64,000 nucleotides of DNA from Gallionella sp. (lineage in GTDB: Bacteria > Pseudomonadota > Gammaproteobacteria > Burkholderiales > Gallionellaceae), in NCBI GenBank assembly GCA_028687335.1, contig JAQUAI010000003.1, positions 62,001 to 126,000 on the forward strand, read 5' to 3'. How positions within the stretch are numbered: position 1 is the first letter of the stretch; each line of letters starts with the position of its first letter. Both the position numbers and the translations under genes were made by a program. Below the pieces are notes generated by a model. It ran no database searches. It saw only the letters and a program-made list of their open reading frames with translations, and had not been told where the DNA came from. Shown here one piece after another: positions 1 through 64,000 of this stretch.

Positions 1-1
1 C

Positions 2-112
2 GCGCTCACCGACCTAGTGCTGGAAAATCTGCACGGCTGGTTACCGGAAAAAGATGCGGCAGGTTTGGAGCAAAGCCGCTTACGCGCGCTCGCCGCCGGG
101 ACTCGGATTTAA
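2..112 (+). CDS. C-terminal 36 residues of an unidentified protein (5' truncated)
   Basis: An open frame enters from the left edge and ends at the TAA at 110-112. The visible tail is hydrophilic and helical-looking, ending in a Leu/Ala/Arg-rich segment and Gly-Thr-Arg-Ile. No motif identifies the family and the rest of the gene lies outside the window. It is called coding because the frame is open from the edge, its composition looks protein-like, and a palindromic element follows directly. Confidence 0.45.
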   Translation, partial: ALTDLVLENLHGWLPEKDAAGLEQSRLRALAAGTRI

Positions 113-125
113 CCCAAACTTTCCA

Positions 126-290
126 TTATTGATTCGGCCAAGTGAAGTTTGAAGTTTTAGACCCAAACCCCCTCCAACTCCCCCTTGTCAGGGGGAGAGC
201 AGAGCCTGCTCCTCCCCTGACAAGGGGAGGCTGGGAGGGGTTTGGGCTAGTGAGCATCTGAGTTCAAACATAATCTGGCCGGATCAATAG
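126..290. repeat. MITE-like palindromic repeat, full copy
   Basis: A block of about 165 bp has near-identical inverted ends: TATTGATTCGGCCA at 127-140 and TGGCCGGATCAATA at 276-289 (one mismatch when inverted). Inside is a second nested pair of pyrimidine/purine-rich arms around CCCTTGTCAGGGG and CCCCTGACAAGGGG. Related copies lie at 5233-5358 and 48340-48411. It has no coding capacity. It sits just after the first gene, so it may also end transcription. Mobility is inferred from copy number and inverted ends only. Confidence 0.75.
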
Positions 291-460
291 TGAAGAAATT
301 CATTCCGGCGGAAGCCGAAATCCAGATGATTAAAATCCCCACAAAAATGGGATGAAATACGGATTTTGTCCACTTCGCGGTGATTTTTTCACTACCAGAT
401 ACCGACCTTCACCTGTATGACGAATCTGGCCTAATGGCCACGCAAACACGACACGGCGTG

Positions 461-739
461 TTATGCAGGATACTGTTGCCGTGCATGCAATACGTTGATG
501 ATCTCAATAGCAGATGCAGCCACTCTATAAATCACCAAATAATTAGGATGGACAACCAGCTCGCGTGTACCGGGAACACGTCCAAGCCGGTAGAGGTAGG
601 GATGAAAGGGAAGCTGTGAAACCGCGTATTCGATTGATTCGTGTAAATTTAACGCCGCAAGCAGGTTACGGTCTTCGATATACGCAAGGATCTGATCTAA
701 ATCTTGACTTGCTGTTTCAAGCCAGATGACGTGCTGCAT
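461..739 (-). CDS. RelE/ParE-family toxin
   Basis: A 92-residue protein with the RelE/ParE layout: an N-terminal helical hairpin (residues 3-35, WLETASQDLDQILAYIEDRN), then a beta sheet with the characteristic R-VPGTRELVVHPNYLVIYRV core (residues about 53-73) and a final strand ending in a short HARQQYP tail. Family members act as mRNA interferases (RelE) or gyrase poisons (ParE); the sequence alone does not decide which. It starts inside the end of the upstream antitoxin gene (23-bp overlap), the usual arrangement of a translationally coupled type II toxin-antitoxin pair. Confidence 0.85.
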   Translation of the reverse strand: MQHVIWLETASQDLDQILAYIEDRNLLAALNLHESIEYAVSQLPFHPYLYRLGRVPGTRELVVHPNYLVIYRVAASAIEIINVLHARQQYPA

Positions 740-929
740 TCTCTGTCAGTTTGGCTTCGATTCTGGCGCGAGCTTTGGACATAACTTCGTCGTGCGGAAT
801 ACGAACCGCATCAGGCATATCCGCTAATTTCAGCGACTTTTCCACCTTTTCTCGAAACCAAACATCATAAGCCTCGGCCTCGTCGGTCGTGGCGAATTGA
901 GATTCAATGGGGGATAGGGTTGTACTCAT
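717..929 (-). CDS. Antitoxin of RelE/ParE-type pair (stability determinant/RelB-like)
   Basis: A 70-residue acidic, helical protein. The central part (YDVWFREKVEKSLKLADMPD, residues 21-40) followed by a conserved-looking IPHDEVM segment resembles the small 'stability determinant' antitoxins that partner ParE/RelE toxins. In this family the N-terminal half usually binds DNA and the C-terminal helix masks the toxin. It is promoter-proximal to the toxin gene and overlaps it by 23 bp. The pair looks intact. The 124 bp upstream are AT-rich and probably carry its promoter. Confidence 0.78.
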   Translation of the reverse strand: MSTTLSPIESQFATTDEAEAYDVWFREKVEKSLKLADMPDAVRIPHDEVMSKARARIEAKLTENAARHLA

Positions 930-1053
930 GGGTTTATTCTAGGTGTGCGTAATTCAAAGAGCAAATAGAATTTTGCTGAAAATTGCCACACCAAACTCAT
1001 GTATCGGCAATAACTCAGGGCATATGACCACTATTCGCGCACAACGAAAAAAC

Positions 1054-2142
1054 TCATAGCTTGTTGCCACTACAAAGTAATTCGTACAGCACCGCCGCCG
1101 CTTCTTCGTCACCGTTTCCTAACGGGATTTGCGGTTTTGTCTGCGTCCACAAGCTATCCAATGCACCTGCCAAATCGCCGCGTTGTAGTTGGGTATCATC
1201 CACCGCCGCGCACACGCCGTGCTGTTGCAGCCAGTCGATCAGGTACGGTTGCTCCGGCCAATTCACACGCGGCACATACAGCACGGGAATACCGGTGCAC
1301 GCGGCTTCGGCAAACATGCCGTAACCGGGCTTGGTGAGTACCGCATCTACCGAGGCCAGTACATCGCTGAACGGCATCGCCAGCGCATCCAGCGCGGTGA
1401 CGTCCGCGCGCTGCACACCCCAGGCAGCGGGGACTATCCAATGCACGTCCAGCTGTACCGGCCAATTTTGCATCGGCAAGGCGTATTCGATTCCGCCCAT
1501 ACCAACCAGCACCAGCTTATCTGCCTGACTTAAAGCAAGTAGCTGTGCAACTTCTTCGCGCCGATTGCATCCCATTTGTGCGATGGGAGCAATGGTTTTT
1601 GCGTATTCAAGCCCCGGCATTGGCATGGTTGGCTGCACCTTTAGAAAGCACGATGCGCTGTTGTATGCTGCCAGCATTTGCGCGTGGATTGCATCGCACT
1701 CGGCTGCGTCGATTGCATAGTGGCGATAGAGGTCAGCCCAGTTGAGGCAGCACATCGCCACGGCGGGAATACCCGCATGCTGGGCAGCAGCAAGGGAAAG
1801 ATAGGGGACGTTAGCGAGTAACAAATCAGGTTCGAGTGCTGCCATCGCAGCTGCCGCCTGTGCCACTTTATCTGCCCAGTTGGTGTGATATGCGCGGTAC
1901 TCGGCCAAGCTTCGCGCGACATCGACTTCGACAGCATTCACCATGGACATGCCGAAATCGAGCGCGACAGAGATATGCCGAAATTCGCACTGAAAGCGTT
2001 GCCGGAGTATTTCCTCCGGTGCTGCGCTGCGCACGGTGACACGCAGATCGGGAACTCTCCGCGCCAGTGCATTGACCACCGGCGCAGTCTGCGCAAGATG
2101 GCCGTAGCCATGCGCAGTGACATCGACCAGCAGATGGGGCAT
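1054..2142 (-). CDS. GT-B fold glycosyltransferase-like protein
   Basis: A 362-residue protein with an N-terminal acceptor half starting DVTAHGYGHLAQTAPVV (residues 7-23; compare the HGxGH loop of MurG-like and L-arabinokinase N-terminal domains). The C-terminal nucleotide-sugar half carries VLVGMGGIEYALP and the typical TKPGYGMFAEAACTGIPVLYV donor-site region (residues about 270-290). No signal peptide or membrane segment is evident, so a cytoplasmic enzyme is likely. Donor and acceptor cannot be read from sequence. The start codon overlaps the stop of orn by one base (TAATG), so the two are translationally coupled and orn is the first gene of the pair. Confidence 0.75.
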   Translation of the reverse strand: MPHLLVDVTAHGYGHLAQTAPVVNALARRVPDLRVTVRSAAPEEILRQRFQCEFRHISVALDFGMSMVNAVEVDVARSLAEYRAYHTNWADKVAQAAAAMAALEPDLLLANVPYLSLAAAQHAGIPAVAMCCLNWADLYRHYAIDAAECDAIHAQMLAAYNSASCFLKVQPTMPMPGLEYAKTIAPIAQMGCNRREEVAQLLALSQADKLVLVGMGGIEYALPMQNWPVQLDVHWIVPAAWGVQRADVTALDALAMPFSDVLASVDAVLTKPGYGMFAEAACTGIPVLYVPRVNWPEQPYLIDWLQQHGVCAAVDDTQLQRGDLAGALDSLWTQTKPQIPLGNGDEEAAAVLYELLCSGNKL

Positions 2143-2687
2143 TACAACTTCAGGAAGTTATCGCGGTAGTGCTTCATCTCGGCGATGGATTCATAGATGT
2201 CGGCCAATGCCTCATGTTTGCCGTGCTTCTTGATGCCGTTGGCAACTTCGGGCTTCCAGCGTTTGGCCAGTTCTTTGAGTGTGCTGACATCGAGATTGCG
2301 ATAGTGGAAATAGTCTTCCAACTTAGGCATCCAGCGCGCGAGGAAGCGACGATCCTGACAGATGGAATTACCGCAGATAGGCGAAGTGCGCGTCGGAACG
2401 TGTTCTTTCAGAAATGCCAGCATCTGCTCTTCCACTTCGGCCTCGTTCAATACCGAGGCTTTGACGCGGTCGATCAGACCAGATTTACCGTGAGTAGATT
2501 TATTCCAGTTATCCATGCCGTCGAGGATAAGGTCGGACTGGTGTACGACCAGCACGGCAGCTTCGGCCACGGTTTCCAGATTGCTGTCGGTAACGACCAT
2601 CGCAACTTCGATGATGCGATCTGTTTCCGGTACCAAACCGGTCATTTCCATATCCAGCCAGACGAGGTGATTTTGATTCTGTGCCAT
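2142..2687 (-). CDS. orn: Oligoribonuclease
   Basis: A 181-residue DEDDh 3'-5' exoribonuclease that degrades 2-5 nt RNAs and pGpG to mononucleotides. The first acidic motif is WLDMEMTGL (residues 9-17), [10 protein letters not shown] gives the second, and the last motif is [11 protein letters not shown], with catalytic His and Asp. Length is normal for the family. A longer upstream reading exists in frame, but the ATG at 2685-2687 gives the standard [12 protein letters not shown] beginning, so that start was chosen. It is divergent from the M48 protease gene and runs into the glycosyltransferase gene with a one-base overlap. Confidence 0.97.
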
Positions 2688-2765
2688 AATTCGCGCGTTT
2701 TTTATCAGTGAGGAAGGCGCGTATTGTGGCACATGCGTCCCGCCTTGCGTACTCTCAGATCGCCC

Positions 2766-4016
2766 ATGACCGCAGCCCTGTTCACCACCCTGTTTCTCGC
2801 CGCACTGGCACTCACCACGCTCGCCAAGTTGTGGCTGGCGCAACGCCATCTGGCGCATATCGCCCGTTTCCGCGCGGAAGTACCCGAGGCATTCCGCTTC
2901 AAAATCGCGCTGGCCGATCACCAAAAAGCGGCGGATTACACTACTGCACGTACGGATCTTTCCATTTGGGCAGCCCTGTTCGATGCGCTGTTACTGCTGG
3001 CCTTCACGCTGTTCGGCGGCATTCAGTACATTGCTAACCACCTTTCTGCATGGATTGCTTCACCACTCAGCGCCGGTGTCGCGCTGATCGTTAGTGTGCT
3101 GCTACTCAGCTCGCTGCTCGAAACGCCCTTTAGCTTGTATCGCACTTTCGTCATCGAGTCGCGCTTCGGTTTCAACAAAATGACGCTGCGCCTTTATCTG
3201 CTCGACGGACTCAAAGGGTTGCTGATAGGCGCAATACTCGGCCTGCCCTTGCTGTATGCCGTGCTGTGGCTGATGGCGGGCATGGGCGAGCTGTGGTGGT
3301 TGTATGTCTGGGCGGTGTGGGTCATATTCAATTTGCTTGTTTTGTTCATCTACCCGACCTTTATCGCGCCGCTGTTCAACAAGTTCAGTCCGATGCAGGA
3401 CGAGGCGATGAAAGCGCGTATCGAAACGCTGCTGGCGCGCTGTGGTTTCAGTGCCGGCGGTTTGTTTGTGATGGATGGCAGTACACGCAGCGCGCACGGT
3501 AACGCTTATTTCACCGGCTTCGGCAAAACCAAACGCATCGTATTTTTCGATACGCTGCTGGAACGCCTGAGCGGGGAAGAAATCGAGGCCGTGCTAGCGC
3601 ACGAACTGGGACATTTCAAACACCGTCATGTGCTGCAACGCATCCTCAGCACATTTGCGCTCAGCCTCGGATTTTTATGGTTGCTGGCACAACTGATGCA
3701 AGCCGACTGGTTTTATCAGGGGCTGGGGGTAAATAGCTCAGGCACGGCCACTGCCCTGCTGCTGTTCTTCATGGTGTTGCCAGTGTTCAGCTTTTTACTG
3801 CAACCGCTGATGGCCTCGTTCTCACGCAAACACGAATTTGAGGCGGATGCTTATGCGGCCAAACAGACACGGGCTGGGGATTTGATCACCGCGTTGGTGA
3901 AGCTGTATCAGGATAATGCCTCGACACTGACACCCGATCCGATCTACTCTACCTTTTACGATTCGCACCCACCCGCCAGCGCACGCATCGCCCACTTACA
4001 AAGGAGCTCGCTATGA
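2766..4016 (+). CDS. M48 family membrane metalloprotease (Ste24-like)
   Basis: A membrane zinc protease of about 416 residues. The catalytic motif [10 protein letters not shown] begins at about residue 279, and the third zinc ligand is the Glu in [10 protein letters not shown], about 75 residues further on. Several hydrophobic segments precede the active site and two more follow it, as in CAAX-protease-1-like enzymes of proteobacteria. Upstream in-frame starts at 2724 and 2733 are possible, but the ATG at 2766 gives the usual [18 protein letters not shown] beginning. Substrates are unknown. Its stop overlaps the start of the next gene (ATGA at 4013-4016), so the two are coupled. Confidence 0.88.
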
Positions 4017-4318
4017 TCCGTTTATTGCCGCTTTCCCTCTTGGTTTTTGCCAGCGCGGCTTGCGCCAATCCGTTTCCCAACGGCAATGCGCAAGCGGGAC
4101 AGAAACTGTTCGAACAATACAAGTGCGGGCATTGCCATGCAGCCATGCTGGGCGGTGACGGCAGCGCGATATTTACCCGCGCCGACAGTAAAGTGCGTAA
4201 CGCGAACGAACTGGTTGAACAAATCCGTTTTTGTAGCGGCAATGTTGGCGCGAATTTAAGCGCGCAGGAAGAGCAACATCTCGGCGCGTATCTCAACCGC
4301 TATTACAAGCTGAAGTGA
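4013..4318 (+). CDS. Small monohaem c-type cytochrome
   Basis: A 101-residue protein with a cleavable signal peptide (about residues 1-18, ending ACA-NPF) and one haem-binding CGHCH at residues 38-42. A Met or His would supply the sixth ligand; a Met lies shortly after the motif (CHAAMLGG). It is short and class-I-like, with a C-terminal helix containing YLNRYYKLK. It is probably periplasmic and passes single electrons. It overlaps the protease gene by four bases, an unusual partner. Its redox partner is not evident locally, although cbb3 oxidase is encoded about 55 kb away. Confidence 0.88.
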   Translation: MIRLLPLSLLVFASAACANPFPNGNAQAGQKLFEQYKCGHCHAAMLGGDGSAIFTRADSKVRNANELVEQIRFCSGNVGANLSAQEEQHLGAYLNRYYKLK

Positions 4319-4358
4319 GCGTGACTTTGCTGCTTCATACAATCGGCGCATCTCCGCT

Positions 4359-5225
4359 TTGAACACCACGCTGCAAGGAAAACTCATCGCCGCTTTTGGT
4401 CGCCACTATCTGGTCGAAATGGCCGATGGTGAGATATTGGAATGCGTGCCGCGCGGCAAAAAAAGCGAGGTGGCTTGCGGCGATATTGTCGAGATCAAAC
4501 GCAACTCCGCCGACCAAGGCGTAATCGAACGTATCCAGCCGCGCCGCACACTGCTCTACCGCTCCGTGGCTCACCGCGAAAAACTCATCGCGGCCAATGT
4601 CAGCCAGATCATCATCGTAGTCGCTGCCGAACCGGCATTCAGCGATGAACTCGTCGCGCGTTGTCTCGTTGCGGCACAGAGCCAACAAATCGAAACGCTC
4701 ATCGTGTTGAACAAATGCGATCTCGCGGCCGACACCGCACGCGCACAATTGCAGCCTTACCGCAACATCGGCTACCGCGTATTGGAGTTATCGGCCAAGC
4801 AGGATGTCTCGGCACTGCTACCGCTGCTACAGGGACGTACCAGCGTTCTAGTGGGGCAATCCGGCATGGGTAAATCAACGCTGATTAACGCGCTGATTCC
4901 GGCGGCACAAGCGGCCACACGCGAAATCTCAACTGCGCTCGATTCGGGTAAACACACCACCACCCACGCGCGGCTGTATCACCTAAACGACACCAGCGAT
5001 CTGATTGATTGCCCCGGCGTGCAAGCCTTCGGCCTGCATCACTTGAGCTTTGGCGGCATAGAGCAAGGCTTTATCGAATTTTCCCGTTACTTGGGGCAAT
5101 GCCGTTTCCACGACTGCCATCACACGCACGAACCGGATTGCGCAATACGCAAAGCAGCGGAAAGCGGCGCAATAGACCAGCGCAGACTGGCACTATTTCA
5201 GCAGATCAGTCAGGCGGGAAGTTAG
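4359..5225 (+). CDS. rsgA: Ribosome small-subunit-dependent GTPase RsgA
   Basis: A 288-residue circularly permuted GTPase that acts late in 30S maturation. In order: an OB-fold N-terminal domain (residues 1-70), the permuted G motifs NKCDL (G4), GQSGMGKSTLINAL (G1, near residue 166) and DCPGVQAFGL (G3), then a C-terminal zinc knuckle with CRFHDCHHTHEPDC ligands. The frame opens with a TTG at 4359-4361. No ATG fits the N-terminus, so a TTG start is inferred. It is followed by a palindromic repeat and meets the CobD-like gene tail to tail. Confidence 0.95.
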   Translation: MNTTLQGKLIAAFGRHYLVEMADGEILECVPRGKKSEVACGDIVEIKRNSADQGVIERIQPRRTLLYRSVAHREKLIAANVSQIIIVVAAEPAFSDELVARCLVAAQSQQIETLIVLNKCDLAADTARAQLQPYRNIGYRVLELSAKQDVSALLPLLQGRTSVLVGQSGMGKSTLINALIPAAQAATREISTALDSGKHTTTHARLYHLNDTSDLIDCPGVQAFGLHHLSFGGIEQGFIEFSRYLGQCRFHDCHHTHEPDCAIRKAAESGAIDQRRLALFQQISQAGS

Positions 5226-5232
5226 GGAAACA

Positions 5233-5358
5233 CATACCCCCAAACCCCTCCCAACCTCCCTTTATCAGGGGAGGAGCGGGGGCAGCTCTCCCCCTGATAA
5301 GGGGGAGTTGGAGGGGGTTGCTTCTTGTACTTAAAACTTCACTTGGTCGGATCAGTAG
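5233..5358. repeat. MITE-like palindromic repeat, shortened copy
   Basis: This is the same family as 126-290, in the opposite orientation. It keeps the nested arms (CTCCCTTTATCAGGGGAGG and CCCCCTGATAAGGGGG) and the right end CTTCACTTGGTCGGATCAGTAG, but lacks the outer left arm. It lies between the convergent rsgA and CobD-like genes, where the strong hairpins could also end transcription in both directions. Confidence 0.72.
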
Positions 5359-5400
5359 TATGCGTTCATCGTGATGGGATGAACAACTGAAATACCTAGA

Positions 5401-6336
5401 CTAGCCGAGCAAATTTGCCAGCGTCAGCAATAGCAACATGAACAACCAGAACACCACCGAACGCCAGACTAGGCCAATGGCACTTTGCATAAAATCAACA
5501 TCAGCGGCCTCGCCCACGCCGATTTCGGGACGAAACTCCGGCAACGTCTCCTGCTGAATATCACCGCCTAAACGAACGCCCAGTGCGCCCGCACCGCTAG
5601 CTAACAGCACGCCCTCTTCCGGGCTTGGCCAGCTTGCTGCCTGAGTGCGCCAGCAGAACGCCGTATCTTCAAAGTCGCCAACGATGGCAAAAGTAGCCGC
5701 AGTAATCCGTATCGGCAACCACTCCATTGCGCAAAATGCCTGCCGCGCAAATATGCCGAACTGCCCACCCTCTTCAATGCTTTGCTTGCCCCAGCGCGCA
5801 TGTAAAAAATGCGTCACGCGGTACAGCACTGCACCAACAGGCCCGAGGCCAATCGCCATCAACAAAACAAACCAAACCACCACGCCAAACACATGACGAT
5901 GCGAAGCCAGTATCGCCTGCTCAATTGCAACGCGCGCCACTTCTTCTGCATTCAGTTCATGTGATGGAATTCCGCGCCACTGCGACAATAGACTGCGCGC
6001 CTCTTCCAATTTTCCATCGCGCAACGCAACGTGAATATCGGTGAAATAGTGGCTGAACTGGCGGAATCCCATGGTCAGGTACAACACCAGTACGCACAGT
6101 GCCCAGGCAAACACCGGATGCACTTGATCGAGTAGCCAGTACAAAATCGACAGCGCTAACAACAAGGGCACGGTGGCCAACATCCAAGCGATGGCACCAT
6201 GCTGCTTTTCTCCCGCGTTGAATTGATGCTCGAAGAATTTGGCGTAACCGGACAAGCCGCCCACCATCGCTTTACGCGAAGCGAGAGGATGAAGTTGTTC
6301 CAGCAGAAAAGCGGCAATCAGGGCAAACAGGCTCAT
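5401..6336 (-). CDS. CobD/CbiB-like integral membrane protein
   Basis: A 311-residue membrane protein of the CobD/CbiB/AmpE-like family. Visible features are an N-terminal FALIAAFLLEQLHPL segment, hydrophobic segments near residues 50-65, 75-95, 150-175 and at the extreme C-terminus, and a soluble central part carrying SEEGVLLASGAGALGVRLGG-like residues (about 245-265) that match the CbiB signature region. True CbiB makes adenosylcobinamide phosphate, but no other cobalamin gene is nearby and betaproteobacteria often carry this paralogue alone. The role is therefore unassigned. The gene is monocistronic. Confidence 0.7.
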   Translation of the reverse strand: MSLFALIAAFLLEQLHPLASRKAMVGGLSGYAKFFEHQFNAGEKQHGAIAWMLATVPLLLALSILYWLLDQVHPVFAWALCVLVLYLTMGFRQFSHYFTDIHVALRDGKLEEARSLLSQWRGIPSHELNAEEVARVAIEQAILASHRHVFGVVVWFVLLMAIGLGPVGAVLYRVTHFLHARWGKQSIEEGGQFGIFARQAFCAMEWLPIRITAATFAIVGDFEDTAFCWRTQAASWPSPEEGVLLASGAGALGVRLGGDIQQETLPEFRPEIGVGEAADVDFMQSAIGLVWRSVVFWLFMLLLLTLANLLG

Positions 6337-6424
6337 TTCGTAAATTAATTGGGAACGTTCAATCTTGGCTCTCAGGATACCTTGAATTTATCGGCGGCGG
6401 CAATGGAAGTCCCCTTAATTACAA

Positions 6425-7156
6425 CTAGCGCCTGAGCTTCACGAAATCGACAGGCTCCCAGCTTCTCATGGCCAGCAATAATCCGATACCACGACGACGC
6501 GCTAATGGCGCAGCCAAGCTTTCTTCATGCAACATGGCAAAGCGTTGGCGCAGTCGACGCAATTCTTCCTGTAACTGCGCCAACGCTTGCTCCGTTAGCA
6601 TTCCGTGCACAAATGCCATCGTTTCTTCGTCATCCGTAAACCGACTTTCCAAGAAGTCACTTTGCCCTCGCGTCTGAAAATACATTTTGATCGGCCCTTG
6701 CGGCAACCAGTCAAAATCCTTGGATACATTAATTCGTATTCTATTTCCGGGTAGAAAATCAATGATGCGTAACTTATCTAAGCGCAATAAGTATTTCAAA
6801 CACTCTGCTGAAGAAAAACGATAAGTCGCCATAATCTCTTTCATTGTCAAATGATTAAGCGCGCAGACCGCAACTATCAACATCTTGTAATCGGATACCA
6901 ACTCACGTTCCTGTTTTTCCGTCAACGTGGCCAACTTAACCTGCGCGGATTCAGCTTCTTTCGAAACTTCGGCCAACGTGTAACCCAACATTTGGGAGAC
7001 CTGCACCAACCGGTTGACCGTAAAACTCTCTGATGCAAAAAGCCGTTTGACACTGGGCTCGGATAGCTTAAGTTTTTGAGCTACATCACGATAGGTTAAA
7101 CCTTGGCTTTTAAGCAGGCGCTTAATAGTTGTAATCAGACGCGATGTTTCACTCAT
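6425..7156 (-). CDS. XRE-family transcriptional regulator
   Basis: A 243-residue protein with an N-terminal lambda-Cro/XRE helix-turn-helix (residues about 5-60: LTYRDVAQKLKLSEPSVKRLFA is the HTH core). The C-terminal 180 residues include a second putative winged segment (TMKEIMATYRFSSAECLKYLLRL) and a long helix near the end. The effector is unknown. It is transcribed divergently from the yebB-like/aas/lplT/DUF2339 cluster across about 120 AT-rich bases containing an inverted repeat, so local control of that cluster is the simplest reading. Confidence 0.85.
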   Translation of the reverse strand: MSETSRLITTIKRLLKSQGLTYRDVAQKLKLSEPSVKRLFASESFTVNRLVQVSQMLGYTLAEVSKEAESAQVKLATLTEKQERELVSDYKMLIVAVCALNHLTMKEIMATYRFSSAECLKYLLRLDKLRIIDFLPGNRIRINVSKDFDWLPQGPIKMYFQTRGQSDFLESRFTDDEETMAFVHGMLTEQALAQLQEELRRLRQRFAMLHEESLAAPLARRRGIGLLLAMRSWEPVDFVKLRR

Positions 7157-7174
7157 GGCTTAAAGTATTATTTT

Positions 7175-7200
7175 TTGATACTCAATAGTCTATTTATCAA
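7175..7200. promoter_or_regulatory. Candidate operator between XRE gene and envelope cluster
   Basis: A perfect inverted repeat, TTGATA-N14-TATCAA, lies in the AT-rich divergent intergenic region. It is close to the XRE start codon (7156) and about 80 bp before the first gene of the rightward operon. Spacing and symmetry suit a dimeric HTH regulator. Assignment to the adjacent XRE protein is inference. Confidence 0.45.
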
Positions 7201-7278
7201 TATTAACTAGGTCAAGGTATCGTTTTTTAATCTTCATTGTTACGCTTCTTCCATCGCAACAAAACAAGGGAGAACAAC

Positions 7279-7980
7279 ATGTCAAACATTTACATAAAGC
7301 ATGCTGTATTAATAATTTCTGCTGCACTTCTATGTATCGGCCCATTCACCACCGCTCACGCAGAATCAGCTGTCAAAGAACACCCAGCTGTATTGATAAG
7401 CGCGCTCGGCTCACAGCTGAAAGTGGGGGATGTTGTATTTATTCGCATTCCTGCGTTGCCATTTAAAAAAGTGGCCAGCACAACCAATAGCTGGACAAAT
7501 CACGTTGGCATTGTGATCGACACTTCAGGAGCGGAACCCACCATCGCCGAGAGCCGCTTCCCCCTTTCCGGCAACACCTCACTGTCACGCTTCATTGGGC
7601 GATCGGATCATGGGCGCATTGCCATAAGCCGCATCTCGCTCCCACTAACGCAGCAACAGCAGCTCAAATTAGTTAAGGCAAGCGAAAAACGTAACGGGAT
7701 TTTTTACGATACAGGATTTGACCTACACTCCAATCGTCAATTTTGCTCCCGCTATGTACGTGAAGTATTACTTGAGGGAACAGGGATTGAGGTTGGGCAG
7801 ATTGAGGATTTCTCCACCTTGTTAAGCAACAACCCTGAAGTCGACTTATCATTCTGGTCGGCGTGGTATTTCGGAGAAATACCTTGGCAACGTGAAACGG
7901 TGACACCGGCAAGCCTGCTGATTGATCCGAAAATGAAAACAATATTCGATGGTTATGCAATCAAAGGGGAACAAAAATGA
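7279..7980 (+). CDS. YebB/YiiX-like permuted papain-fold hydrolase, exported
   Basis: A 233-residue protein with an N-terminal signal peptide (hydrophobic residues 8-22, likely cleavage after AHA at about 28). The mature part shows the circularly permuted NlpC/P60 layout: VGDVVFIRIP, then the His motif TNHVGIVID (His about 75), then the Cys motif RQFCSRYVREV (Cys about 156). Such proteins hydrolyse or bind amide/ester bonds of lipids or peptides; the substrate is not known. The ATG at 7279 follows GGGAGAACAAC. It overlaps aas by four bases (ATGA), suggesting a shared envelope-lipid role. Confidence 0.8.
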   Translation: MSNIYIKHAVLIISAALLCIGPFTTAHAESAVKEHPAVLISALGSQLKVGDVVFIRIPALPFKKVASTTNSWTNHVGIVIDTSGAEPTIAESRFPLSGNTSLSRFIGRSDHGRIAISRISLPLTQQQQLKLVKASEKRNGIFYDTGFDLHSNRQFCSRYVREVLLEGTGIEVGQIEDFSTLLSNNPEVDLSFWSAWYFGEIPWQRETVTPASLLIDPKMKTIFDGYAIKGEQK

Positions 7981-10115
7981 GAAGCCTGATACGGGTAGTT
8001 TTAAAAGCAATAATGCAAGTGCTGTTTCGTGTTCGCATTACCGGTCTCACTGCGCAACTGGATACCCGAAAATTGCTGGTAGTTGCCAATCACGAGTCAT
8101 TTTTAGATGGCCTATTGCTTGGCCTGTACCTCCCGTTCGATCCCGTTTTTGTGGTGCATACCGGTGTCACTCGCAACTTTCTCTTTCGCTTAGTACTTAG
8201 TCAAGTCGATTACCTCGCAGTCGACCCAACCAGTCCGATGGCAATCAAACGTATCATTAAACTGGTGGATGCCGGACGTCCCGTTGTTATTTTCCCGGAG
8301 GGACGAATCACCGTCACTGGCTCCCTTATGAAAGTGTACGAAGGCCCCGCCTTCGTGGCCGCAAAAACTGAAGCCACCATACTACCGGTGCGTCTGGACG
8401 GCCCAGCCCGCTCTTACTTCAGTCGCATTTCAGGCCGTTATCCGCGCCGTCTATTTCCCAAAGTTACCATTTCGGTACAGCCGCAAACTGCCATCGCTAT
8501 GCCTGCGGGAGATACCGCCAAGCAACGCCGTCGTTTGGCAGGAGAAGCCATGCGCCAAGTCATGCAAAAAATGGTATTCGAATCACATCCCAAGCAAACG
8601 CTATATTCCGGCTTTTTGGATGCCCTAGCTATTTATGGACGCCAACGGCTTGTTGTGGAAGATGTAAAACAAATTGAATACTCCTACGGGGAGTTACTCA
8701 AAATGACTTTGGCCTTGGGGCGCATCGTTGAAAAAAATAGCTCACTCAATGAATGTGTCGGCATTTTGATGCCCAACCTAGCCGCAACAGTCTGCCTGAT
8801 GATAGGTGCTGGTGCACGAGGACGCGTACCCGCCATGCTCAATTACAAATCAGGGTCGGGAGGAATGCAAGATGCCTGCACGGCAGCCAATATCAAAACG
8901 ATCTTCGCATCACGGGCATTTATCGAGCAGGCAAAACTGGAAAGTGATGTTGCGGGAATTCAGGGAGTGGAAATATTGTACGTCGAAGATTTGCGCGCTC
9001 AACTTAATCTCGGCGACAAACTGTGGACCATATTTGGAATGATGTTTCCTCGTGCGGTAGAGCACGCGAGTACGCCATCCGATACTGCAGTCGTACTCTT
9101 CACTTCTGGCTCTGAAGGTAAACCCAAAGGGGTCGTGCTGTCGCACCGCGCACTGCTTTCCAATATCGCCCAAATACGCTCCGTCATCGACTTTTCATCC
9201 GAAGATAAGGTGCTTAATGCGCTGCCAATATTCCACTCTTTTGGCCTCACCGGAGGTGCATTGCTGCCGATCATGACCGGTATGAACTTGTTTCTGTATC
9301 CAACTCCGCTGCATTACCGAGTTATTCCAGAAATTGCCTATGATCGCAATTGCAGCGTCATGTTTGGTACCAGTACCTTCCTCGCCAATTACGCAAAATA
9401 CGCTCACCCCTACGACTTTTTCCGCTTGCGTTATGTGGTTGCCGGAGCAGAGAAATTATCCGAATCAGTACGCTCGCTGTGGTTTGAAAAATTCGGCATT
9501 AGAATTCTGGAAGGTTACGGCGCTACTGAAACAGCCCCAGTACTTGCGGTCAATACACCTATGGCTTACCGCACCGGGACAGTCGGTCAATTGCTGCCAT
9601 GCATCGAACATCGTGTGATTGCCGTACCCGGCATAGAAAAAGGCGGCATGTTGCATGTGCGCGGCCCCAATTTAATGTCCGGCTACTATCGCTACGATGC
9701 CCCCGGCATGTTACAGACTCCGACCTCCGATGCCGGCGATGGATGGTACGAAACAGGAGATGTTGTCTCCATTGATTCCGACGGCTTCGTTTCCATCATC
9801 GGGCGTGTCAAACGCTTTGCCAAAGTTGCAGGAGAAATGGTTTCGCTCGAAGTCGTTGAAAAAATTGCCACGCACGCTGCTCCAAATGCAATGCACGGAG
9901 CCTCATCACAAACCGACGGTTCTCGTGGCGAGGCGATTGTGCTCTTCACTACCGATCCGGCATTAACACGCGACCTGATTTCCGAGTCCGCCAGAAAACT
10001 GGGCATCCCCGAGATCGCCACCCCGCGCAAAATTCAGCGGGTAGATGCATTGCCATTGCTGGGCACAGGGAAAGTGGATTACGTTGCTTTAAAACGCATG
10101 GCGGAGACACTGTAA
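7977..10115 (+). CDS. aas: Bifunctional acyl-ACP synthetase / lysophospholipid acyltransferase
   Basis: A 712-residue fusion, close to the length of E. coli Aas. The N-terminal PlsC-type acyltransferase has NHESFLDG (about residues 37-44) and FPEGRITVTG. The C-terminal AMP-forming domain has FTSGSEGKPKGVVLSH (about 375), EGYGATETAP, and a late GKVDY motif. It activates fatty acid on ACP and reacylates 2-acyl-lysophosphatidylethanolamine at the inner face of the cytoplasmic membrane. It lies between the YebB-like gene (4-bp overlap) and lplT (start immediately after the stop). E. coli has the order lplT-aas; here it is aas-lplT. Confidence 0.93.
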   Translation: MRSLIRVVLKAIMQVLFRVRITGLTAQLDTRKLLVVANHESFLDGLLLGLYLPFDPVFVVHTGVTRNFLFRLVLSQVDYLAVDPTSPMAIKRIIKLVDAGRPVVIFPEGRITVTGSLMKVYEGPAFVAAKTEATILPVRLDGPARSYFSRISGRYPRRLFPKVTISVQPQTAIAMPAGDTAKQRRRLAGEAMRQVMQKMVFESHPKQTLYSGFLDALAIYGRQRLVVEDVKQIEYSYGELLKMTLALGRIVEKNSSLNECVGILMPNLAATVCLMIGAGARGRVPAMLNYKSGSGGMQDACTAANIKTIFASRAFIEQAKLESDVAGIQGVEILYVEDLRAQLNLGDKLWTIFGMMFPRAVEHASTPSDTAVVLFTSGSEGKPKGVVLSHRALLSNIAQIRSVIDFSSEDKVLNALPIFHSFGLTGGALLPIMTGMNLFLYPTPLHYRVIPEIAYDRNCSVMFGTSTFLANYAKYAHPYDFFRLRYVVAGAEKLSESVRSLWFEKFGIRILEGYGATETAPVLAVNTPMAYRTGTVGQLLPCIEHRVIAVPGIEKGGMLHVRGPNLMSGYYRYDAPGMLQTPTSDAGDGWYETGDVVSIDSDGFVSIIGRVKRFAKVAGEMVSLEVVEKIATHAAPNAMHGASSQTDGSRGEAIVLFTTDPALTRDLISESARKLGIPEIATPRKIQRVDALPLLGTGKVDYVALKRMAETL

Positions 10116-11315
10116 ATGAGCCCGAGCAAATCGATGAATATGCCCCTACTGTCTTCCGGCATGATGGCAGTGCTGGTCGCACAGTTTCTTTCTGCACTGG
10201 CCGACAATGCGATTTTGATCGCGGCCATCGCTATCGTTAAGTCACAAGGAATGGCAAATCTCGTGCCGTTGCTACAAGAGTCATTCGTGATTCCATTCAT
10301 TTTGCTCGCTCCTTTTGTCGGGCAAATCGCAGATAGTTTCCCCAAAGGCAGGGTTATGTTGGTGGCGAATCTGCTCAAGCTGTCAGGTGCATTGGCTATG
10401 GTGTCCGGCATCAACCCGCTAACTGCTTATGGCATGATCGGGATCGGGGCCGCCATGTACTCGCCAGCCAAGTACGGCATTCTCTCGCAAATGTTTGGCC
10501 CTTCTGCACTTGTCCGCGCAAACGGCATGATGGAAGGTTCTACCATCGTTGCCATCTTGCTCGGCGTATTGCTTGGCGGCTGGCTCGCCGACTATTCACT
10601 GCATTGGGCCTTTGTTGGCGTGGTCGCGGCTTATGCAGCGGCTGTCGTCGCAAACCTGTTTATCCCAAGCTTACCCGCCGAAAACATCAATGCAAATTTC
10701 AATCCATGGCGACTCATCAAACAGTTTTTCGACTCGCTCGCTTTGCTTTTCAAAAACCCTGATTCACGTTTCAGCCTGCTAGGTACGAGCGTTTTCTGGG
10801 GTAGCGGAACGACATTGCGCTTAATGTTGTTCGCTTGGGTACCCGCCGCATTGCTGCTCACAGACAATCAAACACCAGCCAATCTTATGGGAGCTGTTTC
10901 CGTCGGAATTGTTTTGGGAGCTATCGGCGCGGGGCTGTGGGTATCGTTGGCTCACGTCAATCGCGCTCTCCTTGGCGGCTTGTTACTCGGCCCAGTCATA
11001 CTCGCCCTGTCTTTCGTGCACGATCTCAATTTAGCCTACGGAATAATGGTCACTATCGGCTTGTGCGGCGGCGCATTCGTTGTTCCGCTAAATGCCTTGT
11101 TGCAAGAAAAAGGGCACGAAACGATCGGTGCTGGTAATGCACTGGCGGTTCAAAACTTTGCTGAAAACATTGCCATGTTGGTCTTTGTGGGCGGGTATTC
11201 TCTGGCCGCATCGCTCGGCACCCCAATCGCTTATATCGTAGCGGGGTTCGGCCTACTTCTGACATGTGCCATTTCCGGCATTTCAATAATGCGCTTACGC
11301 TCCAATAAAGCATAA
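10116..11315 (+). CDS. lplT: Lysophospholipid transporter LplT (MFS)
   Basis: A 399-residue MFS permease with about 12 hydrophobic segments. The N-terminal motif FLSALADNAILIAAIAI is typical of LplT. A loop KGRVMLVANLLKLSGAL stands where MFS motif A falls. It flips lysophospholipids from the outer to the inner leaflet of the cytoplasmic membrane, feeding Aas. It directly abuts aas, which supports the assignment, and is followed after 55 bases by the DUF2339 gene with its own good ribosome site. Confidence 0.92.
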   Translation: MSPSKSMNMPLLSSGMMAVLVAQFLSALADNAILIAAIAIVKSQGMANLVPLLQESFVIPFILLAPFVGQIADSFPKGRVMLVANLLKLSGALAMVSGINPLTAYGMIGIGAAMYSPAKYGILSQMFGPSALVRANGMMEGSTIVAILLGVLLGGWLADYSLHWAFVGVVAAYAAAVVANLFIPSLPAENINANFNPWRLIKQFFDSLALLFKNPDSRFSLLGTSVFWGSGTTLRLMLFAWVPAALLLTDNQTPANLMGAVSVGIVLGAIGAGLWVSLAHVNRALLGGLLLGPVILALSFVHDLNLAYGIMVTIGLCGGAFVVPLNALLQEKGHETIGAGNALAVQNFAENIAMLVFVGGYSLAASLGTPIAYIVAGFGLLLTCAISGISIMRLRSNKA

Positions 11316-11370
11316 CCACTCAGTAACTCACACCTCAACTGACACTCGATTTCTATATCAAGGGGGTAAC

Positions 11371-14300
11371 ATGTTGTCACTTATTCTGTTTTTTTCTGTA
11401 GTCGCGCTATTTGTAATACTGCTCACGTACGAGGCATCCGGCGACGAATCACAAGTCAGCATCAAGCCCGCCGGATTATTGACTTGGCTCATGTCCGGCA
11501 ATTGGCCTGCAAAGGTGGGAGCGGGGTTGGTTATCGTTGGCGTGGGGGCATTACTAAAGTATGCCTTTGCCAATATTGATGTAGCACCCGAAACAAAACT
11601 TGCCAGCGGTGCCCTGCTAACGGCAGCACTCGGGATCGCTTCCAAAATCTTGAAAAAGTACCCTAAGCGCAGGGCGATTCATCTGGCACTGGCAGGCTCA
11701 GCATTCGGAGTCGCATATCTAACCGCATACAGTGCCTACGGCTTCTTCAATTACATCAACGAGGTGAACGCGCTTGCATTGCTAGCCTTGGTTTCAATTG
11801 CGGCAGGTGTTTTTGCAATTACCAATAATGTCATGTCGGTTGCCATACTCGCCATGGTTGGCGCGTATATCGCCCCCAAATTTGCTATCGGCCAACCTGA
11901 CATTTTCTCCATCTATGGCTATTACTTCGCCGCAAGCGTTTTGAGTTTGGTAATGGTGACATTACGCGGATGGCGGCCACTCATACATCTCAGTTTTTTG
12001 TTTACTTTGGCAGGGACACTTTTCTTCGGTTGGAATGGCAAGTTTTACGCTCCCGAATATTATTCGATCATGCACCCATTTTTGCTGGCGCTCATTTCTG
12101 TCCATGTGGCCATGCCTCTACTGGAGCGCAAGTGCGTTCCTAGTGCCCAGTTAAAACGTTTTGATAGTGTGTATTTCATCATCCTGCCAATGATCGCTTC
12201 GGCATTGATGTTGAAAATTGCGCCTGATTTAAATCGGGACGGTGCCATAGGACTGCTATCTCTAGCGCTCATCTGGGGGATTGCGAGTGCCACGCAGTAT
12301 GCAAATAACAAATCAGTGGCAATTCGCCATAGCGTTGTCACACTACTATTGGGCTTATCAGCTCTGTTGCTCTACGTCGAAAATCTACCTTGGCTGTTGA
12401 TCGGGCTTGGTCTGTCAGTCACGGCAATGGCTGCTGCACCAAAACTAAGTCTTTCCCGCAGTATTGAGGAGCTGCTCTGCGTGGCGGCCACCTTATTCGG
12501 CGTGCTGCACATCATCAACTCAATACTACTTCCTGCTCCATACCAACCTTTCATTAATGAACTGTTCACACATCGAGTGATTGCAGGATTCCTAATGGCA
12601 TTAGGGGGCTGGATAGGCTCCCGCCGTTCAATTGACTTATCAAACACCCTGTATCTGACCGGTGTGGGTTGGAGTTTGCTTGCCGTACTGGCCGAACTGT
12701 TGCGCATGAACATCGATTTCTTGCCGCAATTGACGTACGGGGTCATCCTTGCAGCAATCGCTCTAAATATACGATTCAACAACAAGCTGTCGAACCATTC
12801 ACAACTAAGTGACTTGCTTATATTCGCCTTAGTCCTGTGCGGCTGGTGGGCAGCAAAAAATTGCTCCCCCGCAACAGCTGTCTCTTACTTACTACTAACA
12901 CCCGCCGCATTGCTGGGCATCGCGTGGGCTGGGCGCAACAACATTCAACAGGGCGGAACCGATTTTTCCCCGTCGATGGCTATAGGACTGCTGCCATTTG
13001 CTTTATTGCCTTGGGGCAGTTCCACATCAGAGTTGTTTCATATCGAAACTGATTTTTTCGAAGCGACTATCGCCATGATCGGTATCGGTGCTGCCGGATT
13101 TTCTGCTAGGTATTGGCTATCAAATAGCCCACGTTGGAATAATCGCATTCAACCCCTTCATGTCTATTTCACGGCAATCACGCTCTTACTCATCACACTG
13201 TTCTATATCAAGCGTGGCATCTGGCCAATTATGTTTGAGTTGTTGGCTGTCGCTTATCTGGTTGCCTATGTTACCCGGCGTAACCGCGAACAATCCGGCG
13301 TAGGATTTGGTGTCGGTGCCATGATGGTGATGTCAGTTGCGCTAGTTATGCAAGCAATGCTGCTGCGTGCCTTTGGCCCAGACAAACATGTCATGAATGC
13401 TGCTGATATCAATAGTATGCATCTGCCCGCTGTAGCATCGTTAATGTGGGTTATCTTCGGCGCGGGACTAACATGGTTAGGTACACGCAGCAAATCGCGT
13501 GCAATGTGGAGCGCGGGCTCGGTGCTCTTGCTTGTATCTGCGGCAAAGTTGGTGCTGTTTGACTTCGGCTCACTAGGACAGTTAGGCAACATTCTGGCTT
13601 TCATTGCAGCCGGTATGGTGTTCTTGGGCGTAGCATGGTTTGCGCCACCGCCAGCCAAGGCAGAACCTAAACCAACGAAGACATCGAGCTCAATATTTGA
13701 TACCCCAGAATATCAAGCTCTTTCGCTTAACAATACCTCTCAGCCGATACAGCATCTAGACTTCAATAACCCACCCTCCGAATCAGCAAGTGAAGGCTTG
13801 GCATATTCAGCGCCACCCGTCCGCAAACCCGATCCCATCGAGATGGCCGTTCGCCGCAATGAGCCTAATGGCGGTAATAAGTCATGGATCATATTATTAG
13901 GGACGGCTATCGTAATCGCCCTGTTTTTTTCCGCACTAAACAAACATACCCGCTGGTTAGCATCACAGGCGCAGGTAAAACATCAGCAACAAATCGCGTT
14001 AAACGAATTCGCACAATTCCCCACTGCTGCTCCGGCAGCCTTGGCGAGTATGCAGCACCCAGCTCCCACTGCAATGCCCCCACAAACATGCAGTTTTCAA
14101 CATGTTAAATTTCCTGCCGAATTTAAGATTTATGCAGCGGGGGCTTATGCAGGGAAGAGCACAAACTTTCAAATCGACCAAAGTGGACATCAAGCAACTC
14201 AAATGGACATTACGGTTAATCAACCGGACCAACCTGTTGCCCTCATACTCGGAGCCTACGAGCCGACTATTTGGAATATAGGCTGGACACCTGACACCAA

Positions 14301-14886
14301 CATTGTGGCTGTTCTAGTCAGCGGTTACCATCGCCAGGTTATCACCGGCCTAAATAGCTCCATTCCTGTATTAAGTAGTCACGCTGACGCTCAAGGAGTC
14401 TGTGACGCTTTCTACATTTCCTCCGAAGAAGACTCCAGAATCAATCCAATTTCAAACAAGCTCTTTGGACGTTCTGTAGATCAGATATACCTCGCCAACA
14501 ACGGCAAAGCACTTATTGGTAACGCTCTTTCAGCAGGATCACCACCCCCAATTTTTACTGGACAAAATGCTATTGCATCATTCCGCGAACCCAACACACC
14601 GCTGGCTGGAATCGCGGGAATTGAAGAGGCATTGAGAAGTGGAACCATACGACGCGCGACGCAACGTGACGTTGTTGAATGGGAAGTAAACCACTATCCA
14701 AATAACACTCGCACAAGCTCAGCACGCAACCCGTCTTACTTGCTCAATAGCTATGTCGTGCTTAAAGAATTCACCTACCCAGCTGGTTTATATGGTGCCA
14801 ATTCAGCCATATTTTTTATTCCCCGAGGGGTCCCAAAACCTACCGGCAATCCAGGGCACTCGACAGTCAATGACTACAATCAATGA
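11371..14886 (+). CDS. Giant DUF2339-type polytopic membrane protein with C-terminal soluble domain
   Basis: A 1171-residue protein. Residues 1-770 are a long run of hydrophobic segments with the DUF2339 look (NWPAKVGAGLVIVGVGALLKY near residue 50, then AGSAFGVAYLTAYSAYGFF). Residues about 770-840 are a polar Pro/Glu/Asn-rich linker, then one further membrane helix (SWIILLGTAIVIALFFSAL, about 835-853) and about 290 residues probably outside the membrane, with no family I recognise. DUF2339 proteins are of unknown function. Co-transcription with the aas-lplT module and the terminator straight after it point to an envelope role. The ATG follows AAGGGGGTAAC. Confidence 0.75.
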   Translation: MLSLILFFSVVALFVILLTYEASGDESQVSIKPAGLLTWLMSGNWPAKVGAGLVIVGVGALLKYAFANIDVAPETKLASGALLTAALGIASKILKKYPKRRAIHLALAGSAFGVAYLTAYSAYGFFNYINEVNALALLALVSIAAGVFAITNNVMSVAILAMVGAYIAPKFAIGQPDIFSIYGYYFAASVLSLVMVTLRGWRPLIHLSFLFTLAGTLFFGWNGKFYAPEYYSIMHPFLLALISVHVAMPLLERKCVPSAQLKRFDSVYFIILPMIASALMLKIAPDLNRDGAIGLLSLALIWGIASATQYANNKSVAIRHSVVTLLLGLSALLLYVENLPWLLIGLGLSVTAMAAAPKLSLSRSIEELLCVAATLFGVLHIINSILLPAPYQPFINELFTHRVIAGFLMALGGWIGSRRSIDLSNTLYLTGVGWSLLAVLAELLRMNIDFLPQLTYGVILAAIALNIRFNNKLSNHSQLSDLLIFALVLCGWWAAKNCSPATAVSYLLLTPAALLGIAWAGRNNIQQGGTDFSPSMAIGLLPFALLPWGSSTSELFHIETDFFEATIAMIGIGAAGFSARYWLSNSPRWNNRIQPLHVYFTAITLLLITLFYIKRGIWPIMFELLAVAYLVAYVTRRNREQSGVGFGVGAMMVMSVALVMQAMLLRAFGPDKHVMNAADINSMHLPAVASLMWVIFGAGLTWLGTRSKSRAMWSAGSVLLLVSAAKLVLFDFGSLGQLGNILAFIAAGMVFLGVAWFAPPPAKAEPKPTKTSSSIFDTPEYQALSLNNTSQPIQHLDFNNPPSESASEGLAYSAPPVRKPDPIEMAVRRNEPNGGNKSWIILLGTAIVIALFFSALNKHTRWLASQAQVKHQQQIALNEFAQFPTAAPAALASMQHPAPTAMPPQTCSFQHVKFPAEFKIYAAGAYAGKSTNFQIDQSGHQATQMDITVNQPDQPVALILGAYEPTIWNIGWTPDTNIVAVLVSGYHRQVITGLNSSIPVLSSHADAQGVCDAFYISSEEDSRINPISNKLFGRSVDQIYLANNGKALIGNALSAGSPPPIFTGQNAIASFREPNTPLAGIAGIEEALRSGTIRRATQRDVVEWEVNHYPNNTRTSSARNPSYLLNSYVVLKEFTYPAGLYGANSAIFFIPRGVPKPTGNPGHSTVNDYNQ

Positions 14887-14894
14887 CCCAAAAC

Positions 14895-14934
14895 AAAAAG
14901 CCTGCCAAAATATCCGGCAGGCTTTTTTGTTTTT
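14895..14934 (+). terminator. Rho-independent terminator of envelope cluster
   Basis: A strong GC stem, AAAAAGCCTGCC / GGCAGGCTTTTTT, with a short AT-rich loop and a T-run lies nine bases after the DUF2339 stop. The A-run on the other side means it could also serve cysN, which converges from the right (stop at 14959). Confidence 0.9.
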
Positions 14935-14958
14935 AACACACCGCCATCCGCAAAGCTT

Positions 14959-16212
14959 TCAGCGGATCATCCCTGCCGCAACGGTGTTATTCGTCGCTTC
15001 GTCGATGACGATAAAGCTACCCGTGGCACGGTCGATTTCGTAGCTATCAAACACCAGCGGTTGCTGCACTTTAATGGCGACTCGCACGATGTCGTTCATG
15101 CTCACCGTGGGGTTGACGTGTTGTTCCAGCGTGTTCACATCCACACGGTAGTCGACGCTGGAGAACAGGCACTTGGCTGTGCGGGTCGTGTGCTTGATCA
15201 GGTACTTTCTACTTTTATCCAATGACGATTCAGACAACCAGCACAGCATGGCATCGAACGTTTTTTCCACTTTGGGCGGATGCGCGCTGGAGCGTACGAG
15301 CATGTCGCCGCGCGAGATGTCGATTTCATCTGACAGCGTGAGCGTCACCGATTGTGGTGCGAAAGCGGTTTGCAGATTACCGTCGTAGGTGACGATTTCT
15401 TTCACCGTGGTGGTGCGACCGGATGGCAGCACGGTAACCTCGTCGCCCACCGATACTTCTCCCGCTTCGATGCGTCCGGCGAAGCCTCTGAAGTCGTGGT
15501 ATTCACCGGTCTGCGGACGGCACACCCACTGCACAGGGAAACGAAAATCGCTGGTGTTCACGTCGTGATCAATCTCGACTTTCTCCAGCAATTCCAGCAA
15601 GGCTGGGCCTTGGTACCAGCCGAGGTTGTCGCCGCGATCTACCACCATGTCGCCATTCAAGGCGGACATCGGGATGCAATGCACGTCGTGCAGATTTAAT
15701 TGCGCGGCAAAAGCTTTGTATTCAGCAACGATCTCGTCAAAGCGAGCTTGCGAGTAATCGACCATGTCCATTTTATTCACCGCTAGCACGATGTGCGGCA
15801 CACCAACCAAGCTGGCGAGATAGCTGTGGCGGCGTGTCTGCGTGAGCACGCCTTTGCGCGCGTCAATGAGAATGACAACGAGGTTCGCGGTGCTTGCAGC
15901 CGTCACCATATTGCGCGTGTACTGCTCGTGACCCGGTGTGTCGCCAATGATGAACTTGCGCTTGGGCGTGGCGAAATAGCGGTAAGCCACGTCAATGGTG
16001 ATGCCCTGCTCGCGTTCGGCTTGCAGGCCGTCGGTGAGCAGCGACAGATCGACCGCCGCCATGCCGCGCTTTTCGCTGGTTTTTGAAATAGCTGAAAACT
16101 GATCCTCAAAAATAGATTTCGAGTCGTGCAGCAAACGGCCAATCAGTGTGCTCTTACCGTCGTCAACTGAGCCGGCGGTGATGAAACGAAGTAGTTGTGT
16201 GGTGGTATCCAT
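14959..16212 (-). CDS. cysN: Sulfate adenylyltransferase, GTPase subunit CysN
   Basis: A 417-residue EF-Tu-like GTPase driving APS formation by CysD from ATP and sulfate. Motifs are G1 GSVDDGKST (about residue 15), G3 DTPGHEQY (about 92) and G4 NKMD (about 147), followed by beta-barrel domains. There is no C-terminal APS kinase (CysC) domain, which fits the APS-type reductase encoded upstream. It is the last gene of the assimilatory operon, separated from cysD by a 166-bp hairpin-rich gap. Confidence 0.96.
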
Positions 16213-16254
16213 AATTTTTCCTTAAATCGTTCTGATTTGTCGTTCCTTAACTCA

Positions 16255-16366
16255 TCCCCTCCCCCACGCAAGAGGAGGGCTAGGGAGGAGGTAGAAACTT
16301 CAATTTTCGTAGCTCAACTGCTCTACCCCCATCCTAACCTTCCCCCTGCATGGGGGAAGGAACTAG
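16255..16366. repeat. Hairpin-rich spacer between cysD and cysN
   Basis: Two pyrimidine/purine palindromes lie here: CCCTC...GAGGG near 16257-16279 and CCTTCCCCCTGCATGGGGGAAGG at about 16338-16361. The content (Gly/Pro-like C- and G-runs) recalls the inner arms of the MITE-like family at 126-290, but the outer ends are missing. Within an operon it may attenuate cysN or stabilise the upstream mRNA. Both functions are inference. Confidence 0.5.
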
Positions 16367-16378
16367 CTTAGTGCGCAA

Positions 16379-17305
16379 TCAGAAGTAACCTTCCTTCTTC
16401 CTCAACTCCATCGACGCATCCGAAGTCTGGTCATCCATACGCGTTGCGCCGCGTTCGGTAATGCGCGTGGTCGCGGTTTCTTCGATGATCTCTTCCACCG
16501 TGCGCGCTGTTGATTCCACTGGGGCGGTACAAGTCACATCCCCCACGGTGCGGAAACGCACGCTGACGACTTCCACCTTTTCACCCGGCTTGGGTTGCAC
16601 CAAGTCGGAGATCGGCACGAGCAAGCCGCCGCGACGGATAACTTCACGTTCGTGCGCGTAGTAGATACTCGGAATATGCAATTGCTCGCGCCCGATGTAT
16701 TGCCAGATGTCCATCTCGGTCCAGTTGCTGATGGGGAACACGCGGATGTTCTCGCCAGCATGCACACGGGTGTTGTAGGTATCCCACAACTCGGGGCGTT
16801 GATTCTTCGGGTCCCACTGACCAAACTCGTCACGGAAGGAAAAAATACGTTCCTTGGCGCGCGCTTTTTCCTCGTCGCGCCGCGCGCCGCCCATGCAAGC
16901 ATCGAAGCCAAACTCGGCAATAGTTTCCAGCAACGTCACCGACTGGAAGGGATTGCGCGGTAGCGAAGCATCTTTAATCACGATGCTGCCGCGCTTAATG
17001 GAATCTTCCAACGAGCGCACGATGAGCCGTTCACCCAAATCATTTGCCAGCTTGTCGCGCGTGGCGATCACTTCGGGAAAGTTGTGCTCGGTGTCGATGT
17101 GTACCAGCGGGAACGGAAACTTGGCCGGGCGAAATGCTTTTTCAGCAATGCGCAACATGACGATAGAGTCTTTGCCGCCAGAGAACAGCAGGGCCGGATT
17201 TTTGCACTCCGCCGCGACCTCGCGCATGATGTGGATGGATTCGCTTTCCAACGCGTCCAGATGGGTGAAGGTGTGTTTCGTCATATTTTTCTCTACCAGT
17301 TTCAT
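16379..17305 (-). CDS. cysD: Sulfate adenylyltransferase subunit CysD
   Basis: A 308-residue PAPS-reductase-fold ATP sulfurylase subunit. The PP-loop SGGKDS is at about residue 42, preceded by the conserved LESESIHIMREVAAE helix. The C-terminal region has the usual RxTERGATRMDDQ...SMELRKKEGYF end. The ATG at 17305 has GGAGA seven bases before it, giving MKLVEKN ahead of the core; the ATG at 17284 is an alternative. It pairs with CysN. The 122 bp between cysH and cysD hold no gene. Confidence 0.96.
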   Translation of the reverse strand: MKLVEKNMTKHTFTHLDALESESIHIMREVAAECKNPALLFSGGKDSIVMLRIAEKAFRPAKFPFPLVHIDTEHNFPEVIATRDKLANDLGERLIVRSLEDSIKRGSIVIKDASLPRNPFQSVTLLETIAEFGFDACMGGARRDEEKARAKERIFSFRDEFGQWDPKNQRPELWDTYNTRVHAGENIRVFPISNWTEMDIWQYIGREQLHIPSIYYAHEREVIRRGGLLVPISDLVQPKPGEKVEVVSVRFRTVGDVTCTAPVESTARTVEEIIEETATTRITERGATRMDDQTSDASMELRKKEGYF

Positions 17306-17427
17306 AAATTTCTCCACAACTTGAGTAAGGCGCAATAACCAACGGGCATTGCGCCGAATCGATACGCATGAGTGCAATGCGCTACGACACTGCTGCTTTC
17401 GTGTATTTCGTGGACAGGTGTTCCAAC

Positions 17428-18240
17428 TTACGCAGTGACTTCCTGCTTCACATCTGCCGCGATTTCGATGATGCGTTCGCGGCTCGCTTGCAATGAAGTT
17501 TTACTCACCGCCTGCACACCTGTTCCATGCGCAACTTTGTTGCCGTGACTGACATGCAAGCCGCACTCTTTGTTTGCAGGATCTTCCCACCACCAACGCC
17601 CAGCACGAATATCCTCGCCCGGTGTAACGGAGCGTGTGCAAGGCGCGCAACCCAAGCTGGGATAGAACTGGTCGTGCAGCTTGTTGTAAGGCACGTCATA
17701 GCGACGGATATATGCCCACACATCTTTGTTGCTCCAGTCCAACAGCGGATTGAATTTCTGCAAGCCGTTGTCGCTGTCGAACGCCGACACTTCAAGCGTA
17801 CCGCGCGTCACAGCTTGATCGCGGCGCATACCCGTAATCCATGCACCGTTGCCTTTTAACGCGCGGCGTAATGGCTCGACCTTGCGCACGTAGCAGCAGC
17901 CTTTGCGATTTTCCACGCTGTCGTAGAAACCATTGATGCCATGCTGCGCGACATACTCCTCAACCAGCGCATTGTTCGGGAAGTACACCGTGAGCGGCAC
18001 GCTGTAACGCTGGCGCACTTCCTGTATCAAGTCGTAGGTCTCTTTCGGTAAGCGCCCAGTATCCAGACTGAACATCGCAATATCCGGTTGATACTTGGCG
18101 ATCAGATCGGTCAGCACCACATCTTCGGCACCCAAGCTGTTGGCAAATACGACTTGCCCAAACTCGTTCACCGCCTGTTGCAGCACGGCGATAGTGGCGG
18201 CGATTTTTTCATCCAGTTCGTTTTTCTGTTCCGTATTCAT
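17428..18240 (-). CDS. cysH: Adenylyl-sulfate (APS) reductase, CysH family
   Basis: A 270-residue thiol-dependent reductase producing sulfite. The catalytic Cys lies in KECGLH (residues about 224-229). Two extra pairs, C115-C116 (KGCCYVRK) and C198/C201 (GCAPC), are the [4Fe-4S] ligands that mark enzymes acting on APS rather than PAPS. This agrees with the lack of an APS kinase here. The ATG at 18240 gives MNTEQKNELDEK; longer upstream reading is excluded because it lies inside cysI. It overlaps the cysI stop by four bases (ATGA). Confidence 0.95.
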   Translation of the reverse strand: MNTEQKNELDEKIAATIAVLQQAVNEFGQVVFANSLGAEDVVLTDLIAKYQPDIAMFSLDTGRLPKETYDLIQEVRQRYSVPLTVYFPNNALVEEYVAQHGINGFYDSVENRKGCCYVRKVEPLRRALKGNGAWITGMRRDQAVTRGTLEVSAFDSDNGLQKFNPLLDWSNKDVWAYIRRYDVPYNKLHDQFYPSLGCAPCTRSVTPGEDIRAGRWWWEDPANKECGLHVSHGNKVAHGTGVQAVSKTSLQASRERIIEIAADVKQEVTA

Positions 18241-20267
18241 TTTGGCAATGCCTCCTTCAAATCCAACTGTCCGTCTTTCTCGGTGGCAAATGCCGCCACT
18301 TTGATCGTCCATGCGTCCACCTTTGCACTGGCGGCGGAAACAGCATCGACATCCACCTCTTCGTCGACTTCAATTTCGTTCGCTGCATGGGCAAACTCGG
18401 CGGCAATTTCTTCCGGTGCCAGCAAGTTGAGTTGCGCACTCAGTACATTCAAATCATCTTGGCGTGCGCCGCCCAACAACTGCGCCACACCGGAACCCAG
18501 CAAACGCAAGATTGATTCGTTACATTGCGCCGCCTCGGCATACTTGCGCTGAAACACCAGTGCATTGCGGTACTCGCGCTCGTGTGCCGCTTCGAAGAAA
18601 TTGGCACCAATCAACACTTGCGATGCGCCCGCGCACTCGCCACCGCCCAGTTGCAGAACACGGAAATCAGCCTTGTCGCCAAAATCGCGCATCACGCTAT
18701 CCAGTTCATGCGCTTGCACTTCTGCCAGATCGGCCAACAACGCCTTGAAATACTCCGGCTGCTGCGCACGCGCCCAGACGAAAAAGCTGGATTCACCACT
18801 GGCAAGATGCGCAGCCTGCACACGCTCAATCGCCACTTTGATACGAGCTGCCGGTAACGCTGGCCCTTTCAGTGCCAACGCACCACCCGCGCTACCCTTG
18901 CCAGCAAAATACATCTGGTAATGCGGCACCAACTTGCCGTGCATGCGCTTGCCTTCGCCGTAAATACCGATGTCGCCAGTCTCGGGCTGCGCGCAACCGT
19001 TATGGCAACCTGACACGCGAATATGCAAGTCCGCCGCCCCGCCCGACAACAACGGCCCCAGCACGGTGCTGGAGGTAATCCCCAGACGGCAAGTCGAAGT
19101 ACCGGGGCAAGTCACCACGTTGTCACCCGCTTGCGGCTCGCCCAACCCCAGCACGGACAAGCCGCCGCGCAATATCGCCACCTTCGCCTGCGGTACATTC
19201 AACACCGCAAAATTCTGATCCTGCGTTGCATGCAGCTCGTTCAAACCCAGCTCGCGCAACAGCACCGACAAGCCGCGCAGCTGCTCCGCTTTCACATCGC
19301 CGATAGGCAGTGCAACAGGGAACACGAACAAGCCTTGCTCCTGCTGTGCGAACAGTTTGCGCGGCGCTCCCTGACCCGGCGCTTCGCTACCGTTTGGCGT
19401 GCGCCACGCTCCCTGCGGATAAGTTTGTCCGGCCAATGCTTCCTTGGTGCGCCCAAACTCTTCGCGGTATTTCTCGATAAAGCCATCTACACCGAAACGC
19501 TCGACGAGAAACTTGATGCGTGATTTCGCGCGCTTGGTACGGTCGGAATATTTGTTGTGCAAAGTCACCAATGCCTCCATCGCAAACAACAATTCATGCT
19601 CGGGAATAAATTCCTCCACCACGATGGACTCGCGCGGCTTGTGCCCCAAACCACCGCCCGCACGAATCTTGAAACCATGCTGCCCGTCTTTATTCACCGC
19701 GATCACGCCGCAATCGTGCAGCAGAGCTTGCGCGCAATCTGATTCGCAACCGGAGAATGAAATCTTAAATTTGCGCGGCAACTGCTGGTTCAGCGGATTA
19801 CGCAAAAAATGCACGGTCGCCCCTTCCGCATGCGTGCTCACATCGACATGCTCTTTCGGGCAAACGCCAGCCAGCGGGCAAGCAGTCATGTTGCGAATCG
19901 TGTTGCCGCACGCTTCGCGCGTGGTCATGCCGACTTTGGCCAAACGGCGCATCGCTTCCGGCATTTTTACCAACGGAATGTAATGAATTTGAATGCTCTG
20001 ACGCGTGGTCAGATGCGCAGTTTGATGCTGGGAAAACTCCGCCGTCACTTCGCCGATCACGCCGAGTTGTTCGGCTGTCAAACGGCCACCCGGCACTTTG
20101 ATGCGTAGCATGTTCACGCCCTGTTGACGCTGGCCGTACACGCCCTGCTGCAAACGGATGGCGGTAAAACGATCAGGATCAATACCGCCTTCGTTAAAAG
20201 TGGCAATCGCTTGCTCGAAGCGGTCTATTTCTTCCAGATCAGACAAGTTACGTGTATTCAGGCTCAT
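18237..20267 (-). CDS. cysI: Sulfite reductase haemoprotein (nitrite/sulfite reductase family), CysI
   Basis: A 676-residue sirohaem/[4Fe-4S] reductase. The cluster ligands are two Cys in TCPGTSTC (about 387, 393) and two in GCHNGC (about 421, 425). The N-terminal half carries the paired NIR/SIR repeats with HLTTRQSIQIHY (substrate and sirohaem Arg). Residues beyond about 540 form an extra Glu/Ala-rich tail containing ECAGASQ and EREYRNALVFQRKYAEAA, not part of the catalytic fold as I know it. The ATG at 20267 is preceded by AAGGGAAATAACC. It reduces sulfite to sulfide, with electrons from ferredoxin or an undetected flavoprotein; no cysJ is visible. Confidence 0.9.
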   Translation of the reverse strand: MSLNTRNLSDLEEIDRFEQAIATFNEGGIDPDRFTAIRLQQGVYGQRQQGVNMLRIKVPGGRLTAEQLGVIGEVTAEFSQHQTAHLTTRQSIQIHYIPLVKMPEAMRRLAKVGMTTREACGNTIRNMTACPLAGVCPKEHVDVSTHAEGATVHFLRNPLNQQLPRKFKISFSGCESDCAQALLHDCGVIAVNKDGQHGFKIRAGGGLGHKPRESIVVEEFIPEHELLFAMEALVTLHNKYSDRTKRAKSRIKFLVERFGVDGFIEKYREEFGRTKEALAGQTYPQGAWRTPNGSEAPGQGAPRKLFAQQEQGLFVFPVALPIGDVKAEQLRGLSVLLRELGLNELHATQDQNFAVLNVPQAKVAILRGGLSVLGLGEPQAGDNVVTCPGTSTCRLGITSSTVLGPLLSGGAADLHIRVSGCHNGCAQPETGDIGIYGEGKRMHGKLVPHYQMYFAGKGSAGGALALKGPALPAARIKVAIERVQAAHLASGESSFFVWARAQQPEYFKALLADLAEVQAHELDSVMRDFGDKADFRVLQLGGGECAGASQVLIGANFFEAAHEREYRNALVFQRKYAEAAQCNESILRLLGSGVAQLLGGARQDDLNVLSAQLNLLAPEEIAAEFAHAANEIEVDEEVDVDAVSAASAKVDAWTIKVAAFATEKDGQLDLKEALPK

Positions 20268-20295
20268 GGTTATTTCCCTTCGAGACAAATCAATA

Positions 20296-21078
20296 TCAAT
20301 GCAAAACTAGGCGCGTGCCGATAATCAGCAGCATCACCGCCAAGAGGGGGCGCAATACTTTTTCTGGTACTTTGGCCGAGAGATGGCTACCGATGTAGAT
20401 GCCCGGCAAGGAGCCCAGCAGCAGGCTTCCCAGCAACACTAGATCAACCGTGCCCAACGCCATGTGCCCCAAACCCGCCACCAACGTAAGCGGCACAGCA
20501 TGGGCGATGTCGGTGCCAACCACCTTGACCGCCGTGAGGCGCGGGTAGAGAAATAACAGTGCCACCGTGCCCAGCACCCCGGCACCGATGGAAGAGATAG
20601 TTACCAGCGCACCAACAACCGTGCCCGTGACAATGGTGGCAGCTGGTAAATAACGATGATGCAATTCGTAAACCGTGCCGTCTTCGCGTTGCGCGAGTTT
20701 TTTGATCCAGTCTTTCAGCAACAAAGCCACCGCGGTCGCAAGCAGCGCCACACTCAGTACGCTGGTAACCAAGCTGCGTAAAGTTTTTTCATCCAAAGCG
20801 AGATACTTGAGCAAGGCGAGAGTAAACAGTGCCGCCGGAATACTGCCCAAGCTCAACAGCCCGACCACTTTCCATTCCACCGTGCTGTTACGGCTATGAA
20901 CCCAGCCACCCAGCGACTTGGTAATTGCCGCATACAACAGGTCGGTGCCGACAGCAGTCGCGGGCGACACACCGAAGAACAGCACCAGCAACGGTGTCAT
21001 CAGCGAGCCGCCGCCAACGCCGGTTACCCCGACGATCAGCCCGACCAAAAATCCCGACACCGTGTACAACCAATCCAT
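20296..21078 (-). CDS. TauE/SafE-family sulfur-compound permease
   Basis: A 260-residue membrane protein with about eight hydrophobic segments and the family's GVTGVGGGSLMTPLLVLFFG motif near the N-terminus (residues about 15-34), repeated in degenerate form in the second half (SSIGAGVLGTVALLFLYP). Such proteins export sulfite or carry sulfate, taurine-derived or other organosulfur anions. Here it is the first gene of the assimilation operon, 28 bp before cysI, and no CysTWA importer is visible. A start at the GTG at 21087 is possible; the ATG at 21078 is preferred. Confidence 0.85.
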   Translation of the reverse strand: MDWLYTVSGFLVGLIVGVTGVGGGSLMTPLLVLFFGVSPATAVGTDLLYAAITKSLGGWVHSRNSTVEWKVVGLLSLGSIPAALFTLALLKYLALDEKTLRSLVTSVLSVALLATAVALLLKDWIKKLAQREDGTVYELHHRYLPAATIVTGTVVGALVTISSIGAGVLGTVALLFLYPRLTAVKVVGTDIAHAVPLTLVAGLGHMALGTVDLVLLGSLLLGSLPGIYIGSHLSAKVPEKVLRPLLAVMLLIIGTRLVLH

Positions 21079-21087
21079 TTTCGTCAC

Positions 21088-21189
21088 CCGTATTCCGTTG
21101 CAATGGGGCGCATTCTAGGTTGGCACCGTTATATTACTAAATACTTTTATGTTAGTATTTTATAACTTAATAACATATACGAATTTCAT
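21088..21189. promoter_or_regulatory. Divergent promoter region of sulfate operon and cysB
   Basis: About 100 bp, very AT-rich in its right half (21130-21185: TATTACTAAATACTTTTATG, then TTATAACTTAATAAC), separate the TauE-cysIHDN operon from the LysR gene. LysR-type regulators usually bind such shared promoters, and the ATAAC/TTATAACTTAATAAC repeats are possible CysB contacts. No exact consensus match can be claimed. Confidence 0.5.
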
Positions 21190-22116
21190 ATGAATCTCCA
21201 ACAATTGCGTTACCTGAACGAAATCGTGCGCTGCAATCTGAATATCTCGGATGCCGCCAACGCGCTATACACCTCGCAACCCGGTGTCAGTAAACAGATC
21301 AAACTGCTGGAAGAAGAATTGGGTATCGATATTTTCGTGCGCAACGGAAAACGCATCGTCGCTGTCACCGAGCCAGGAAAGTCGGTCGTCGAAATCGCCC
21401 AGCGCGTATTGCGCGAAACTGAGAACTTGAAACAAGTCGGACAAGAATTCAAACGACAGGACAGCGGTAGCCTGACCATCGCCACCACGCACACGCAAGC
21501 CCGCTACGCGCTACCGCAAGTCGTAAAAGCGTTCACTTTGAGTTATCCGGGCGTAAAGCTTGGCCTGCATCAGGGCAGCCCAACGCAAATTGCCGAACAG
21601 GTATTGAGCGGCGAAGCAGACATCGGCATCGCCACCGAAAGCCTCTCCTTATATGACGAACTGGTCACCCTGCCCTGCTATGAATGGCACCACTGCATCG
21701 TTGTTCCGCTGGAGCACCCGCTGTTGCAGGAAAAGCGTTTGACACTAAAGAAGCTAGCGCAATACCCCATCATCACCTACGACTTCGCTTTCACGGGGCG
21801 CAACAAAATCAATCAGGCATTCAGCGAGGCTGGGATCGAGCCAAATATCGCGCTAACCGCCATCGATGCCGACGTGATTAAAACGTATGTGGAGCTAGGC
21901 TTGGGTGTGGGTATCGTGGCGCAGATGGCCTTCATCCCCGATCGTGACCGCCATTTACGCATGATCGACGCGGGCCATTTGTTTGAAGCCAGCACTACGC
22001 GCGTCGCCATCCGCCAAAACCAATATCTGCGCGGATTCGCTTACCACTTCATTGAATTATTCGCACCGCACCTGACGCGCGACGTGGTCGCGCAAGCGTT
22101 ACATTTGACGAAGTAA
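21190..22116 (+). CDS. cysB: LysR-family regulator, CysB/Cbl type
   Basis: A 308-residue LysR protein. The N-terminal HTH (residues about 4-60) reads MNLQQLRYLNEIVRCNLNIS, a CysB-like beginning, and the effector domain contains the TTHTQARYALP strand-loop (about 98-108) that in CysB binds sulfate and N-acetylserine. VELGLGVGIVAQMAF near residue 237 matches the usual hinge. It probably activates the divergent assimilation operon under sulfur limitation and represses its own gene. It stands at the left border of the defence island. Confidence 0.93.
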   Translation: MNLQQLRYLNEIVRCNLNISDAANALYTSQPGVSKQIKLLEEELGIDIFVRNGKRIVAVTEPGKSVVEIAQRVLRETENLKQVGQEFKRQDSGSLTIATTHTQARYALPQVVKAFTLSYPGVKLGLHQGSPTQIAEQVLSGEADIGIATESLSLYDELVTLPCYEWHHCIVVPLEHPLLQEKRLTLKKLAQYPIITYDFAFTGRNKINQAFSEAGIEPNIALTAIDADVIKTYVELGLGVGIVAQMAFIPDRDRHLRMIDAGHLFEASTTRVAIRQNQYLRGFAYHFIELFAPHLTRDVVAQALHLTK

Positions 22117-22177
22117 GGGCAGCCGCCCGCTTTTACCAAATACAATCTGGTCAGACTGACTAGTTTTGGAGAGCATC

Positions 22178-22246
22178 ATGCAAACATGGCAACTAAGCGA
22201 GGTCGTTAAACGCGCGCAAACTCCCACGCGAAAAATCAAACTATGA
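22178..22246 (+). pseudogene. Phd/YefM-type antitoxin remnant
   Basis: Only 22 codons remain: MQTWQLSEVVKRAQ followed by a divergent tail and a TGA that overlaps the next ATG. In intact family members the start (MQTWQL) is followed by about seven residues before the SEVVKRAQ part, so there appears to be an in-frame deletion as well as loss of the DNA-binding and toxin-binding remainder. A ribosome site (TTTTGGAGAGCATC) is retained. Confidence 0.7.
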
Positions 22247-22395
22247 GCTACCTGCTCAACACCAACGTCATCTCGAAATTGGTGCGCCCCAAGCCCGCCA
22301 AAGCCGTCTTGACGTGGTTCGACAACATCCCCTCCGAAGCCCTGCACATCAGCGTATTGACCTTAGGAGAAATCCGCAAAGGAATAGTAAGGTGA
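22243..22395 (+). pseudogene. VapC PIN-domain toxin remnant
   Basis: A 50-codon frame starting MSYLLNTNVISKLVRPKP and reaching ISVLTLGEIRKGI before a premature TGA; a normal VapC has about 130-140 residues. The first catalytic Asp of the usual LDTNV is replaced by Asn (LNTNV), and the second half, with the other acidic residues, is absent. It overlaps the antitoxin remnant by four bases as in a real phd-vapC operon. It is very unlikely to be active. Confidence 0.8.
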
Positions 22396-22488
22396 TAAAG
22401 TCGAATGCAGGACTCTCGTCGAGTCGTATTAGGCGAATGCCAATAAACTCCGTTGTTGTATGACAAAAGATAACCACGAGGGACGTTC

Positions 22489-25400
22489 ATGCAAAAGCGT
22501 GGCGAAGAAATACTTTATTCGGCATCGGATATTGTCAGTAATCTCGAATGTGAGCACATCACCACGCTAGACCTGCTCGATCTGGAAACGCCGCTACCAA
22601 GAACTGCGGATAGCGAACAGGCACAGTTAATCCAGAAGAAGGGCTATGCGCATGAGGCAGAGTTTCTTGAACTGCTCAAGGCTCGGCACTTGTCGGTTAT
22701 CAATATCGCTGAGACGAAAAAACCGCTGAAGCAAAAAGTTGATGCCACGCTGCAAGCTATGCGCGATGGTTGCGAAATTATTTTTCAGGCGACCTTGCGG
22801 GATGGGTGCTTGATTGGTCACGCAGATTTTCTGCGAAAAGTGTCGCGACCATCGAATCTTGGCGAGTGGAGCTATGAGGTTCTGGATACCAAGCTGGCGC
22901 GAAGCGCAAAAGCAAAATTCATTGTTCAGCTCGGGTTTTATTCTGCGCTGTTGGGTAAAGCCCAAGGGCTGGCACCGATACAGATGCATGTCATTCTTGG
23001 AGACCGCTCTGAAGTAGCCTATCGCTATGCCGATTACGCCCGATATTTGGATCTCGTGACTCATCGTTTCCTCGAACGTGTTTCTGGCGTAACTCTGGAT
23101 ACTTATCCAGTCCCTTGCGAAAAGTGCGATCAGTGCAAATGGAACGGCCTGTGTGCCGACCGGCGTCTCAGAGACGATCATCTTAGTCAGGTCGCCAATA
23201 TCAGCGGACTGCAAATCAAGAGGCTGCAAGTTGCCGGGGTGAATACATTGGAAGCTTTGGGTTCTTTGCCAGAGGCAACCCGAATCCCGAAAATGACCCC
23301 GGACACACAGGAAAGATTGCGACAACAAGCCAGATTGCAGTTGATGGCTCGCCTGAGCGGGGAGAGGCAACTGGAATTGCTGCCACAAGAAAGCGGGGCA
23401 ATTCGAGGATTCGCACGCTTGCCCCGACCGAATGCAGGCGACCTGTTTTTTGACATGGAGGGCAACCCGCTGGAGGAAGGTGGGCTTGAATATCTTTTCG
23501 GGCTCTACTTTTTCAAGGATGGGAAACCCGAGTTCAAGGCATTCTGGGGGCATAACCGAGCCGAGGAGAAATTGGCCTTCGAAGCCTTCATGGATTTTGT
23601 GACGGCATGGCTACGGCAGCATCCGTACGCCCATATCTACCATTACGCGCCTTACGAACAGACCGCACTCAAGAAGCTCATGTCTTTGCATGGCACGCGC
23701 GAGGCCGAGGTGGACAATCTGTTGCGGACGCAGAAAATGATTGATCTTTACAAAGTCGTCCGTGAGGGAATTCGCGTCTCCGAGCCAAGATACTCGATCA
23801 AGAATATCGAGCATTTTTATCTTGAGCATCGTACCGGCGATGTCACCAACGCCGGGGCAAGCATCGTCTATTACGAGCGGTGGAAGGAGACGGGGGATCC
23901 CCAATTGCTCAAGGACATTGAGGACTACAACTTCGATGATGTCCGCTCAACTTACGAATTGCAGCAATGGCTTCTGTCGCTACGCCCTGGGGAATTGCCG
24001 TGGGCAAAGGATGAGGTTGCAGAAGCGAAAGTTGCGAATCAGGAAACCGCAGAGCTCAATAAAGCAGAAGCGCGACTGATTCCTTATCGGGAGCGATTGA
24101 TAGCTCGCTTGCCCGAGGATCGCAAGGTGTGGGGACTGCCGGAACACTTGCGGGAGCTGACTTTTCAGTTGCTCGACTTCCATCGGCGCACGGAAAAACC
24201 GGCGTGGTGGGCCATGTTTGCTCGCATGGAAATGACCGAAGATGAGTTGTTGGAGGATGGCGAATGTTTGGCGGGATTGATGCCGGACACGGAAAATCCG
24301 CCTCGGCCCGATAAGCGCTCGACCGTTTACACCTTTCTTTTCCCCGAGCAGGGATCGAAGCTCAAGACCGGCGATAGCGCGACGCTGACACAGACAGCCG
24401 AAACGGTAAGCGAACTCACGGTTGACGAAGAAGCTCGGCGTGTCAGCTTCAAACGCTCGAATGGCAAAGAGCCGTTGCCGTTACGTGTTTGTCTGGGGCC
24501 GGGAAAGCCGGTGAACAGCAATGCTTTGGTCGAGGCCGTTTTTCGCTTTGGAGACAGCATCGTCGAAGGGGATGGTAAATATCCGGCGCTCGAATCCATA
24601 CTCAATCAGACGTTGCCGAAAATACGCGGCGCGGAAGCCGGGAGCCCCGTCGTGCCCGCGAACGATGAGTCGTTAACGAAAATCATCACGGCGATTGCAA
24701 ATCTCGAAAGCAGTTATTTGTTCGTTCAAGGCCCGCCGGGTGCGGGTAAAACCTATACCGGCTCCCATGTCATCGTGGCTTTGCTAAAGAAAGGTTGCCG
24801 GGTCGGTGTGTCCTCAAACAGCCACAAGGCCATCAACAATTTGTTGCATGGCATCGTCAAGGTAGCCAAGGAACAAGATTACGAATTTCGGGGTGCCAAG
24901 AAATCGACTAATGGAAAGCCGGAATCCTGCTTCGAGGGAGATTTCATCGACGATGTTTTCGACAACAAGGATATTTTTGGGGCATTTGGCGACGAATGGG
25001 AATATCAACTGGTAGCGGGTACAGCTTGGCTGTTTGCCGATAAGGGCATGGATAGTCAGCTTGATTACATATTCGTGGATGAGGCCGGGCAGGTGGCGCT
25101 GGCCAACCTGGTCGCCATGGGCACGAGCGCTAAAAACATCGTGCTGCTGGGAGACCAGATGCAATTGGGACAGCCTATTCAAGGCACACATCCGGGGCGC
25201 TCGGGGGAATCGTCGCTGGAATACCTGCTGAATGGTTTGGCGACCATTCCACCGGAACGAGGGATATTTCTCGGCACCACTTGGCGGATGCATCCGGACG
25301 TATGCCGATTCATTTCGGATGCCGTCTACGATGGTCGTCTGGAGCCGGAGCCCAATAATGCCAGGCAGATGTTGCTCCTCGACGACAATGCGCATCCATC

Positions 25401-25890
25401 CTTGATCCCCACCGGAATTCGTTATATCCCGATTGAGCACGATGCTTGTTCGCAGCGCAGTCCAGAGGAAGCCGATCTTGTGCAGGAACTCGTGCAGAGC
25501 CTGCTGACGCAGCGCTATCGCGACAAGCAGGGGCTGGAGCACCCGATGACCCTGAACGACATCCTTGTCGTAGCTCCATACAACATGCAGGTCAACTTGT
25601 TGAAGAAGGTGTTGCCGGAAGGCGCACGGGTCGGCACGGTCGATAAGTTCCAGGGCCAGGAGGCCGAAGCCGTCATCATTTCCATGGCAACGTCCAGCGG
25701 CGACTATTTGCCGCGATTCATCGAGTTTCTGTACAGCAAGAACCGCCTGAACGTGGCGATTTCGCGAGCAAAGTGTTTGGCGTTATTCATCGCCAATCCT
25801 GCGCTGATGGCTATCCGATGCACCTCCCCGGAGGAAATGGCGCTGGTGAATACCCTGTGCTGGGTGCAGGAGGTGGGACGGTGTCGTTGA
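22489..25890 (+). CDS. TM0106-type RecB nuclease / RNase H-like exonuclease / SF1 helicase fusion
   Basis: A 1133-residue protein with three enzymatic modules. (1) A Cas4/Dna2-like RecB nuclease, with HADF (Asp about 113), VLDTK (Asp133, Lys135) and QLGFY, followed by a four-Cys cluster (C210, C213, C216, C222) that may hold Fe-S. (2) An RNase_H_2/DEDD-like 3'-5' exonuclease beginning LFFDMEGNP (about 320). (3) A C-terminal SF1 Dna2/UPF1-type helicase with Walker A GPPGAGKT (about 748), VDEAGQ (about 862), then TWRMHPD, VGTVDKFQGQEA and NVAISRAK motifs. It probably processes DNA ends or invading DNA. It stands alone between the vapC remnant and the mcr genes. Confidence 0.85.
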   Translation: MQKRGEEILYSASDIVSNLECEHITTLDLLDLETPLPRTADSEQAQLIQKKGYAHEAEFLELLKARHLSVINIAETKKPLKQKVDATLQAMRDGCEIIFQATLRDGCLIGHADFLRKVSRPSNLGEWSYEVLDTKLARSAKAKFIVQLGFYSALLGKAQGLAPIQMHVILGDRSEVAYRYADYARYLDLVTHRFLERVSGVTLDTYPVPCEKCDQCKWNGLCADRRLRDDHLSQVANISGLQIKRLQVAGVNTLEALGSLPEATRIPKMTPDTQERLRQQARLQLMARLSGERQLELLPQESGAIRGFARLPRPNAGDLFFDMEGNPLEEGGLEYLFGLYFFKDGKPEFKAFWGHNRAEEKLAFEAFMDFVTAWLRQHPYAHIYHYAPYEQTALKKLMSLHGTREAEVDNLLRTQKMIDLYKVVREGIRVSEPRYSIKNIEHFYLEHRTGDVTNAGASIVYYERWKETGDPQLLKDIEDYNFDDVRSTYELQQWLLSLRPGELPWAKDEVAEAKVANQETAELNKAEARLIPYRERLIARLPEDRKVWGLPEHLRELTFQLLDFHRRTEKPAWWAMFARMEMTEDELLEDGECLAGLMPDTENPPRPDKRSTVYTFLFPEQGSKLKTGDSATLTQTAETVSELTVDEEARRVSFKRSNGKEPLPLRVCLGPGKPVNSNALVEAVFRFGDSIVEGDGKYPALESILNQTLPKIRGAEAGSPVVPANDESLTKIITAIANLESSYLFVQGPPGAGKTYTGSHVIVALLKKGCRVGVSSNSHKAINNLLHGIVKVAKEQDYEFRGAKKSTNGKPESCFEGDFIDDVFDNKDIFGAFGDEWEYQLVAGTAWLFADKGMDSQLDYIFVDEAGQVALANLVAMGTSAKNIVLLGDQMQLGQPIQGTHPGRSGESSLEYLLNGLATIPPERGIFLGTTWRMHPDVCRFISDAVYDGRLEPEPNNARQMLLLDDNAHPSLIPTGIRYIPIEHDACSQRSPEEADLVQELVQSLLTQRYRDKQGLEHPMTLNDILVVAPYNMQVNLLKKVLPEGARVGTVDKFQGQEAEAVIISMATSSGDYLPRFIEFLYSKNRLNVAISRAKCLALFIANPALMAIRCTSPEEMALVNTLCWVQEVGRCR

Positions 25891-26136
25891 TCGGGAAATC
25901 CGAACGCGGGAATTGAGATGGAGCGCGTATCTGATCGACTGGTTTGGATGGCAAACTTGAGAAAAAAGCAGGTCGATTAATTGATGCTGGAAATTACTTG
26001 TTTTGCGCGCCTGAAAATACCTTTTTTATTCATGTTGTTATGGCTGTAAATTTTTTAGACAAAGCGCTTGTCGCGCCTACGTTCGGTTAGTAACATGCAT
26101 TCAGCCTTTGATTTTCGTTGTTGTCGTTGTACTTGC

Positions 26137-26164
26137 CCCCCGGCTTCGGTCGGGGGATTTTTTT
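26137..26164 (+). terminator. Hairpin plus T-run directly before the mcr operon
   Basis: An 8-bp stem, CCCCCGGC-TTCG-GTCGGGGG, with a UUCG tetraloop is followed by ATTTTTTTA. It has every feature of an intrinsic terminator. The T-run ends six bases before AGGGGAGCAAAATG, the ribosome site and start of the next gene. It may end the helicase transcript 250 bp downstream of its stop, or act as an attenuator for the following genes if their promoter lies in 25950-26130. Confidence 0.85.
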
Positions 26165-26175
26165 AGGGGAGCAAA

Positions 26176-26502
26176 ATGAGTATTGCAAGGATTCGCCTCA
26201 CTCAAGGGAATTTGAATAACTCCCATTTTTACCTGACATCCTGCTTGGCAATGTTCCCTGCCGATTCAATCGGCGGTGGCAATGCTAGGAGCAGAGCAAG
26301 TCGATTGCTACGGATTAAGCCGCTGGATGGCGAAAGTCTGGAAACTGATATTGATGGGAAAAAGAATATTTTCAGAAAACGCGATTGGGTTACAGCAATG
26401 TTTAAACGCGCGAATGCAAAGCTTGGGGATTACGTTTTTATAAAAATGCAGAACGATGGATCTTACGAAATTGGGGTTGATAAGTCTGAGGGCAGCACAT
26501 GA
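26176..26502 (+). CDS. Small putative DNA-binding protein of the mcr operon
   Basis: A 108-residue protein. The visible pattern is RLTQGNLNNSHFYLTSCLAMFP at the start, a conserved-looking FPADSIGG turn (about 34-41), an ETDIDGKKNIFRKRDWV stretch (about 64-80) and a final DYVFIKMQNDGSYEI strand pair. This resembles small B3-like or AbrB-like proteins met next to restriction and methylation genes, but the fold is an inference. It overlaps mcrB by four bases (ATGA), so its product is made with McrB and could act as a detached target-recognition subunit or a local regulator. Confidence 0.6.
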   Translation: MSIARIRLTQGNLNNSHFYLTSCLAMFPADSIGGGNARSRASRLLRIKPLDGESLETDIDGKKNIFRKRDWVTAMFKRANAKLGDYVFIKMQNDGSYEIGVDKSEGST

Positions 26503-27851
26503 TTTTGGATCAGAAACTGACGCAAGCTGAAGCATTAGCCTTTCTTCAAAGTCGCTTCAAACCAATCGGGAATCTAGTCGAATATGTAGCTGGTTTTGAG
26601 ACAACTAATGGTCGTCAATTTGCGCTTTTACGTCGTGGCGAAATCGCCATTATTGCCGAGCCGGGTAATTGGTCTTCAATTGCCTCTGGGATAGATTTGC
26701 ATAAGCGTTACGAGCAGGGTGAATCAAGAGCTCATTTTCGGGCACAAGCGCCTCGTCTTTACGATGGGCTACCACCTATTGATAAATTGTCGATTTCCAC
26801 AGTGTCAGCACTTTCCGCATTTTGCGATGCCTATGGAGACTTAAAGGCAGCACCTGTCGAGCTACTTCCCACCAAATCCGCGCAGACACCCCAAACAATC
26901 AACAACAATGAATGTGAGCCCTGTATGAACACCATCCTTTATGGCCCTCCCGGCACTGGCAAAACTTTCAAAACAGCCCAGCTTGCCGTTGAAATCTGCG
27001 GAGGTGATGGCAACCTCCCAAGAAAAGAATTGATGGAAAGTTACAAAAAATTCCTGGAAGACGGACGGATCAGCTTCGTGACATTTCATCAGTCCTATGG
27101 ATACGAAGATTTTGTCGAAGGCTTGCGTCCAGAATTGAAAGATGGGCTGCTTTCTTACAGCGTGCGCCCCGGCATATTCCGGGCGGCATGTAAAGCTGCC
27201 GAGGAAAACAAAGCTGCCGAGAAAAGCACTGACAAGCATGTGCTCATCATCGACGAGATAAATCGCGCCAATATTTCCAAGGTCTTTGGCGAGTTAATCA
27301 CGTTACTGGAACCCGACAAGCGAGCCGGGGAAACCAACGCGATTACGGTAAAGCTCCCTTATTCAATGGACTCGTTCAGCGTCCCATCCAATCTGTACGT
27401 GATAGGCACAATGAATACGGCTGACCGCTCGATTGCCTTGCTGGACACGGCGCTGAGGCGGCGCTTCGATTTCGAGGAGTTGCAGCCTGACTATGCTGTT
27501 TTGTCGGGAATGCTCGTTGATGGCATAAAACTTGGCGAAATGCTGCGGGTGATGAACGACCGAATCGAGTATCTGTATGACCGCGACCACACAATCGGGC
27601 ATGCCTATTTTATTGATGTGAAAGACTTGGCGGACTTGGAGAAAATATTCAAACGCAAAGTTATTCCATTGCTGCAGGAATATTTCTATGAAGATTTCGC
27701 CAAGGTTTGCTCAGTGCTTAACGAAGATGAAGGATTCTTCATTAAGGAAGAACTTTCTGCGCCGAAGGGATTGGATGGGGGAGATCAGAAATTCCGCTAC
27801 ACAATGAAGAAAGAATTCCTCGCTGAGGCCTACCGAAAAATCTACGAGTAA
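26499..27851 (+). CDS. mcrB: McrB-type AAA+ GTPase of a type IV restriction system
   Basis: A 450-residue motor subunit. The N-terminal 140 residues (VEYVAGFETTNGRQFALLRR and onwards) are not the E. coli McrB DUF3578 domain and presumably read a different target. The AAA+ core has Walker A GPPGTGKTF (about 148), the family motif TFHQSYGYEDFVEGLRP, Walker B LIIDEINRANISKVFGE (about 248), GTMNTADRS (about 303, the McrB guanine-specificity NTAD), and the arginine-rich LLDTALRRRFDF. It partners McrC, whose start lies five bases after its stop, and translocates on modified DNA. Confidence 0.92.
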   Translation: MILDQKLTQAEALAFLQSRFKPIGNLVEYVAGFETTNGRQFALLRRGEIAIIAEPGNWSSIASGIDLHKRYEQGESRAHFRAQAPRLYDGLPPIDKLSISTVSALSAFCDAYGDLKAAPVELLPTKSAQTPQTINNNECEPCMNTILYGPPGTGKTFKTAQLAVEICGGDGNLPRKELMESYKKFLEDGRISFVTFHQSYGYEDFVEGLRPELKDGLLSYSVRPGIFRAACKAAEENKAAEKSTDKHVLIIDEINRANISKVFGELITLLEPDKRAGETNAITVKLPYSMDSFSVPSNLYVIGTMNTADRSIALLDTALRRRFDFEELQPDYAVLSGMLVDGIKLGEMLRVMNDRIEYLYDRDHTIGHAYFIDVKDLADLEKIFKRKVIPLLQEYFYEDFAKVCSVLNEDEGFFIKEELSAPKGLDGGDQKFRYTMKKEFLAEAYRKIYE

Positions 27852-27856
27852 CGGCC

Positions 27857-29239
27857 ATGGCGCTGATTTCCGTTAAGGAATATAAAACGCTCAAAATCAG
27901 CGATGGCTGTTTCAATTCGGAACAGCCTTCGGTGACCGAGCAGCAAGCCGAACACCTGACCAATCTCAAAGCGACTTATGGGATTGAAGTATTCAAGTAC
28001 GCCAACAAAACGACGCTGGCTGCTCAGCAGTACGTCGGCGTAATCCAGCTCGGATCGTTAACCGTAGAAGTGCTGCCCAAGATCGATGGGGATGAGCGGA
28101 GTGTCAGGCGCAATCTGGTCGCCATGCTGGCAATGGCGCTTGATCTTGGTATCAAGGAAGGAGATGTCGCCAGTGTCGCCGCACAGAATCACGGCATCCT
28201 CGAAATTCTCATCCGGCTGTTTTGCGACAAACTTTTTGTGCAGGTGCATCGTGGGTTGGTTCGACGCTACGAAGGCCGCGCAGAAAATCTTTCGGTGCTC
28301 CGTGGAAAACTTGGCGTGGTGGAGCAGGTGCGACTCAACGCAGCAAATCCTGAGCGGCTGTTCTGTCGATTCGACGAATTTCAGGAAGACAATCCGCTGA
28401 ATCAGGTATTGAGAGCGGCAGTCCGTATGCTGTTGAAAATTTCGCGAGAGATGGGGAATCAGCGAAAGCTGGCTGAACTCATGCTGGTTTTCGAGGGGGT
28501 ATCCGACTATCCGAAACAGTCGTTACCCTGGAAGCAGATCGTGTTTGATCGAATGAACGAACGCTATCGTCCTTGCTATAAGCTGGCCGAGCTATTTCTG
28601 AAAAACACCCCGCCTGACGTGACGGGCGGCATGGCTCATGGATTTTCGCTGTTTTTCAAAATGAACGAGTTGTTCGAGGAATATATCGGTCGAATGGCCG
28701 CCCGCGCTTTTCGGCCATTGGGTTATCAGGTCACGCTGCAAGGTCCGAAGCGGTGTTTGGCGATCGACGAAAAGCAAAATAATGCATTCTTTATGAAGCC
28801 GGATGTCGTCGGCAAATTGCATTCGCAGACAGCGTGGATTGTTGACACTAAATGGAAACACCTTACTAAGCAGAATTCGAAAAGTTCATGGTCATCAGCG
28901 CAGAAGGATGCCGTGTCGGAGTCTGACTTTTACCAGATGTATGCTTATGCCAACGGATACGATTGTCCCGATGTGATCTTGCTTTATCCTCACGACCAAG
29001 AGTTGGGGGCTGATGCCGGGGTGCGTGGCAGTTACCTGCTGAACGCGAGTGAGGGGGCTGAGTGCAATGTGCCCAAGCGGATCAGGGTGGCGACCATCAA
29101 CTTGTCCGACCTTAAAACAGTAAGCGATCAGTTGATGAAAATAATTCTGGCCGACCACCTGATAGCAAAGGCGACTTCGAAATTTTCCGCATCCAACCCT
29201 AACATGCAAATAGCCGAAATTAGTTACCCTGCGGCTTGA
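27857..29239 (+). CDS. mcrC: McrC-type endonuclease subunit
   Basis: A 460-residue protein. The N-terminal half (CDKLFVQVHRGLVRRYEGR, VLRGKLGV) forms the finger that stimulates McrB GTPase. The C-terminal PD-(D/E)xK nuclease has KPDVVG (about 314) and VDTKWK (Asp/Lys about 327-329). Length exceeds E. coli McrC (about 350 residues) but suits the wider family. The last 16 bases overlap the end of the convergent thioredoxin gene, so the island's right edge falls inside or beside this 3' end. Confidence 0.9.
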   Translation: MALISVKEYKTLKISDGCFNSEQPSVTEQQAEHLTNLKATYGIEVFKYANKTTLAAQQYVGVIQLGSLTVEVLPKIDGDERSVRRNLVAMLAMALDLGIKEGDVASVAAQNHGILEILIRLFCDKLFVQVHRGLVRRYEGRAENLSVLRGKLGVVEQVRLNAANPERLFCRFDEFQEDNPLNQVLRAAVRMLLKISREMGNQRKLAELMLVFEGVSDYPKQSLPWKQIVFDRMNERYRPCYKLAELFLKNTPPDVTGGMAHGFSLFFKMNELFEEYIGRMAARAFRPLGYQVTLQGPKRCLAIDEKQNNAFFMKPDVVGKLHSQTAWIVDTKWKHLTKQNSKSSWSSAQKDAVSESDFYQMYAYANGYDCPDVILLYPHDQELGADAGVRGSYLLNASEGAECNVPKRIRVATINLSDLKTVSDQLMKIILADHLIAKATSKFSASNPNMQIAEISYPAA

Positions 29240-29577
29240 TGCCGCTCGATCACGCTATCGATGAAGTTGCGTAGAAATCCTTCTGTCTGCGCGCTATGGA
29301 AACGGTCGATTTCCACGCCACGGCTATAGGCAACCACGGTGGGGAAGCCGCGCACTTTGTGTTTGCCGGCGATTTTCATATTTTCGTCCGCATCGACAAT
29401 ACCGAGGATAAATTTACCGTCATAGGCAAACACCATTTTGTGCAATAACGGAGCCAGCACTTTGCACGGCGCGCACCATTCGGCGCTAATGTCCATCAGC
29501 ACTGGTAGCTCGTGTGACTTGGCTACCACTAGCTCTTCGAAACTGTCTTCTTCCACGTTGTAAGAATAATCACTCAT
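29224..29577 (-). CDS. Thioredoxin-family protein
   Basis: A 117-residue thioredoxin fold without a signal peptide. The active site is WCAPCK (Cys about 35 and 38), with Ala where classical thioredoxin has Gly, and the cis-Pro is in GFPTVV (about 79). It is a cytoplasmic disulfide reductase or chaperone-like thioredoxin. It starts 16 bases after murJ on the same strand and is probably co-transcribed with it. Its last codons overlap mcrC on the opposite strand. Confidence 0.9.
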   Translation of the reverse strand: MSDYSYNVEEDSFEELVVAKSHELPVLMDISAEWCAPCKVLAPLLHKMVFAYDGKFILGIVDADENMKIAGKHKVRGFPTVVAYSRGVEIDRFHSAQTEGFLRNFIDSVIERHQAAG

Positions 29578-29593
29578 CGGTTTACCTCAACAC

Positions 29594-31132
29594 TCAATTC
29601 GCACCACGCTTGGCGAAGTCCCTGAGACGGAAGCCAAGCACCCATAACACCGCAAAATAAATCACCACGCCCAGCACGACCAGCCAAGCCAGATGAATAA
29701 TCCGACTCCATCCATGTGTCGTCAGCCAATGCTGCTCGCTTCCCATGCCGAACCACAGTGTCCAGCCCAGCGCTAACAGTGCCAACAGTAATTTGGCGAA
29801 GAACAACCACCAACCCGGCTCAGGTTGGTAAATGCCGTGCTTGCGCAAAAAATGAAACAGGATGGCGGAATTAAGGCAGGCACCGAGGCCGATGGATAAG
29901 GCCAGTCCGGCATGTTGAAAAGGGCCGATGAACAAAGCATTCATCGCCTGCGTGGCAATCAGGGTGACGATGCCGATTTTTACTGGCGTGCGGATGTTTT
30001 GCCGCGCATAGAAACCGGGGGCAAGAATTTTGACCAAGATCAATCCGATCAGCCCCACGCTATAACCAACCAAGGCACTGCGCGACATCAGCACATCGTG
30101 CGCGGAAAACTCACCGTGCTGAAAGAATGTCGCTAACAAGGGCACCGCGATCATGCCCAGTGCTAATGCCGCAGGCAGCGCAAGTAAAAAAGTCAGCCGC
30201 AAGCCCCAGTCCAGTAATTTGGAATATTCGCTGGTGTCATTGCTCGCATGCAACCGAGAAAGCGAAGGCAACAATATTGTGCCCAAAGCCACGCCCAACA
30301 TTCCGGTTGGAAACTCCATCAAGCGATCCGCGTAGTACAGCCATGACACGCTGCCCGCAACCAGGAAAGAAGCGAAGATAGTATTGATGATGAGGCTCAA
30401 TTGCGCGATGGAGACACCGAATATCGCTGGCCCCATCTGTTTGATGACGCGCCACATTCCCTCGTCTTTCAGATTCAGACGCAGGTTGGGCAACATACCG
30501 ATTTTTTTCAGAAAGGGCAGTTGAAAAGCCAACTGCACAATACCGGCGACGAATACCGCCCACGCCAACACCAAAATGGGGGGATTGAAATAGGGTGCAA
30601 ACCACAATGCGCCACCGATGAAACATAGATTGAGCAACACTGGGGCAAATGCCGGAACCCAAAATTTGTTGTAGGTATTCAAAATTGCCGCTGCCACGGC
30701 AACCAGTGAGATAAAGAAAATATAAGGCGAAGTGATGCGCAACAACTGCACGGTGAGATCAAATTTTTCGGCATCTTTGATAAAGCCGGGCGCACTTATA
30801 TATACAAGGATAGGCGCAGCGATAATACCGATGAGCGTAACCACAAACAGAATCAGTGCCAGCATGGTCGTGACATGATCCAGCAATAATTTAGTTTCCT
30901 CGTGTCCGCGCCGACTCTTATATTCCCCAAAGATAGGCACAAAAGCTTGCGAGAACGCCCCTTCAGCGAACAGACGACGCAGCAGATTGGGCAATTTGAA
31001 CGCCACAAAGAACGCATCGGTCGCCGCACCCGCGCCAAAAATTCGCGCGATCAAAATGTCTCGGACAAATGCGAGCACACGCGACAACAAGGTCAGGCTG
31101 CTGATGGTGGCCAGTGCTTTAAGGAGATTCAT
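29594..31132 (-). CDS. murJ: Lipid II flippase MurJ (MviN)
   Basis: A 512-residue MOP-superfamily membrane protein with about 14 hydrophobic segments and the diagnostic N-terminus [21 protein letters not shown], followed by [35 protein letters not shown]. These hold the Arg residues of the lipid II cavity. It moves peptidoglycan precursor to the periplasm. It is divergent from rpsT, a frequent neighbour of murJ in proteobacteria. The ATG at 31132 follows AAGGAGATTC on the complementary layout. Confidence 0.97.
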
Positions 31133-31274
31133 ACTGGTTGTAGGCTATTCGCAAAAAACGCCGCGCATCATACCATCGCACCGTAAAATCCCGTTGAGGC
31201 AACACGCTTGCACCCCGCCGACTAGTGCTCTGGCAAGCCACAAATTAGTGAGTTGCTGATTTATTTACCAAGTC

Positions 31275-31511
31275 TGTCATTGATGAAACTGCTTGCCAAT
31301 CCAGTGTGCCAAAGGCATTTTTTGATTAAAGCATCTGGATTGCCGCGTCGCGTTGCTCCTCGCAATGACGGGGCGGTGCCATAGCGAGCATAGCGTGGCA
31401 ACCTAGTGGAGGTGATTGTCTTTGCAAGCGTAGCGCGACAATCCAGTGGGTCTAGGGCATTTTGATAAACACATCTGGATTGCCACGTCGCATTGCTCCT
31501 CGCAATGACGA
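31275..31511. repeat. Two tandem copies of a dispersed hairpin repeat
   Basis: The unit CTGGATTGCCGCGTCGC...CTCGCAATGACG occurs at about 31334-31370 and again at 31473-31510. Each is preceded by CAATCCAGTG, a short AT-rich spacer containing GGCATTTT, and a degenerate inverted arm (TGCAAGCGTAGCGCGACAAT before the second). Each unit can fold into a long imperfect hairpin. A third, inverted copy lies at 52359-52447. The elements fill most of the 480-bp gap between murJ and rpsT; no gene is seen there. Confidence 0.82.
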
Positions 31512-31615
31512 ATTAATCAGTGCAAGCCCAGCTTCCCGTAAAAAAGCTTGCAAAAGGGAAAACGAGTCACTAGAATGCGCGCCTTTCCGTCGTACCGAAT
31601 TCTCAAGGAGTTGTC

Positions 31616-31879
31616 ATGGCAAATAGCGCACAAGCCCGCAAGCGTGCACGTCAAGCAGTAAAACAGAATGCTCACAACAGCAGCCTGCGCTCTGAATTGC
31701 GCACTGCCGTCAAGAAAGTCCTCAAAGCCATCGAAGGCGGTGATAAGGCTGCTGCACAAGCCGTGTACCAATCTTCGATCAGCACCGTTGACAGCATTGC
31801 CGACAAGAAAATCATCCACAAGAACAAGGCAGCTCGTCATAAGAGCCGCTTGTCTGCCGCGATCAAGGCGATGGCATAA
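31616..31879 (+). CDS. rpsT: 30S ribosomal protein S20
   Basis: An 87-residue, very basic helical protein. It begins [17 protein letters not shown], as S20 does, and has the [19 protein letters not shown]-terminus. It binds 16S rRNA early in 30S assembly. A strong AAGGAG stands seven bases before the ATG. The gene is transcribed alone, with a terminator from 31911. Confidence 0.98.
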
Positions 31880-31910
31880 GCAGTTAAACTGCTTTTGGAT
31901 TCACCTCAGC

Positions 31911-31942
31911 AAGCCGACCAAAGTGTCGGCTTGTTTGCTTTG
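31911..31942 (+). terminator. Terminator after rpsT
   Basis: The stem AAGCCGAC / GTCGGCTT with a CAAAGT-type loop is followed by GTTTGCTTT, a moderate T-tract. A smaller palindrome, AGCAGTT-A-AACTGCT plus TTT, precedes it immediately after the rpsT stop. Together they form a double terminator. Confidence 0.75.
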
Positions 31943-31983
31943 CAGGCTTGTTTGGCACGATAATAGCGACCTGCAAACAGTTC

Positions 31984-32004
31984 GACGGCGGCTAGACCGC
32001 CGTC
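31984..32004 (+). promoter_or_regulatory. Hairpin in the argD leader
   Basis: A perfect 8-bp GC-rich stem, GACGGCGG-CTAGA-CCGCCGTC, ends 19 bases before the argD ATG. It has only a weak downstream T-tract (TTCAATTC), so it looks more like a leader structure or translational element than a terminator. Function is unknown. Confidence 0.45.
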
Positions 32005-32023
32005 TTCAATTCAGGGAATTCGT

Positions 32024-33196
32024 ATGTCGCATGTAATGAACACGTATGCTCGGCAACCCGTCGCCTTTACTCATGGTGAAGGCGCATGGCTTTGGGATAC
32101 CGAAGGAAAACGCTATCTGGACGGGCTTTCAGGCATCGCCGTGAATACGCTGGGCCACGCCCACCCCCGTTTCACAGCCGCTCTCGGTGCGCAAATCGGC
32201 AAACTGATCCACTGCTCCAACGTCTATCAAGTACAAGGACAAGAGCTGCTGGCTGACAAATTGTGTGCAATCTCGCACATGCAAGAAGTTTTCTTCAGCA
32301 ACTCGGGTTGCGAAGCAAACGAAGCCGCCATCAAACTGGCGCGCATGTTTGGCCACAACAAAGGTATCGACAATCCCGCCATTGTCGTTATGGAAAAATC
32401 ATTCCACGGCCGCACATTGGCAACCCTTTCCGCCACAGGCAACCGCAAAGTTCAGGCGGGTTTTGAGCCCTTGGTACAGGGGTTCGTACGTGTACCGTAC
32501 GACGACCTTGAGGCTGTTCGACAATTGGCTGTGCACAACCCCAATATCGTCGCTGTTCTAGTTGAGCCGATTCAGGGTGAGGGCGGTATACGCGTACCGG
32601 AAGTCTCTTATTTGCAAGGTCTGCGTGAGATTTGCACGAGCAACGATTGGCTGTTGATGCTAGATGAGGTGCAAAGCGGAATCGGACGCACCGGCAAGTG
32701 GTTCGCACACCAACACACCGGTATCTTGCCCGATGTAATGACGCTGGCCAAAGGCTTGGGTTCGGGCGTGCCAATCGGAGCATGCCTGACCGCTGGTAAA
32801 GCTGTCGCCACGTTTAAACCGGGCAATCACGGCTCTACTTTTGGCGGTAACCCGCTGGCCTGCACGGCCGGACTCTCCACGCTCAATATCCTAGAGCAAG
32901 ATGATTTGTTGACTCATGCCGAGCAACTGGGAAAATTCATCCTCGACGGATTCGCCACCCAATTGCAAGGCGTTAAAGGCGTTAACTCCTTACGCGGCCT
33001 CGGGCTGATGATCGGCGTTGAGCTGAATAAGCCATGCGGCGAACTGGTGAAGCAAGCACTCGCACAAGGGCTCCTAATTAACGTCACCGCCGACAATGTG
33101 GTTCGTTTGTTGCCGCCGCTCGTGATGAGCAAAGATGAGGCGCAGCAGCTGTTGAATATCCTCTGCCCATTGATCAAAGACTTTTTGCAAGACTGA
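32024..33196 (+). CDS. argD: Acetylornithine aminotransferase
   Basis: A 390-residue class-III PLP transaminase of arginine synthesis, converting N-acetylglutamate semialdehyde to N-acetylornithine (also N-succinyl-diaminopimelate in some bacteria). Motifs are the N-terminal GEGAWLWDTEGKRYLDGLSG, the PLP-binding aspartate in LMLDEVQSGIGRTG, and the Schiff-base Lys in MTLAKGLGSG. Length is typical. It is the first gene of argD-argF-thioesterase-argG; argF begins 13 bases after its stop. Confidence 0.97.
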   Translation: MSHVMNTYARQPVAFTHGEGAWLWDTEGKRYLDGLSGIAVNTLGHAHPRFTAALGAQIGKLIHCSNVYQVQGQELLADKLCAISHMQEVFFSNSGCEANEAAIKLARMFGHNKGIDNPAIVVMEKSFHGRTLATLSATGNRKVQAGFEPLVQGFVRVPYDDLEAVRQLAVHNPNIVAVLVEPIQGEGGIRVPEVSYLQGLREICTSNDWLLMLDEVQSGIGRTGKWFAHQHTGILPDVMTLAKGLGSGVPIGACLTAGKAVATFKPGNHGSTFGGNPLACTAGLSTLNILEQDDLLTHAEQLGKFILDGFATQLQGVKGVNSLRGLGLMIGVELNKPCGELVKQALAQGLLINVTADNVVRLLPPLVMSKDEAQQLLNILCPLIKDFLQD

Positions 33197-33209
33197 ACGG
33201 AAGTGCATC

Positions 33210-34148
33210 ATGCCAGCCACACTAGCCACCTCGGTAAGACATTTTTTACAGTTCAAAGACCTGACGCGCGAAGAGCTTGAGTATCTTTTCGAGCGTACTC
33301 GCATCATCAAGCAAAAGTTTAAGTCCTATCAGCAATACTGGCCATTAACTGACCGCACGCTGGTGATGATCTTTGAAAAAGCCAGCACCCGAACCCGCTT
33401 GTCATTTGAAGCCGGTATGCAGCAATTAGGCGGCTCGGCCATCTACCTCAACACGCGCGACTCGCAACTGGGACGCGGTGAGCCAGTGGAAGATGCGGGA
33501 CAAGTCATCTCGCGCATGAGCGACATTGTGATGATCCGTACGTTCGAACAAAACATCATCGAACGTTTTGCCGCGCACTCGCGCGTGCCTGTCATCAATG
33601 GCTTGACCAACGAATACCACCCCTGCCAAATCCTTGCCGACATCTACACTTACATCGAGCAGCGCGGCAGCATTCAGGGCAAGACCGTGGCTTGGATCGG
33701 TGACTCCAACAATATGTGCAACACTTGGTTGCAAGCGGCAGAAATTTTGGATTTCAACGTGCATGTTTCCACCCCGCCCGGCTACGAAGTCGAGCCGGAA
33801 CGCGCAGGCTTGTACGGCCACGAACATTACGAAGAATTCAAAGATCCAATGGAGGCCGCTCGCGGTGCCGATCTGGTGACCACCGATGTGTGGACTTCCA
33901 TGGGCTGGGAAGCTGAAAACGAAGAACGCCTGAAGGACTTTGCCGATTGGCAGGTGGATGCCGACATGATGGGTGTCGCGGCTAAAAACGCACTATTCAT
34001 GCACTGCCTGCCCGCACATCGCGGTGAAGAGGTATCGGCTGAGGTCATCGATGGCGCGCAATCGGTCGTGTGGGATGAGGCTGAGAACAGACTGCATGTG
34101 CAGAAAGCTTTGATGGAATTCCTCTTGCTGGGAAAAGTGAACAACTAA
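33210..34148 (+). CDS. argF: Ornithine carbamoyltransferase (anabolic)
   Basis: A 312-residue enzyme forming citrulline from ornithine and carbamoyl phosphate. Carbamoyl-phosphate binding is shown by EKASTRTRLSFE (about residues 54-65), with HPCQILAD (about 137) and the catalytic MHCLPAHRG (about 266). It forms a trimer in the cytoplasm. It sits between argD and a small thioesterase-like gene, with argG following. Confidence 0.97.
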   Translation: MPATLATSVRHFLQFKDLTREELEYLFERTRIIKQKFKSYQQYWPLTDRTLVMIFEKASTRTRLSFEAGMQQLGGSAIYLNTRDSQLGRGEPVEDAGQVISRMSDIVMIRTFEQNIIERFAAHSRVPVINGLTNEYHPCQILADIYTYIEQRGSIQGKTVAWIGDSNNMCNTWLQAAEILDFNVHVSTPPGYEVEPERAGLYGHEHYEEFKDPMEAARGADLVTTDVWTSMGWEAENEERLKDFADWQVDADMMGVAAKNALFMHCLPAHRGEEVSAEVIDGAQSVVWDEAENRLHVQKALMEFLLLGKVNN

Positions 34149-34165
34149 ACACGCCCGGGCACGCA

Positions 34166-34591
34166 ATGAAAGATACTCTGCAACCCGGCATATGTTACGA
34201 ACACCGTTTCTTAATTCCTGAAAGCAAAACGGTTCCCGCGCTTTATCCAGAATCCCCCGAGTTTCTGGCTATGCCGGAAGTTTTTGCTACTGGCTACTTG
34301 GTCGGTTTTCTGGAATGGGCGTGCATCATGTGCCTCAAGCCTCATTTGGATTGGCCGCAAGAGCAGTCACTGGGAACGCATATCAATATCAGCCATGAAG
34401 CCGCAACGCCGCCGGGACTGGAAGTAACCGCCACGGTGGAAATTACGGCAGTCGATGGCAGACGCATCACTTTCGCCGTGTCGGCACATGACGGTATTGA
34501 CTTGATCGCACGCGGCACGCATGAACGCTTTGTCATCGACAAAGCGCGTTTCGACAACAAGATAAGTAGCAAGCGTCCGAACAACAATTAA
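34166..34591 (+). CDS. Hotdog-fold thioesterase (FlK-like)
   Basis: A 141-residue hotdog protein resembling the fluoroacetyl-CoA thioesterase group: [21 protein letters not shown] forms the central helix and [21 protein letters not shown] the following strands, with the catalytic-region Thr, Glu and His residues in place. The physiological acyl-CoA is unknown. It lies 17 bases after argF and 26 before argG, inside an arginine operon. That is odd: no acyl-CoA step occurs in the second half of arginine synthesis, so it may be a passenger or a detoxifying enzyme. Confidence 0.78.
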
Positions 34592-34617
34592 TTAATCATC
34601 AACACAGGTATTTGAAT

Positions 34618-35844
34618 ATGAGCGACATCAAAAAAGCCGTCCTTGCCTACTCCGGCGGACTCGACACCTCAGTCATTTTGAAATGGCTACAGGATACTTA
34701 CCAATGTGAAGTGGTGACCTTCACCGCCGATGTCGGCCAAGGCGAGGAATTGGAACCCGCACGCAAGAAGGCACTGCAATTCGGCATTACACCGGAAAAT
34801 ATTTTCATCGACGATTTGCGCGAAGAGTTCGTGCGCGATTTCGTTTTCCCGATGTTCCGCGCCAACACCGTGTATGAAGGCGAGTACTTGCTTGGCACCT
34901 CTATCGCACGCCCGCTGATCGCCAAACGCCTGATTGAAATCGCCAACATGACCGGCGCACAAGCCATTTCGCACGGCGCGACCGGCAAAGGCAATGACCA
35001 AGTTCGCTTCGAACTGGGTGCCTATGCGCTGAACCCGAATATCAAAGTTATTGCCCCGTGGCGCGAATGGGATCTGCTATCACGCGAGAAACTGATGGCC
35101 TATGCCGAGAAACACAACATCCCAGTCGATATGAAACACAAGCAAGGTGGCTCGCCTTACTCCATGGATGCGAACCTGCTGCATATCAGCTACGAAGGCC
35201 GTCATCTGGAAGACCCCGCAGCGGAAGCCGAAGACAGCATGTGGCGCTGGACTGTGTCGCCCGAAAAAGCACCGGATGCAGCCGAATACCTCGACATCGA
35301 ATTCGCCAACGGCGACATCGTGGCTTTGAACGGCACCAAGTTATCACCTGCGCAAGTGCTGGCCAAGCTGAACGAGCTGGGCGGCAAGCACGGTATCGGC
35401 CGCCTCGATCTGGTAGAGAATCGCTATGTCGGCATGAAATCACGCGGCTGCTACGAAACGCCCGGCGGCACGATTATGCTGAAGGTGCACCGCGCCATCG
35501 AATCCATTACGCTGGACCGCGAAGTCGCCCATTTGAAGGATGATCTGATGCCGCGCTACGCCAGCATGATCTACAACGGCTACTGGTGGAGCCCAGAGCG
35601 CCGCGCGATCCAGACCCTGATCGACCATACGCAACAAACTGTCAACGGCTGGGTGCGCGTCAAACTGTACAAGGGAAATGTCATCGTCGTGGGGCGTGAC
35701 TCCAAGACTGATTCGCTGTTCGACCCAACCATCGCCACCTTTGAAGATGACAAGGGTGCATACGACCAGAAGGATGCAGCTGGCTTCATCAAGCTGAATG
35801 CTTTGCGTATGCGCATCGCAGCAAATTTGCAAAAGAGGAAGTAA
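34618..35844 (+). CDS. argG: Argininosuccinate synthase
   Basis: A 408-residue ATP-dependent ligase joining citrulline and aspartate. The N-terminal PP-loop is [12 protein letters not shown] (about residues 9-20), with the family signature [13 protein letters not shown] (about 120) and the citrulline/[16 protein letters not shown] segment further along. The frame also has a TTG two codons upstream; the ATG at 34618 is the normal start. It completes the arginine set with argD and argF; argH is not in the window. Confidence 0.97.
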
Positions 35845-35871
35845 TTCTCCAAACGACCGAGGGAGGCCATC

Positions 35872-36360
35872 ATGATCCACGAACTGAACGGCGATATTTT
35901 ATTCAGCAGTGCAAAAGTCATCGCACAGGGCGTTGCGCCCAACGATGATTTTCATCATGGCCTCGCTTTGCAACTGCGCGAGCGCATGCCCGCGATGTAC
36001 AAAGACTTTCGCCATCATTGCCAAACCACACATCCCAAATCCGGCAGTCTGTGGACTTGGATGAGCAGCGATGGTCGCTTCGTCGTCAACCTGTTCACGC
36101 AGGATGCTGCTTACGACCACGGCAGCAAACCGGGGCACGCGACACTTAGCCATGTGAACCATGCCCTGCACGCGCTGCGCGGCTTCGTGGAAAAAGAAAA
36201 AGTGAGTAGCATTGCTTTGCCGCGTCTTGCCTGCGGTATCAACGGCTTGGATTGGAACGATGTCCGCCCGCTGATCGACAAGCAACTCGGCGACCTTGGT
36301 ATCACCGTTTACCTCTATACCCATTATCAAAAAGGCATCAAAGCCACCGAACCCAAGTAA
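35872..36360 (+). CDS. Stand-alone macro-domain protein
   Basis: A 162-residue single macro domain. The N-terminus MIHELNGDILFSSAKVIAQGV matches the GDI(T/L) strand that contacts ADP-ribose, and SSIALPRLACGINGLDW is the glycine-rich loop region. Such proteins bind or hydrolyse ADP-ribose derivatives (O-acetyl-ADP-ribose, ADP-ribosylated macromolecules). GGGAGG stands before the ATG. It is 27 bases after argG and 12 before ppnP, so a nucleotide salvage or repair context is suggested. Confidence 0.83.
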   Translation: MIHELNGDILFSSAKVIAQGVAPNDDFHHGLALQLRERMPAMYKDFRHHCQTTHPKSGSLWTWMSSDGRFVVNLFTQDAAYDHGSKPGHATLSHVNHALHALRGFVEKEKVSSIALPRLACGINGLDWNDVRPLIDKQLGDLGITVYLYTHYQKGIKATEPK

Positions 36361-36372
36361 AGGAAAATAACC

Positions 36373-36693
36373 GTGTCAGACCAATTCGATAACGTCAGCG
36401 TCGTCAAAAAATCCAACGTCTTCTTCGATGGCAAGTGTGTTTCGCACACCGTCTTGTTTGCCGACGGCTCGCGCAAAACCGTGGGCGTGGTATTGGCCAA
36501 CAGCCAACTCACCTTCAATGTCGGCACACCCGAGTTGATGGAAATCACCGCTGGCGAATGCACCGTAAAAATCGCGGGCGAGTCCGAATTTAAAACATAT
36601 GCCGCAGGTAGTTCATTCCGTGTGGCCGCAAACAGCAGCTTTGACATCCACACTGGTGCTAGTGCAGTCGATTACGTGTGTTCGTTTGGTTGA
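36373..36693 (+). CDS. ppnP: Pyrimidine/purine nucleoside phosphorylase PpnP
   Basis: A 106-residue cupin-like protein of the YaiE/DUF1255 family, which phosphorolyses a broad range of nucleosides. It contains [20 protein letters not shown] and the cupin-like [16 protein letters not shown] segment. The start is GTG (36373-36375), a dozen bases after the macro-domain stop. Length is normal (E. coli PpnP about 94). Together with the macro protein it could return ADP-ribose and nucleoside fragments to metabolism. Confidence 0.9.
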
Positions 36694-36742
36694 AATTCAG
36701 AACCCATTGCCGCAGTTTATTAATTGTTAAGTTGGAGTCACC

Positions 36743-37231
36743 ATGCCCTCATTCGACATTGTTTCCGAAGTAGAAAAAACTGAAGTTAAAAACGCGGTCG
36801 AGCAAACCAATAAAGAAGTCAGCACACGCTTCGACTTTAAAGGCAGTGATGCGCGCGTCGAACAAGCCGAACTGGTGCTGACGGTGCATGCCGACAACGA
36901 GTTCCAACTCGATCAGGTGCAGGATATTCTCAATGGCAAGTTGACCAAGCGCGGCGTGGATATCAAATGCTTAGATATCAGCGATAAAGTCGAGAAGGTT
37001 AGCGGCAACAAGGTCAAACGCAGTTGCACGGTAAAAGTCGGCGTGGAAATCGAGTTGGCCAAAAAAATCGTCAAGCACATCAAAGACAGCAAGCTAAAAG
37101 TACAAGCCAGCATTCAAGGCGACACCGTGCGCGTCACCGGCAAGAACCGCGACGACCTGCAAGATGCCATCGCCTTCATCAAGAAAACCATCACCGACTT
37201 TCCCTTGCAGTACCAAAACTTCCGCGACTGA
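36743..37231 (+). CDS. yajQ: YajQ-family nucleotide-binding protein
   Basis: A 162-residue protein made of two ferredoxin-like halves. The N-terminus [10 protein letters not shown] and [14 protein letters not shown] are typical of YajQ, as is the C-terminal [18 protein letters not shown]. Homologues bind c-di-GMP or GTP and influence virulence and transcription, but the role is not settled. TTGGAGTCACC precedes the ATG. It is followed ten bases later by a small unknown gene. Confidence 0.93.
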
Positions 37232-37240
37232 CCACGCACA

Positions 37241-37642
37241 ATGCCAAACAGTATCGATGCCCGCGTCGAGTTCTCTTTCAAAGGCGAGGATTACCTATGC
37301 TCTGCCACCTTGAATCTCGACGAGCTACTGCAACAACACGACGACCTACCTGTTATTCACGAACTGCTAGCCCAGAAACATGGCATAGACACTTACTCTT
37401 ACCTATTTGAAGTGATGCTGGTTGCAGATATTGAGTTCAGCAACCCGCAAGGTCTGGCACTCCGTTACATGAAAGACGGCGAATTCGATTTTGTGGCACT
37501 GGATGATGACTGGGCAAGAAACAAGGCATTGATGCAGGTGAGACTCATCGCTGCGGCAGATGCTGACATCACTGATCTGGAGCAACATCCGGCATTGCAA
37601 CGCGCCCTGCTCGCCGCCTACAACTCAGGAAAAAAAGTATGA
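37241..37642 (+). CDS. Conserved-looking hypothetical protein beside yajQ
   Basis: A 133-residue acidic, soluble protein with no signal peptide or membrane segment. The start (DARVEFSFKGEDYLCSATLNLDE) predicts a beta hairpin and the remainder is mixed, with LEQHPALQRALLAAYNSGKKV at the end. I do not recognise the family. It overlaps the DJ-1 gene by four bases (ATGA) and follows yajQ by ten, so it is co-expressed with both. Confidence 0.7.
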   Translation: MPNSIDARVEFSFKGEDYLCSATLNLDELLQQHDDLPVIHELLAQKHGIDTYSYLFEVMLVADIEFSNPQGLALRYMKDGEFDFVALDDDWARNKALMQVRLIAAADADITDLEQHPALQRALLAAYNSGKKV

Positions 37643-38181
37643 AGACCGTTCTGGTTCTATTCGCAGAAGGCAGCGAAGAACTTGAGGCCGTCACCATCGT
37701 CAACATCCTGCGCCGTGGCCATGTGCAAGTCACGCTTGCCGGATTACAGCCTGGCGTACTGCGCGGCAGTCGTGGCACTGCCATCCAACCCGACTGTACA
37801 TTGGATGATGCGCTGTCTGCACAATACGACATGATCGTGCTGCCTGGCGGTCAACCCGGCACGAGAAATTTGCGTGGTGACGCGCGTGTGATTCAGCTCG
37901 TGCAAGACATGGCGCAACGCGGTAAATTCGTCACAGCAATTTGCGCCGCTCCCGCCGTACTCGCCGCCGCAGGCTTGCTCGATGGAAAACGCGCCACCTG
38001 CTACCCGACCTGCTTGGATGAGTTTGCCAATGTGAAACTCAAGACAAGCGCCATCGAGCAGGATGGTCACATCATCACCTCTCGCGGCCCCGGCACGGCA
38101 ATGGATTTTGCACTGACGCTGCTGGAACAGTTGCACGGTGCGGCCGTGCGTGCCGAAGTCGAAACCGGACTGGTTCGCTAA
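37639..38181 (+). CDS. DJ-1/PfpI-family protein (YajL-like)
   Basis: A 180-residue DJ-1 superfamily member. The nucleophile elbow is TAICAAPAVLAAAGLL (Cys about 104). Glu16 in FAEGSEELEAV and the terminal ITSRGPGTAMDFAL strand complete the pocket. Family members are reported as chaperone, glyoxalase III or deglycase-like stress proteins. It overlaps the preceding unknown gene and is followed two bases later by a methyltransferase with a TTG start. Confidence 0.88.
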   Translation: MKTVLVLFAEGSEELEAVTIVNILRRGHVQVTLAGLQPGVLRGSRGTAIQPDCTLDDALSAQYDMIVLPGGQPGTRNLRGDARVIQLVQDMAQRGKFVTAICAAPAVLAAAGLLDGKRATCYPTCLDEFANVKLKTSAIEQDGHIITSRGPGTAMDFALTLLEQLHGAAVRAEVETGLVR

Positions 38182-38183
38182 CT

Positions 38184-38948
38184 TTGCGGGCATTGCGCTC
38201 AAAACTCCCCCCTGCCGTCTCAGCCTTATTGCTGCAAATCGCGGCATTGGCCCTCTCGATTGCTTTGGTCCGTGTATTGGCACTCGATCCCAGCATTCTC
38301 ACCTTTGCATTGCTGTGTGGTGTCTTGGCCGCCGCCTTGAGCCACTTCGCTGGATTGGCACGCTGGTGGCTGTTTATTCAGTTGCTGTTTGCCCCCGCGC
38401 TGGTGTTGATGCTGGCGCTCAACATCACACCGGGATTTTTCCTCGCGGCCTTTCTCATTCTGCTGGCCGTTTACTGGAGCACCTTTCGCACCCAAGTTCC
38501 GCTGTACCTTTCCAGCAACAAGGTCTGGCATGAACTGGAAGAACTACTACCCGCAGCCGGAACCAACTTCCATTTCATCGACCTCGGCTCGGGACTCGGC
38601 GGCGTGCTCACCCATCTCGCCCGCGTGCGCCCAGACGGCCATTACAGCGGAGTTGAGTCCGCACCACTACCATTTTTTTGGAGCTGGCTCAGAGTTCGCC
38701 TCGGTGCTCACCATCAATGCCAAGTGCATTGGGGCAGCTTATGGGATTGCGACTTGGCGCAGTACGACGTGGTGTTTGCCTACCTCTCCCCCGTACCGAT
38801 GGAACAGCTTTGGCACAAGGCAAAAAATGAAATGCGTAGCGGCACACTCTTCGTCAGCAGTACCTTTAATGTGCCCGACCAGACACCGCACGAAACGCGG
38901 CAAGTGGACGACTTACATCACTCGACCTTATTAATTTGGCGAATGTAA
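38184..38948 (+). CDS. Membrane-anchored class I SAM-dependent methyltransferase
   Basis: A 254-residue protein. The first 95 residues hold three or four hydrophobic helices (ALLLQIAALALSIALV; FALLCGVLAAALSHFAG; ALVLMLALNITPGFFLAAFLIL). The remainder is a Rossmann methyltransferase with FIDLGSGLGGVLTHLA (motif I, about residue 131) and a downstream DVVFAYLSPVPMEQLW (motif IV). Such anchored enzymes often modify membrane-bound substrates; the target is unknown. The frame begins with a TTG two bases after the DJ-1 stop. Confidence 0.78.
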   Translation: MRALRSKLPPAVSALLLQIAALALSIALVRVLALDPSILTFALLCGVLAAALSHFAGLARWWLFIQLLFAPALVLMLALNITPGFFLAAFLILLAVYWSTFRTQVPLYLSSNKVWHELEELLPAAGTNFHFIDLGSGLGGVLTHLARVRPDGHYSGVESAPLPFFWSWLRVRLGAHHQCQVHWGSLWDCDLAQYDVVFAYLSPVPMEQLWHKAKNEMRSGTLFVSSTFNVPDQTPHETRQVDDLHHSTLLIWRM

Positions 38949-38961
38949 TACGCCGCCCCGA

Positions 38962-39417
38962 TCAATGGGCCGCGACAGCGATCTTGAAAATCACCTTGCG
39001 GATCGTCCCACTCCCCACCAGCGGCGCATGCGCATCCTCGGGAAAGAAGATGCAAAAATGATCCGGCGGCACTGGCACATACGAGGCCGGTGCATCGTGA
39101 AAAAAGCGAATGTCTTTCTCCTCGCTATGCTCACTCACAGGATTGAGACAATCCACTAGCGGCTTCCACCCCATCGTTTCATCGCCCTCCAGCACAAGCT
39201 GAATATCAATGTATTTACGATGCGCCTCCAGCCTTGCCATCTCTTTGGTTTTGGCTGGTACTTGCTCGATGATCACGATCAAATCGTCGCCAACGAGGTT
39301 GTAACGCCCCGGTGCAACGGCGAATAAGTCAGTGTCGCGGATGTAGTCAAAGACGCGCTGAAATAGCGGATGCAAGGGGGCGTAGCGGTCGGATTGTGAG
39401 AGTGCAGAGAGAATCAT
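38962..39417 (-). CDS. YhcH/YjgK/YiaL-family protein
   Basis: A 151-residue cupin-like protein (DUF386 family). Visible features are EAHRKYIDIQLVLEGDETMGW, giving the conserved His/Glu metal-site region, and FCIFFPEDAHAPLVGSG near the end. Homologues have been linked to sugar anomerisation or biofilm regulation without a firm reaction. It converges with the methyltransferase gene and its ATG overlaps the stop of an upstream antitoxin-like fragment. Confidence 0.88.
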   Translation of the reverse strand: MILSALSQSDRYAPLHPLFQRVFDYIRDTDLFAVAPGRYNLVGDDLIVIIEQVPAKTKEMARLEAHRKYIDIQLVLEGDETMGWKPLVDCLNPVSEHSEEKDIRFFHDAPASYVPVPPDHFCIFFPEDAHAPLVGSGTIRKVIFKIAVAAH

Positions 39418-39530
39418 GATTTAAAGGATTTCGAAATTAAATTCGGGAGGGGCAATTTCCTGCTTTTGGCGGCATCACCGAGGGTATCTTCGACAGTGTC
39501 CCACACACTTTTGAATCGTTGCTTGCTCAT
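39414..39530 (-). pseudogene. Truncated XRE/antitoxin-like fragment
   Basis: A 38-codon frame beginning MSKQRFKSVWDTVEDTLGDAAK. This matches the opening of small helix-turn-helix proteins of addiction-type loci (KRFASVWDAIEDTPEEA-like), but the HTH proper is missing and the tail is unrelated. Its stop overlaps the yhcH start (ATGA). A dispersed palindromic repeat begins 59 bases upstream, so rearrangement is a likely cause of the loss. Confidence 0.55.
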
Positions 39531-39588
39531 GAAGTAATTATACGCAATCTTGTTTATGCAACACGGGCGGGCGATAAACCGCTCATGG

Positions 39589-39664
39589 TTCGACAGGCTC
39601 ACCACGAACGGTTTTTCCTTTGGCAGTTCACTGACCGTTCCCCGTTCGTCCTGAGCTTGTCGAA
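39589..39664. repeat. Dispersed palindromic repeat (TTCGACAGGCTCA type)
   Basis: Two imperfect inverted arms of 23 bp occur: TTCGACAGGCTCACCACGAA... at 39589-39611 and CCGTTCGTCCTGAGCTTGTCGAA-like at 39642-39664, 30 bp apart. The sequence is the well-known mobile palindrome seen in many proteobacteria (TTCGACAAGCTCAGGACGAAC when inverted). The right arm supplies the C-terminal codons of the GIY-YIG gene. Confidence 0.8.
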
Positions 39665-39966
39665 GGATGGATGAGCGCGCCATCCCGTTGAGTACCTTTT
39701 GCCAAACGCGATACTTCTGCCCAATCACCACGCATCATTGCCTCCTTCTTTTTGCGGCTCCAGCCTTTGATTTGCTGTTCGGCTGCGAGCGCCTCTTCTC
39801 GGGTGCTACATTCCTGACTGAATACCAGTTCGACAGGCAATCGCAATGTGGTGTAGCCACCACACAAGCCTTGCTGGTGTTGACCGATGCGCTGTTCGAG
39901 GTTGTCGGTGTGACCGGTGTAGTAGGAGCGGTCGGCGCAACGCAGAATGTAAACCCAGAAGCTCAT
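39628..39966 (-). CDS. GIY-YIG nuclease-family protein
   Basis: A 112-residue small GIY-YIG protein (UPF0213/YhbQ-like). The nuclease core is VYILRCADRSYYTGHTDNLEQRIGQH (residues 4-29; the GIY is replaced by VYI and the YIG by YTG), then an EEALAAEQQIKGWSRKKKEAMM helix with the conserved Glu and Lys. The last 13-15 residues (HPSTSSGRTGNGQ) are coded by the dispersed repeat, so the natural stop has been replaced. A second copy of the family lies at 61088-61351. Confidence 0.85.
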   Translation of the reverse strand: MSFWVYILRCADRSYYTGHTDNLEQRIGQHQQGLCGGYTTLRLPVELVFSQECSTREEALAAEQQIKGWSRKKKEAMMRGDWAEVSRLAKGTQRDGALIHPSTSSGRTGNGQ

Positions 39967-39983
39967 GGTGTTGCGCAGGAAAT

Positions 39984-40532
39984 CTATTTCCGTTCGGGCA
40001 ATATTCTGGTCAGTGTGTCATCGCGTTTGATGTAGTGATGATACAAAGCTGCGATCACATGTCCGCCAATGAGAAAATAACCCGTGGTGCCGATGACTTC
40101 ATGCACTTCCTTGATCTGCTTGGCGAGGTCTTTGTTTTCGCCGATGAGTACGGGCAGCTCCAAACCGAAGAACGGAATAACTTTGCCGGATGCGCTAAGT
40201 ACCAGCCAACCTGTCAGTGGCATACCGATCATCAGTGCGTACAGTGCGAGATGCATTAACTTGGCAGAAAGCTGCTGCACCTTGTCCGGTGCGGGTTGGA
40301 TACTCGGTGTGGGGCCAGACAGACGGGCGGCGATGCGTACCCAAACCAAAGCAAACACCAGCAGCCCCAACATGAAGTGCCAAGCCTTGAGTGCTTCGCG
40401 CGGGTCGCTGCCTTTTTCGTATAAGACACGCAGTTCGATGCTGCCGTACACCGCAATGAAGAGCAGCAGCATCAGCCAATGGATGCCAATAGAAAGCGAG
40501 CCGTAGCGGGTAATGGTGTTCTTCCAATTCAT
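39984..40532 (-). CDS. Cytochrome b561-type membrane haem protein
   Basis: A 182-residue protein with four transmembrane helices and paired axial His: IGIHWLML (helix 1), AWHFMLGLLVF (helix 2), LMHLALYALMIGMPLTGW (helix 3) and GGHVIAALYHHYI (helix 4). It carries electrons between quinol and a periplasmic acceptor. The ATG at 40532 is the usual MNWKNTITRYGSLSI start; an upstream in-frame ATG adds 18 unlikely residues. It is 72 bases from trhP on the same strand. Confidence 0.9.
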   Translation of the reverse strand: MNWKNTITRYGSLSIGIHWLMLLLFIAVYGSIELRVLYEKGSDPREALKAWHFMLGLLVFALVWVRIAARLSGPTPSIQPAPDKVQQLSAKLMHLALYALMIGMPLTGWLVLSASGKVIPFFGLELPVLIGENKDLAKQIKEVHEVIGTTGYFLIGGHVIAALYHHYIKRDDTLTRILPERK

Positions 40533-40604
40533 CGTGATCTCCTGATTTAGTGATGGGACAGACGGAGTTATGGACAAGATGAACACACCGAAGTTCTTCG
40601 GGGT

Positions 40605-41951
40605 TTATAAAAACCTCGCTACCATCCCCTTGGTCAACTCGCCCTGCAACGGAATCTGTACGCGATGTCCGCTACCCGGCGCAACAGTCAATGCTTCACC
40701 TTTGAGACCACGCATCTCTTTCAGTTCGACAATTTGATTGCCCGCAGGGTGGATGATCTCTAGTTTGTCGCCAACGCTGAATTTATTCTTCACGTCGACC
40801 TCGGCCATGCCATTTGCGCACGCCACGATGTCGCCGACGTATTGCTGACGGAAGCTTTCGGAGTGGCCGCGCATGTAGTTTTGTTGTTCGTGGGTGTGAT
40901 GGCGTTCGTAGAAACCGTCGGTGTAACCGCGATTTGCCAGCGCATCCAGCGCGCCGAGCAAGCTTAGGTTGAACGGGCGATTTGCCACCGCGTCGTCAAT
41001 AGCTTGGCGGTACACCTGCGCAGTGCGCGCCACGTAGTAGATAGACTTGGTGCGACCTTCGACTTTGAGTGAGTCGATGCCGATTTTGACCAAACGCTCG
41101 ACGTGTTCCACCGCACGTAAGTCTTTCGAGTTCATGATGTAGGTGCCGTGCTCGTCTTCCAGTACCGGCATCAACTCACCGGGATGATCTTGGCGCGAGA
41201 TGACGTACACCTTATCTGCTTCAGGGTGGCGTGGCTGCGAGCCACAATCTGAAAGCGCGCTGTTACTCAACGCCTTATCGAAATCAAAGTCGATCTTTTC
41301 GATATGCCCCGTGCTGTCTTCGATGGCGCTATCCACTTTGTAATCCCAGCGGCAGGAATTGGTGCAAGTACCTTGGTTGGCATCGCGGTGATTGAAGTAG
41401 CCAGACAATAGGCAGCGCCCCGAGTAGGCAATACACAGCGCGCCATGGATGAATACTTCGAGTTCGATGTCTGGACATTGCTGGCGGATCTCCTCGATCT
41501 CATCCAGCGACAATTCGCGCGACAAAATCACGCGGGTGAGGCCGAGCGACTTCCAGAATCTCACCGAAGCGTAGTTAACGGTGTTGGCCTGCACCGAGAG
41601 ATGCACATCCATCTCCGGCCAGCGCTCGCGCACCATGGCGATGAGGCCGGGGTCGGCCATGATGAGCGCATCCGGTTTCATTTCGATTACTGGCTGCATA
41701 TCGGCCATGTAGGTTTTCACCTTGGCGTTGTGCGGCATCAGATTGCTGGCGACGAACAGTTTCTTGCCCAACGCATGTGCTTCTTGGATGCCGATCTGCA
41801 ACTCTTCCAATTTGAACTCGTTATTACGCGCACGCAAGCTATAGCGCGGCTGACCTGCGTACACCGCATCTGCACCAAAAGCGTAGGCGGCACGCATTTT
41901 GTCCAGCGTACCAGCGGGCAGCAGTAATTCTGGCGTGCGCATCATACTCAT
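40605..41951 (-). CDS. trhP: U32-family tRNA 5-hydroxyuridine synthase (TrhP/YegQ-like)
   Basis: A 448-residue U32 'peptidase' family protein. It has PELLLPAGTLDKMRAAYAFGADAVYAG at the start, the U32 signature EVFIHGALCIAYSGRCLLSGYFNHRDANQGTCTN (four-Cys site for Fe-S, about residues 164-197), and a C-terminal beta-barrel. TrhP, with prephenate, makes 5-hydroxyuridine at tRNA position 34; the closely related YegQ name was the older label. Its start overlaps the metF stop by four bases. Position next to methyl-cycle genes is plausible but not proof. Confidence 0.85.
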   Translation of the reverse strand: MSMMRTPELLLPAGTLDKMRAAYAFGADAVYAGQPRYSLRARNNEFKLEELQIGIQEAHALGKKLFVASNLMPHNAKVKTYMADMQPVIEMKPDALIMADPGLIAMVRERWPEMDVHLSVQANTVNYASVRFWKSLGLTRVILSRELSLDEIEEIRQQCPDIELEVFIHGALCIAYSGRCLLSGYFNHRDANQGTCTNSCRWDYKVDSAIEDSTGHIEKIDFDFDKALSNSALSDCGSQPRHPEADKVYVISRQDHPGELMPVLEDEHGTYIMNSKDLRAVEHVERLVKIGIDSLKVEGRTKSIYYVARTAQVYRQAIDDAVANRPFNLSLLGALDALANRGYTDGFYERHHTHEQQNYMRGHSESFRQQYVGDIVACANGMAEVDVKNKFSVGDKLEIIHPAGNQIVELKEMRGLKGEALTVAPGSGHRVQIPLQGELTKGMVARFL

Positions 41952-42781
41952 CGGTATCCCAAACAGTTCAAAATTTCAGTCGAGGCGTGCGACTGATTCA
42001 AGGTGTAGAAATGCAGCCCAGGCGCACCACCAGCGATGAGTTTTTCGCACAACTGCGTTACCACATCCTGGCCGAAGCGTTGCACCGATTCCACATCGTC
42101 GCCGTAACCTTCCATGGTCTTGCGCATCCAGCGTGGAATCTCCGCACCACAAGTATCCGAGAAACGCGCGAGTTGCGAAAAGCGCACGATAGGCATGATG
42201 CCCGGCACAATCGGTTGCGATACGCCCAGCTTTCGCGCCTCGTCAACAAAGCGGAAATATGCGTCGGCATTGTAGAAATATTGCGTGATGGCGGAGTCCG
42301 CACCGGCATTCATCTTGCGTTTGAAATTGAGCAAGTCGTCATGAGCCGATCTTGCCTGCGGATGGAACTCGGGATAAGCGGCAACTTCGATATGGAAATG
42401 CTCGCCTGTTTCCGCGCGAATAAAGGCAACGAGCTCATTGGCATACTGGAATTCGCCAATGCTGCCCATACCGGAAGGCAAATCGCCGCGCAGTGCGACG
42501 ATGCGACCGATACCTGCATCCTTATACGCGTGCAACAGCGCGCGCACGTTATCTCGGGTCGAGCCAACGCACGATAAATGCGGGGCAGCCGCGTAGCCTT
42601 CGCGTTTGATCTGCAACACGGTCTCCAGTGTGCGTTCCTGTGTAGAACCGCCAGCACCAAAAGTGACCGAAAAAAACTCGGGGTGGAGTGTCGCCAAACG
42701 CTGGCGCGTGGCGGTAAGTTTTTCCATGCCTTCCGGCGTTTGCGGCGGGAAGAATTCAAAACTAATAGCGGGCTTGTTCAT
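41948..42781 (-). CDS. metF: Methylenetetrahydrofolate reductase
   Basis: A 277-residue FAD-dependent TIM-barrel enzyme making 5-methyl-THF for methionine synthesis. Visible features are SFEFFPPQTPEGMEKL (residues 6-21), the catalytic Glu region FEFFPP, and ADSAITQYFYNADAYFRFVDE (about 170-190) in the substrate and flavin site. The ATG at 42781 is preferred: the longer reading adds 14 residues from inside the previous gene, and GGGGAAAA stands before it. It overlaps the holin-like gene by four bases. Confidence 0.97.
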   Translation of the reverse strand: MNKPAISFEFFPPQTPEGMEKLTATRQRLATLHPEFFSVTFGAGGSTQERTLETVLQIKREGYAAAPHLSCVGSTRDNVRALLHAYKDAGIGRIVALRGDLPSGMGSIGEFQYANELVAFIRAETGEHFHIEVAAYPEFHPQARSAHDDLLNFKRKMNAGADSAITQYFYNADAYFRFVDEARKLGVSQPIVPGIMPIVRFSQLARFSDTCGAEIPRWMRKTMEGYGDDVESVQRFGQDVVTQLCEKLIAGGAPGLHFYTLNQSHASTEILNCLGYR

Positions 42782-43131
42782 TTTTTCCCCAATAACTGTT
42801 GGACAGCAGCCGAGAGTGCCCACGAGAAGATGCTATATAACACTGCACCAAATACACCAAACCAGAAGCCGTCAACAACGAAACCTTTCAGCACCGAACC
42901 GACAAACCAAAACAGCAGCCCGTTGATCACGAAAATGAATAGTCCCAGCGTAAGCAGCGTAACCGGCAACGTAAGTAGTAACAGCAAAGGACGGATGAGC
43001 GTATTGACCAAGCCAAGCACCAGCGCGGCGATCAGCGCGTCAACAAAACCGTCCAGATGAATACCGGGAACGAAATTAGTCACCGCCAACAAGGCGACGG
43101 CATTCAAAACCCAAAGTAGCAGTAATCTCAT
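42778..43131 (-). CDS. Small four-helix membrane protein (phage holin 4-like family)
   Basis: A 117-residue protein that is almost entirely membrane: four hydrophobic helices separated by short loops (LLLLWVLNAVALLAVTNFV; ALIAALVLGLVNTLIRP; LLTLPVTLLTLGLFIFVINGLLFWF; FWFGVFGAVLYSIFSWAL). This is the 'mycobacterial four-TM holin' family. Such genes often stand beside ahcY and metF in betaproteobacteria, with no known function. The ATG at 43131 follows GAGGAAG. A terminator-like hairpin separates it from ahcY. Confidence 0.82.
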   Translation of the reverse strand: MRLLLLWVLNAVALLAVTNFVPGIHLDGFVDALIAALVLGLVNTLIRPLLLLLTLPVTLLTLGLFIFVINGLLFWFVGSVLKGFVVDGFWFGVFGAVLYSIFSWALSAAVQQLLGKK

Positions 43132-43160
43132 GTGCACTTCCTCATGCTTGCCCAATAAGG

Positions 43161-43197
43161 CAAAAAGCCGTCGCTGGCGCAACACGCCAGCGACGGC
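43161..43197 (-). terminator. Terminator after ahcY
   Basis: On the lower strand a perfect 13-bp stem, GCCGTCGCTGGCG / CGCCAGCGACGGC, with a five-base loop is followed by TTTTT and begins just after the ahcY stop (43213). It should reduce or stop read-through into the holin-like gene and metF, so these may have another promoter or depend on partial read-through. Confidence 0.85.
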
Positions 43198-43212
43198 AAG
43201 GAGCAGACAGTC

Positions 43213-44616
43213 TTAGTAGCGATAGTGATCCGCTTTGTACGGACCTTCTTTCGCCACGCTGATGTAAGCCGCTTGCTGGTCGGTCAGTTCAGTCAGTTGC
43301 GCATTCAGTTTCTTCAGTTGCAGGCGCGCAACTTTTTCATCCAAATGTTTAGGCAGCGTGTAAACGCCCACTGGGTAATCAGCCGTCTTGGTCCACAGCT
43401 CAATCTGAGCGATGGTTTGGTTCGCAAACGACGACGACATCACGTAAGACGGATGACCTGTACCGCAGCCCAAGTTCACCAAGCGACCGCGTGCCAACAG
43501 GATGATGCGCTTGCCATCCGGGAAAATGACGTGATCGACTTGCGGCTTGATCTCGTCCCATTCGTATTTTTCCAGCGAAGCAACGTCGATTTCGTTGTCG
43601 AAGTGGCCAATGTTGCAAACAATAGCCTGATCCTTCATTTTTCTCATGTGATCGTGCGTGATGACATGGTAGTTACCCGTTGCCGTCACAAAGATGTCGC
43701 CGTGTTCACAAGCGTAATCCATAGTCACCACACGATAGCCTTCCATCGCGGCTTGCAATGCGCAGATCGGGTCAACTTCGGTCACCCAAACTTGGGCGGA
43801 TAGTGCGCGCAACGCTTGAGCAGAACCCTTACCCACGTCGCCGTAACCGGCAACAATGGCAACCTTACCAGCCACCATCACGTCGGTCGCGCGCTTGATC
43901 GCGTCAACCAGCGATTCGCGGCAGCCATACAGATTGTCGAACTTGGACTTGGTGACAGAGTCATTCACGTTGATGCCAGGGAACTTCAACTCGCCACGTT
44001 CGTGCATTTGATACAAACGATGTACGCCGGTGGTTGTTTCTTCAGTCACGCCCTTCACCGCTGCCAAGCGGGCGGAATACCAGCCGGGTTGCGATGCGAT
44101 GCGCGCTTTGATGGCGGCAAACAGGAAAGTCTCTTCTTCGGAGCTTGGGTGCGCCACCAGCGACGGGTCTTTCTCAGCGCGAGCACCCAGATGCAACAAC
44201 AGCGTGGCATCGCCGCCGTCATCCAAAATCATGTTGGCGTGCTGGTCGTTTGACCATTCGAAAATGCGGTGGGTGTAATCCCAGTATTCTTCCAGCGATT
44301 CGCCTTTGTAAGCGAACACGGGAATTTCACGCGCGGCGATAGCTGCTGCCGCATGGTCTTGTGTCGAGTAGATATTGCAAGAAGCCCAGCGCACTTCAGC
44401 GCCCAGTGCGGTCAATGTTTCGATCAGCACGGCGGTTTGGATGGTCATGTGCAACGAACCGGCGATGCGTGCGCCGCGCAATGGTTGTGTGGCAGCGAAT
44501 TCTTCGCGAATCGCCATCAGACCGGGCATTTCGGTTTCAGCGATATTGAGCTCTTTGCGGCCGAAGGCGGCCAGATTGATGTCGGCGACTTTGTAGTCGG
44601 TAAATGCTGTGGTCAT
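43213..44616 (-). CDS. ahcY: S-adenosylhomocysteine hydrolase
   Basis: A 467-residue NAD-dependent enzyme splitting SAH to adenosine and homocysteine. It has [22 protein letters not shown] and [14 protein letters not shown] at the substrate site, [14 protein letters not shown] (about residue 254) for NAD, and the C-terminal KADHYRY ending. The ATG at 44616 follows GGAGTGCTTT and gives the standard [13 protein letters not shown]. Its own substrate SAH is sensed by the riboswitch in its leader. Confidence 0.97.
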
Positions 44617-44649
44617 AAAGCACTCCATTCATAAAAAGGTTTAATGAAT

Positions 44650-44728
44650 GGGTGCCGTTGAAACTGAAGCGCTCCGAGCCTGACGGGGGAATGGTAATCA
44701 AACCCGCTGCAGCACCCCTCGGAGGGCG
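44650..44728 (-). ncRNA. SAH riboswitch
   Basis: Read on the lower strand, the ahcY leader contains CTCCGAGGGGTGCTGCAGCGGG, a variable loop, CCCGTCAGGCTCGGAGCGCT, and lastly CAACGGCACCC. The first CTCCGAG pairs with the later CTCGGAG (P1/P2 closing). AGGGGTGC and GGCACCC give the pseudoknot/P4 arm. This is the arrangement of the S-adenosylhomocysteine riboswitch known from betaproteobacterial ahcY leaders. It ends 33 bases before the ATG. SAH binding would free expression of the hydrolase. Confidence 0.92.
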
Positions 44729-44802
44729 CGGATTATAAACGAAAAAGGAAATCTTGCCGAACTACATCCCCGCCGCAACGGCGGAGATGTAGTGGATTAA
44801 GC

Positions 44803-46197
44803 TCAAATCACCTTGGAATAACGCGCGTGTTCGGTGCGCGTGCGCAGGTATTTGTCGAACACCATGCAGATGTTACGAATCAGCATGCGTCCTTTGGGAG
44901 TCACAGTGATCCACTGCGACGACAACTCCAGCAAACCTTCCTTGGCATACTCTTCCAACTCGTTCATCTCAGTCGCAAAATACTGGTCAAAATCGATCAG
45001 GTAAGCGATGTTGAATGACTCCTTGGAAATCTCAAAATGGCACATCAAAGCTTGAATAATGGCGCGACGCACGAGATCGTCGGCATTCAGCTCTAGGCCG
45101 CGCATGATGGGCAATTCATCACGATCAAGCGCATCGTAATAATCGACCAGTTCGCGATAGTTCTGGCTGTAAGTCGGGCCAACTTTACCGATGGCGCTCA
45201 CGCCCAGTGCAACCAGATCGCAATCCGAGTGCGTGGAGTAGCCTTGGAAGTTGCGGTGCAACCTGCCCTGACGTTGTGCCACGGCCAACTCATCTTCCGG
45301 CTTGGCAAAGTGATCCATACCGATGTACACATAACCTGCGCCAGTCAGCTTATTCACCGCCATGCTGAGAATATCAAGCTTCACCTGAGGCTCGGGTAAC
45401 TCGGACTCGTTGATGCGACGCTGCGGCTTGAAGATGGTCGGCATGTGCGCATAGTTGTAGATCGACAGGCGATCAGGATTAGTGGCAATCACCCGATCCA
45501 GCGTTTTACCGAAGCCCTCCAGTGTCTGCTTGGGTAAGCCGTAGATCAGGTCAATGCTGACCGACTTAAAGCCGTTTGCACGCGAAGCGTTGATGACGCG
45601 CAACGTTTCTTCTTCGCTTTGAATACGATTCACCGCCTTTTGCACATCATCGTCGAAGTCCTGCACACCGACACTGATGCGATTGAAGCCCGCCTGACCA
45701 AGCAGCGCAATGGTTTCGTCGCTGACTTTGCGCGGGTCGATCTCGATGGAATACTCGCCGTCGTCAATCAACTTGAAGTGCTGCCCGATAGCTGCCATCA
45801 CTTCCCGAATTTCTTCGTCGCTCAAAAACGTGGGCGTACCGCCGCCAAAGTGCAACTGCTCCACCACTTGACCTGGCCCCAGCAATTTGGCTTGCATCGC
45901 CATTTCTTTGATGAGATAACGAACGTACTCCGCCGATTTGCTGCGATCCTTGGTGATAACCTTGTTGCATGCGCAGTAAAAACACAGCGTGTTGCAAAAA
46001 GGGATATGGATATACAGCGACAAGGGACGGGCAATACCGCCGATCTCGCGCTTGGTCAACCACTGGCTATAACTCTCGGCGTTAAATGCCTCGATAAAAC
46101 GGTCTGCGGTCGGATAGGAAGTGTAACGCGGCCCGTTCTTATCCAGCCTGCGTATCAACTCCAAATCAACAACCAATTGATTTACTGCTTCATTCAT
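44803..46197 (-). CDS. hemN: Oxygen-independent coproporphyrinogen III oxidase
   Basis: A 464-residue radical-SAM enzyme making protoporphyrinogen IX without oxygen. The Fe-S motif is HIPFCNTLCFYCACNK (CxxxCxxC, about residues 58-65), with the SAM-site region LHFGGGTPTFL and the later IGMDHFAKPEDELA region. The start at 46197 (MNEAVNQLVVDLE) follows GGGGAGAAAAAA. It is divergent from fnr, with a shared FNR-type box; the spacing suits activation of hemN when oxygen is low. Confidence 0.95.
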   Translation of the reverse strand: MNEAVNQLVVDLELIRRLDKNGPRYTSYPTADRFIEAFNAESYSQWLTKREIGGIARPLSLYIHIPFCNTLCFYCACNKVITKDRSKSAEYVRYLIKEMAMQAKLLGPGQVVEQLHFGGGTPTFLSDEEIREVMAAIGQHFKLIDDGEYSIEIDPRKVSDETIALLGQAGFNRISVGVQDFDDDVQKAVNRIQSEEETLRVINASRANGFKSVSIDLIYGLPKQTLEGFGKTLDRVIATNPDRLSIYNYAHMPTIFKPQRRINESELPEPQVKLDILSMAVNKLTGAGYVYIGMDHFAKPEDELAVAQRQGRLHRNFQGYSTHSDCDLVALGVSAIGKVGPTYSQNYRELVDYYDALDRDELPIMRGLELNADDLVRRAIIQALMCHFEISKESFNIAYLIDFDQYFATEMNELEEYAKEGLLELSSQWITVTPKGRMLIRNICMVFDKYLRTRTEHARYSKVI

Positions 46198-46253
46198 TTT
46201 TTTCTCCCCAGAGCTCCCAGTGCGCACTATGTCAGCATTTTTCCAGTATGGAA

Positions 46254-46267
46254 TTGATATATGTCAA
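46254..46267. promoter_or_regulatory. FNR/CRP-type box between hemN and fnr
   Basis: TTGATATATGTCAA is one base from the FNR consensus TTGAT-N4-ATCAA. On the hemN side a -10-like CATAGT lies about 30 bases away (46226-46231), which would place the box centre near -41.5. On the fnr side no convincing -10 is visible. Oxygen-responsive control of hemN, and possibly autoregulation of fnr, follows by inference. Confidence 0.8.
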
Positions 46268-46300
46268 AATACGGGCCGTTTTTAGCCGCTCCGCCCGACT

Positions 46301-47023
46301 GTGCCACCGCCGACCTCATCCAAACAACTCAAAATTGCCTGCTCCAACTGCAATCTGCGCGAACTGTGCTTGCCCGTTGATCTCTCCGCTGACGAGATGG
46401 GGCGGCTGGAAGCGTTGAGCAACAGTAAGCGCAGCTTTGCCGCACAAGACTACTTGTACCGTACCGGCGATCACTTTAAGTCGCTATACGCCATCCACAG
46501 CGGCTCATTCAAAACCCGCGTGTTGCACGAAGACGGCAGGGAACAAGTTACTGGATTCCTGATGGCGGGGGAAATCATCGGCTTGGATGCCATCAGCACC
46601 GACAGCCACACCTGCGAAGCACTGGCCATGGAAGCCAGCGAAGTTTGCGAACTCCCCTTTGCCAAGCTGGAAGAATTGAGCCGCGACATCCCTAGCTTGC
46701 AACGCCATCTGCATAAGATCATGAGCCGAGAAATCGTGCGCGACCAAGGCATCATGCTACTGCTCGGCTCAATGCGTGCCGAGGAACGCCTAGCCGCTTT
46801 TCTGTTAAACCTGTCGCAGCGCAACACCGCACGCGGATTTTCCGCCACCCAGCTGCAACTGCGCATGTCGCGCCTGGAAATCGGCAGCTACCTCGGGTTA
46901 AAGCTGGAAACAGTCAGCCGCGCTTTCTCGCACTTTCAAGAAGATGGATTAATCAACGTCAAGATTAAAACGGTGGAATTAATTGATCTGCCGAGATTAC
47001 GGGCTTTGGTCGGAAAAAGTTGA
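46301..47023 (+). CDS. fnr: FNR-type oxygen-sensing transcriptional regulator
   Basis: A 240-residue CRP/FNR protein. The N-terminal cysteines ACSNCNLRELC (Cys14, Cys17, Cys23) with an internal Cys in ASEVCELPF (about 114) match the four [4Fe-4S] ligands of FNR. A cNMP-like beta roll is followed by the HTH RLEIGSYLGLKLETVSRAFSHFQ (about 190-212), including the E-SR recognition residues for TTGAT. The start is a GTG (46301). It is a likely regulator of hemN and of the cco operon, whose promoter carries a matching box. Confidence 0.94.
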   Translation: MPPPTSSKQLKIACSNCNLRELCLPVDLSADEMGRLEALSNSKRSFAAQDYLYRTGDHFKSLYAIHSGSFKTRVLHEDGREQVTGFLMAGEIIGLDAISTDSHTCEALAMEASEVCELPFAKLEELSRDIPSLQRHLHKIMSREIVRDQGIMLLLGSMRAEERLAAFLLNLSQRNTARGFSATQLQLRMSRLEIGSYLGLKLETVSRAFSHFQEDGLINVKIKTVELIDLPRLRALVGKS

Positions 47024-47111
47024 TGCGTCGTTCTGCCGCATTCCCTAATCGCCCCGGAGTCGGTATCCTGCGCATCGCCGTAACCATTCAAAACAACACA
47101 GGGGAGAGAAC

Positions 47112-47609
47112 ATGAGTCAAAGCTACAGCGCCACAGCGGATGAAATCAAGCACGCCAAATGGCCGCACGAAATATTTCTCATCAATTTGGTGTTCAACCA
47201 TATCTTGGTGTTCGCCTCGACTTTCGGCGTTTTTAGCACCTTCCCGCTGATGGTTATGATCGTCCCGCTCACCTCTTTTATCATCACCGGCTATCTCGCC
47301 ATCAAAGCCAAGCAAGTTGCCAGGAGTGACGAAAGCGCATTCATCAAAGCACACTGGAAAGTAGCGGAAAAACGCAACAAGCACTTTATGTGGCTGCTGA
47401 CTATCACCTGCATCGTGGTCGGCGGCGGTTTCTGGCTGTCGAAAATGATGGGCTGGTCTAAGATCGCCACCATCGCATTACTGGGCGGTGTTGGTCTGCT
47501 GCCGTTTATGGTTTCCCTGTTGGTATTGATCGTATTGGGTAACGATTCGATGTATCAGGCCCGCCACAGCAAGCTCCCCAAAGGGGCAAGCGAAACCGCC
47601 GCAGCCTAA
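47112..47609 (+). CDS. Unknown four-helix membrane protein
   Basis: A 165-residue protein. Four hydrophobic segments are clear (IFLINLVFNHILVFASTFGVF; PLMVMIVPLTSFIITGYLAI; HFMWLLTITCIVVGGGFWL; IATIALLGGVGLLPFMVSLLVLIVL), and the N- and C-termini are polar. No catalytic motif is visible and I do not recognise a family. AGGGGAGAGAAC precedes the ATG. It is 89 bases after fnr and 17 before the next gene, so the two unknowns form a unit, possibly of respiratory nature given the neighbours. Confidence 0.78.
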   Translation: MSQSYSATADEIKHAKWPHEIFLINLVFNHILVFASTFGVFSTFPLMVMIVPLTSFIITGYLAIKAKQVARSDESAFIKAHWKVAEKRNKHFMWLLTITCIVVGGGFWLSKMMGWSKIATIALLGGVGLLPFMVSLLVLIVLGNDSMYQARHSKLPKGASETAAA

Positions 47610-47625
47610 ATAAAGAAAAAAACTT

Positions 47626-48303
47626 ATGAGCACTGAAAATAAAATTTACTGGGGTGTCGGCATCGTGTCGGTGCTGATTTTTATCGGCACCTTTTTCATC
47701 CCCGGCGAACCGAGAAATCCCGATGACATGCCTTGGCATATCGAGCATCCGACACCGCAAACCTCGCGCGTTTTCGGCATGACACTGGGCACTTCCACCG
47801 CCGATGAAGCCGAAAAACGATTTAAAGAGCTGGGCATTCCCAGTATGTTTAAGTCACCGGAAGGTAAGCTCGGCGTAGAAGTCTTTTTTGAGCAGGTTGA
47901 TCTGGCTCAGTTGCGCGCCAAAATCGTCCTGATCATCGCCGTTCCCGATGCCGAGTTGCATGCCATGTACGAACGCGGCATACGCATGAGCGCGACCGGC
48001 AGCGGCAAAAAAATTACGCTTACGCCCGATGATGTCACCAAGCTGCGCGGCCTACCTATCAGCGGCTTGACTTACATCCCTGGATTACGCGTGGAAGACG
48101 CGATTTTCTTGAAACGCTTTGGTCAGCCGACTGAAGTCATCAAAGAGAAAGAAAGTGGCGCGATTCACTGGCTCTATCCTCAACATGGATTAGATATCAC
48201 CTTGGGCGGCGAAGAAAAACCCGTGTTGCAGTACGTCTCGCCTAGCGAATTCGACAAGCTACGCCAGCCCTTGTTAGCCAAGGGCGAAACCGTTAAGTCT
48301 TAG
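47626..48303 (+). CDS. Unknown membrane-anchored periplasmic protein
   Basis: A 225-residue protein with one N-terminal membrane helix (YWGVGIVSVLIFIGTFFIPG, residues 8-27), then a soluble domain presumably in the periplasm. The soluble part begins PQTSRVFGMTLGTSTADEAEKRFKELG and includes a repeat of the same flavour (LRVEDAIFLKRFGQPTEVIKEKE). There are no Cys and no recognised family. It is co-transcribed with the four-helix protein upstream. The gene is followed by a repeat-rich gap. Confidence 0.75.
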   Translation: MSTENKIYWGVGIVSVLIFIGTFFIPGEPRNPDDMPWHIEHPTPQTSRVFGMTLGTSTADEAEKRFKELGIPSMFKSPEGKLGVEVFFEQVDLAQLRAKIVLIIAVPDAELHAMYERGIRMSATGSGKKITLTPDDVTKLRGLPISGLTYIPGLRVEDAIFLKRFGQPTEVIKEKESGAIHWLYPQHGLDITLGGEEKPVLQYVSPSEFDKLRQPLLAKGETVKS

Positions 48304-48339
48304 CTCGAATATTTCACCATGTTACTGGGTGCGGGTGAG

Positions 48340-48411
48340 CTATTAATCCGGCCAGATGATGTTTGAACTCGGAAGCGCATACCCCCCAGCCTCCCCTTGT
48401 CAGGGGAGGAA
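48340..48411. repeat. MITE-like palindromic repeat, left half
   Basis: CTATTAATCCGGCCAGATGA at 48340 and the following GTTTGAACTC copy the right end of the 126-290 element in inverted orientation. They are followed by CAGCCTCCCCTTGTCAGGGGAGGA, the nested inner arm. The element stops after about 72 bp, so this is a half copy. Confidence 0.72.
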
Positions 48412-48441
48412 CGAATCTAGCAGAGAGCACAAGTGCAAAAG

Positions 48442-48495
48442 CAAGGGAGACCGAAGTCTCCCTTGTTTATATTAGTCAGCAGTTTCGCGGATTGT
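48442..48495. repeat. Copy A of duplicated terminator segment
   Basis: CAAGGGAGACCGAAGTCTCCCTTG (about 9-bp stem with a CGAA loop), then TTTAT(ATTA)GTCAGCAGTTTCGCGGATTGT, is repeated at 49118-49169 with only a three-base difference in spacing. The copies bracket the DUF2442/DUF4160 pair. It is a bidirectional terminator-like hairpin. Confidence 0.85.
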
Positions 48496-48517
48496 TTTTT
48501 AGCACAAACAGCCAATG

Positions 48518-48772
48518 TTAAGCCATCGAGCTGATAGATACGGAGCGGTCATAAAGCGTCTCTGGTGAAATATCGATATTACCGGGCCAAACTACCGTTC
48601 CATAATCGACAAAAGCTCTGGTGAATAAAGGTGAATTTTCGAGGTGCGAAAACGGCTTTTTTTTCATGTATGGTGTCATATCGAAAATACGCTTTTCGCC
48701 ATTCTCAAATTGGAGAAGCAACTTATGATCCGCGCTGGCTTCAACGCTAATAACATCAAGCAAGATCGACAT
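48518..48772 (-). CDS. DUF2442-family small protein
   Basis: An 84-residue protein. The pattern SVEASADHKLLLQFENGEKRIFDMTPYMKK, then AFVDYGTVVWPGNIDISPETLYDRS, is characteristic of the DUF2442 family, whose members commonly sit after DUF4160 genes and have been suspected to form toxin-antitoxin-like pairs. The ATG at 48772 lies nine bases after the reading end of the DUF4160 gene, with AAGGAAAATAT before it. It appears intact. Confidence 0.82.
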   Translation of the reverse strand: MSILLDVISVEASADHKLLLQFENGEKRIFDMTPYMKKKPFSHLENSPLFTRAFVDYGTVVWPGNIDISPETLYDRSVSISSMA

Positions 48773-48781
48773 ATATTTTCC

Positions 48782-49050
48782 TTATTGAAGCGGTGCAATA
48801 CGAAACGGCTGCTCACCCGCAACAGCAAGTTCCCAATCGGCGAAAACTCATCCTTATGAATTTCAATCCACGCCTGAATCATTTTTAGCTGCTTTGGCGG
48901 GATGTCTCCTATCAAAACCTCCCCGCCTTCAATGGAAATTGAAGCCTTTGCCCCCGCATAGCAAACGTGAATATGAGGCAGGTTATGGCGGTCATTATCC
49001 TCAAATAAAATGGCCACCAAAATTCCGTAAAACATACTGATCGTCGGCAT
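48782..49050 (-). pseudogene. DUF4160-family gene with a frameshift
   Basis: Reading from the ATG at 49050 gives MPTISMFYGILVAILFEDND, NLPHIHVCYAGAKASISIEGG and PPKQLKMIQAWIEIHKDEF, the DUF4160 pattern. After DEF the frame turns to SPIGNLLLRVSS. One frame over, the sequence reads ADWELAVAGEQPFRIAPLQ and stops at 48782-48784, just before the DUF2442 ribosome site. One base in or near the T-run (GAGTTTTCGCC) has therefore been gained or lost. Sequencing error is possible; otherwise it is inactive. Confidence 0.8.
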
Positions 49051-49117
49051 GATCGGTTTCCCCATAAAGTGAGCTGCGGGAAGTGAGGCAAGCTTCATAA
49101 ACCCCAAGCGCAAAAAA

Positions 49118-49169
49118 CAAGGGAGACCGAAGTCTCCCTTGTTTATTTGTCAGCAGTTTCGCGGATTGT
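49118..49169. terminator. Copy B of duplicated terminator segment; end of the Cyc2-like gene
   Basis: On the lower strand the stem AAGGGAGAC-TTCG-GTCTCCCTT is followed by GTTTTTTGC, an intrinsic terminator 40 bases after the Cyc2-like stop. It is the probable original of copy A, because it is correctly placed behind a highly expressed-looking gene. Confidence 0.85.
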
Positions 49170-49208
49170 CGTTTAACACATCAAACGACGCTCCTTGATT
49201 CTGTCAAC

Positions 49209-50444
49209 TTACCACGAAGCTTCCAACATCAATGTAGTCAGCGATGTAACGGCACCAACTGCATTACGGGAAGAGCCGCTGTACGAACTGTAGTTCACGT
49301 GCAAAGCAACGTTCTGAACCAAGTCATAAACAGCAGTCAATGTGATAGCGTTATCACCATCTACGCCGGCACCAGCACCAGTTTTAGCGTTACGGTAAGC
49401 AGCACCGATAGACAGTGTGTGTGGGATTACAGTGTAATCAGCACCGATCGTAGTTGCGCTACGAGCAGCAATGCCTGCGTTGAACAAGCCAGCACCCAAT
49501 GCGATTGCAGGTGCATTCGCGTGTTGTGCATAGATACCCAACTCTTTACCGCCAACTTCGGCTTGCGCTTGCACGTCAAAGAAGGTTGCGCGGGATTCCA
49601 AGCTGCCAGAACCAATAGAAGAGGTGCCGCTGAAGTGACCGATACCGCCGACTAAAGCCCAATCACCAATTGTTGGTGTTGCTGCAATACGGAAGTAGCT
49701 GTTCTTCATATCATAGGAAGCTACGCCACCGCCGTTCGCGCCCATCGCAAAATCAGGAGAGAACTTGGTGAATGCTACGTAGCCCATGTCGTTTTGTGCG
49801 ACGCCAGTGAAACCGGTTGCAGCTGTTGCTACGCCGATGTACTGAACAGCAGAAGTCTCAGAGCGGTGCTCAGCCCAACGGTTTGCACGCATTACGCCAC
49901 CACTAGACAGCTCATAGCCGTACATTGCGCCCAATGCATCAGTTGTGAAGGGAACCAAGCCAATTTTTGCGCCGCCCATGTCGAACATTACTGGCAGTTT
50001 GAAGCCAGCCAGCAAAGCGCCGCCAACAGCTGCAGTGTTACCTTCGAACAAGAAGCCGATATTTTCAGCTACGCGACCCGCGAAGAACAGGCTGAATTCG
50101 TCGCCGAATTGCAACATGCCATCGCTAGGTGTATTGGAAACACCAAGAGCTGGTACGGCACGTGGGCCGTTGTCTTTTTGATAACGAACTTTAGCCAAGA
50201 TAGCTGCGTTCAGTGTAGCTGGGATGGACAGGTGTTCGCCTTCCACTTTTTCCTGCGCGCCCATCATGGTGTAACCAGCGGCCTTGAATGCACGACCAAA
50301 GCCATTCAAAACTGGGAAGTGTTGTGCGTGGCAAGCAGTACATGCCATGCCAGTTTGACGTGCGAATGCTGGCAGAGCAGATGCTTCTGGAGCGAACGCT
50401 GCTGCGGCCATTACGCCGGCGATCGAGAGAACGATTTTCTTCAT
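49209..50444 (-). CDS. cyc2: Cyc2-like outer-membrane monohaem cytochrome-porin (Fe(II) oxidase candidate)
   Basis: A 411-residue protein. The signal peptide (residues 1-24) is followed by the hallmark PAFARQTGMACTACHAQHFP (haem CTACH at residues 35-39) and VLNGFGRAFKAAGYTM. The remaining 360 residues are Gly/Ala/aromatic-rich alternating strands, ending in LTTLMLEASW with a terminal aromatic, as in a 16-strand porin. Cyc2 of neutrophilic iron oxidisers has this exact N-terminal logic and length, and is thought to take electrons from Fe(II) at the cell surface. AAGGAAAATCACA precedes the ATG. Other porin-cytochromes of unknown role share the fold, so the function is inferred. Confidence 0.85.
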   Translation of the reverse strand: MKKIVLSIAGVMAAAAFAPEASALPAFARQTGMACTACHAQHFPVLNGFGRAFKAAGYTMMGAQEKVEGEHLSIPATLNAAILAKVRYQKDNGPRAVPALGVSNTPSDGMLQFGDEFSLFFAGRVAENIGFLFEGNTAAVGGALLAGFKLPVMFDMGGAKIGLVPFTTDALGAMYGYELSSGGVMRANRWAEHRSETSAVQYIGVATAATGFTGVAQNDMGYVAFTKFSPDFAMGANGGGVASYDMKNSYFRIAATPTIGDWALVGGIGHFSGTSSIGSGSLESRATFFDVQAQAEVGGKELGIYAQHANAPAIALGAGLFNAGIAARSATTIGADYTVIPHTLSIGAAYRNAKTGAGAGVDGDNAITLTAVYDLVQNVALHVNYSSYSGSSRNAVGAVTSLTTLMLEASW

Positions 50445-50466
50445 TGTGATTTTCCTTATAGAGAAA

Positions 50467-50591
50467 AAGTTGATTAACGTTATACAACTTGAGTGATCGG
50501 AATTACCTCCCCTTTCACTGGGTGCGGACTGTATAGAACAGTAAGCAAGGGTGTCAAAACTTTGTCACACCCTTTGTTGCATTTTTGCAAC
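50467..50591 (-). promoter_or_regulatory. Leader and upstream palindromes of the Cyc2-like gene
   Basis: Three palindromes lie in the 209-bp gap: AAGTTG-N12-CAACTT at 50467-50490, just before the ribosome site and containing a TATAAC -10-like run on the lower strand; AAGGGTGT...ACACCCTT at 50547-50574 with a pairing inner part; and GTTGCA-TTTT-TGCAAC at 50576-50591. The first may be an operator or leader stem. The other two may end the sulfotransferase transcript. No further gene is seen in the gap. Confidence 0.5.
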
Positions 50592-50653
50592 ATATTAGTG
50601 TCTGCTAAAACGCTTACATCACAAAGCGATGCCCCAGAAAACCAATCGGTTGT

Positions 50654-52230
50654 TTATACAAGCACATCGCCTAATGTTGCCAACAGAGGGGATAGGTGCT
50701 GCTCATACCGCCGCCAACGCTCGACCGAAGATGCGTAAACAGGACGCCTGACCTGTAAAAAACTGGCGGTCTTTACTGGCCTCACATGCTCGTGCGGTAA
50801 CGCGCAACTGTCACTCCACGCCAAACCGCAATATTCAAGCATTCTGCGCGTCTGCGTTTCACGGTCTTGCACGATATCCTCGTAATGAACATCCAAAAAT
50901 GCGCTGGCTGGCAGTACTCGCCGCCAATGCGCCATCAAACGGTGATAATCACGATAATATTGCCCTAGCTCAATTTGATCGTATGACCATGGGACGTTGT
51001 TCTGATGGAACAGGTTTGTATAGCACGACAAACAGGTATCCATTGGATTACGATTGACATGGATAATCTTTGCATTAGGTAGCATCAGGTGAATGAGCCC
51101 AACGGCCATGAAGTTGGCTGGCAGCTTGTCGGTAATGCGCTTTGCGCCGGAATGATGTAGCCGAATAGCCGCCAAATACTCGGAAGACCATTGCCCCATG
51201 GTAGTGGACTCTAGCAAACGCAGACTACCGGGGTATACCACGCCAGCCAAATTACGCTGGGTAATACTAAATAAATCAGTCAATTCCCCTGCGCCATGTA
51301 CGTCGGGGTGACTAGCCAGAATTTGCTCGGTCAATGTGGTGCCGGAGCGAGGCATGCCCACAATAAAAATCGGCGAGGGGTCGGGATTGCCACAACCACT
51401 TAACCGAGCGAGACGAGCCTCATCAAATATGCGGATCAATTCATCAACGTTATGCGACTCAACTTTGGCATCATATTGAAATGATTTGCGTTTAAGTTGC
51501 GCACCCGCTTGATAGTGCTGGAATGCGGGAGTGCTATCGCCGCTATCGTGATAGCCCTTGGCTAGTGCGTAATGCAAAAACAGGCGATCCGCATCAGGCA
51601 ATTGCGGGAGCTGATTACTCAGACGCTGCTCGATTTTAACGAGTTCAATAAAATTGGCATCATCCGCCGCCACTTTTTTACTTTGCGTTAAAAAATAACG
51701 CGCTTCGATACACCCAGGATCAATCGCCAAGACACGCAGAAAACATGCATTAGCCTCCTCAACTTTGTTTAGATGAACCAGCGTAACGCCAAGGTTATGC
51801 AGCGCGTCTAGATACTGGGGCTTCAGCGCAATAGCTCGGCGGAAACAAGGCTCGGCCTCATACTGAAGATTGTGTTTCGCCAACATGTCGCCCAGATTAT
51901 TCAAGACCTCCGCATCGTTTGGAAGAAAATTCGCGGCCTGCTGTAGTGCACACAGAGAATCTTTTCCCTGCAACGATTGTGCGGCACTCAATATTTTCCA
52001 ACCGAAACCAGAGCTTGGGTAACGCCGAAGAAACGGAATCAGCTGACGTTCCAGTTCTGGATATTGCCCGCAATGAGCTGATTTTCTTCAGCATGCGAAG
52101 GCTGTTGGTTATCGTTTGATGAGATTGGCTGGCTTGCGTTGACCGATTGACCTGCCAATATATTTTGGCAACACTTTTTGTATTTTTTCCCACTACCGCA
52201 AGGGCAGGGATCGTTTCTGCTTGGTTTCAA
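50654..52230 (-). pseudogene. SEC-C / TPR / sulfotransferase gene split by a frameshift
   Basis: The 5' part (TTG at 52230) encodes a SEC-C zinc motif, [16 protein letters not shown], and runs to a stop at 52039. The 3' part, in another frame, encodes [19 protein letters not shown], four to five TPR-like helices (NLGDMLAKHNLQYEAEPCFRRAIALKP) and a PAPS-dependent sulfotransferase with PIFIVGMPRSGTTLTEQIL and RNPMDTCLSCY. A single extra A in the GAAGAAAATC run near 52080 would join them into about 525 residues. The 3' part alone (50654-51991) could still be translated from an internal TTG. Confidence 0.8.
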
Positions 52231-52358
52231 TTTTTGCCTTTATTGTTGTGTGAATGCTAACCAAGTCGCCGCGCATGACGGAGATTGCGAAACGATATTC
52301 TTGGTGCGGAGTGGCTATTGACCCAATATTTTGGGTAATAGACTTGCACTAATTAATT

Positions 52359-52447
52359 CGTCGTTGCGAGAAGCTCAGCGACGTGGAAAACCGGCATTCT
52401 ATTTAAGATCATTAAAGCGGATTGCCATACTGCACTCGCAATGACGG
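52359..52447. repeat. Inverted copy of the dispersed CTGGATTGCC...CAATGACG repeat
   Basis: CGTCGTTGCGAGAAGCTCAG, continuing GCGACGTGGAAAACCGG, and CGGATTGCCATACTGCACTC, continuing GCAATGACGG, are inverted with an AT-rich centre containing GGCATTCTATTTAAGATCAT. It matches both arms of the elements at 31275-31511. The 240 bp between the sulfotransferase and ccoS genes hold this and nothing else recognisable. Confidence 0.75.
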
Positions 52448-52472
52448 ACTAGGTGATTAGAGCAGTATCTCC

Positions 52473-52664
52473 CTAGTGCTTTTTATCTGCCTCCGAGCGA
52501 TCATTCGGATGCGGCATCATGTCTTCATCGTCGTCCAGCAAGATGCGGCTCCCACCGCCTTCCATATCCTCGTATTGCCCGCGCTTGACCGCGATGATTA
52601 ACACCACCACCAGCAAGATTCCAAAGAACATCATGCCGGGTATCAAACTGTAGATTACGTTCAT
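52473..52664 (-). CDS. ccoS: cbb3 oxidase maturation protein CcoS
   Basis: A 63-residue protein with one membrane helix (LIPGMMFFGILLVVVLIIAV, residues 7-26) followed by the conserved KRGQYEDMEGGGSRILLDDDE. CcoS is needed to place haems in the CcoN subunit. Its start overlaps the ccoI stop by four bases. It is the last gene of the ccoGHIS set. Confidence 0.92.
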   Translation of the reverse strand: MNVIYSLIPGMMFFGILLVVVLIIAVKRGQYEDMEGGGSRILLDDDEDMMPHPNDRSEADKKH

Positions 52665-55129
52665 GCCTGTCTCTCTTTCTTGAATAATGTGCGTATGCGC
52701 GCGGCATTGCCGATCACGATAAGCGAACTGATCGGCATACTGATCGCGGCAACCAATGGGTTAACCAGCGCCATCATCGCCAGCGGCACCATGATGGTGT
52801 TATACACGAAAGATAATCCGATATTTTGTTTGATAGTGCGTAATGTCCTGCGCGACAGCAAGGTAGCCAAGCGTACCTTGTCCAACTCGTTGTGCATCAG
52901 CACGATGTCGGCGCTTTCCACCGATACATCGGTACCGGAACCCAAAGCGATCCCCACATCGGCACGAATCAGTGCGGGCGCGTCATTCACGCCATCGCCC
53001 ACCATCGCCACCACGGCTCCGTTTTGCTGTAAGCCTTGCACGACTTTATCTTTGTCCTGCGGCAGCACCTCGGCGATAACTTCCATCCCCCCCAGCTGGC
53101 GCGCAATCGCCTCGGCAACCGGACGGCGATCACCGGAAAGTAAGGTCAAGCGAATGCCCGCCGTACGCAACTCATTCACCAGATGTTGCGCATCGCCACG
53201 CAATTGATCCGACAGGGCGATGATCGCGATATGTCTCCCGTCTTGCGCCATATAAACACAGCTCATCGCCTGCGCTTCCAACTCAAGTGCTTTTGCCTGC
53301 AAGGTCGCATCCAATTCAATACCGCACTGAGCTAGCCAACCTGCGCTGCCGAGCAAAATAATTTTGCCGTCTACGGTCGCGCTTACCCCTAAGCCCGCCG
53401 TTGCATGAAAATCCATCGTCGCAAGCTCGCGGTAAAGCTGCTGCCGCATTTCCGCATAGTCCGTGATAGCCTTTGCCACGCTATGTTCGCTATAGCGTTC
53501 GACAGCCGCAGCACAACGTACCACGCTCAGCTCATCCACTCCGCTTGCGACGTGAAGCCGCGCAACGCTCATCTTGCCTTCGGTTAGTGTGCCGGTTTTG
53601 TCGAAAACAAAATGCGTCACATTGGAAAGGGTTTCCAATACCAAACCATTTTTAACCAATATCCCGTGCTTCGCTCCCAAGCCCGAAGCAACAGCAATCG
53701 ACATCGGTGTTGCCATGCCCAGCGCACAGGGGCAAGTGATGATAAGCACCGAGGTTGCCGCCATCAGTGCAAGCTCAAAGCTGTCGCCGCGCCAGATAAA
53801 GAATGTCAGCGTGGCGCAAATAAGTGTAACCAAAACAAACCAAGGCACGACTCCATCCGCTAGACGCTGAATAGGTGCTTTGGATGACTGCGCCTCCTCG
53901 ACCAAGCGAATGATGCGCGACAGTGTTGTGTCCTGCAAGGCTGTGCGCACCTCAACCAGCAGCGCCCCGCTGGTATTCAGCGTCCCCGCCGAAACGGATG
54001 CGCCCGCCGATTTACTGACCGCCACTGACTCTCCGCTCAGCATGGATTCATCCACTGCACTGTGCCCTTCCAGCACAATGCCGTCTACCGGCACTTTGTA
54101 ACCCGGTTTCACCAATACCTGATCGCCAATTTTCACGCCGCGTATCGGTGTCATCTGCTCCAAGCCATCCTGCATGACGATGGCGACGCGCGGCTGCAAT
54201 TCCATCAAACGCTTGGTCGCAGACACGGCCTGATGCCGGAACATACCTTCCAAATAGCGCCCGACCAGGATGATGAATGTCAGATTGGTGACTGTATCAA
54301 AATACACTTCCCCAACCGCATTCGAGTTGATAGTCACATACAGGGAATACAGGTAGGTAACGCTTAAACCGATGGCGATAGGCAAGTCCATCGTCAAGTG
54401 TCCGGCACGCAAACCACCCAATGCACCGCGATAAAAAGGGTAGCCCGAGTACAGCAAGGTTGGGGTTGCCAATGCTAGACCGACCCAATGGAAGAAACCC
54501 CGAAACTCGTCTTCGTTCGCGCCGCTATACAAGGCAATCGCGATCCACATCATGTTCATCATGGCAAAGCCAGCGAAGAACAAGCGGAACAACATGGCAC
54601 GGTTGGTTTTTTTGATTGCGCCTTCGGCACTTTCGGGATCGTACGGCACGGCTGAATAGCCGATTTTGGCCAACCCGCGTATCAGATCGGACAGTTTACT
54701 TTTACTGTTATCCCAGCGCAGATGCAGGCGTTTGCCAGCTAAATTAACCTCAACCAGACTTACACCAGGCGCGCGCTTTAAGCCGCGCTCAATTAGCCAA
54801 ACACACGCTGCGCAGTGTATGCCCTCAACCAACAGATGAATATCGCGCTGATCGCCAGAGCAGGTGGTGAACTCCTGCTGCACTTCGTCAAAATCGTAGA
54901 TTTCGATATCTTTGGGCGGTTCCGGCGGCGGCCCTAACAGCACGCCTTCCGGTGTGCGTTGATAATACCCCTGCAAGCCCGCTTCAAAGATTGCCTGACA
55001 CACCGAAAAACAACCAAAGCAGCAGAAGTGCCGCTCGGCATTGTCCAAATGTGTGTGGAAATCAATCTCGGGGGGAATCGGCAAGCCGCAGTGAAAACAA
55101 CCCGCCGAATGAACTTCGCCTCCCGCCAT
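52661..55129 (-). CDS. ccoI: Copper-translocating P1B-ATPase for cbb3 assembly (CcoI/FixI)
   Basis: An 822-residue pump that delivers copper for the CcoN binuclear centre. The N-terminal Cys-rich region has FHCGLP and HFCCFGCFSVC, the heavy-metal domain has GIHCAACVW, the membrane motif is TCPCALG, the phosphorylation site is DKTGTLTEG, and the hinge is VGDGVNDAPAL. Length and the Cys-rich lead are typical of CcoI rather than CopA. It follows ccoH by 20 bases. Confidence 0.95.
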   Translation of the reverse strand: MAGGEVHSAGCFHCGLPIPPEIDFHTHLDNAERHFCCFGCFSVCQAIFEAGLQGYYQRTPEGVLLGPPPEPPKDIEIYDFDEVQQEFTTCSGDQRDIHLLVEGIHCAACVWLIERGLKRAPGVSLVEVNLAGKRLHLRWDNSKSKLSDLIRGLAKIGYSAVPYDPESAEGAIKKTNRAMLFRLFFAGFAMMNMMWIAIALYSGANEDEFRGFFHWVGLALATPTLLYSGYPFYRGALGGLRAGHLTMDLPIAIGLSVTYLYSLYVTINSNAVGEVYFDTVTNLTFIILVGRYLEGMFRHQAVSATKRLMELQPRVAIVMQDGLEQMTPIRGVKIGDQVLVKPGYKVPVDGIVLEGHSAVDESMLSGESVAVSKSAGASVSAGTLNTSGALLVEVRTALQDTTLSRIIRLVEEAQSSKAPIQRLADGVVPWFVLVTLICATLTFFIWRGDSFELALMAATSVLIITCPCALGMATPMSIAVASGLGAKHGILVKNGLVLETLSNVTHFVFDKTGTLTEGKMSVARLHVASGVDELSVVRCAAAVERYSEHSVAKAITDYAEMRQQLYRELATMDFHATAGLGVSATVDGKIILLGSAGWLAQCGIELDATLQAKALELEAQAMSCVYMAQDGRHIAIIALSDQLRGDAQHLVNELRTAGIRLTLLSGDRRPVAEAIARQLGGMEVIAEVLPQDKDKVVQGLQQNGAVVAMVGDGVNDAPALIRADVGIALGSGTDVSVESADIVLMHNELDKVRLATLLSRRTLRTIKQNIGLSFVYNTIMVPLAMMALVNPLVAAISMPISSLIVIGNAARIRTLFKKERQA

Positions 55130-55149
55130 TTCGTCTACCTCAAATCCGC

Positions 55150-55662
55150 TCAGAGCGTCTCGGCGACTTTAAAGCGATCTGTATCAACACCAAACTTTTC
55201 TTCGCCCCGAGCCACTCGAACATGTAATTCCCAATAGCCCTTCAGCGGGAAGGTAATGTAGCCCTGATAATTACCTGGCGAAACTTCTTTGAATGCCGTG
55301 GCGAAATCCTTGCTCGCATCAGCCGCGCGGTAAGCCTCCACTTCCAACATTCCGCTCACCGGTTTGCCCGCATTATCGAGCACGCTGATTTCGTAGGCGA
55401 TGGGCGTATTAATTACCAACGCCTTGGGTTTATTCAAAGAGACTTTCCACGCGAGTGCTTGCTGGGCTCTCAGTTCGCTCAGAATTTCATCGTTGGCTTT
55501 GCGATCTTTCGTTTTGTAATCACGCTCAACCAGTGCAGAACGCTGGTCGTTGGCGGAATACCAAATGAACGTGATATTCACCGCCAGCACAATGATAATC
55601 AGTGCCAAGATCGCCAGTGCCCAAGGATTGCGAAAGCCGGTTTTATTATGTTGAGAAATCAT
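55150..55662 (-). CDS. ccoH: cbb3 oxidase maturation protein CcoH (FixH)
   Basis: A 170-residue protein. One N-terminal membrane helix (FRNPWALAILALIIIVLAVNITFIWYSA, about residues 10-37) is followed by a periplasmic FixH domain with RDYKTKDRKANDEILSE and a late GNYQGYITFPLKGYWELHVRV sheet. It supports stable assembly of CcoN and CcoP. It lies between ccoG and ccoI in the standard order. Confidence 0.93.
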   Translation of the reverse strand: MISQHNKTGFRNPWALAILALIIIVLAVNITFIWYSANDQRSALVERDYKTKDRKANDEILSELRAQQALAWKVSLNKPKALVINTPIAYEISVLDNAGKPVSGMLEVEAYRAADASKDFATAFKEVSPGNYQGYITFPLKGYWELHVRVARGEEKFGVDTDRFKVAETL

Positions 55663-55680
55663 ATGTTGGCTCTGTAACGG

Positions 55681-57114
55681 TTAGCGCGGTTTCGGCGCAT
55701 TGAACTTGGTGTTGTACTCGGCAAAGACAGTCGGGTCATCAACGCTCTCTACACGGAACTGCAACGGTGTGATCTCTTTGTTGATATTCGCACCGGGTGC
55801 TTTCACAAAGATCGTGAATGAAGTACCGCGACCATGATGCGTCATCGGCATATTTTCCGCGCCGAGGATAACCATATCTTTGATTCCGCCTTCTGCCGAG
55901 ACTTTGACGCGGAGATCTTTATCGGTTTTGTTGACGATCTTGAACTCGTATTTATTCTGGATCGAGCCGTCGCTCATGCTGACATACAAAGGCTGACGCT
56001 CTGGAATAACTTTCAGTGTCATCGAGCCCAAGTGTGTCAACCCGTAAAGAATGCCGGCCAGTGCAGCCATGATGATGGCGATATACACCAAGGTACGTGG
56101 ATGTTGATACATCTTCTTCGCAGGCTTACCGGATATTTCATCCAGCGACGCATAGCGAATCAGGCCGCGCGGCTTGCCGATTTTGTCCATGATGGAATCG
56201 CACGCATCCAGACATAATCCGCAGGTAATACAACCCAGCTGTTGACCTTGACGAATATCCACTCCGGTCGGGCACACTTGAACACATTGGAAGCAGTCAA
56301 TACAGTCCCCCTGCGGCGCAACCACTTCGCCACCGCGACGCAATTTGCCACGCGGCTCGCCACGAGTGTAGTCGTAGGTGGGCATGATGGTCTGCGCATC
56401 GGTCATCACCCCTTGGATACGGGCGTAAGGACAGAGCCAGAAACAGGTTTGCTCGCGCAGCAATCCGGCAAGGATATAAGTGCCCACGAAAAACATGACC
56501 AACACAATCCAGCTAATCACTCCGAGCTGTAGGTGCAACAACTTATCCCAATAAACGAAGGCATCCACAAACCAGATCGTGAAACTTATGCCGGTCAACA
56601 GAGCGATCAGCATCCAGCTCAGATGCTTGATGGTTTTCTTTTTAAGCTTGTCAAAATCCCAAGGTGCCTGATCCAACTTACGGCGCGCAGTCGGATTACC
56701 CTCGATTTTGTCTTCAATCCAGGTAAACCAATCAGTCCACGCTGTTTGAAAACAGAAGTAACCGCACCACACGCGCGAGGCTACCGAAGTCACCGCAAAT
56801 AGTGTCATTGCGGCAACTAGCAACACCAGCGAAAGCATCCAAATGTCTTGCGGCAATACAGTCAGACTAAAAAAGTGGAATTGACGGTGTTCGATGTCAA
56901 ACAAGATAGCTTGACCACCATTCCAACGCACATACGGAAACAAGAAAAAGGGCAACCACATTGCCAGCTGCGCACGATCTTTGATCGTTCTGAAAAAACC
57001 TGGCATACGCTTGGCATGAATAGTCTGCCCCCCCGTATTGACCGACCAAGTTTCAAACTCCTGATAGATACTGGTGACCGCACCAACTTCTTTCTTTTCG
57101 GTTTCTTGGTTCAC
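55681..57114 (-). CDS. ccoG: cbb3 maturation ferredoxin-like protein CcoG (RdxA/FixG)
   Basis: A 477-residue membrane protein with about five transmembrane helices and two [4Fe-4S] clusters: CIDCFQCVQVCPTG and CGLCLDACDSIM. The C-terminal domain is an Ig-like periplasmic part. It reduces copper for oxidase assembly. The start is a GTG at 57114 behind GAGGGGAATTAAC. The gap to the 42-residue gene upstream contains a terminator, so ccoGHIS probably has its own promoter at about 57120-57220. Confidence 0.94.
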   Translation of the reverse strand: MNQETEKKEVGAVTSIYQEFETWSVNTGGQTIHAKRMPGFFRTIKDRAQLAMWLPFFLFPYVRWNGGQAILFDIEHRQFHFFSLTVLPQDIWMLSLVLLVAAMTLFAVTSVASRVWCGYFCFQTAWTDWFTWIEDKIEGNPTARRKLDQAPWDFDKLKKKTIKHLSWMLIALLTGISFTIWFVDAFVYWDKLLHLQLGVISWIVLVMFFVGTYILAGLLREQTCFWLCPYARIQGVMTDAQTIMPTYDYTRGEPRGKLRRGGEVVAPQGDCIDCFQCVQVCPTGVDIRQGQQLGCITCGLCLDACDSIMDKIGKPRGLIRYASLDEISGKPAKKMYQHPRTLVYIAIIMAALAGILYGLTHLGSMTLKVIPERQPLYVSMSDGSIQNKYEFKIVNKTDKDLRVKVSAEGGIKDMVILGAENMPMTHHGRGTSFTIFVKAPGANINKEITPLQFRVESVDDPTVFAEYNTKFNAPKPR

Positions 57115-57226
57115 GTTAATTCCCCTCGTTTTTAATTGATTTTACCCTGCTAGACTAGGCCACAAAACAACACTGGAGCGATTCTACGGTTTAAGAAAAA
57201 CCACTTCAGTGACATTTTGCACATAA

Positions 57227-57258
57227 TGAAAAAAGGAGGAGAGCGAACTCTCCTCCTT
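57227..57258 (-). terminator. Terminator after the ccoNOQP-small gene unit
   Basis: On the lower strand an 11-bp stem, AAGGAGGAGAG-TTCG-CTCTCCTCCTT, with a stable UUCG loop is followed by TTTTC. It starts 18 bases after the 42-residue gene and should end the structural oxidase transcript before ccoG. Confidence 0.9.
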
Positions 57259-57276
57259 CTCAGATAATGCAACTAC

Positions 57277-57405
57277 TTATTGCTTTTCTTTCGCATCAGC
57301 AGCCTTGATCGCATTGGTATATGCCTTATAGAACAGCCATACCGGAACAATGATGGAGCCTGCCAGCGAAATAATCACACCCCAGAAAACCATATCCTGA
57401 TTCAT
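57277..57405 (-). CDS. 42-residue single-helix membrane protein of the cco operon
   Basis: Too short for usual calling, but convincing: an ideal AAGGAGG seven bases before the ATG and 43 codons ending before the operon terminator. The protein has MNQDMVFWGVIISLAGSIIV, an N-out hydrophobic helix (residues 6-26), and a Lys-rich tail ending ADAKEKQ. It is not CcoQ, which is present separately at 58409. It may be an additional small subunit or assembly factor, like CcoM in Pseudomonas, but no sequence identity to that protein is claimed. Confidence 0.85.
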   Translation of the reverse strand: MNQDMVFWGVIISLAGSIIVPVWLFYKAYTNAIKAADAKEKQ

Positions 57406-57464
57406 ATCACATCCTCCTTATGATTGATCTGTGCGGAACTGCTTCCGCACAGAATGACACAGCA

Positions 57465-58412
57465 TTACTGGGCAGCTGCCGGAGCAGATGCAGCTTCAAC
57501 AGCGGAAGCGGCATCAACAGCAGGTGCTGCTTCTACTGCAACCGGAGCATCAGCTTGACCGCCGCCAAACTTGTACACATACACAGCCAGCTTCTTGATT
57601 TCAGCATCAGACAACTTAGCGCCTTGGAACGCTGGCATCACTGCCACGCGTGTTTCAGGTGTCCCGGCATTCACACCGTGCTTGATGGTGTACTTGATAC
57701 CTTCAACCGAACTATCAAAGCGCCACACACTGTCAGTCAAATTAGCCGAGCCCATTGCTTGCATACCCTTACCATCTTCACCATGACATGCAGTACAGCC
57801 TTTTTCTGCAAACAACGGAGTTGAAGTTGGCTGGCCTTTGGAAACCGCATCAGCCAAAGTATCAATTTCAGCATCAGACAACATATCCTTGTGCGCCATC
57901 ATCATGCCTTGGCGACCACCAGTGATAGTGGTGTGGATATCGTCAATCTTACCGCCATACAACCAGTCATCATCGTTCAGGATCGGTGCGAACAAACCTT
58001 GTTTGTCATGGGTACCGATACCGTTTTGACCGTGACAAGCAGCACAGTTATCACCGAACAACACTTTACCGGAACGGGTAACGTACTCGGTCAATTCGCC
58101 ATCTGCCAAAATCGCAGCCGGAGTCATGTCCTTGAGCTTAGCCTCATACTTGCCACGCACCTCATCGACCACACCCTTGTCAGCCTCCATCTCGGAAATG
58201 GCCGACCAGCCACCGATTCCTTTAGTAAAGAATCCTCCATTAGAAATCGGGAAGGCAGGGTAGTACACCCAGTACACTACACACCAGATCGCGCTGGCTG
58301 TCAGACCCAACATCCACCATTTTGGCGGCTGGTTGGTAAAGTCACCCAGATCATCATCCCAGACGTGACCGGTTGTCGGCACGCCACCCACATCGTGTTT
58401 TTCACTCATCAT
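57465..58412 (-). CDS. ccoP: cbb3 oxidase subunit III, dihaem cytochrome c (CcoP)
   Basis: A 315-residue protein. One or two N-terminal helices (WWMLGLTASAIWCVVYWVYYP) are followed by two cytochrome c domains with CAACHG (about residue 128) and CTACHG (about 208). The C-terminal 30 residues are an Ala/Pro/Val low-complexity tail. It passes electrons from soluble cytochromes to CcoO. Its start overlaps the ccoQ stop by four bases. Confidence 0.95.
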   Translation of the reverse strand: MMSEKHDVGGVPTTGHVWDDDLGDFTNQPPKWWMLGLTASAIWCVVYWVYYPAFPISNGGFFTKGIGGWSAISEMEADKGVVDEVRGKYEAKLKDMTPAAILADGELTEYVTRSGKVLFGDNCAACHGQNGIGTHDKQGLFAPILNDDDWLYGGKIDDIHTTITGGRQGMMMAHKDMLSDAEIDTLADAVSKGQPTSTPLFAEKGCTACHGEDGKGMQAMGSANLTDSVWRFDSSVEGIKYTIKHGVNAGTPETRVAVMPAFQGAKLSDAEIKKLAVYVYKFGGGQADAPVAVEAAPAVDAASAVEAASAPAAAQ

Positions 58413-58615
58413 TTTTCTCCCAATTTGATAGGGTCTTCGTCGTCCAGAGCCATGCTGCTCTGGGCTTCGAATCTGTCTTTATTTGCCGGACGGAACACCA
58501 TGAAATAGACCGCCACCATGCCAATCGCCGAAACCAGGGCAAAGAACACCCCCAGCCAATCATGCGTGGTCATCGCCTGCACATCCATCCCAAGGTATCC
58601 CAACAGCTTAGTCAC
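58409..58615 (-). CDS. ccoQ: cbb3 oxidase small subunit CcoQ
   Basis: A 68-residue protein with a single helix, WLGVFFALVSAIGMVAVYFMVFRPA, followed by NKDRFEAQSSMALDDED. This is the CcoQ pattern (helix, FRP-x-x-K, acidic tail). It starts at a GTG overlapping the ccoO stop by eight bases. CcoQ protects and stabilises the core complex. Confidence 0.88.
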   Translation of the reverse strand: MTKLLGYLGMDVQAMTTHDWLGVFFALVSAIGMVAVYFMVFRPANKDRFEAQSSMALDDEDPIKLGEK

Positions 58616-59405
58616 GGTAGTTCACGCCTTCTTCGAACTTAACGTGATTACCCATGCTTTGCAGGTAAGCGATCAGCGCATCCAGATCGGTCTTGCCTTC
58701 AAGCTGCGCAGCTGCCCCAGCGATAACCTCATCTGTGTAGATGGTCTTCGGTACTGGGTTAAACGGCATGATGGTCATCACTTCCATGGTCTTAACTGTT
58801 TCCGCCACATTGACTGGCTTGCTTTCCAGCCAGAAGTAGTTAGGCATAACAGACTCAGGCACCACTTCGCGTGGGTATTTCAGGTGACGGCGATGCCATT
58901 CATCCGAATACTTACCAGCCAAACGAGCCAAGTCAGGACCTGTACGCTTGGAACCCCACTGATAAGTGTGGTCGTACATGGACTCTTCAGCGATAGAGTA
59001 GTGACCATAACGATCTTTCTCATCACGGAACGGACGGATCATCTGCGAGTGACAGAGGAAGCAACCTTCGCGGATATAAACGTTACGGCCAGCAAGCTCA
59101 AGCGGCTTGTAAGGACGCACGCCATCGCCTGGCTGCCAGTCATCCAGCGTTTTATGCTCAGAGGTTGTTGGGTTCCAGATGATTTTATCCATCGGGATCA
59201 CATTACCCTGAGTATCTTTATGCTGGGTGTTGTTACAAGTGGGATCGTTCTGACACATCGCCGTGTTAGGCAGATAGAACAGAGGGATGATTTCCACGAT
59301 ACCGCCAATCGCAACAGCGATCGCGGTCATAACAAACATCAGGAGCGTATTGCGTTCGATCTTGTCCTGAAATTTTGTCGAATAGATTTTGTCGTGATCA
59401 GACAT
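58608..59405 (-). CDS. ccoO: cbb3 oxidase subunit II, monohaem cytochrome c (CcoO)
   Basis: A 265-residue protein with an N-terminal anchor helix (LLMFVMTAIAVAIGGIVEIIPLFYL) and a haem motif CFLCHSQM (about residue 114) in the usual GRxVYIREGCFLCHSQMIRPF context. It transfers electrons from CcoP to CcoN. A loop of about 40 residues with two extra Cys (MCQNDPTCNN) follows the helix. It lies 11 bases after ccoN. Confidence 0.96.
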   Translation of the reverse strand: MSDHDKIYSTKFQDKIERNTLLMFVMTAIAVAIGGIVEIIPLFYLPNTAMCQNDPTCNNTQHKDTQGNVIPMDKIIWNPTTSEHKTLDDWQPGDGVRPYKPLELAGRNVYIREGCFLCHSQMIRPFRDEKDRYGHYSIAEESMYDHTYQWGSKRTGPDLARLAGKYSDEWHRRHLKYPREVVPESVMPNYFWLESKPVNVAETVKTMEVMTIMPFNPVPKTIYTDEVIAGAAAQLEGKTDLDALIAYLQSMGNHVKFEEGVNYRD

Positions 59406-59415
59406 GTTTCACTCC

Positions 59416-60849
59416 TTATGCATTGGCCGGAACGGCGTTCGTACCGCGCAGAGCGCTAGCTTGACGAACGGTCATCACGATATTGAACAAAGCAATCCAA
59501 GCACCCAAGTTGAAAATCGCGCCGCCGATTGCACGCATCGCGTAGTACGGATGCATAGCGGAAACAGATTCAACGAAAGTGTAGGTCAATGTGCCGTATT
59601 CGTCATAGTCGCGCCACATCAGGCCCTGCATAATGCCGGAGACCCACATCGCCACGACATACACAACGGTACCGATTGTTGCCAACCAGAAGTGCACGTT
59701 TACCAAGCTCTCGGAGTACATACGCTCAACGCCCCACAGTTTCTTGATCATGTGGTACATCGCACCGTAAGCAACCATTGCCATCCAACCCAAAGCTCCG
59801 GAGTGAACGTGACCAACCGTCCAGTCAGTGTAGTGAGACAAGGCATTCACAGTCTTGATGGACATCACCGGACCTTCGAAGGTAGACATCGCGTAGAACG
59901 CCAAGGAAACCACCAAGAAACGCAGGATGTAATCAGTACGCAGCTTGTCCCATGCACCGGACAAAGTCATCATACCGTTCATCGCACCACCCCAAGAAGG
60001 GATGATCATCGCCAAAGAAACCGCAGCACCCAAGGAACCAGTCCAGTCAGGCAATGCAGTGTATTGCAGATGGTGAGCACCCAACCAAACATAGCCGAAG
60101 CTCAATGCCCAGAAGTGCAACACAGACAGACGATAAGAGAACACAGGACGACCTGCTTGCTTAGGCACGAAGTAGTACATGATGCCCAAGAAACCGCCAG
60201 TCAGATAGAAACCCACCGCATTGTGACCCCACCACCATTGAATCATAGCGTCTTGTACGCCAGAGTAGATGGAGAACGAGTTGGTCAGACTGACAGGAAT
60301 CGCCAAGCTATTCACAACGTGCAGGTAAGTGATCATCACGATCATACCCATGGTGAACCAGTTGGACACATAGATGTGCGATGTCTTGCGAATCGCCACA
60401 GTCATAATGTGATTCAAACCAAAAGACAACCAAACGACCGCAATCGCGATGTCAATCGGCCATTCCAGTTCGGCGTATTCCTTACCGGAAGTCATACCCA
60501 ATGGCAAAGTCACCACTGCGGAAACGATGATCAGATTCCAACCCCAAAAGGTGAACCATGCCATCTTGTTGCTCCACAGCTTGGTGCCTCCAGTACGCTG
60601 CGCCATGTAGAAACCAGTCGCCATCAGCACACAACCGCCGAATGCGAAGATCACTGCATTGGTATGCAACGGACGCAAGCGACCGAATGTGATGTATTCA
60701 AGATCAAAGTTTAAAAACGGCCAAGCCAATTCGGATGCCACATACACACCGATTAGCGTACCTACCACTGCATAAATGGCAGCGGCGATGGTGAACCATC
60801 GCACAACTTCCATGTCGTACTTTACTGGTGTCGCTTGAGTTGCTTCCAC
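59416..60849 (-). CDS. ccoN: cbb3 oxidase subunit I (CcoN)
   Basis: A 477-residue haem-copper oxidase core with 12 membrane helices. The low-spin haem His lies in [16 protein letters not shown], the Cu-B site in [24 protein letters not shown] (first His) and the double His [11 protein letters not shown], and the high-spin haem in [12 protein letters not shown]. It reduces oxygen to water with high affinity and pumps protons. The start is a GTG behind GGAGGAG. The operon promoter is probably under FNR control from the box at 61078. Confidence 0.97.
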
Positions 60850-61077
60850 AGTAGTCTCCTCCCAAGAGCCAAGTTAAAAACAATGCACTACCCTTCCACA
60901 ACCGTTGAAGGGTAATACACCTCTGCATTACAGCTATATAAAGCTGCGGCATAATGTCACAGGCACCCCCCTCGCGTAAAGCACAAACACACTATTGAAA
61001 CGTGCATTCCCGATACTCACACTAAGGATTGATTCCTGATCCGACGCGAGATTCTATGCTCCCCCGCCTAATGTCAT

Positions 61078-61091
61078 TTGACCTAAATCAA
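61078..61091 (-). promoter_or_regulatory. FNR box of the ccoN promoter
   Basis: TTGACCTAAATCAA is one base from the FNR consensus TTGAT-N4-ATCAA. On the lower strand a TAGAAT -10-like hexamer lies at 61051-61056; a start near 61044 places the box centre close to -41, the class II activator position. About 195 bp of leader then precede ccoN. The box overlaps the stop codon of the GIY-YIG gene. Nothing else was seen in 60850-61077. Confidence 0.82.
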
Positions 61092-61351
61092 ATTCCTCTT
61101 TGACTTTCCCATGCGGCAATCAGATTAAGCTTAGCTTGCCGACTCAACGCTTTGATCTGCAACTCACGCTTCAGCGCGACTGATCGACTTTCACACTCTT
61201 CCGTGTAAACCAAGATGACCGGCAACCTGACCCGCGTATATTTCGCCGCTTTGCCTGCATTGTGAGTTTGCACTCGCTTATCAAGATCATTCGTCATGCC
61301 GCAATAGAGTGTGCCGTCGGCGCAACGCAGCAAATAACAAAACCAGATCAC
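61088..61351 (-). CDS. GIY-YIG nuclease-family protein (UPF0213-like)
   Basis: An 87-residue, compact family member of normal length: CYLLRCADGTLYCGMTNDLDKRVQTHNAG carries the core (YLL and YCG in place of GIY and YIG, Arg and His conserved), and ALKRELQIKALSRQAKLNLI the Glu helix. It is possibly a DNA repair nuclease, with the role not shown. It overlaps the lnt stop by four bases. It differs in tail from the copy at 39628, which is extended by repeat sequence. Confidence 0.88.
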   Translation of the reverse strand: MIWFCYLLRCADGTLYCGMTNDLDKRVQTHNAGKAAKYTRVRLPVILVYTEECESRSVALKRELQIKALSRQAKLNLIAAWESQRGI

Positions 61352-62835
61352 TTGCTCCTGCCTTCGCCAAAACGCACATAAGCCAACATCATCACCATCA
61401 GTAGCACAACTAGCGCATTCCCCAAGCGCACATAAGGTGTCATTCCCTGATACCCTTGCGCCACTCCGCTCAAAATCGCCTCTTGATGTTGTGGTAATTG
61501 CTGCTGAATGCTGCCATCAACCCGAATAATCGAAGTCACGCCAGTATTGGTTGCACGCAACATCATGCGCCCACTTTCTAATGCCCGCATACGCGCAATC
61601 TGATTATGTTGCTCGGCCGCATGCGAATCACCGTACCAAGCATCATTGGTGACATTCACCAATACTGTCGCCTGCGGCAGGCTACGAATAATCTCTTCAC
61701 CAAAAACATCTTCGTAACAGATATTCACGGCCACCTGCTGCCCCGCCACCTCAAGCAAATCCTGATCGTTCCCGCCGCTAGCAAGGTCGCCCATGGGAAT
61801 ATCAAGTACGCCATTAATGAACCATGCCAACACAGGGCGCAACGGAATAAATTCACCGAACGGCACCAAATGCTGCTTGCGATAGCGCTGTTCCTCTGCC
61901 ACCCCTAGGGAAAATACCGAGTTGTAATACGCGCCATCAGCGTATTCAAAGCCGCCGATCAACACATCGCCGTCATTACCTTTAGCGTGCTCACTTAAGC
62001 TATCGAGCAATGTGACTGGCAATTCAGCACGCAGTAGTGGAAAGGCGGTTTCCGGCAGCACTGTCAATTGCGCGTCACTTGCCAATACCAAACGGCGATA
62101 ACGCTCCAAGGTTCCGAATAATTCATTCGAATCAAACTTACTATTTTGGGCGATGTTTCCCTGTATTAACGCCACACTAAAAGGCTCGCCCTGCGGCTGT
62201 GTCCAGGCAACCTTACCCAGCAATGCACCGCCCCCCCACAACAACGCCAACACCAGCAGCGCATAGCCTCCACGCCTACTTGCTCGCTCACGCCACAGCA
62301 ACGCAAGCAAGCCCGCGCTGACAGCCAACGCTAGAGATACGCCGTACACACCCAACACAGGCGCATAGCCAGCCAGAGGGCTATCACTTTGCGAATAACC
62401 CGATACCAACCAAGGGAAGCCGGTAAAAATCAGTCCACGCAACCACTCCACCGCCACCCATACAGCCGCCATCAGCAGCACCCAAGCATATCCGCCACCG
62501 ACCTTAACCTGGGCCTGAAGATATCCAGCCAAAGCCGGAAATAGCGCCAAAAATGCAGCAAACAAAGCGGTCGCCAAAAACGCCAGTGGCAGCGGCATCG
62601 CGCCATAATCATGCAGCGCAACATAAACCCATCCGATGCCCGCCAAAAAGAAACCAAAACCGAAGCAAAAGCCCAACCAAGCCGCCACCCGCGCACTTCC
62701 GGCATTTCTCCACAGGAAGAACAGCCCTGCGAGAGCCATAGGCAGAATGAAAAAGATGGAAAATGGGGCAAAGCCAAATACGCACAATAGACCCGCCACA
62801 AACGCAGCGATAGATTGTTTTTGAGTGGTAGACAT
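61348..62835 (-). CDS. lnt: Apolipoprotein N-acyltransferase
   Basis: A 495-residue inner-membrane enzyme adding the third acyl chain to lipoproteins. About seven N-terminal helices are followed by a nitrilase-like periplasmic domain with the triad E262 (VLPETAFP), K320 (YRKQHLVPFGEF) and C373 (NICYEDVF). The ATG at 62835 gives MSTTQKQSIAAFVAG; the longer frame adds 43 implausible residues that overlap the next gene. The end of a CorC-type gene a little further upstream is the usual partner, here separated by an inserted pseudouridine synthase gene on the other strand. Confidence 0.96.
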   Translation of the reverse strand: MSTTQKQSIAAFVAGLLCVFGFAPFSIFFILPMALAGLFFLWRNAGSARVAAWLGFCFGFGFFLAGIGWVYVALHDYGAMPLPLAFLATALFAAFLALFPALAGYLQAQVKVGGGYAWVLLMAAVWVAVEWLRGLIFTGFPWLVSGYSQSDSPLAGYAPVLGVYGVSLALAVSAGLLALLWRERASRRGGYALLVLALLWGGGALLGKVAWTQPQGEPFSVALIQGNIAQNSKFDSNELFGTLERYRRLVLASDAQLTVLPETAFPLLRAELPVTLLDSLSEHAKGNDGDVLIGGFEYADGAYYNSVFSLGVAEEQRYRKQHLVPFGEFIPLRPVLAWFINGVLDIPMGDLASGGNDQDLLEVAGQQVAVNICYEDVFGEEIIRSLPQATVLVNVTNDAWYGDSHAAEQHNQIARMRALESGRMMLRATNTGVTSIIRVDGSIQQQLPQHQEAILSGVAQGYQGMTPYVRLGNALVVLLMVMMLAYVRFGEGRSK

Positions 62836-62941
62836 CAAGGTAACTGACAGGTGACAGGTATGACTCAAGAATAACTGATTCCGCCGGAAGCGGCATTTGT
62901 GATTAAATCGCGCCCCGCCTACCTTGAACACCTCGCTTCCC

Positions 62942-63673
62942 ATGGAAAAAGTCCGCCTCTCCAAACGTATGTCAGAACTCGGCTTATGCTCGCGCCGCGA
63001 AGCCGATAGTTATATCGAAAAAGGCTGGGTTCAAGTCGACGGGGAAACAGTCAACGAATTGGGGAGTAAGGTCTATCCGCACCAGCAAATCACCTTACGC
63101 AGCGCAGCGCAAAATACTCAACAGCAGCGCGTAACCATCCTCCTGAATAAGCCCATCGGCTACGTGTCAGGGCAAGCCGAACACAATTACAAACCGGCAA
63201 TTGTTCTCATCGACGGCGCAACACGCTGGTCTGAAGACAACTCGCCGCAGCAGTTTCACCGCAGCCAGCTGTTAGGCTTGGCACCGGCAGGGCGACTAGA
63301 TATTGACTCGCAAGGCTTGCTGATATTGACGCAAGATGGCCGCATCGCCAAACAACTAATCGGAGAAAACTCGACTGTAGACAAAGAATACTTGGTGCGC
63401 GTGCAAGGCAAATTAAGTGAAGGCGATCTGAGCTTACTTAATCAAGGACTCAAATTGGATGGTGAATACCTTAAGCCAGCCAAAGTCTCATGGCAAAATG
63501 AAGACCAGTTGCGCTTTATTCTGCGCGAGGGGAAAAAACGCCAGATACGCCGCATGTGCGAACTGGTTGGATTAAAGGTCACAGGCCTCAAGCGCATTCG
63601 CATCGGCAAAGTTAAGCTGGGAAAACTACCTCAGGGACAGTGGCGCTATCTAGCCGAAGATGAAATGTTTTAA
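62942..63673 (+). CDS. RNA pseudouridine synthase with S4 domain (RsuA/RluF group)
   Basis: A 243-residue enzyme with an N-terminal S4 RNA-binding domain (RLSKRMSELGLCSRREADSYIEKGWVQVDG), then the RsuA-type catalytic half: PAGRLDIDSQGLLILTQDG carries the catalytic Asp (about residue 118) and REGKKRQIRRMCELVG is the conserved basic motif. Whether the target is 23S position 2604 (RluF-like), 2457 (RluE) or 16S 516 (RsuA) cannot be decided here. The ATG at 62942 is preferred over an in-frame TTG at 62924. Confidence 0.88.
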   Translation: MEKVRLSKRMSELGLCSRREADSYIEKGWVQVDGETVNELGSKVYPHQQITLRSAAQNTQQQRVTILLNKPIGYVSGQAEHNYKPAIVLIDGATRWSEDNSPQQFHRSQLLGLAPAGRLDIDSQGLLILTQDGRIAKQLIGENSTVDKEYLVRVQGKLSEGDLSLLNQGLKLDGEYLKPAKVSWQNEDQLRFILREGKKRQIRRMCELVGLKVTGLKRIRIGKVKLGKLPQGQWRYLAEDEMF

Positions 63674-63795
63674 GAGTCGCCCCAATTTATTCCACGTTCA
63701 CGACTAGCAGGTAAATTATGAACGGGATAAATCGGCACACTCACAAGGCTAGGGAAATCACAACCTAGCAAAAACGTCGCATTGCACGGCGTTTC

Positions 63796-64000
63796 TTAAT
63801 CAGAAGCAGGTACTTCCGCCTCGTTACGCTCCACCAACAGCGAATGCAATCTGCGACTGTCTGCACGCAACACGGTAAATGTCAGATCAGCCACATAAAT
63901 GCGTGCGCCGCGCTCCGGCAGCTGCCCTGCCGCCTTCAGCACTAAGCCGCCCACTGTGTCGCACTCTTCATCGCTAAAGCTGGCTGCTAATGCAGCATTA
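63796..64000 (-). CDS. C-terminal end of a CorC/HlyC-type transporter protein (truncated by window)
   Basis: The lower strand is open from the right edge to a TAA at 63796-63798. The visible 67 residues, FSDEECDTVGGLVLKAAGQLP and then ADLTFTVLRADSRRLHSLLVE, match the C-terminal transporter-associated (CorC_HlyC) domain. YbeX/CorC normally stands directly before lnt, supporting the call. The 120 bp between it and the pseudouridine synthase hold no gene. Confidence 0.82.
   Translation of the reverse strand, partial: NAALAASFSDEECDTVGGLVLKAAGQLPERGARIYVADLTFTVLRADSRRLHSLLVERNEAEVPASD

What the first reader, a model, noticed from the sequence alone, without database searches (positions are those of the whole stretch)
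22489..29239. Candidate defence island: TM0106 nuclease/helicase + small DNA-binding protein + McrB + McrC
A four-gene block between cysB and trx encodes a 1133-residue protein with a RecB nuclease, an RNase H-like exonuclease and an SF1 helicase, then a 108-residue protein coupled to McrB, and McrC. The McrB N-terminus is not the E. coli type. A detached small subunit fused by ATGA to mcrB could be a split recognition factor, and the helicase-nuclease might degrade DNA cut by McrBC. This combination could be an extended type IV restriction system not clearly described.
Basis: partly seen in the sequence, partly recalled or inferred. Interest (0 to 1): 0.8.

Follow-up and report, generated by a model that had tools for sequence, protein, structure and literature searches.

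The report
McrBC island with detached recognition protein
A bacterium carries, as an accessory insert among ordinary genes, a DNA-cutting defence set whose probable target-recognising part is a separate small protein, next to a large helicase-nuclease that recurs beside such sets in other bacteria and may finish off the cut DNA.

Summary
Four co-directional genes (22489-29239) sit between cysB and a thioredoxin-like gene that lie under 100 bp apart in three same-genus genomes: an accessory insert.

McrB and McrC have intact motifs. The 1133-aa protein (TM0106/RecB nuclease, DEDD-type exonuclease, SF1 helicase) has McrB directly downstream on the same strand in 14 of 62 relatives with at least 3 kb downstream; McrC occurs in 13 of 340 class genomes. 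Its partners change between close relatives.

The 108-aa protein matches no Pfam, NCBIfam or PADLOC family. [quoted passage not shown] Of 12 relatives kept, 5 lie beside or inside McrBC. One, found without the helicase as bait (L158), has helicase, McrB, McrC and a separate 108-aa protein.

Best reading: McrBC with a detached B3 specificity subunit plus a modular helicase-nuclease that degrades cut DNA. The recognition half is fairly supported; helicase cooperation is plausible but unproven, and a terminator-like hairpin separates it from the small gene. Type IV or LlaJI-like type II is open; no methyltransferase was found beside it.

The parts
22489..25890 (+). TM0106/RecB-like nuclease (from residue 11) + DEDD-type RNase H-like exonuclease (319-495) + SF1 helicase (within 727-1103)
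   Evidence: in a 14-row alignment (window + 13 relatives) D113, D133, K135, Q147, Y151, D322, E324, D419, D484, the Walker A residues 748-755 except 752, and D864-E865-A866 are invariant; C21, C213, C216, C222 nearly so (a Cas4/AddB-like Fe-S cluster is inferred, motif names recalled).
26137..26156 (+). GC-rich hairpin (8 pairs, TTCG loop) with T-run, 19 bp before the small gene: terminator or attenuator candidate
   Evidence: -16.5 kcal/mol. Terminator-like sites in the region: 15 found, shuffles 8.1 +/- 2.9, so the class as a whole is only mildly enriched; this site heads the list.
26176..26502 (+). Stand-alone B3-like protein (108 aa), candidate detached recognition subunit
   Evidence: Fold search of a weak AF2 model; relatives beside or fused into McrB.
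26499..27851 (+). mcrB: AAA+ GTPase motor, Walker A 149, Walker B 249, MNTAD (NxxD) 303; N-terminal about 140 residues of unknown fold; no insertion between FHQSY and Walker B
27857..29239 (+). mcrC: PD-(D/E)xK nuclease partner, PD...DTK at residue 315
22117..29223 (.). accessory segment between cysB and the thioredoxin-like gene
   Evidence: In 3 same-genus genomes the two genes are 69-83 bp apart (matched stretches); in G403 cysB and mviN flank 1.5 kb without these genes.

Best explanation
The block is an McrBC-type restriction system in which target recognition is given in part or whole to a separate B3-fold protein. Proposed working: the 108-aa protein binds its DNA site and recruits or docks on the McrB hexamer (inferred from homology, fusions and neighbourhood); McrB hydrolyses GTP and translocates, and McrC makes the double-strand cut (established for the family, motifs intact here); the helicase-nuclease then unwinds from the ends and degrades the DNA, much as RecBCD or AddAB would (inferred from its domains and recurrent placement). 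The helicase-nuclease is a modular defence effector that pairs with McrBC in some lineages and with other systems elsewhere.
For: Intact catalytic motifs. Helicase-McrB adjacency in 14 of 62 loci, McrC in 13 of 340 class genomes. Helicase and McrC divergence correlate in 16 operons (Spearman 0.72, 0 of 5000 permutations as high; McrB-McrC 0.94). Small protein: ranks 1-24 of the fold search are B3-domain structures, best LlaJI.R1 N-terminal domain E 4.4e-3; the similarly weak model of the McrB N-terminus gives no such result. A 7-row profile finds two significant hits among the ORFs (60 aa or more) of the 80 helicase loci, both directly upstream of mcrB (L039, L049). Fused inside McrB in L128 and L155. 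In L158/L126, found with the small protein as bait, helicase (43% identical, full length) and a WYL-type gene lie divergent from McrB-McrC-108-aa protein. Sulfuricella L038 has an 81% identical helicase but another small gene and a differently built McrB: recognition parts vary most.
Against: AF2 model of the small protein is weak (pLDDT 57, 3 sequences), no fold hit below E 1e-3. No evidence of a small protein-McrB contact. 7 of 12 relatives of the small protein are not next to McrBC. The helicase lacks McrBC in most loci, including L082 (77% identical). L128 and L155 have B3-McrBC without the helicase in 17 kb. The hairpin at 26137-26156 suggests that helicase and small-mcrBC are not one simple transcript. 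The correlation may partly reflect host phylogeny. Both parts are common in defence loci, so co-location without cooperation is possible; no defence-island-matched control was run.
Confidence: 0.6

Rival explanations
1. Two independent defence modules side by side: a stand-alone helicase-nuclease defence gene, and a three-gene B3-McrBC restriction system; no functional link.
For: Helicase has diverse partners, with a WYL-type gene cluster within four listed ORFs in 33 of 91 loci (identity of the cluster by annotation and Pfam); at least 11 changes of the McrBC label on its tree, with 58 of 500 shuffles needing as few as observed; hairpin between the two parts; L128 and L155 have B3-McrBC without the helicase in the fetched 17 kb; small gene and mcrB have lower GC (0.44, 0.48) than the helicase (0.54).
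Against: Direct same-strand helicase-McrB order in 14 loci on several branches, correlated divergence, and all components together in L039, L049 and L158.
Confidence: 0.3
2. LlaJI-like type II system: B3 recognises an unmodified sequence and host DNA is protected by methylation.
For: Best fold match is LlaJI.R1-N; LlaJI restricts unmethylated GACGC and has two 5mC methyltransferases (PMC1459862, abstract); the genome has three C5 methyltransferase matches.
Against: No methyltransferase beside the block; matches of the three families searched lie on contigs C25, C19, C8 and C10, none on C11 (three families only, assembly 88.5% complete).
Confidence: 0.2
3. The small protein is a DNA-binding autoregulator of the mcrBC operon rather than the recognition subunit.
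For: Small, first gene of the mcrBC unit, B3-like fold as in plant transcription factors.
Against: The same domain is inside McrB twice (L128, L155) and after an ASCH domain beside GmrSD (L125); in L126/L158 its gene follows mcrC.
Confidence: 0.15

Closest known systems
LlaJI (R1/R2: McrB-like GTPase with N-terminal B3 domain, McrC-like nuclease)
   Same: McrB-type GTPase + PD-(D/E)xK partner + B3-like recognition domain (PMC1459862 abstract; PMC7680126 passage; PDB 6c5d best fold match)
   Different: B3-like part is a separate 108-aa protein; no adjacent methyltransferases; helicase-nuclease next to it
Classical McrBC (E. coli K-12)
   Same: McrB GTPase with NxxD motif and McrC nuclease
   Different: No DUF3578 match; detached small protein; helicase neighbour
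CoCoNuT systems (McrBC-like with SF1 helicase CnuH)
   Same: McrBC homologues with a UPF1/DNA2-type helicase gene (PMC11090510: passages; section 6)
   Different: GTPase motif is NxxD (NTAD), not NxD; helicase carries TM0106 and DEDD nucleases; none of the four genes is recognisable as TerY-P or CnuE
COG2251/TM0106 proteins with tandem AAA domains
   Same: Same domain set; predicted 3'-5' exonucleases (PMC3985635, passages)
   Different: Given there as an uncharacterised family; no McrBC link in the passages seen
Hma defence system
   Same: Relatives of the small protein lie in Hma operons (L003, L135)
   Different: No Hma family among the four window proteins

Membership tests
McrBC (type IV restriction) | McrB AAA+ GTPase with Walker A, Walker B and NxxD signature | tested here: met
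   GPPGTGKT 149, LIIDEINRA 249, GTMNTAD 303
McrBC (type IV restriction) | McrC with PD-(D/E)xK nuclease motif | tested here: met
McrBC (type IV restriction) | E. coli-type methylcytosine-binding domain (DUF3578) in McrB | tested here: not met
   no DUF3578 among families listed up to E 1; other McrBs have other domains
McrBC (type IV restriction) | cleavage depends on modified bases | not testable with these tools
   Needs biochemistry
LlaJI-type systems | B3 DNA-binding domain | tested here: inconclusive
   B3-domain structures at ranks 1-24, best E 4.4e-3, E 0.96 at rank 24; model pLDDT 57
LlaJI-type systems | B3 domain fused to the GTPase subunit | tested here: not met
   Separate ORF 26176-26502
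LlaJI-type systems | cognate 5mC methyltransferases in the operon | tested here: not met
   C5 methyltransferase matches only on other contigs
CoCoNuT | NxD GTPase motif | tested here: not met
   NTAD
CoCoNuT | coiled-coils in McrB/McrC homologues | not tested
   No coiled-coil prediction was run
Mokosh | MkoA/MkoC match over the whole protein | tested here: not met
   best-scoring stretches lie within residues 840-1114, the helicase part
Hma | HmaA, HmaB, HmaC genes | tested here: not met
   none listed for the four window proteins

The most novel reading that the evidence does not exclude
A restriction machine with a trans-acting, exchangeable specificity subunit for an McrB motor (functionally like HsdS in type I systems), coupled to a built-in RecBCD-like degradation engine: recognition, cutting and digestion in one modular locus whose recognition part is swapped between close relatives while helicase and nuclease stay.
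Probability: 0.3. Interest if true: 0.75.

Novelty: new variant of a known kind. Interest (0 to 1): 0.55.

Why it matters
McrB specificity is described as N-terminal or inserted domains of McrB. A stand-alone specificity protein would make McrBC target choice experimentally exchangeable and would show how recognition domains are traded between McrBC, GmrSD/type I and Hma loci. The recurrent helicase-nuclease makes testable whether McrBC restriction needs a dedicated degradation step.

Tried and rejected
Small protein by sequence: no hit in Pfam, PADLOC, NCBIfam, nothing credible among PDB sequences. Single-sequence search of 369 class genomes found only the own genome; profiles were needed. 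Viral contigs: no relative of the small protein or the helicase; no match in phages.

Rows dropped: three weak hits (G854, G1109, G1180), and G1472, whose frame reads like an acyl/AMP ligase (judged by eye). Of 100 same-family genomes 12 match the helicase query, 4 of them strongly, own included; the other three strong ones (G398, G445, G427) end at or near a contig edge downstream and cannot say whether mcrBC follows. 18 of the 80 loci have under 3 kb downstream; one of them, L073, ends inside an McrB-like ORF after the helicase.

McrB N-terminus: model pLDDT 62, no meaningful fold match. Rfam: no match in 21000-30500. Sigma-70 scan: 3 sites against 6.5 in shuffles, uninformative. The taxonomy look-up was a guess at the host; the organism was not identified.

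Considered and rejected: CoCoNuT membership (NxxD motif); a known PADLOC system covering the block.

Full report
What is there. Four co-directional ORFs occupy 22489-29239. Family scans give TIGR03491, RNase_H_2 and AAA_11/12 for the 1133-aa protein, AAA_5 for the 450-aa protein and PF10117 for the 460-aa protein; the 108-aa protein matches nothing. PF10117 occurs once in the held assembly, which is 88.5% complete. Catalytic residues look intact: in the window protein and 13 relatives (39-54% identical) the RecB-type D113, D133, K135, Q147, Y151, the DEDD-type D322, E324, D419, D484, and Walker A and B residues are invariant, and four cysteines (21, 213, 216, 222) nearly so (motif names recalled). 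McrB has GPPGTGKT, LIIDEINRA and MNTAD; McrC has PD...DTK.

It is an accessory insert. In 31 same-genus genomes (own included) cysB was found in 30 and the thioredoxin-like gene in 18. Of the 17 other genomes with both, three (G1192, G460, G1195) have them 69-83 bp apart in the same convergent orientation, against 7.1 kb in the window; two (G458, G416) have them about 4.5 and 18.8 kb apart in that orientation with other genes between; in the other twelve they lie on different contigs or 70 kb and more apart, so the junction is not conserved throughout the genus. In G403, whose cysB is the closest (90%), cysB and mviN flank 1.5 kb without any of the four genes.

The helicase-nuclease. A genome scan with the 14-row profile kept the best 80 of 566 relatives, a set biased towards the window protein. 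McrC was found within the fetched flanks in 17 of 80, all among the 62 with at least 3 kb downstream. In 14 of these 62 McrB lies directly downstream on the same strand (gap -336 to 912 bp), in L049 3.2 kb downstream, in L047 and L100 upstream. In the window's class McrC occurs in 13 of 340 genomes (15 matches); the 80 loci come from several classes, and a defence-island-matched control was not run, but chance proximity in a genome is far below this. On plasmids Leisingera L033 has helicase-McrB-McrC with overlapping ORFs, and coordinates in the listed rows put McrB within 2 kb of the helicase in Croceicoccus, two R. leguminosarum records, R. gallicum, Aminobacter and R. daejeonense; three Sphingobium records have both 25-32 kb apart. 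In the other eleven plasmid loci read the McrC profile finds nothing; L031 has a 240-aa ORF with an McrB-profile match (E 3e-8) directly after the helicase, L027 an ATP-binding protein with a similar weak match, L026 a DUF2357/cold-shock protein 1.6 kb upstream. Other contexts include a multiubiquitin/E2/ThiF operon, a BREX island, exonuclease/AAA pairs and WYL regulators. A WYL-type cluster lies within four listed ORFs of the helicase in 33 of 91 loci. On a 76-row tree the McrBC label (15 loci + window) needs 13 changes, at least 11 forced by well-supported branches (shuffled mean 14.8; 58 of 500 shuffles as low): scattered, not one inherited operon. Among 16 operons helicase and McrC distances correlate (0.72, 0 of 5000 permutations as high), less than McrB with McrC (0.94).

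The 108-aa protein. Plasmid search gave one Bradyrhizobium locus in 2 records (36% identity). Profile searches gave matches in 6 of 398 phylum genomes, own included, 6 of 385 genomes of another class (one seen before, three too weak and dropped) and 4 of 340 order genomes, own included (one dropped). Among the ORFs of the 80 helicase loci a 7-row profile had two significant hits, E 1e-6 and 4e-6, the next E 2.3; both directly precede mcrB (L039 Malikia, L049 Craterilacuibacter). Of 12 relatives kept: 2 directly upstream of mcrB (L039, L049), 1 directly after mcrC (L126/L158), 2 inside McrB (L128 residues about 197-302; L155 residues 291-385), 1 after an ASCH domain beside GmrSD and type I genes (L125), 2 in Hma operons (L003, L135), 1 with an HsdR-like gene about 2 kb away (L154), 1 with a C5 methyltransferase about 6 kb away (L136), and 2 with no restriction gene among the neighbours scanned, not all of which were scanned (L124, L127). 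Of the 10 found without the helicase as bait, 3 are McrBC-linked. One of these three, L158 in another class, also has a full-length helicase relative (43% identical) and a WYL-type gene on the opposite strand, diverging from a 180-aa ORF, McrB, McrC and the separate 108-aa protein. So helicase, McrBC and a separate small protein occur together in the window, L039, L049 and L158.

Fold. AF2 with three sequences gives pLDDT 57. Foldseek against PDB nevertheless returns B3-domain structures at ranks 1-24: LlaJI.R1 N-terminal domain first, then plant B3 proteins, BfiI and ARF DNA-binding domains; best E 4.4e-3, none below 1e-3, rank 24 at E 0.96 (that the ARF domains and rank 3, titled as a hypothetical protein, contain B3 is recalled). 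The similarly weak model of the McrB N-terminus (pLDDT 62) gives no such coherence. I take B3 as likely, not shown. LlaJI R1 is an McrB-like GTPase subunit and the specificity determinant of LlaJI (PMC1459862, abstract), with an N-terminal B3 domain (PMC7680126, passage), so a B3-McrB pairing has precedent; I found none for a detached form.

Recognition parts vary most. Sulfuricella L038 has helicase 81%, McrC about 70% and McrB core 67-71% identical to the window, but a different 116-aa gene in the slot, an extra N-terminal stretch of about 197 residues in McrB and a long insertion before Walker B. The window, L039 and L049 McrBs (450, 481, 536 aa) lack this insertion and have the separate gene. 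The trade is not strict: L126 has both insertion and separate gene; L065 and L113 lack the insertion and no separate gene was found there.

Against a simple operon. A hairpin with a T-run ends 19 bp before the small gene; it could terminate helicase transcripts or attenuate read-through. Gene GC falls from 0.54 (helicase) to 0.44 (small) and 0.48 (mcrB).

Prior work. Searches for TM0106 (two unrelated papers), TIGR03491 (none), COG2251/COG1112, McrBC with helicase terms and B3/LlaJI/McrB in the held open-access library showed, in the listings and the passages read, no description of this combination; most listed papers were not opened, subscription papers were not searchable, and two wanted papers were not held. 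The CoCoNuT paper reports a census of nearly 34,000 and defers several branches, among them a DISARM-like and a methyltransferase association, to a later paper, so this association may be known to its authors.

Noticed in passing
window 22178-22400: Two short overlapping ORFs upstream of the helicase read like the remains of an antitoxin (Phd-type) and a truncated PIN/VapC-type toxin (sequence); the likeness is recalled, no family search was run.
   Followed up: no
window 26137-26156: Strong TTCG-loop hairpin with T-run just before the small gene's ribosome-binding site, a possible attenuator of mcrBC.
   Followed up: partly
L146 (G416) and L145 (G458): The same cysB-thioredoxin junction holds other genes in two relatives, so it may be an insertion hotspot; their functions were not searched.
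   Followed up: partly
L003 8905-9333 and L135 8097-8444: The B3-like small protein lies inside two Hma defence operons; in L003 it sits beside a weak ASCH match (E 0.007, below cut-off). Whether this is reported for Hma was not searched.
   Followed up: partly
L028 3600-10333: The helicase-nuclease directly follows a multiubiquitin/E2/ThiF operon on a Phenylobacterium plasmid.
   Followed up: no
L092, L100, L101, L034: The helicase-nuclease recurs with a DNA-repair-exonuclease-like protein, a large protein (AAA in L034) and a very large third protein: another recurrent partner set.
   Followed up: no
L026 2104-5418: A DUF2357/cold-shock-domain protein (both matches just below cut-off) lies 1.6 kb upstream of the helicase on a Caballeronia plasmid, perhaps a CoCoNuT-like McrC.
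   Followed up: partly
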